Position numbers and translations under genes: made by a program
In this document: piece by piece, positions 1 through 23,311 of the stretch
How positions within the stretch are numbered: position 1 is the first letter of the stretch
Layout of the letters: the number at the start of each line of letters is the position of its first letter
The notes under the pieces: generated by a model
Told to the model about the DNA's origin: nothing
The model's database searches: none
The model's input: the letters and a program-made list of their open reading frames with translations, nothing else
IMG/VR virus record: IMGVR_UViG_3300009173_000081
Location: 1 to 23,311 of that record
DNA from: a virus
Length of the DNA stretch: 23,311 nt
Reading direction: 5' to 3' (one strand)

Positions 1-2121
1 AAGTAAAGTTTTTAGAATTGGTTTTTCAAAAGGAAATAATAAAGACCTATGTAAATCTGTTACATTAAATATTTTTGTATTTGCTGTCTCATCACTATTA
101 ACCTTACCTGTTGGGTCAATATTTATTCCAGATGTAATACTTGTGGTAGCAACAACAACTGCTGATTCAATATCTTTGGCACTAAATTGAACAGTATATG
201 TAGAATCTGATTGCGTTTGTTGTGAAAGAGGTGAATTAAGTAAAGCCATATATGAACTAGCTGCTTCTATTGCTCCATCTGCATCATGGTCAACACCATA
301 TGGTATTGCTCCTGTTGCTCCTACATTTGCCCCAAACCAACGAGTAATTCTTCTCGTATCACTTGTTGATGATCCTAAATAAGTTGTATTAACTGTTACT
401 GTACAATTATATAAACAATTAACAGTTGGAAAAGAACTGGCTCCAGAAGTAGCAAGTTTTACTACTGAAACATTGGCTACCGCTGCCCCACAAGTTCCAG
501 TTACTTTACTGAATCTCATATCAAATAAGTCTAATCTACCAATATATGAAGATTTGGCATTTGCACCAGCCGCAGAATATTGGAAATTTCTAACTCTTGC
601 GGTTCCAATTTTTGTATTGGCTATGGTTGCCGCGCTTGTAGTATCAATAGCGGATACAGCATGAGTGGTGTTTTTACTAAACACATAATTCGCGTCAACT
701 GGCCATTTTACCATATGCAAATCAACAATCTCACAATTGGCTTCTTGGCCCGTACTACCTGCCCCATCACACAAAAATGAACCATTGGGATCTCTTACTT
801 TGAAATAGGGACCATAATCAAGAGTAATTGTTTCACCAAAAACGTTGGAAGTGTCTCTTGACTTAGAGAGTGTTACATAATCTGTTTGAGGGCTTTCATA
901 TCCATAACCTTTGATATATGCTTTACCTCCACTAATACCAATAGAAAAATCGGTTTCTCGTCCAATTGTTTGGATTGTACCGTCACCCAAGGTGGCAACA
1001 GTAGAAAATTGAGTATTATTTGCAATGGCAGAAATTGTTGTAGTAGCCGCTGTATTACTTGAAACAAAAACTGTTTGGCTTGTAGTCAACTCATCAGAAA
1101 ATGTAGTACCAGAACCAGTAATAGTTCCTGTTCCGCTTATACTAGTAGTACCACCTATTCTATGATACGTAGTTTCTGCTTCAAAAGGAGTTATCGTATA
1201 ATCACCACTTTCATCTTCCGTTCTTCGCGCAAGAGTTTTTTCTAATTCTGTAGTGCCCGGATACTTATTTGTAATAAGTTTTATTCCATTATTAAGTCGA
1301 AATAATTCAAGATAATTTGCGTCAGCCGCATTTTCAATTGGATCTGTTTGATTTAATTGTTTCTTGGCAAGAGCCGCCACAATTTTATACCTATTTGCTC
1401 CGGGAGCCGTATAATTTTCAGTGCCCTGTGCGGTATCAAGTAATGAACTATCATCATTATAATCCACAAATGATTCGGTAATTTCAAGTCCCACACGATA
1501 TGAAGGTGTTTTAGAGTATTTTTCTAAAACTAATGTTTGTGCCGCTACTCTGACAAAAAATCCTCCTATATAATACACACCCGCATCTATACTCACAATA
1601 GATGCGTTAGAAGAAGGTGCCGTATTTCCACTCGCAGACACTACATCGGCAATTTCTGATGTAGTAATTGTATTTGCTTGAAATGTTGTACCCTCTTCAG
1701 TTGTCACAATTTCATTATTTGAAAATTCTTTTTCATCCAAATATTGTACATAAAGAGTATCATAATCTGTGGCAGTGGCTTCATCTGTTTTTACTACATA
1801 TGCTCTAGCGCTTGAAGTGCCTCCCGTAACAATTTGACCATCGAAACTATCTGCGGTAATATCAGTGCCTTCATAAGCATCTTGCAATTTTACAGATTTA
1901 AGATCCGTATCAAGTGTAATATTAGCGCCTGTCACTCTCTGACCATCTTCAAAAAGATAAGAACCATTTCGTTCAATTTGTTTTTGTAGAATAGTTTGTA
2001 ACTGGGTCACCTCCCTTGCTTGCAAAGAATACCCGGGACGGAATAGAATTCTATAAAAATCCTTATCCTCACTATAATCATCATAATATGGAGTTACATT
2101 AAAATCTGTCGTTAAAGCCAT
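1..2121 (-). CDS. DUF4815-type virion structural protein, 3' end off the left edge
   Basis: The minus-strand frame starting at the ATG at 2121 is open to base 1; I checked most of it triplet by triplet, including the last 1260 bases, and found no stop. At least 707 codons are present and the C-terminus lies outside the window. The N-terminus (MALTTDFNVTPYYDDYSEDK, then FYRILFRPGYSLQARE and QLQTILQKQIERNG at residues 22-53) matches from memory the start of DUF4815 proteins of T4-like cyanophages, which are encoded next to baseplate wedge genes and are thought to be tail or fibre-attachment proteins. A short GG-T-S-S-A-R-A-Y-V repeat lies at about residues 94-110, and a GSGTTF...DEL repeat maps to 961-1134; both recur in neighbouring genes. 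An AGGA about 8 nt upstream of the ATG is the likely ribosome site, and the gap to gp8 is 27 nt with no promoter motif. Family call is confident; exact virion location is inferred. Confidence 0.85.
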   Translation of the reverse strand, partial: MALTTDFNVTPYYDDYSEDKDFYRILFRPGYSLQAREVTQLQTILQKQIERNGSYLFEDGQRVTGANITLDTDLKSVKLQDAYEGTDITADSFDGQIVTGGTSSARAYVVKTDEATATDYDTLYVQYLDEKEFSNNEIVTTEEGTTFQANTITTSEIADVVSASGNTAPSSNASIVSIDAGVYYIGGFFVRVAAQTLVLEKYSKTPSYRVGLEITESFVDYNDDSSLLDTAQGTENYTAPGANRYKIVAALAKKQLNQTDPIENAADANYLELFRLNNGIKLITNKYPGTTELEKTLARRTEDESGDYTITPFEAETTYHRIGGTTSISGTGTITGSGTTFSDELTTSQTVFVSSNTAATTTISAIANNTQFSTVATLGDGTIQTIGRETDFSIGISGGKAYIKGYGYESPQTDYVTLSKSRDTSNVFGETITLDYGPYFKVRDPNGSFLCDGAGSTGQEANCEIVDLHMVKWPVDANYVFSKNTTHAVSAIDTTSAATIANTKIGTARVRNFQYSAAGANAKSSYIGRLDLFDMRFSKVTGTCGAAVANVSVVKLATSGASSFPTVNCLYNCTVTVNTTYLGSSTSDTRRITRWFGANVGATGAIPYGVDHDADGAIEAASSYMALLNSPLSQQTQSDSTYTVQFSAKDIESAVVVATTSITSGINIDPTGKVNSDETANTKIFNVTDLHRSLLFPFEKPILKTLL
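961..1134 (-). repeat. ~58-aa beta-repeat module, copy in the DUF4815 protein
   Basis: This in-frame segment reads GTGTITGSGTTFSDEL, then a VFVSSNTA strand, TISAIANNTQFST and LGDGT. The same pattern (G-x-x-T-x-F-x-x-E/D-L, then S-S-N/D-T, V-x-x-I-x-x-x-T-x-x-T, then GDGT or GTG) occurs three times in the 1481-aa protein at 5316-5468, 4272-4430 and 4020-4193. It probably forms a small beta-domain. Confidence 0.6.
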
Positions 2122-2148
2122 TGTTTTTTTCCTAAATTATCAGCAATA

Positions 2149-3720
2149 TTAAAACTCTAGTACAAGTTTTATATCTTCTAATTGGTCTTCTGACCGTGTA
2201 ATTGCTGCTCTATTCTCTATATAAAGAATTTCACCAGAATATCGTTTCATATCTGGTGTAGCAATTGTACTAACTGTTGCTGTCCCGCCGGAAGTATTTC
2301 CTGTAATTGTATTAACTGTACTATTTGCAACAAAAGTTCCTAAAACGTCTGTTATCCTGATTTTATTTCCATCTCTAAAATCAACAAAAGTGCCATTTGC
2401 TGTAGAGGACCCTAACGTTCCTCCCTGATAGATAACTTCATCATTTGCCGTTGATGGGGGATATCCAAAAGTTCCTGTTACCCCTGTTAATGTTAATGTA
2501 AAAGTTTGATCTGCTTGTGCTCCCGTGAAAAACGCTTCTACGTTAGAATATTGTTTAGGATCACGTAATAAACCCACTTTTCTATAATCACAACTTGTAG
2601 CAAATTTACTATCTTCATTTCCACTTAATCTGGCATTTACTATAACATAATATCCGCCCAATTCCATGGGAGCATTAGAACCATGTCCTCCCGGAGGTCC
2701 TATAATAACAGTTCCCGTTGCACCAGAACCATGACTAGCATTTCCATAAACTGTAACATTTGCTGTTGTATAACTACTTCCTACTTTAGTTATTTCAATT
2801 TTAGTTACTTGTGTACCAGAATTTCCAACACATCTCGCCTTTGCCGCTGAACCATCTCCATTAACATTTGCCGTTGGAGCAAGTTGATATCCACTAGATG
2901 TATTCGCTAATACTGAAAAGGCATTTGCTAAGGTTGCTCGTCTTTGTGCTCCATCATATGCACTAATTACCGATTGCTCTCCTCGGGAAGCATTGTTTGT
3001 TATATAAACTGTTGAATTTACATAAATGCCATCAGTAGTATTTGCGGAAGCTGCGAGTGTTATAACTGATGTATTTTGCACACTCGCTAAAACTCCTTCA
3101 TTAAATAAAAATGAAGTACCATTTGCGGTTTTATTAATAATATCAATAGCACCATCTATTGATATATCTTCAACATTAAATTGATTAGAACCATCATCCA
3201 CAGAACCCACTTTTTGTACGGGAATATAATCTGTAGTCACAAATTTCAGCTTATCTTCAGGCGAAATGGTATACATATATTTCCATTTATAACCATCATC
3301 AGTTTCAATAATTTTTGTACTGGTGCCCGTTGGTTGAGATGTTGAATTACCACTATTTATATTATTTTGTACACATTTATATACATGATCACTTGTTGTA
3401 ACAACATAAAAGGTATTTGAATATAAAGTGGCATTAGTATCAGTATATGCGGTATAAGCTGTATTTGTTGTCCAATTATATCTTTTGATAATATGTGATA
3501 CATCACTACCATCTAACTTTTTGGCGGAAATCATATCTCGCCAATGTGCATATGATGTATTAGCTACAGAATCAGAAGGAGATGGTGGAACTGCTTCATC
3601 TGGCCATACAACAGGGCCTCCAATAAACATATATAAATTGGTAGCAGATGTTTCACTTAAAGCCTCTACAAACTGTTCTGCATTATGTATTCTAAAATTT
3701 GTTGAAATAACTTTTGCCAT
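2149..3720 (-). CDS. 8: Baseplate wedge protein gp8
   Basis: T4-like gp8 is a wedge subunit that bridges gp7, gp6 and gp10 in the contractile-tail baseplate. The N-terminal half carries the familiar gp8 pattern: NLYMFIGGPVVWPDE (28-42), HWRDMISAKKL (59-69), an FYVV...VYKC segment (104-116), then DGYKWKYMYTI and KFVTTDYIPV (142-168). The middle has NEDSKFATSCDYRKVGLLRD (368-387), and the C-terminus ends YSGEILYIENR...DQLEDIKLVLEF, typical of the family. At 523 aa it is much longer than T4 gp8 (334 aa). The excess sits at about 200-350 and 400-490 and includes repeat modules (GTLGSSTAN, GNTSGGTATV) shared with adjacent proteins. The ATG has a GAAGGA ribosome site and lies about 31 nt downstream of a late-promoter motif. 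Stop is TAA. Confidence 0.9.
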   Translation of the reverse strand: MAKVISTNFRIHNAEQFVEALSETSATNLYMFIGGPVVWPDEAVPPSPSDSVANTSYAHWRDMISAKKLDGSDVSHIIKRYNWTTNTAYTAYTDTNATLYSNTFYVVTTSDHVYKCVQNNINSGNSTSQPTGTSTKIIETDDGYKWKYMYTISPEDKLKFVTTDYIPVQKVGSVDDGSNQFNVEDISIDGAIDIINKTANGTSFLFNEGVLASVQNTSVITLAASANTTDGIYVNSTVYITNNASRGEQSVISAYDGAQRRATLANAFSVLANTSSGYQLAPTANVNGDGSAAKARCVGNSGTQVTKIEITKVGSSYTTANVTVYGNASHGSGATGTVIIGPPGGHGSNAPMELGGYYVIVNARLSGNEDSKFATSCDYRKVGLLRDPKQYSNVEAFFTGAQADQTFTLTLTGVTGTFGYPPSTANDEVIYQGGTLGSSTANGTFVDFRDGNKIRITDVLGTFVANSTVNTITGNTSGGTATVSTIATPDMKRYSGEILYIENRAAITRSEDQLEDIKLVLEF

Positions 3721-3751
3721 TAATTCCTTCTGCTATATAAAGAGTATACAG

Positions 3752-3761
3752 ATATTTATAA
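3752..3761 (-). promoter_or_regulatory. T4-type late promoter ahead of gp8
   Basis: On the minus strand this reads TTATAAATAT and contains TATAAATA, the exact late-promoter core of T4-like phages (recognised by gp55 sigma with the gp45 sliding clamp in T4). It lies in the 44-nt gap between the 1481-aa gene's TAA and the gp8 ATG, about 31 nt before the ATG. The identical 10-mer occurs in the equivalent place before gp25. Confidence 0.75.
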
Positions 3762-3764
3762 TCT

Positions 3765-6700
3765 TTATACAGATGATTTCTTTTTACCAACCTGATTATT
3801 CAGTATTGTAAATTCTTCAAAAAGCATATACTCTGTTTCACTTGTCGTTTCTAATTGGAATCTGCCCGCATTTGGAACGGAATACTTCGCTGTTTCAGTA
3901 TCAATAATATTTAAAAATATATTAGCCGTTGAGAATTTTTTGTTTAATGTAAGAGTAGTATTACTAGATTCCAAATCTAATCTATGTTCTTTTATTCTTA
4001 CAAAAGTTTGATTGGCTCCAACAACAGGTCCCGTGCCAAGAGCTACATTTGTAGTAAATGTAGTATTATTTGTAATAGCCGTAACATTTGCATATAATGA
4101 TGTATTACTAGAAAGTGAAATTATATCACCAGTAGTTAAGTCTTCATCAAATGTTGAACCCACCGCAGTAACAATTTTTACTCCATCATTAACACCATTA
4201 GCAGATGTATTACCTCTTATAGTACTTTCAAGAATAAAATATAAAGGCTCACTATCTATATCAATAGTACTTAATGTACCATCTCCCATAGAATTAGCAT
4301 TAACTACCATTAGAGTACTATTACTAATTGAAATTACTTCTGCTATTGCACTAGTATCTGATGAAAATGATACTATATCACCCACTTCTACTTCTTCATC
4401 AAATTTTGTGGCCACTCCTATAATGCCATTAGGAGTCGCTGAATAAGTATTTGCAGTATAACTTGTACCATTTTCAGTAACAGTGTTTCCAGCAAGAAAT
4501 GTTCCTGTACCAGAATGTATCAATACTGTTTGAGCATTTGAATCAAATGTAACTATATTACCCGAAGCACTATTTGCTTCATTAACCAAATAATTTGATA
4601 TTGTTGTATTACTATCTTCTAATATCAATCCTCCTGTTTCTAAAGTAAATCGAGAATCATCTAGAAAAAATGTATCTATTTGTAAATTAATATTTTTATG
4701 ACTCAAAAGAGAAAGTGTTGAGCCACTATCATTTCCAACAACATTTGTACTATCTATAAATGATCGAGCAAATTCTCCATAAATGGTCATAGAACTGTTC
4801 GATGTAACATTATAATCGGCAAGAGCAATTGCTGTTGAACTAATTTGTAATATATCACCAGATACATAACCTTCCAATTCCATGTGTACTGGATCACCTC
4901 CAGATGACTCCTCTAATAATAAATTATTACTATCAGAATAAAATTCAATTGAAGCATTAGCTGTAGAATCGGCTAATGAATCACCTTGATAAACAGTTTC
5001 TCCTTCAATAAATCCTCGGGTACCCGTGAAATCTAATGATGTTCTAACATTTGATGTACTAATCAATTCGAATAATAATTTATCATAGGCCTGTGAAATA
5101 GATTTATTGGGTGAAAAATTTGCAGTTGCATTAGTAACCTGCATCGAAATAATTAAATTTGATGAAGATGCTAAAGTTGTTCCTGCTATATTTGAATCTA
5201 ATCTTAATTCTCCATCAGAAACATCAAATGCTTGTTCATCATCAAAAGTAATCATATCATTGGCAGAAAAATCACTACTAAAACTGGTTCTTAAATAAAT
5301 GGACTGAGAAGTACCGTCTCCTATAGCAACATTAGTTGTAAGTGTATTAGCGTCCGTAATCGCAGTAACATTTGCCAACGTAGTTGAGTCACTAGAAACA
5401 TAAATTTTATCTCCAACCTCCAATTCATTAACAAAGTCAGTTGTAGTTTTTACTCCATTTAAAGTTGTACTACTACTAACAGTTGTTGTTCCCGAAAGTG
5501 TTGTTATACCATTTATTGTAGTATTACCTCCTTGAACTGTAATATCTCCACCACCACTAACTGATGTATTACTTATTGGTTGAACCTTAAATGTATTTAC
5601 ATTATGTGTTGGGTTTGTATATTCTTCTGTAATTAAAAAGTGATCAGATCCTAATTGTGCTCCACGCCCTAATGGAATTCCTTGAGTACCATCTTCCATG
5701 ATAATGTCATTATTATCTTCAGTAATAATAATATGAGGAGAGTCCTGATTTAAATACAAATATTGTCGAGGAACCTGCATTTCTCCAAAAAGATGTTGTC
5801 CCGCAGGATGTAATAATTTTCTAACTGTTTTTCTATAATCGTCAATAGAATTTTCTGCTCTTATTACATACGAATAATCTTGATAATAAAGACTGTCTTG
5901 AACAATTTTAGTAGAACTTAATTGACCCCTATCATCTTTAAATGAACCTGCCGCTAATACAACAACTCCAGTCTGAGCTGTAAGATCGGCGTTTCCATCG
6001 CCCAAAGTAATCATATTGATTGTTGGAGCTGAAGTATATCCTAAACCAGGATTTGTAATTTCAAGGGCTCTAATGGTTCCCGCAGCCAACTGTCCAGCCG
6101 CAACATTTGCATTGTCTCCTTTAGTACCTCCGGCAATCACTACATTTGAAGTGGAATTTACCTTTGCTCTTGCTTGTGATGTTGAGTTTGAGCTTGTAAT
6201 ATATTCATTTAATTCAAATCCCCTGAGATTAAATGTCCATTTATCTCCGACAGCGGCAGAATCACCAGTATTAGCTACAAATTTCACTGACACCCCTGTA
6301 TTACCTAAAGCCTGATCTGGACGGGTAACTGATTGTGTAATAGGAATAGATGTTACAAATTCTACAACAGATTGTGCTTCCTGTCCTCCAGTATTTGCAG
6401 TAAAACCAAATATATTATAACTGTATGTTGAAAATGTACTATTTGCGGATTCTACTTTAATTGTGAAATATGTATTTCCATTTGTGTTTGCGAAATCATA
6501 AAATCCATTAACTGTGGCAGTAAAAGTTCCGTTAGTGGATGTGGCTTTGGTGAGAGTTGTGGCTCCAGCATTTACTCTACTTATAAAACGTAATTGAGTA
6601 TTACCCGAATTGACAGAAATTACATTACCTGTTGCGCCGCTTGTACCCCCTGTAATGGTTTCTCCTATAAAAAATGAATTAGAACCAATATTGTAAATAT

Positions 6701-8210
6701 TTAAAAGAGGGGCGGCTGGTAGTTTTAAATCAGAAACACTATTTGAAGTAACAGAAACAGCTGGAAGAGCTTCATATCCCTCACCTGATGTTATAACTGA
6801 AAGTGCATTAATGGAACCTGTTTCAGTAGCAGTAAATCCCAATATATTTCCAATTGTATTATGTGTGGCATTTCCTAGTGTATTACCTGAAAAACCATAT
6901 ATTGAAGCATCTAAAGAAATTTCTGAAAAATCGGCAACTACATCATCATTAATATCAATTGTCTCTGTTACATGGATACTAGAAATACGTCCCGTGGCGC
7001 CGGCACCACCTGTACCTGTATTGATAATTATTAGAGATGTAGCATTAACATATCCGTCACCACCATCATTGAATATAAAACTTCCAATTTTACCTGTACC
7101 AATTGCAGAAATTTTTGCGGCAGCTTGTTCAACTGCATCACCACCACTAAAAACAAGTTCGTTTCCTACTTCATGTCCCGTTCCACCATCATTAATGACT
7201 ATGCTTGACACAACGCCCAAAGCAGTTCCAGTTCCAGATGCACCCTCAGCAGTTGATGAAGTTACTTTTTCAGCAACATCAAATGTTCCACTAACATCAG
7301 TAACAAAAAGTTCTGTAATTGTAGTGGCACCAGAAATGAATGTTTGAACCTTATCAATTTGGGCTGTTGCTCCAGAAGTATTTCCTGTTAATGTTCTATT
7401 AGCAAAGTCAGAAGTACTATCTGTAGTATCAATTCTAATACTTTTGTCTTGAACCCAAACACCATCAGAAAGTTTTAAAACATCCTTTTTTGGAAAATAT
7501 AATTCTAAATCGTCTATAGAATATAAAGAACGAAATAAAAATTGAAACGAAGCCTCGGATCCCTTAGTACGATAAACATCAGTAATGTGTTTAAGTATTA
7601 ATCGTTTATTACTATGCGCGGCTGTGGGAATATCTTCAAGAAATTCTTTCCTGAAATAATCGAGATACGAGGAAGGAGTATCATCAACATCAATTAAAGT
7701 TAAAAGAGATTGGGTTCCCCATATAGGATTTCTTTTATAACTAACTACATTAGCCGTTGCTAAACTAATATCACCTGTAATTATTTCACCAACACTAAAA
7801 TCTGTTTGAGTAATACCCGATGCATATATTTTTGTACTTAATGTATTTTTATTTGCATCTACGGTTGCTGTAGCTCCGCTTGAAGAACCTGTAATAGTTT
7901 CTCCTGAAGAAAATGTAATAGTATCTGACCGTGTTGATTCATTGATAAGCTTATCTGTTGCTGTGCCAGTGGTAAGTTCTTCAAGCAAAAATCTACCAGT
8001 AGAGGTCGCACTAAGAGAAGTGGTTTCTAACAATATACCAGATTCATTCCTAGTTACTGTATCAATAGATAATTCATTGGACTCCAAAAATTCATAATAT
8101 TTTTTCAAAAAAGTTACAAATTTTGGACCCTCTGAATTTACAAATTCAGGAAGTTGATTATCTACTAATACTGATACTTTATCTTCTATAGAAAGATGTG
8201 ATTGGGCCAT
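3765..8210 (-). CDS. Very large baseplate wedge protein in the gp7 position
   Basis: The 1481-aa product lies between gp6 and gp8, where T4-like phages encode gp7, the wedge initiator (T4 gp7 is 1032 aa). The N-terminus (QLPEFVNSEGPKFVTFLKKY, 19-38) resembles cyanophage proteins in this slot. Residues 203-250 (RLILKHITDVYRTKGSEASF, then LYSIDDLELYFPK) resemble the R-x-KG-(T/S)-E-A motif of P2 gpI-type tail proteins. Residues 771-812 (DSLYYQDYSYVIRAEN, KLLHPAGQHLFGEMQ) form a second conserved-looking block. The rest is low-complexity beta repeats: GE-x-ITG-x-x-SGATA-x-V (about 102, 141, 272, 515), G-GY-x-x-x-P loops (about 340, 380, 474, 720), LLLE-type strands, and three ~55-aa modules after 915. 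It starts at ATG, 13 nt after gp6, with only a weak AAAGAAGA ribosome site. Structural role is firm; gp7 equivalence rests on position. Confidence 0.75.
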   Translation of the reverse strand: MAQSHLSIEDKVSVLVDNQLPEFVNSEGPKFVTFLKKYYEFLESNELSIDTVTRNESGILLETTSLSATSTGRFLLEELTTGTATDKLINESTRSDTITFSSGETITGSSSGATATVDANKNTLSTKIYASGITQTDFSVGEIITGDISLATANVVSYKRNPIWGTQSLLTLIDVDDTPSSYLDYFRKEFLEDIPTAAHSNKRLILKHITDVYRTKGSEASFQFLFRSLYSIDDLELYFPKKDVLKLSDGVWVQDKSIRIDTTDSTSDFANRTLTGNTSGATAQIDKVQTFISGATTITELFVTDVSGTFDVAEKVTSSTAEGASGTGTALGVVSSIVINDGGTGHEVGNELVFSGGDAVEQAAAKISAIGTGKIGSFIFNDGGDGYVNATSLIIINTGTGGAGATGRISSIHVTETIDINDDVVADFSEISLDASIYGFSGNTLGNATHNTIGNILGFTATETGSINALSVITSGEGYEALPAVSVTSNSVSDLKLPAAPLLNIYNIGSNSFFIGETITGGTSGATGNVISVNSGNTQLRFISRVNAGATTLTKATSTNGTFTATVNGFYDFANTNGNTYFTIKVESANSTFSTYSYNIFGFTANTGGQEAQSVVEFVTSIPITQSVTRPDQALGNTGVSVKFVANTGDSAAVGDKWTFNLRGFELNEYITSSNSTSQARAKVNSTSNVVIAGGTKGDNANVAAGQLAAGTIRALEITNPGLGYTSAPTINMITLGDGNADLTAQTGVVVLAAGSFKDDRGQLSSTKIVQDSLYYQDYSYVIRAENSIDDYRKTVRKLLHPAGQHLFGEMQVPRQYLYLNQDSPHIIITEDNNDIIMEDGTQGIPLGRGAQLGSDHFLITEEYTNPTHNVNTFKVQPISNTSVSGGGDITVQGGNTTINGITTLSGTTTVSSSTTLNGVKTTTDFVNELEVGDKIYVSSDSTTLANVTAITDANTLTTNVAIGDGTSQSIYLRTSFSSDFSANDMITFDDEQAFDVSDGELRLDSNIAGTTLASSSNLIISMQVTNATANFSPNKSISQAYDKLLFELISTSNVRTSLDFTGTRGFIEGETVYQGDSLADSTANASIEFYSDSNNLLLEESSGGDPVHMELEGYVSGDILQISSTAIALADYNVTSNSSMTIYGEFARSFIDSTNVVGNDSGSTLSLLSHKNINLQIDTFFLDDSRFTLETGGLILEDSNTTISNYLVNEANSASGNIVTFDSNAQTVLIHSGTGTFLAGNTVTENGTSYTANTYSATPNGIIGVATKFDEEVEVGDIVSFSSDTSAIAEVISISNSTLMVVNANSMGDGTLSTIDIDSEPLYFILESTIRGNTSANGVNDGVKIVTAVGSTFDEDLTTGDIISLSSNTSLYANVTAITNNTTFTTNVALGTGPVVGANQTFVRIKEHRLDLESSNTTLTLNKKFSTANIFLNIIDTETAKYSVPNAGRFQLETTSETEYMLFEEFTILNNQVGKKKSSV
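4020..4193 (-). repeat. ~58-aa beta-repeat module, copy 3 in the 1481-aa protein
   Basis: Residues about 1340-1397 read GVKIVTAVGSTFDEDLTTGD, then SLSSNTSLYANVTAIT, TTFTTNVA and LGTG. This is the copy most like the one in the DUF4815 protein at 961-1134. Confidence 0.6.
4272..4430 (-). repeat. ~53-aa beta-repeat module, copy 2 in the 1481-aa protein
   Basis: Residues about 1261-1313 read NGIIGVATKFDEEVEVGD, SFSSDTSAIAEVISIS, then MGDGT. It follows the module pattern with a diverged middle. Confidence 0.5.
5316..5468 (-). repeat. ~51-aa beta-repeat module, copy 1 in the 1481-aa protein
   Basis: Residues about 915-965 read LNGVKTTTDFVNELEVGD, VSSDSTTLANVTAIT, TLTTNVAIGDGT. The ANVTAIT core is identical to copy 3, indicating duplication inside the gene. 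Confidence 0.6.
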
Positions 8211-8223
8211 CTAATTATCTTCT

Positions 8224-10050
8224 TTAATATGTTGAAGGTGCAGGATTTGTGCCCGAAGCAGCGTCATCATTCATGTGTATTGTCACATCGCCTCGTTCTA
8301 TTGATACTATTTGTTCTCTAACAGGAATTATATCCTTACTATTAGGTTTTACGGTAATTTTAAGATTACTTCCATCATATGCAGTAGGACCAAAATTATT
8401 TAATACAATTTTACCATTATTATAATTAACTGTTCCTGCATCAGATTTAACAACAACATTTACATTATTAGGTTTTTTCACAATTCTAAGGGAGCCATCA
8501 ACATCATCAAAAAAACAATCCGTTTGTACAATACCTTGATCATCCGTATGAGTAAATGTAGTACTTGATATTGCATTAACATAACCAGAAAATGGATGTC
8601 TAATGGGGTTTTTAAAATCTACCGTATATGATGTTGTAAGAGAAGTATTTGGTGCTAGTCTTATTTGCATTTCAATCGTAGTTTCATTTCCTTTAATTGA
8701 AGTATCTGTTTCATCTATAGTTTGAGTGAAGGCAGAAAACCGAAATTTTTCATCAAATGATGCGAGATTGGTTGCACTAAATGCTACAGCTTCATCTTTA
8801 ATGTTAGACTCAATTTGTGATGTTGTTTTTTGAGTTAATCTAGAATCATAATTCACATTTGAAGTTATCACCAAAAATAGATATAAAGGATCAACTATTA
8901 GAGGTGAAATTGATGCCACAGAATATTTTGCTAATATATTATCAATAATATCATTCTTGGCAGCAGTTGATATTTGAAACCCCGATTTTGGTTTAAGAGC
9001 CAAATAAACTTTTCCATATATTGGAGGATCGTTATCTTCTCCTCCCCAAGCCACAACCGCTTCAGCATTAGTATATTCTGATAAAAGAATTCTTTTAAAA
9101 TCATTTATTGTTACAGCTCTATTTTGAACAGCAAAAAACTTTGGCGCATTAAACTTAATAGAACTAACAGATTCTTTTGTTGTACCTCCCGAAGCGACAC
9201 TATTTGTTGTAATCGTAACTGATGAATACCCACCTACAGTACTTGCCACAGTAAATGAGCTTGCTTTATTACCCACAGGACCACCACACACATTATATTC
9301 AAGAATAACAATATTATTATTTGCTACTGATCTTCCTGTAACACCATCCCCAAATTCTACACTATATTTTTCACCATCACCTTCATGAAACCAATAAACA
9401 TTAGATGTTGCATTCGTTTGCGCCAAATCAGTTGCTAGAGTATAAGTATATTGTGCATCATTTGTATCAGAAATTTGAATTGTTACAGCCAGAGATGATG
9501 TATCAACACCTTCATTTGGTATAGTAAACCGCTGTTCTGAATTTGCTGTATTTACAGTATAACGGTGTGATAAAGGAATTCCCTCTTTAATATCTACACC
9601 ATATACATTTACTACAGAATTATCACTATTGGCAACAGCTGCTGTTGCTGATGTAGTCACAAACGTATATGACACACCCTCAATAGATGTATTAAATTTT
9701 GTATTTTTGGCAATAGTAATAGTGGATGGAGAATCATTAGGTGTAATAGCGAGGTCTAAAACTGCCGTGGACCCCCTGCTAGAAGCGGGCGTATATCCAA
9801 GCTCCTTTGCTTTTTGAACTACTGAACTCCTCAATACAGCCGTATCTAAAAACATTTCATTGGCTATCATATTCAAATAAAACGCATTATAATGGGTATT
9901 ATATGACAAAACATCAAGTAAGGCTGACATGGAAGATCCTTCAAAATCATAATCTGTAAATTCATCTTGATCTTGTAGAAATAGTTTTAAATTTGTTTTT
10001 ATTGAATCAAAATCTAATTCTGAAACTTCTAATTTTGATGTTGTTGCCAT
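8224..10050 (-). CDS. 6: Baseplate wedge protein gp6 (baseplate J-like)
   Basis: gp6 forms the inner iris of the T4-like baseplate, dimerising between wedges and binding gp7, gp25 and gp53. The N-terminus (LDFDSIKTNLKLFLQDQDEF, then DYDFEGSSMSALLDVLSYNT, then HYNAFYLNMIANEMFLDTA) is the hallmark gp6/baseplate-J opening and matches the family without gaps as I remember it. The KELGYTPASSRGS loop (about 83-95) and FGDGVTGR (about 233-240) are further family signatures. The 608-aa length is close to T4 gp6 (660 aa). The start is ATG with a TAGGA ribosome site in the 16-nt gap after gp25, so it is probably transcribed with gp25 from the 10622 promoter. The stop is TAA. There is nothing broken or unusual in the frame. 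Confidence 0.93.
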   Translation of the reverse strand: MATTSKLEVSELDFDSIKTNLKLFLQDQDEFTDYDFEGSSMSALLDVLSYNTHYNAFYLNMIANEMFLDTAVLRSSVVQKAKELGYTPASSRGSTAVLDLAITPNDSPSTITIAKNTKFNTSIEGVSYTFVTTSATAAVANSDNSVVNVYGVDIKEGIPLSHRYTVNTANSEQRFTIPNEGVDTSSLAVTIQISDTNDAQYTYTLATDLAQTNATSNVYWFHEGDGEKYSVEFGDGVTGRSVANNNIVILEYNVCGGPVGNKASSFTVASTVGGYSSVTITTNSVASGGTTKESVSSIKFNAPKFFAVQNRAVTINDFKRILLSEYTNAEAVVAWGGEDNDPPIYGKVYLALKPKSGFQISTAAKNDIIDNILAKYSVASISPLIVDPLYLFLVITSNVNYDSRLTQKTTSQIESNIKDEAVAFSATNLASFDEKFRFSAFTQTIDETDTSIKGNETTIEMQIRLAPNTSLTTSYTVDFKNPIRHPFSGYVNAISSTTFTHTDDQGIVQTDCFFDDVDGSLRIVKKPNNVNVVVKSDAGTVNYNNGKIVLNNFGPTAYDGSNLKITVKPNSKDIIPVREQIVSIERGDVTIHMNDDAASGTNPAPSTY

Positions 10051-10066
10051 TGTATTCCTAATTCAA

Positions 10067-10591
10067 TTAAGCTTCGTCTAAAATAAAAGCAGTTGTACCG
10101 GCTTCTGTTATGTGTTTCGCGTGTGTTTGAGTATATACAGATTCGGCTGTTGGCGTTAAAAATGTAGTAAATTCTATAGGTTCTATTTGACTGGTTATTC
10201 TAAAAACTATGTTTATTTCATAACCGTTTTGATCTGGATTTGCCTTAGCGCCAACATGAATCAAATCACACCGTGGTTCCCAATTATTAATGGCTTCAGT
10301 ACACATCCTAATAAGTCGTTGTTCAGTTATGGGACTATATGGTTCAAAAAGAAGCCATTTAATACCAGAACCATATCCCGGCTGAAATAATTTTTCACCA
10401 AAATCAGTAAACAATATATTTCGAATAGACCTTTTGATGGCAATGTCTCCTCTTGTAACTACAATATCTCCCGTTGTAGGGTGTTTGCCAAATGCAATAT
10501 CTAGGTCCTGATGAATTTTAAAACCGGCATTTTGTAATACCTGAATCCGCTTATCATGTTCCGCGTTATGACCTACGTTTAATGTTCCCAT
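10067..10591 (-). CDS. 25: Baseplate wedge protein gp25
   Basis: gp25 is the small wedge subunit that starts sheath assembly; homologues include P2 gpW-type and type VI TssE proteins (GPW_gp25 family). The core runs from DIAFGKHPTTGDIVVTRGD (about 31-49), through AIKRSIRNILFTDFGEKLF and PGYGS, to NNWEPRCDLIHVGA (about 122-135). The EPR triplet is the family's conserved motif. The product is 174 aa, longer than T4 gp25 (132 aa); the extra sequence is a tail after about residue 150 and a short N-terminal extension. It is the first gene after the late-promoter motif at 10622. The ATG has an AGGA ribosome site at unusually short spacing (AGGAATATG). Stop is TAA. Confidence 0.93.
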   Translation of the reverse strand: MGTLNVGHNAEHDKRIQVLQNAGFKIHQDLDIAFGKHPTTGDIVVTRGDIAIKRSIRNILFTDFGEKLFQPGYGSGIKWLLFEPYSPITEQRLIRMCTEAINNWEPRCDLIHVGAKANPDQNGYEINIVFRITSQIEPIEFTTFLTPTAESVYTQTHAKHITEAGTTAFILDEA

Positions 10592-10621
10592 ATTCCTATA
10601 AAATTAATTAATGATTTTTAT

Positions 10622-10631
10622 ATATTTATAA
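10622..10631 (-). promoter_or_regulatory. T4-type late promoter ahead of gp25
   Basis: The minus strand reads TTATAAATAT, containing the late core TATAAATA. It sits in the 43-nt gap between the third small paralogue's TAA and the gp25 ATG, about 30 nt before that ATG. The 10-mer and the spacing match the site before gp8, which supports a genuine promoter over chance in AT-rich DNA. Confidence 0.75.
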
Positions 10632-10634
10632 CTT

Positions 10635-10901
10635 TTAACTCATCGTACCTGAAGCCGTTCCCGTTTCAGGCACCGCCACTAAGGGTCCTGGAACTGGAGG
10701 GCTTCCCGGTGCCGCCATAGATGCTGGTCCATTGACTGATGTTGTTCCAGCAGTTGCTACCATTCCACTTTTTAAATATGTGTCTATTGCCGTTGATATA
10801 TCCTTACACAATTCTTCCTGTGCATCCGAAGTTTTTGAGCTCATCGCCTTTAAAAAAGCGGCTTTCAATTGTGATTGTAATGAAGATGTTACTAACGGCA
10901 T
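10635..10901 (-). CDS. Small MPLV-family paralogue 3 (88 aa), function unknown
   Basis: This is the last of three tandem genes encoding related short proteins. Residues 1-50 align without gaps to the other two: MPLV-x-x-SL, Q-L at 11-12, AAF at 14-16, K18, C32, T-A-I-D-T-Y, and SG at 45-46. Beyond residue 52 the sequence is a Gly/Pro/Ala-rich linker (GSPPVPGPLVAVP) that ends in a GTMS tail shared in form with its paralogues. No signal peptide or membrane segment is evident. The ATG has a good AGGAG ribosome site overlapping the previous gene's TAG stop. The gene lies just upstream of the gp25 promoter. A small virion or assembly protein is likely from context; I do not recognise the family. 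Confidence 0.75.
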   Translation of the reverse strand: MPLVTSSLQSQLKAAFLKAMSSKTSDAQEELCKDISTAIDTYLKSGMVATAGTTSVNGPASMAAPGSPPVPGPLVAVPETGTASGTMS

Positions 10902-10909
10902 ATTTTCTC

Positions 10910-11155
10910 CTATGACATTGAACCTGTTCCTGTTCCTACTCCCGCGGCACCTGCTATTGGGCCTCCAGGAAGTCCTATTCCGCCATTAGCAACTCCTGTT
11001 TCTACAGTATTAACTAATCCAGATTTTATATAAGTATCTATTGCAGTAGCCAAATCACTACAAAGTTCATCAAGTGAAGCAGAGGCTCCTCTACTTTGTT
11101 GTTTTTGATACGCTGCATACATTTGAGCAGATAAAGATGATGATACTAAAGGCAT
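10910..11155 (-). CDS. Small MPLV-family paralogue 2 (81 aa), function unknown
   Basis: This is the middle gene of the tandem triplet. It begins MPLVSSSLSAQMYAAYQKQQ, keeps C32, has TAIDTYIKSGLV at 37-48, then a Gly-rich linker (GGIGLPGGPIAGAAGVG) and a TGTGSMS tail. The N-terminal half is predicted by eye to be helical and the C-terminal half flexible. The start ATG lies one base after the TAA of paralogue 1, so translation is probably coupled. The stop is TAG, one of only three TAG stops in the window. There is no match to PAAR or other spike-tip families: no His pattern and only one Cys. Confidence 0.75.
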   Translation of the reverse strand: MPLVSSSLSAQMYAAYQKQQSRGASASLDELCSDLATAIDTYIKSGLVNTVETGVANGGIGLPGGPIAGAAGVGTGTGSMS

Positions 11156-11156
11156 T

Positions 11157-11408
11157 TTATGTCATGCTCCCTGTTCCTTGTGACAATCCCACCCCTCCCG
11201 CAAAAGGGGTTCCTGGAGCCGGTCCACACGCCCCACCGCCGACTCCAGATGTATATGATGTAGACACAAGACCAGATTGAATAAAAGTTGTTATCGCTTG
11301 AGCAACATCATCACATTGAGTTTTTAATGCGTCTTGAGTTTGTGTTATTTGAGCCTTTTTAAATGCTGCATTTAATTGCCCTTGTAAAGAACCTGCTACT
11401 AATGGCAC
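11157..11408 (-). CDS. Small MPLV-family paralogue 1 (83 aa), GTG start, function unknown
   Basis: This is the first gene of the triplet. The product begins MPLVAGSLQGQLNAAFKKAQ, with C32 and SG at 45-46 aligned to its paralogues, then a Gly-rich stretch (TSGVGGGACGPAPGTPFAGG) and a GTGSMT tail. It has a second Cys at about residue 61, absent from the others. The start is GTG, chosen because MPLV aligns exactly with the two ATG-initiated paralogues and because a near-perfect Shine-Dalgarno lies just upstream. The gene follows the Ig-like protein's TAA-TAA tandem stop. It is probably expressed with that protein; a role as a linker or minor baseplate component is only a guess. Confidence 0.75.
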   Translation of the reverse strand: MPLVAGSLQGQLNAAFKKAQITQTQDALKTQCDDVAQAITTFIQSGLVSTSYTSGVGGGACGPAPGTPFAGGVGLSQGTGSMT

Positions 11409-11411
11409 ATT

Positions 11412-11420
11412 ACCTCCTTA
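11412..11420 (-). promoter_or_regulatory. Strong Shine-Dalgarno before the GTG-started paralogue 1
   Basis: The minus strand reads TAAGGAGGT, followed by AAT and then the GTG start at 11408. This is the best match to the 16S anti-SD that I see in the window. It probably compensates for the GTG start, and it settles the start codon. Confidence 0.75.
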
Positions 11421-14400
11421 TTATGTAGTGTCAAATTGCCCGATTGTCACAAAACTAGCAACCGGTTGAAGACCTAAACTTTTTGCTGTCACACCAATTC
11501 CTACATAATGTGTAGTAGATGCCGCTAAATTCGCACTAGGAACCAAAGTTACTTGTCTACCATCTGCCGATACACGTAAACGATTAACCGCGCCTGTAGC
11601 AAATGTTTGTACTACACTACCAAAATCAGCAGCAGTAGACAAATACAATGAAGTAGAAGAATTTGCCGTACCCCCTGTATTTGCTGTCAATGTTGCTGGG
11701 CTCATAGCCTGATCAAAAGTAACTATAATAGCTGTAGTATTTGCCACGCCTGTTTTATTTGAATTAGTTCCGTTTGTACGTAAATGAGTAAAACCTGCAG
11801 TTCCTTCTATCATAACAGCCACATTTGAAACAGTTGGAGCTGTAGTATCCGTTCTACCTCCAGAAGCGTGAGCATTTGTTTGAGCAATCGCCGTACCTCC
11901 TTTATCTTCTATTCCAGTTGTCATTCTAACATATACATTTGTATTTCCACCCAACTTTTCTTTTGGTTTTAATGTTACAACAGAAAAATTTGTTGAATCG
12001 GAAACTCCAGTAGAAATGTCAAAAGCTTCAGAATTAGAATAATTCGTACCATCATAAGAAAGTAAAATCGAACCAGACGGATCGTGGCTTTCATGTGTAA
12101 AAACTACATTCATTGTTTCTACATTCATTTCTTGACTAAACGTTACAATAATATTTGAATCGATTTTGATTGCCGTCTGTGCACCAGCTTTAATATCCTT
12201 CTTTGCATCACTTGAATTATACATTTCAATTGTTATTACTGTAGGAGTAGATGTTTCCGTAACAAATCCGGTAGAAGTAGTATTTGCCAAAACATTATTG
12301 TTTATAGTTCCCAAATTATTTTCAGAAGAAGTATTATCCGTTACACCAGATCCTACTCTAACTTTATATGTATTCGCTGAAGCCAAATTAGATGCTGGTG
12401 TTAAAGTATATGTCTGATTAGAATTACTAGCAACAGGGCTAGAATCTGCAAACTCTACAAGAGAATTAAAATCATCCATTGAAACTTGAATAGTACCATT
12501 TGGCGCTGTACTATTCGCACAAGAAATTGTGTGTACATTCATTGGTTTCGTAAATGATACAGATAATTTAGCTGTACCAGTATTTAATGGAACACCAGTT
12601 GCGCCATTTGCTACTACTTTTGTTCCCGACTGATCACTTCCAATAAGAATATGTGCAATTTCGGGAAATGTTGTATTTGACTGAACAGTAAATCCATCAC
12701 TAATAAATTCAGATTTTATATTGGCTTGCCCTATATCTTGAGCAGAATTTTTAACTTTAACTTTATAAAAAACATTTTCTATTAAATCTGCCGCTGGCAC
12801 CATTGTAAAAATGGAATTACCTAATTCTGAAGTGGGTGTGGTTGAAGACATCGCGACTATCAAATTACTTTCAAAATCAGCTGACTCAAGAACGCTATCA
12901 GCAACAACACCAGTTTGTGTACTAGACGCTCCAGTAACCGTTTCTCCTGGAACAAATACACCCGTTAAAGCTTCATATCTCAATGTTGTTGTAGAGGGTT
13001 CATCTATTACTCTTCCCGTTGCTTCAGAAACAGAGCCCGTAATTTTTTCATGTATAGTAAATGCTCCTCCGGGAGCAGTAGAAAATGTCATAGTAAATGC
13101 ATTAGCCCGTGAAACAAGAATGCTATGTGCAGTAGTTATAGCACTTGTTGATGTATTTACAGTTGAAATATTCATCGATTGACTGAATAAAACCGAAATA
13201 TTAGATCCGGGTAAAACATCACCAGCCCCTTCTAAAGATGTTCCCACAACAGTTGGGGCAAATGTTGCATATGGGGCTTGTCTTAATGTTGCTATAGCAC
13301 CACTAATATCTCCTTTTACTTCTTCCTCATTTTGAAATGTGCCAGATATAGAATTTATTGTAATAACAGTATTACTTGGAATCGTTACAACATTACCTTT
13401 TGATCCACTATTTTGCCCGATAACACGTTCCCCAAGAGTATATGTTACAAAATTTCCATTTGTATTTGCGGGGGGTGACTGAAAATTCAATGTCTGAGAA
13501 TTTCCTGTAGTAAATCCATATGCAATAAAATTATTAGATACTGTATTACCACCATCAAACGCCTCTATACCGTCTGTAATTTTAATATAGTACGTTGTAT
13601 TAGACGCAAGATTGGCTATAGGAGTCAATATAAAGGAAGTATTGTCACCTGGATCAACTGAAGAATCAGATGTTTCTAACAAAAAACTACCTACTGTAGA
13701 ATCGTTATCAGATGTAGTGGTGCCATCTTCTAGTAATATTCGAAAATTAGCATATGTTCCTTCTTCACTTAAAAATCTGTCAGTACTGCCAGAAATATCA
13801 ATACCATTTGATGCTGGGTGATCTTTCATTTGAACTATAGAACCCGCCACATCAAATTGTGAATTATGTGAAACGAGAATAGTACCCGAAACATCAGAAT
13901 TGCTTCTATTGGTAGTAATTGTATCCACATTCATTTTACGATCAAAAATAACTGATATGGTTGAATCGAGTAGAACATCAGTCACATTATTCGCTAAAAT
14001 ATCGGGAATAAGGTCTACAACCGAAGGATAATTCGTAGTAAATCCTGTAGGTTGAACATACGTTGTAGAATTTGAAACACCATCAGTAACTTCAGTAATA
14101 CCATATTGAGGATTAACAGTAAGACCATCAGCACTCATGATTTTATTTGTAAATTTTACTTTATATTCCGTGCCAGAAACTAAATTTGCTTTAGGTACTA
14201 ATTCAAATTCTTTACGTTTATTAGTAAACCTAGGAGCACTTAGCATTTGCACAGTTGTCACAAAATTATCATTTGAAACTTGAACACTTCCAAAAGGAGA
14301 CGTATTTTGTGTATTGACTGTAATAGTGTCAGGGTCCATACTGTGAGTAAAATATAAAAATATATGAGTACCAACAGGTGCATTAATTCGCCTATCACGA

Positions 14401-14450
14401 GGAACAATCAATTGAACAAATGGATTGGGTGCTAGTTCTTCTTGTGCCAT
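11421..14450 (-). CDS. Multi-domain Ig-like (SbsA/Big_5) virion protein, 1009 aa
   Basis: The protein is built from about six SbsA-type Ig-like (Big_5) domains, at roughly 10-137, 144-315, 396-590, 597-730, 737-868 and 871-1009. Each has an entry strand of the form I-x-V-x-F-(S/D/T)-x-x-M-(N/S/D), for example ISVIFDRKMNVDTI and IIVTFSQEMNVETM, and a closing strand (T-L-x-P-x-x-x-L-x-x-x-T-x-Y-x-V), for example YTLTPASNLASANTYKVRV. Domain 2 contains an LLEDG-type insertion (224-262). Two VIG/ITG-x-x-S-x-A-x-G-x-V inserts lie near 340-390 and 466-520. No signal peptide is present, as expected for a cytoplasmically assembled virion protein. Ig-like domains on phage surfaces commonly give weak binding to host surface glycans; that role is inferred. 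The gene starts 1 nt after the 1353-aa gene and ends in TAA TAA. Confidence 0.8.
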   Translation of the reverse strand: MAQEELAPNPFVQLIVPRDRRINAPVGTHIFLYFTHSMDPDTITVNTQNTSPFGSVQVSNDNFVTTVQMLSAPRFTNKRKEFELVPKANLVSGTEYKVKFTNKIMSADGLTVNPQYGITEVTDGVSNSTTYVQPTGFTTNYPSVVDLIPDILANNVTDVLLDSTISVIFDRKMNVDTITTNRSNSDVSGTILVSHNSQFDVAGSIVQMKDHPASNGIDISGSTDRFLSEEGTYANFRILLEDGTTTSDNDSTVGSFLLETSDSSVDPGDNTSFILTPIANLASNTTYYIKITDGIEAFDGGNTVSNNFIAYGFTTGNSQTLNFQSPPANTNGNFVTYTLGERVIGQNSGSKGNVVTIPSNTVITINSISGTFQNEEEVKGDISGAIATLRQAPYATFAPTVVGTSLEGAGDVLPGSNISVLFSQSMNISTVNTSTSAITTAHSILVSRANAFTMTFSTAPGGAFTIHEKITGSVSEATGRVIDEPSTTTLRYEALTGVFVPGETVTGASSTQTGVVADSVLESADFESNLIVAMSSTTPTSELGNSIFTMVPAADLIENVFYKVKVKNSAQDIGQANIKSEFISDGFTVQSNTTFPEIAHILIGSDQSGTKVVANGATGVPLNTGTAKLSVSFTKPMNVHTISCANSTAPNGTIQVSMDDFNSLVEFADSSPVASNSNQTYTLTPASNLASANTYKVRVGSGVTDNTSSENNLGTINNNVLANTTSTGFVTETSTPTVITIEMYNSSDAKKDIKAGAQTAIKIDSNIIVTFSQEMNVETMNVVFTHESHDPSGSILLSYDGTNYSNSEAFDISTGVSDSTNFSVVTLKPKEKLGGNTNVYVRMTTGIEDKGGTAIAQTNAHASGGRTDTTAPTVSNVAVMIEGTAGFTHLRTNGTNSNKTGVANTTAIIVTFDQAMSPATLTANTGGTANSSTSLYLSTAADFGSVVQTFATGAVNRLRVSADGRQVTLVPSANLAASTTHYVGIGVTAKSLGLQPVASFVTIGQFDTT

Positions 14451-14451
14451 T

Positions 14452-17400
14452 TTAATTGCCTGTTAATGATCGGATAGTAAACCCCGTTTCAGTTACATAA
14501 TCATTTTCAATGTTATTGGGTTGTGCAAGTTGATTAAGTACACCTAACCTATTTTCATTCTGATCCGAGGCCTCAGTAGAAATTTTAAATCTATAATTTT
14601 GGTTTGTTATTCTCACACATGCTCCTGTAGTTGTACCATCTGAAAGTATGTGACCAATTCCCGAAAATCCGGATATAGGACCATCTAAAAAAACATATTG
14701 TTTACTATTGTCTATAACTATAATTTCTGTAACTGTAGCTGTACCATATACTGCACCGGCGTCGGATTGAGTTCCATCTTCTTTTTCTCCATATTCTGTT
14801 ATAGTTACACCAGTTGTAAGATCATTACTTTTTGGATTTCTTACAGCTATTGTATCACCCTCTTCAATCAGTACACCTGAATCGTCATCATATTTTGGTG
14901 GTCTTAATTTTGTTTTGATATCTCCATCACCAAAATCTCCAACTCTAAAAAAATGAGTTGAGGTCTCTTTTCTGTCAACAGAACTTAACATATCATGAAC
15001 AGATTTGAAATTGGGTTCGTTTAATACATCAGCAATAGAATGAACAGATTGACTTAATCCCTTATAATTATTATCTGGACTTTCTCCTACTTTTTCATCA
15101 GGCGTTGATAAACCCTGTGCTGCATATGTAGAACTAAAAGTATAAGAAAGTACAAGTACATTCGCATCTTCACTCGATGCATCAACCAGAACAGAAAAAG
15201 AATCATCATCTATTTTTGTGATTGAATATCCCGTATCACTAAACAAAGCCGATGCTTCTGGTGACTCAGTTATAGTTATTAAATCACTAGTAGAAAGCCC
15301 ATGAGATGATCTCGTAATTACAGTAGGATTTGCAGCTGTAAATGAAACATTTTCTACTGGAACATTATAAGCCACATCATCTCCATTGATATCTTTACCT
15401 TTTGCTTTTGCAATCTCGCTTGATAATAGCGGAACATCATTAGGATCAAATTTGAAAATTGAATACAGTTCTTCTTCAAATTCCACTGTAGGAACCCAGA
15501 GAAACATTCTTTCATTGTCATTAGGGGCAATAAACAACTTTCCTGGAACATCAATTATATTATCCGTACTTCGTATTGGTGGTCTATATACTGAAACTGC
15601 TTTTTGTATTGACTCTTCATCCATTGGTTCACTAAATTCCATAAATATTATTGAATTTGGATCAATGTCTGCTCCTCCATCAATGTCTCCACCACTAGCC
15701 AATATTTGGCTCCATCCACCCCAATATTCTCTGTCTGTTCTAGTTTTGCCTCCGCTATCATCAACACCCGACAAATTTCCTATCAAAGTTTTTATTATTT
15801 CAGGCTGTTCTAAATTTAAGGCAACCCCTGGTTGTAATGCTTTAGCGGCCGCTTTTTGAATTACTGAAGCTTGAGAACGAGCGAGCCCCAACATTTTTGA
15901 AAATTCTTCTACATAACCACTATCGGGACCTTGCCCATAAAAACAAATAGCCATTGAATATTCCAAACCATCTAACCCTGAAGGATCACCAGTACCATTA
16001 AAAGGCGCGCCCGTATGATCAAAAAATTTGGCACTTCGTATAATTTTCTGAAATCCCTCAGCTCCACCTTCTTCGTTTAATAATACTAATTGATATAATC
16101 CTACAGCGGGCAAACCATCCGCGATAAGTTTTAATATTCGTTGAATTTGATTATTTAATTTTGTTACTTCTTTAATCATATCTTCAAGATATTTAATCAT
16201 ATCATCAATAAATTGAAATGGATTTTCAAGTAATCCCTTCGCTTGTTGTACAAATTCTATACATCTCTGTATTGCTTCTCCATAAGGAGGAAATATTGTC
16301 TGAACTAAAATTCTATCTGACCAATTAGGAGGACTCCCTCCAATGACTGGTTTTCCATTTGCCACTTCTGTCATATCATTGACAAACCATGCTTGTTCAT
16401 ATACTTTAAGTTCAAATTCTTTCATGGTAATTTTTCCCTGCCCATACGTCGCTTGGGATTCAGCATCACCGAACTCACCACCGAGGGCGTCAAATTCGCT
16501 TCTATCAGTAAAATATTTTACCTGCCGATCTGACAAGAGGTCAAGGTCAGTACTACCTAGGTCATTATACGGATTAGTTGCTCTAATTGCAGTCTTAACT
16601 CCCAATTTCAAATTACCAGACATATTTGTAACGGTTAAAATATTTTGTCCTCCGGCTGCTAGAAACTTTTTATATTTTTCTACAGAATCGTAATCACCCC
16701 ATTTCTCTCCTAAATCTTGTGCATCGGTGAATTTTCCCTTCTCCTCTAAATTTAATGCTGCCTGATAAACACTTTCATTTTTATATAAACTATGTGATAC
16801 GACATCGGCTTCAAACCAAGGTATAAAATCACCTTGACATACTTTATCTCCTGTATAACGCCCAAACCAAGATTCTGGATCTCGTTTTGTGGTTAAAAAT
16901 GGGAAAACAAGATGTGGCTCAGGACGCCTCTCGGTTAAGTCAGCGCCGTGCAGGAGCTGTGATGACACTCTTGCCGCTCCCGACCAGTGCAATTTCTGCC
17001 ATTTGTTTTTCTTGTTCACCCACCGATCTGTTTTCTTTTTAACAAAATCTGGCACTCTTAATGATATAAAATCTCGATCTTTGTCCTCCTTTGGTTTACC
17101 TACCCCCAACCATTGAATTCCACCATCTTCTTCTGCAGCACCATGTAATTTTATTTTTAATGTTTTTCCCACATCTGAATTACTGTTAAAATAATCAATC
17201 CCCTTTTTTATTTTACCCCCAATTAAACCACCTCCAAAAAAGCTATATATTGATTCTAATGTTTCATTGAATGTAGAAGGATTGGGAAGAGCTAATAAAA
17301 ACACAACTGCACTAAATTTACCAGTTCCAACGGGGCGATTTGGATCTGCAGTATCATCAATTGAAGCGGCTAATTTATTTAAAATTTGACTAGGTGACAA

Positions 17401-18513
17401 CCTTGGAAGTCCCGGAATAACAGCCTTATCTAATGATCGTAAAAGGCTAGACATTTTACCATCCATAGACATAAGAGATGCTTCTTTTACATTTTCCTCA
17501 TCTTCTTCTGTTGCTGATTTTTTTAATCCCCATTGAGCTGGTATATGTTTTTCTATTATAACAGCTGGGTCTCTTGCCATTATATACATAAAATTTTCCA
17601 GACTAAATGATGCTGGGTCTGCACCGAACCCCTCTGAGATAGTATTGCCCGCATTTCCTGCCCATTGCTCTAGTTTAGCTTTTCTTTCTGCACTTTTAAA
17701 AAGCTCTATCTCTCCTCCGGCTTCCTGGACTGACTTATTATAATATGCCCTTGCGTCCTCTCCCATGACTGAATAAGGCGTTTTCTTATAAAAATTAATA
17801 GTATATTCTGCCATTTTTTCTTCTAATTTAGGATAAGAAGAAAAATTAAAATCATCAAGAACTTTCATAAAATAGGGATTTTTTACATTGTCACGATCAG
17901 CAGTAAAAAAAGCTCCTTTTTCCGTATCAAATGCTGTATCTCCTTTATCCAAAAATTCTCTTTCATCAAGACCTATAGGAGCGCCTTGAGAGATCATATA
18001 TAAATACCAAAATGCCTGATCTAAATTAAAATCAAAAGGATCTGTCTTTTCACCATGTTCCCATGGCCATATGTAAATATGGTAAAAGCCAACACCTAAC
18101 AAATCTTCCAAAGCATCAATTAAAGCGTCTGCTGCAGCAGATAAAAGTAAAACCAGAGGGTCTACTAAACCTTTCGCAAATATTAACTGGGCTTTCGCAA
18201 ATTTTAAATTTAATACAAATAATTGTACACCATTATCAATCTGTGAACCTAAATTTTTAGCCCCTTTAGCAATTTCAGCAAATGGTGACATATTACCAAC
18301 CACGGCAACATTTCTAAAATATCGATTTCCAAATTCATCTGTAACCGCCGCGGTAATCGATCTTTCCTTAATAGCTTGTTCAGCCCTTCCCTTCAGGGAT
18401 TCATAGGAGGTCGTTTGATCATGAGCTTTAGTACCGAGCACGTCAGAATCCCTCGCCCGTTGTTTTATGGATTCGGCGTCAGTTATTAAATTTCCAAATT
18501 TATCTGTTGGCAT
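14452..18513 (-). CDS. Large structural protein of unknown family, Big_5-like domain near the C-terminus (1353 aa)
   Basis: I do not recognise this protein as a whole. It begins MPTDKFGNLITDAESIKQRA. A long hydrophobic or amphipathic region follows at about 97-150 (AKGLVDPLVLLLSAAADALI, then GFYHIYIWPW). The middle is a mixed globular region, with a helical, coiled-coil-like stretch at about 745-805 (FIDDMIKYLEDMIKEVTKLN). At about 950-1000 there is an SbsA/Big_5-type strand (SIIFMEFSEPMDEESIQKAV), the same motif as in the next gene. At about 1055-1125 there is a SSHGLSTSDLITIT motif of a kind common in phage beta-proteins. Position between the spike and the wedge genes suggests a baseplate-associated component linking core to periphery. 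It is not tape-measure-like in layout. The ATG is 1 nt after the 54-aa gene; the ribosome site is weak. Confidence 0.7.
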   Translation of the reverse strand: MPTDKFGNLITDAESIKQRARDSDVLGTKAHDQTTSYESLKGRAEQAIKERSITAAVTDEFGNRYFRNVAVVGNMSPFAEIAKGAKNLGSQIDNGVQLFVLNLKFAKAQLIFAKGLVDPLVLLLSAAADALIDALEDLLGVGFYHIYIWPWEHGEKTDPFDFNLDQAFWYLYMISQGAPIGLDEREFLDKGDTAFDTEKGAFFTADRDNVKNPYFMKVLDDFNFSSYPKLEEKMAEYTINFYKKTPYSVMGEDARAYYNKSVQEAGGEIELFKSAERKAKLEQWAGNAGNTISEGFGADPASFSLENFMYIMARDPAVIIEKHIPAQWGLKKSATEEDEENVKEASLMSMDGKMSSLLRSLDKAVIPGLPRLSPSQILNKLAASIDDTADPNRPVGTGKFSAVVFLLALPNPSTFNETLESIYSFFGGGLIGGKIKKGIDYFNSNSDVGKTLKIKLHGAAEEDGGIQWLGVGKPKEDKDRDFISLRVPDFVKKKTDRWVNKKNKWQKLHWSGAARVSSQLLHGADLTERRPEPHLVFPFLTTKRDPESWFGRYTGDKVCQGDFIPWFEADVVSHSLYKNESVYQAALNLEEKGKFTDAQDLGEKWGDYDSVEKYKKFLAAGGQNILTVTNMSGNLKLGVKTAIRATNPYNDLGSTDLDLLSDRQVKYFTDRSEFDALGGEFGDAESQATYGQGKITMKEFELKVYEQAWFVNDMTEVANGKPVIGGSPPNWSDRILVQTIFPPYGEAIQRCIEFVQQAKGLLENPFQFIDDMIKYLEDMIKEVTKLNNQIQRILKLIADGLPAVGLYQLVLLNEEGGAEGFQKIIRSAKFFDHTGAPFNGTGDPSGLDGLEYSMAICFYGQGPDSGYVEEFSKMLGLARSQASVIQKAAAKALQPGVALNLEQPEIIKTLIGNLSGVDDSGGKTRTDREYWGGWSQILASGGDIDGGADIDPNSIIFMEFSEPMDEESIQKAVSVYRPPIRSTDNIIDVPGKLFIAPNDNERMFLWVPTVEFEEELYSIFKFDPNDVPLLSSEIAKAKGKDINGDDVAYNVPVENVSFTAANPTVITRSSHGLSTSDLITITESPEASALFSDTGYSITKIDDDSFSVLVDASSEDANVLVLSYTFSSTYAAQGLSTPDEKVGESPDNNYKGLSQSVHSIADVLNEPNFKSVHDMLSSVDRKETSTHFFRVGDFGDGDIKTKLRPPKYDDDSGVLIEEGDTIAVRNPKSNDLTTGVTITEYGEKEDGTQSDAGAVYGTATVTEIIVIDNSKQYVFLDGPISGFSGIGHILSDGTTTGACVRITNQNYRFKISTEASDQNENRLGVLNQLAQPNNIENDYVTETGFTIRSLTGN

Positions 18514-18514
18514 T

Positions 18515-18679
18515 TTATTTTTCTCTTGTCTTTCTTAATTCTAAAGCATCATTTTTTTGTTTTTCAAGATATTCTAAAAAAAGAGAATTGAATTCTAAAA
18601 TTTTTTCTAATTGCTCTTTTTGCCTTACATCTGTTAAACGTGGTGTTTCCTCAAATCCATATATTTTATTTTCAGACAT
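18515..18679 (-). CDS. Small helical protein, 54 aa, function unknown
   Basis: A short frame from ATG (18679) to TAA encodes MSENKIYGFEETPRLTDVRQ and then a charged, probably helical stretch rich in E, K, L and Q (KEQLEKILEFN, LEYLEKQKNDALELRK). A clear GGAG Shine-Dalgarno lies inside the last codons of the upstream gene. The gene exactly fills the space between two structural genes, with a 1-nt gap on each side, which argues that it is real although short. Heptad-like leucine spacing suggests a helical adaptor or chaperone, but this is only an inference. A plus-strand frame across the same bases looks non-coding. Confidence 0.7.
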   Translation of the reverse strand: MSENKIYGFEETPRLTDVRQKEQLEKILEFNSLFLEYLEKQKNDALELRKTREK

Positions 18680-18680
18680 A

Positions 18681-19559
18681 TTACTCCAATAATAATTTTA
18701 AATCTACTGCACTTTTAGTAAATTTTGGTAAGTTTATGGGAGGTCCACTAGGACCCGTACCTGTAGGATGAGTGTGTTCTTGTAATGCTGTAATTAAATC
18801 TTCTAACAATTTGGCTAAACTTCCACCCGCACTTTTAATAGAATGTATCCCCGCTGGATTAATAGTATGTTTACCTAAAGCCGTAGAAAATTCTGCTTGG
18901 ACTAATCCTTGTAATTTTGCCTCATTAATTGCTGTTGCGCTCCAATTCACAGCTGATTGAAAATTTGTAGAGAGCGTACTTATTGCTAATATAGAACCTG
19001 CTGGTGTCATTGAAAATTGAGCCAAACCCGTAGCCGCGGGCGTACCGGGAACCTTTCCTGAAGCCAAAGAAAGAGGTCCAAAACAATTTGAAATTTCAGC
19101 TGCGGTTGGTGTCATCCCCAAACCAACAGTACCAACTTCTATATTCAACCCCTTAGGTCCCGGTGGAGTATCATTGCTAATTACCAAATTCAATTGATTA
19201 GCTTTCATTGTCAATGAGCCAGTTGCCGTTATGCCCATTGACATAGAAGAATTTAATTTAATCGCCTTAGAAGTCAATGAATATGATCCAGAAGTTATCC
19301 TTTCTGCTGTACCAGCATCACCACCATGTAACCGTGTCATCTGTGATGTTTCTAAAATTATTTCATTTGCCTTTAAATGAATTTTATCTGAAGATGTTCC
19401 GGAAGCCACACTCAATTTAGCATAATCTCTACCCATTTCAAAAAAAGTACCTTGTTCTGGAGTTGCGGCGGGTGGTCCTTCTGCTTCAACCTTAGGTAAG
19501 GTTGATAATATTATTTTACCTTCTTCAGTTTCCATATTTAAATCACCAGTTCGCCCCAC
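18681..19559 (-). CDS. gp5-type spike C-terminal beta-helix, encoded separately from the OB domain
   Basis: The GTG at 19559 lies 2 nt after the gp5 TAA and opens a 292-aa frame. It is Gly/Ser/Thr/Asn-rich with alternating strand patterns (IHLKANEIILET, YSLTSKAIKLNSS, GSLTMKANQLNLVIS), as expected for the intertwined beta-helix needle of gp5. It ends with a helical segment (AKLLEDLITALQE), then HTHPTGTGPSGPP at 262-274, a His-containing motif seen near the ends of many spike or baseplate-V proteins. No ribosome site precedes the GTG. The same frame is open and coding-like back to 19583 (PNYHVRV before the GTG), so the true protein is probably a continuation of gp5 across a -1 frame change. 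Natural gene splitting, frameshifting and a one-base sequence error are all possible. Confidence 0.75.
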   Translation of the reverse strand: MGRTGDLNMETEEGKIILSTLPKVEAEGPPAATPEQGTFFEMGRDYAKLSVASGTSSDKIHLKANEIILETSQMTRLHGGDAGTAERITSGSYSLTSKAIKLNSSMSMGITATGSLTMKANQLNLVISNDTPPGPKGLNIEVGTVGLGMTPTAAEISNCFGPLSLASGKVPGTPAATGLAQFSMTPAGSILAISTLSTNFQSAVNWSATAINEAKLQGLVQAEFSTALGKHTINPAGIHSIKSAGGSLAKLLEDLITALQEHTHPTGTGPSGPPINLPKFTKSAVDLKLLLE

Positions 19560-19561
19560 TC

Positions 19562-20641
19562 TTACATGATAATTTGGAGGTATTTACCTGTAGTACCTGA
19601 CGAATTTACAAGAAGATCATATCCATATTGAATTGTTTCTACTTTTGTTCCTTCCACAAACGAATAACTATTAGCCATGACATTGGAGTAATAATTTGCG
19701 GAAATCTTATCATATTTTGCTCCATCGGGATGTATTTCAGTATATGTGCCAGAACGATGAAACCAATGTAATCTTTCAGAACCCGGAGTGTCATCAACTT
19801 CAATAATATGACCGCTTTCAGATTCGTGTACATGGTTATAAGGATATTGTGCCCCATAAGGTGACGTTAGGAATTCAAAATTGCTTTTTGCCGAAGCAGA
19901 AGTAACAGTACCAATCCTTTGGGAATCTTTTTGTTTTTCTTTTACTATTGTACCACCATCTTCTCTAGTGGCTCCCGTAATTTTCAACCTGGCAGAACCT
20001 GAAAAATCACCAGGTCGAGCAAGAAGTGGAGTAGTTGGGCTAGGAGCACCAGCTAATTGATTTGTACTTTTGGGATAGTTTTGAGTTCTTGTAAAAGCTA
20101 CTTCTGATCTGTCTAAATGTGGGTTGCGAGGTATTATATCACCCTTTTCCCAAATTTTAACACCCTTACCATCACGGTTACCATAATCTACAGCTGCAGG
20201 GTGGTCAGGAGCATTATCTAATTCTGCATAATCACGAGGATCATGAAATCCCATATCCCTAGATGATTCTCTAATTCCTTCAAATGAACTTCCTTCAGGA
20301 ATTCCATGAAAAGTTCCCAACATAACTGCATCTTGTGCATCTTCACCATCTCTAAAAAATCCCATTACCCAAGAACCTTCTACTGGTCCTGTAGGTGATA
20401 TTCCCACTCCTGTCTGACTAGCAGAAGTAATGGGCATTAAAGGAACCGCCCAAGGAAGTGTATCTGTGGGCATCAAATCTTTATCTTCAGTATGCCAACC
20501 CACAATTCTAACTCTACATCTTCCGAGATAGAGAGGATCAAAACGGTCTTCAACTACACCATGCCACCAAATAAACCCATCTTTACCCATCCAATAGCGG
20601 CGAGAAAATTTGTCTAACACTTCTGGAGATATTGCTGGCAT
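19562..20641 (-). CDS. 5: Baseplate hub/tail spike protein gp5, OB-fold part, no lysozyme domain
   Basis: gp5 forms the trimeric central spike below the gp27-type hub. Residues about 24-116 are a clear match to the T4 gp5 OB domain: WWHGVVEDRFDPLYLGRCRV, then TDTLPWAVPLMPITSA, then SPTGPVEGSWVMGFFRDG. The T4 lysozyme domain is absent; the sequence moves into a linker and a beta region (NHVHESESGHIIEVDD, SERLHWFHRSGTYTEIHPDG at about 265-310), which is the start of the beta-helix as in cyanophage gp5. The frame then ends in LQIIM-TAA, mid-repeat. With the following 292-aa frame the total is about 650 aa, a sensible full-length spike. The ATG overlaps the upstream gene's TAA by one base (TAATG), so translation is coupled. 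Confidence 0.92.
   Translation of the reverse strand: MPAISPEVLDKFSRRYWMGKDGFIWWHGVVEDRFDPLYLGRCRVRIVGWHTEDKDLMPTDTLPWAVPLMPITSASQTGVGISPTGPVEGSWVMGFFRDGEDAQDAVMLGTFHGIPEGSSFEGIRESSRDMGFHDPRDYAELDNAPDHPAAVDYGNRDGKGVKIWEKGDIIPRNPHLDRSEVAFTRTQNYPKSTNQLAGAPSPTTPLLARPGDFSGSARLKITGATREDGGTIVKEKQKDSQRIGTVTSASAKSNFEFLTSPYGAQYPYNHVHESESGHIIEVDDTPGSERLHWFHRSGTYTEIHPDGAKYDKISANYYSNVMANSYSFVEGTKVETIQYGYDLLVNSSGTTGKYLQIIM
19565..19583 (-). other. Frame junction between the two gp5 parts
   Basis: The gp5 frame is open to the TAA at 19564-19562. The downstream frame is open from 19583, after its own TAA at 19586-19584. A -1 shift anywhere here joins them (for example ...GKYLQ + NYHVRVGRTG). One extra A in the AAA run at 19573-19575 would give one uninterrupted gene. 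No canonical X-XXY-YYZ slippery heptamer is visible. Confidence 0.6.
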
Positions 20642-20898
20642 TATTCTACTCTTTTTCTATTTAAATAATTAATAAATTCTTCATCAGCTCTCAATTCATC
20701 CAACCAAATTTGACAATTTGAAATACATGCTTCAGAAAGAAATGGCACACCATTTTCGTTCAAGAATACAGCATAATAATATGGATCATCTCTTTCAAGA
20801 CGTATGTAAATATTTTCATCTAACTGTTCAAATTTTAAAAGTTCCCAGGATGTAATAGCTCCTGGTTCAATAATATATCTATCTTGTATTTCATTCAT
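20641..20898 (-). CDS. Conserved-position hypothetical protein, 85 aa
   Basis: This small acidic protein begins MNEIQDRYIIEPGAITSWEL, followed by alternating charged strands (ENIYIRLERDDPYYYAVFLN) and a C-terminal helix (LDELRADEEFINYLNRKRVE). It has two Cys (SEACISNC) near residue 60, no signal peptide and no membrane segment. It is sandwiched between the kinase gene (1-nt gap) and gp5 (1-base TAATG overlap), so all three are probably translated in a coupled way. Size and position suggest an assembly factor or small hub component, like the small hub-assembly genes of T4, but no sequence motif supports a specific assignment. The two overlapping junctions argue that it is a real gene. Confidence 0.7.
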   Translation of the reverse strand: MNEIQDRYIIEPGAITSWELLKFEQLDENIYIRLERDDPYYYAVFLNENGVPFLSEACISNCQIWLDELRADEEFINYLNRKRVE

Positions 20899-20899
20899 G

Positions 20900-21919
20900 C
20901 TATTTTTTCTGGTTAAGAAGTTTTTCTTTCATTCTACGCCCCACCCCTATATTTTCTAAATCTTCCTTTGAACGGTGTGGTTTATCGGCTATTATTCTAC
21001 CTCGCGTGTCCCCAAATATATGATTTAAACTTATGACTTTTGGAGCACTAGTTTTTATCCATGATAATACCATTTCCATAGCATCTTCATGTGGAATCAT
21101 CGGCCGACCCTCTCTTTTTAATCTTAAATAATTAAAATCTTGAATCACAACTTTATGTCTAAGTGGTATACCATCACTATCAACTTCAACATTACCGTCA
21201 CTATCTCTTTGTACAGGCTTAATTGGCTCACCAGTTTCTTTGTCTACAAAGGGAATTGTTTGGCTGGGATTATTAAAAATAATATTAATTTGTCCATCTA
21301 TAGTTTTAGGTAAAACTCCTGTAATCAAGTCAAACATTGTATTTGCTGCGCCTTCATGAGTTCCTAATAATATTTCATCCGCAACAACACGATCACGTGA
21401 TTTATTATTCTTTACTGCTATAGCATAATCAGTGAGTATCCAAGTAACATGAATATTTCTAGGTTCATAACCAGCATCTAATAGAGAAGGAATAACATTT
21501 GCATAATCATCATGTTCACTTCCTGTAATATCAAACATAATATTAGGTAGTATTGTTGGTCGCACGTTTCTAAGAAGAGCAGAAAGAGTTTTAGCTTTTA
21601 TACCTAATTTTTTCACAAATGTGTGTAATGTAAGAACATCTCTAGGGTTTCTTAGGCTTAAATTTTTTAATTCTGGATATTTGTCCTTTTGTTGAGCTAT
21701 TGTTATAAAAGCCTGTTTCCATTTATCAATATCACGGATTTTAAATTTTTCACCTTCCATAAAGTTTTTAATTGCATAACCTTTACCAGAACCAGCCCCA
21801 CCAGCAAGAAAAACGACCTGCCCATATTTCTTGCCACCCTGATATACTATAAGTTTTTCTTCAAGATATTTTTCTTCTTGAAAATCTTTAATCGCTTTAT
21901 ATTTTAAAAAATCTAACAT
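20900..21919 (-). CDS. P-loop (zeta-toxin/AAA_33-like) kinase in the hub operon
   Basis: The 339-aa protein has a Walker A motif, GGAGSGKG, at residues 40-47, right after a hydrophobic strand (QVVFLA). An RDIDKWK segment (62-68) fits the acidic strand-2 position of small-molecule or zeta-type kinases. Further on come LPNIMFDITGSE (about 124-135) and a WILTDYAIAVKNNKSRDRVV block (about 155-174), where N-x-x-R-x-R resembles the lid arginines of zeta-toxin-like kinases. A GDTRGR segment lies near the C-terminus (about 304-309). The substrate is unknown. It is not a terminase or helicase: no Walker B DE pair of that type is seen, and it is too small. The ATG has an AGGAG ribosome site overlapping the hub gene's TAG, and the stop is TAG. 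Kinase fold is well supported; the zeta-like subtype is inferred. Confidence 0.75.
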   Translation of the reverse strand: MLDFLKYKAIKDFQEEKYLEEKLIVYQGGKKYGQVVFLAGGAGSGKGYAIKNFMEGEKFKIRDIDKWKQAFITIAQQKDKYPELKNLSLRNPRDVLTLHTFVKKLGIKAKTLSALLRNVRPTILPNIMFDITGSEHDDYANVIPSLLDAGYEPRNIHVTWILTDYAIAVKNNKSRDRVVADEILLGTHEGAANTMFDLITGVLPKTIDGQINIIFNNPSQTIPFVDKETGEPIKPVQRDSDGNVEVDSDGIPLRHKVVIQDFNYLRLKREGRPMIPHEDAMEMVLSWIKTSAPKVISLNHIFGDTRGRIIADKPHRSKEDLENIGVGRRMKEKLLNQKK

Positions 21920-21930
21920 TTGAAATTCTC

Positions 21931-23310
21931 CTATCTACCAGATTGTCCTTTAATTCTTCCAGAAATTGCTAACGCTTCTTCAGAATCTTTACCCTCCATA
22001 GTGCCATGCCCCACATGTTCTTGAGATCGACTAGACAAATCAGTTAATTTACTTAAAGTTGTTACCGGCCATTCTGGAACAAGTGGCTCATATAACGAAT
22101 CTTTTACTATTCTCATTGTGGTTGAATAACTAAAGGGCGTTATTCTATGTTGTATTCTTGAAACTAAATAATTACCCGTGTAATATCTATGATCTGTTTC
22201 GGGGTCAAACGGATCTGGAATTTCAAATTCGATTATTTCTCCAACTCTTCTATTCGGGTCACCAGGAACTTCTAACCTTAATATAACATTTTGTAATTGT
22301 TGGAGCTGTGATAATCGTGGTTGTAACCATTCTTCTACATTATTTCTATAAACTGTTTGTTTTTTATCTGCATTTCTACGTACTATATGTCTATAAAATG
22401 GTTTTGTATGATTCATGTTCGTTGGCATAAATTTAACAACCGATTCTGGAGAACCCAAAGCATCTAATTTTCCACTACTTAATTTATGTGCTTTACGCCC
22501 ACCCTCACCAGATTCTTTAACATTTAAAAAACTATTTCTACCAGTTTGTATATTATCATATTCAAATGCTGTATCATATCCAAATGATTTAAATCCTATT
22601 TTCATTCGTATAAGGTCATGAGTAATTAATTGGCTTGAATACATTCCTAATGAAAGGTTTTCTAAAATATTAAATGTATGATCAATAGAAAATGAATTCA
22701 CACTTACTTGCATAGCAGACATTCTATCTCCCGCGGCAGCGGCAGCCACATCAACATCTTCCGGAACCCACACATATTTAGCCGCCGGAATTTCTTGTTC
22801 ACTAGGTTTTGATTTAGAAAGTTCTTTTACTTGTAATTCTGATATTTCATCAGAATGTGGATTCGGTGTCTCATTTACATCATCTGGTCGTTTAAACTGT
22901 GATGGAACTGTAGTTGACGAAGGATTTAACATACTTTCAATAGAACGAAAATAAAACCCATGTACCGTTTCATAAAATACAAAAGTACCAATTCCCCTAT
23001 CTGGAGGACCACTTCTTGCTGAACAAAAATTTATAGCTTTAAATGGACTCCAGTTAGGAATAATAATATGTAATGGGGTAGGAGAATCATCTGCCGATCC
23101 CTTTACGGGTAAATATAATGGTTTTTTTGACCCTCTACCATCCTTCGCAATATAAGTAGAATAAACATCTTTAACAATTTCTGTAGTAGATTTACCTTTA
23201 TATGATTTTTGAATTTTTGTCTGTAAATTTGTAATATGTTCCTCGGAAATACAATTTAAAACATATGTTCATGTAGTATCATTCACCTGTAACATTCTTG
23301 ACATTTCTAC
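21931..23310 (-). CDS. Baseplate hub protein (gp27-position), partial, with an in-frame TGA
   Basis: The frame enters from the right edge, so the N-terminus is missing. It reads ...MSRMLQVNDTT, a TGA at 23269-23271, then TYVLNCISEEHITNLQTKIQ, KSYKGKSTTEIVKDVYSTYI, PNWSPFKAINFCSAR and IGTFVFYETVHGFYFRSIES. It continues without break for 445 codons to a TAG. The W-S-P-F-x-A-I-N-F...RS and FVFYE...GFYFRSIE patterns look like contractile-tail hub proteins (T4 gp27, Mu gp44, VgrG N-terminal type). A YTGNYLVSRIQHRI segment near the C-terminus fits the hub's closing barrel. Position directly upstream of gp5 agrees. The first ATG after the TGA is at 22932, 112 codons in, without a convincing ribosome site; no GTG or TTG occurs between. 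The TGA therefore interrupts a single gene. Hub identity rests on pattern and context. Confidence 0.7.
23269..23271 (-). other. In-frame TGA inside the hub gene
   Basis: Both flanks are coding-like in the same frame (LQVNDTT before, TYVLNCISEE after), so this is a substitution-type stop, not a frameshift. It lies 41 bases from the window edge. No gene in this window ends in TGA. Confidence 0.8.
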
Positions 23311-23311
23311 T

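Follow-up and report, generated by a model that had tools for sequence, protein, structure and literature searches.

To our knowledge, the proteins known to be injected by T4-type phages are few, comprising the ADP-ribosyltransferase Alt and small proteins that counter restriction. The T4 internal proteins IPI, IPII, and IPIII are small, injected restriction inhibitors that carry unrelated bodies behind one leader, in which two aromatic residues three apart are followed by an L/I-x-E cut site. Read from T4 DNA, IPI begins MKTFKEFTS and continues to TITE-A, and IPII and IPIII begin MKTYQEFIAE, which in IPIII is followed by A. The T4 protease gp21 cleaves after L/I-x-E, and IP propeptides are 10 to 19 aa long; in IPIII, positions 4 and 7 control targeting and positions 8 and 10 control processing, with Asp at position 10 blocking processing but not targeting (PMC9026906). 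According to Silas and colleagues, this leader signal led to the discovery of many T-even ip genes, and Ip1 to Ip3 share no homology besides it (PMC12373910). Alt, which is packaged in the head and trimmed by gp21 (PMC9026906), provides a precedent for an enzyme in T4-type heads.

Here we describe a phage gene that joins a leader of this design to a kinase. The window, by which we mean the whole stretch of DNA analyzed (23,311 nucleotides, positions 1 to 23,311 of IMG/VR virus record IMGVR_UViG_3300009173_000081, an uncultivated T4-like virus), encodes on its minus strand a zeta/PNK-type P-loop kinase of 339 aa (20900..21919, ATG start; PHROG 5268). Judged from sequence, the family is best read as internal proteins of the T4 type whose body is a kinase, encoded in the window's lineage in the baseplate operon.

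Kinase family, fold, and catalytic residues

The window kinase matched PHROG 5268, which is annotated "unknown function," with an E value of 4e-43. By tblastn, at least 206 phage records contain a homologue, the matches being mostly to Klebsiella, Enterobacter, Cronobacter, Aeromonas, Citrobacter, and Escherichia phages, and a profile scan built from the alignment found at least 552 relatives in IMG/VR, where a scan with the window protein as a single query had returned none. This breadth rules out the chance Walker-like loop that the initial annotation had named as one way in which its kinase assignment might fail. Bacterial and archaeal assemblies yielded five loci on MAG contigs, one of them (L141) with the full hub gene order and none with a trustworthy host. 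Among the tblastn matches is Klebsiella phage Olmo, for which a "zeta toxin family protein" is listed (PMC12666361). Another is in RB43, and from name and position only we equate it with RB43ORF241c, which a 2006 list of novel RB43 ORFs gives with a weak match to Zeta toxin (0.36); the passage on that ORF proposes neither a function nor packaging (PMC1524935). RB43ORF241c and the other phrog_5268 members of pseudoteven-type phages belong to the same family and lie outside the hub operon.

Both sequence motifs reported at the outset are present in the window protein: Walker A (GGAGSGKG, residues 40 to 47; 21779..21802, minus strand) and the N-x-x-R-x-R block, which reads N172-K-S-R175-D-R177 (21389..21406, minus strand) and supplies candidate lid arginines. 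A candidate catalytic base is found in D63-x-D65 (21725..21733, minus strand). For comparison we used the best 80 of the at least 552 IMG/VR relatives plus 29 further ones, all of them pattern-selected, so that columns within the search patterns are biased. This set contained 79 distinct sequences with a length of 250 aa or more, which as related kinases are non-independent samples. Across them, K46, D65, T132, R175, R177, and K268 were invariant and D63 was present in 77; T132 ends the motif P125-N-I-M-F-D-I-T132 (21524..21547, minus strand), where its conservation (79 of 79) is biased because the motif formed part of the search pattern. By analogy, we take K46 to be the Walker A lysine, D65 the acidic base, and R175 and R177 the lid arginines. 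Since these residues are invariant across the 79 sequences, the loss of catalytic residues in relatives, which had been put forward as grounds for rejecting the kinase, does not occur. In Tenacibaculum phage PTm1 (ORF-187; L008, 8909-10750), an apparent intein sits exactly within the Walker A loop, with junctions AGGAG^C...SGN^SGKGF and a LAGLIDADG_3 match at an E value of 0.0011.

The subfamily was examined with profiles and a structure prediction. The window protein scored 14.7 bits against Pfam Zeta_toxin (PF06414), below the curated cutoff of 22.3, a cutoff passed by six of eight relatives from phage records; at an E value of 0.001 or less, 41 of 45 aligned relatives matched. A search of NCBIfam gave nothing useful, PADLOC gave no match, and a profile search of solved structures, with both the single sequence and the family profile, gave only weak P-loop or chance matches. 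An AlphaFold2 model of the window kinase had a mean pLDDT of 82.7 (45-sequence alignment, leaving out L001 to L009, near-copies, and long-start variants). VIA-align placed the model closest to AvrRxo1 (Z 12.6 over 206 residues, at only 10% identity), zeta (12.1 and 11.9), and Clostridium thermocellum PNK (11.5), followed by PezT (10.9) and T4 PNK (10.0), with polynucleotide kinases overall at 9.6 to 11.5; we treated Z differences under 1 as ties. AvrRxo1 is a plant-pathogen effector. The T4 and C. thermocellum PNK chains share the core kinase fold with the window kinase at 11 to 15% identity, and Cronobacter phage GAP161 encodes a separate PseT besides its kinase.

The model is thus about equally near to zeta toxins, AvrRxo1, and polynucleotide kinases, and its fold points to a small-molecule or nucleic-acid-end kinase without choosing a substrate. 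Action on UDP-GlcNAc or the cell wall near lysis, as the initial annotation had offered, is one candidate among several. The original label of a zeta-toxin/AAA_33-like kinase is supported by the profile matches of most relatives and by the retained catalytic residues, but the window protein itself falls below the family cutoff, and the structure prediction that was to settle the subfamily returned a zeta/PNK-type fold with the three groups about tied. Zeta toxins and PezT have in common with the kinase the fold (Z 10.9 to 12.1), Walker A, the paired arginines, and the profile match in most relatives, as would be expected if it were the zeta toxin of a toxin-antitoxin module. The kinase differs from them, however, in its phage leader and in having no antitoxin partner: a hub gene lies upstream in the window and in many relatives, and no epsilon/PezA-type antitoxin gene was seen beside the kinase among the neighbors identified (hub, gp5, RNase H-type, VWA/peptidase, and other phage genes). 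With the subthreshold Pfam score and the lack of a PADLOC match also against it, we regard a toxin-antitoxin role as highly improbable.

The hub-operon slot

The kinase ORF had been placed between hub and spike genes, and this slot was confirmed. Upstream lies the gene for a hub-position tail protein (21931..22932, minus strand; phrog_350, E value of 9e-25), whose homologous frame runs past its ATG towards the contig end with one in-frame TGA (window about 23268-23311). Downstream are an 85-aa ORF that the initial annotation does not mention (20641..20898, minus strand), the OB domain part of a gp5-type spike/hub protein (19562..20641, minus strand; Gp5_OB, E value of 2e-18; phrog_430, E value of 2e-78), and a further stretch over which the gp5 homology carries on in a different frame (18681..19559, minus strand). 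Compared with a 702-aa homologue in L017, the gp5 gene is interrupted at 19559-19600 by a change of frame, either a sequencing error or a real split.

The kinase stop lies 1 nt from the next ATG, consistent with the coupled translation first proposed, but on the upstream side the kinase starts 11 nt past the hub stop and has its own ribosome-binding-like AGGAG (21928..21932, minus strand), so that coupled translation is supported only in part. The further proposal that the kinase is made late drew no support from promoter motifs: the T4-type late motif TATAAATA occurs four times in the window, against 4.36 expected, and never before the kinase gene. Two late-promoter-like TATAAATA motifs, at 3753-3760 and 10623-10630 (minus strand), precede the starts of baseplate genes by about 33 nt.

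By profiles across 113 sources, the gene order in many contigs is tail-tube cap, gp53, hub, kinase, gp5, gp25, gp6. Counting same-strand matches no more than 1,200 bp away, 64 sources were of the hub type, with the kinase beside hub/gp5-type genes, 30 had it beside RNase H-type and/or VWA/peptidase genes, and 19 had other contexts; because the relatives were pattern-selected, these frequencies are not population estimates, and the sources are redundant (they include the window, which recurs as L004, and some contigs that are counted twice). Synteny with hub genes, which had been named as a check, is supported by other environmental phages. On a kinase tree of 77 of the 79 distinct sequences used above (250 aa or longer; L008, with its intein, and L110 left out), the context labels clustered, with 5 changes versus 32.3 when shuffled, and the window kinase grouped with the hub-type L014 to L021 (97/98).

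The isolates closest by gp6 are Pelagibacter phages HTVC008M (41.5%) and Mosig and Methylophilales phage Melnitz. In the baseplate operons of HTVC008M and Mosig, the space between hub and gp5 is without a kinase, and the Melnitz operon has none before gp5 (no hub gene was recognized in the part of it that was examined). Mosig has no kinase homologue anywhere in its genome, and HTVC008M and Melnitz each have a distant, shorter homologue elsewhere. The whole T4 genome likewise lacks a homologue, in agreement with the statement that T4 has no such kinase, and in the Straboviridae the gene occupies a site separate from the hub genes; it adjoins a deoxyribonucleotidase-type gene, near Hoc, in GAP161 and Mm5. 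The 85-aa ORF of the window did not align to the small ORF at the same place in HTVC008M or Mosig, so the exact insertion point of the kinase is unproven.

Given HTVC008M, Mosig, Melnitz, and T4, the kinase is not a conserved part of the hub operon. The hub slot is real and recurrent, and because the closest isolates have the operon without the kinase and the Straboviridae carry the gene at another location, it behaves as cargo rather than as a part of the hub. A kinase that served tail or hub assembly, or was itself structural, acting on or sitting in the baseplate hub, would explain the position between hub and gp5, the recurrence of that position in several clades, and the tight spacing to the next gene. 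It would not explain the operons that lack the kinase, the copies in the Straboviridae or in the 30 sources with RNase H-type and/or VWA/peptidase neighbors, or the packaging leader, which non-hub copies carry as well. A role in tail assembly, one of the functions originally offered, is weakened by these observations, and we consider it improbable.

The leader and its protease motif

Residues 1 to 21 of the window kinase form a predicted propeptide (21857..21919, minus strand), made up of the leader MLDFLKY and, after a linker, L19-E-E21. The sequence runs MLDFLKY...YLEEK, as MLDFLKYKAIKDFQEEKYLEE-K, and has its aromatics, F4 and Y7, where T4-type internal-protein leaders have theirs, near residues 4 and 7. 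The GAP161 kinase begins MKSFKDFTSLDEA and reaches its cut motif as MKSFKDFTSLDE-A; two other kinases begin MKTFLQYLEE-K (L033) and MLNFKQYLEE-K (L010). The design in each case is two spaced aromatics, a linker of variable length, and L/I-x-E at the domain boundary. The predicted cut in the window kinase falls between E21 and K22. Model confidence jumps there, from pLDDT values of 68 (residues 1 to 10) and 62 (residues 11 to 20) to 88 (residues 21 to 30), which puts the predicted cut at the domain edge.

L19 of the L/I-x-E motif was present in 77 and E21 in 78 of the 79 kinases. To quantify the leader we used 69 kinases that were distinct in the first 60 residues and started with M (from the best 80 of at least 552, plus 29). 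The strict leader together with L/I-x-E occurred in 36 of them versus 2 of 859 other genes of the same loci, the exact IPIII register in 15 versus 1, and a relaxed leader pattern in 55 versus 10. When residues 2 to 14 were shuffled in 1,000 rounds, the strict leader alone, found in 36 of 69, had a mean of 1.8 and a maximum of 6. Among representatives under 60% identity, 11 of 19 had the strict leader and L/I-x-E. Many hub-type kinases have L in place of F/Y in the leader and fit the relaxed pattern only, and L005, L028, L034, and others scored as misses because their starts are extended upstream. Exceptions are PTm1, with V-x-E, and SCTP-2, which has no leader aromatics. The single non-kinase gene in the exact IPIII register encodes an internal-protein-like protein of 167 aa that starts MKTYKDFITEE, directly downstream of the L078 kinase (1321-1824). 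In L142, a MAG contig assigned to the gammaproteobacteria, a relative of 431 aa (5800-7095) starts MHQFKSYLTD, with Asp at position 10, the residue reported for T4 IPIII to block processing but not targeting.

L/I-x-E also precedes the domain in the shorter, distant homologues of HTVC008M and Melnitz, and therefore there is no clean leader-less control; the L-x-E-K of the kinase could belong to the fold. It would do so if the protein were an infection enzyme that never enters the virion, serving nucleotide or polynucleotide metabolism, host takeover, or, as a kinase, a cell-wall precursor. The near folds, which include zeta toxins, AvrRxo1, and polynucleotide kinases, and the deoxyribonucleotidase-type neighbor in GAP161 and Mm5 are compatible with such an enzyme. 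It would, however, leave unexplained the spaced aromatics, the variable linker, and the occurrence of the same leader on unrelated proteins in contig G002, and we think it rather unlikely.

In GAP161 (three 50-kb stretches, 150 of 178 kb; 494 ORFs), the kinase was the only annotated start with the leader and L/I-x-E. An equivalent scan of T4 (246 ORFs in 100 of 169 kb) returned IPI, IPII, IPIII, 57B, and 61.1, together with a few starts that were internal or antisense. The 54-aa product of T4 gene 61.1 (record position 19130, minus strand) begins MKTFKEFIKED, which nearly duplicates the IPI leader. In G002 (157 kb), three unrelated proteins (L123, 2218-3132; about 1-731, minus strand; and 7953-8381) have the leader of its kinase in strict register: MRTFKQYISE, MKSFKRHITE, and MRSFVNFLRE, versus MRSFKQHLEE in the kinase. 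One has a SET domain and one a DUF6321 domain, and from their leaders all three are likely to be further packaged proteins.

A gp21-type protease (PF03420) was found in 10 of 22 kinase-bearing records, including all 7 full named phage records, jumbo phages among them; it was found in 3 of 15 virus contigs, and the 12 without a match are mostly short fragments. The window contig covers no head genes, and its own protease is hence unseen. The GAP161 kinase itself gave a weak match to a head-maturation-protease PHROG (E value of 6e-4), which we judged to be due to chance.

Delivery of the kinase

Taken together, these results make it reasonably probable that the kinase is a catalytically intact internal head protein of the zeta/PNK superfamily that is packaged, loses its propeptide to the prohead protease, and enters the host together with the DNA. 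In this scheme, the kinase would be made from the baseplate operon and drawn into the prohead core by its N-terminal capsid-targeting leader (MLDFLKY...), a gp21-type prohead protease would trim it after E21, and the trimmed enzyme would be packed with the genome and injected along with it. In the new host, its target may be a hydroxyl group, either of a nucleotide-type metabolite or at the end of a nucleic acid, which it would phosphorylate, the most likely benefit being to blunt a defense or to start host takeover ahead of phage gene expression. Our leaning towards a nucleotide-type substrate and a counterdefense or takeover role comes from analogy with IPI to IPIII and Alt. The sequences show the kinase family with its catalytic residues, the leader with its protease motif, and the recurrence of the hub slot; from these we infer late expression, packaging, cleavage, and injection alike, and the kinase is probably a delivered enzyme and not a tail part. 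The earlier suggestion that it travels in the virion is supported by the packaging-type leader, but with the head rather than the baseplate as its likely place.

The kinase resembles IPI, IPII, and IPIII in its leader aromatics, its cut motif, and the joining of an unrelated body to the leader, but those proteins are small restriction inhibitors, whereas the kinase is a conserved enzyme of about 280 to 340 aa whose packaging is predicted from its sequence. From Alt it differs in its chemistry, and we claim no homology between the two. The parts of the literature consulted on zeta toxins, packaging, and virion proteomics of these phages contained no statement that the family is packaged and no virion proteomics of a kinase-bearing phage. 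Two proteomes that we considered, as far as their texts go, were uninformative: that of Morganella phage MP1 (PMC5384007), since the sole Morganella record matching the Mm5 kinase is vB_Mm5, and those of Klebsiella phages (PMC13119998), which are placed in Jiaodavirus, with Slopekvirus Miro treated as unrelated. Miro carries the kinase. In Atu_ph07, the zeta-domain protein gp053, a distant kinase homologue, lies within CDS 31-76, for which 29 proteins were detected in the virion (PMC6102473); gp053 may be one of them.

More broadly, T4-like and jumbo phages from marine to clinical settings may carry this conserved kinase as a head-packaged, protease-trimmed, injected effector, the kinase equivalent of Alt and the IPs. 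Its action on a nucleotide-type molecule of the host or on the end of a nucleic acid would precede the expression of any phage gene and would probably be directed against host defense, with the same leader loading other enzymes, such as the SET-domain protein of G002; we hold the chances of this wider proposal to be about even. If it is true, the cargo that virions bring in at time zero would gain a new chemistry in the form of a widespread packaged kinase. One proteomics run could then test what is now a "hypothetical protein" of RB43, RB16, Lw1, GAP161, and others among at least 206 phage records, and the packaging leader could reveal cargo enzymes of uncultivated phages that are hidden in unrelated operons such as those of baseplate genes.
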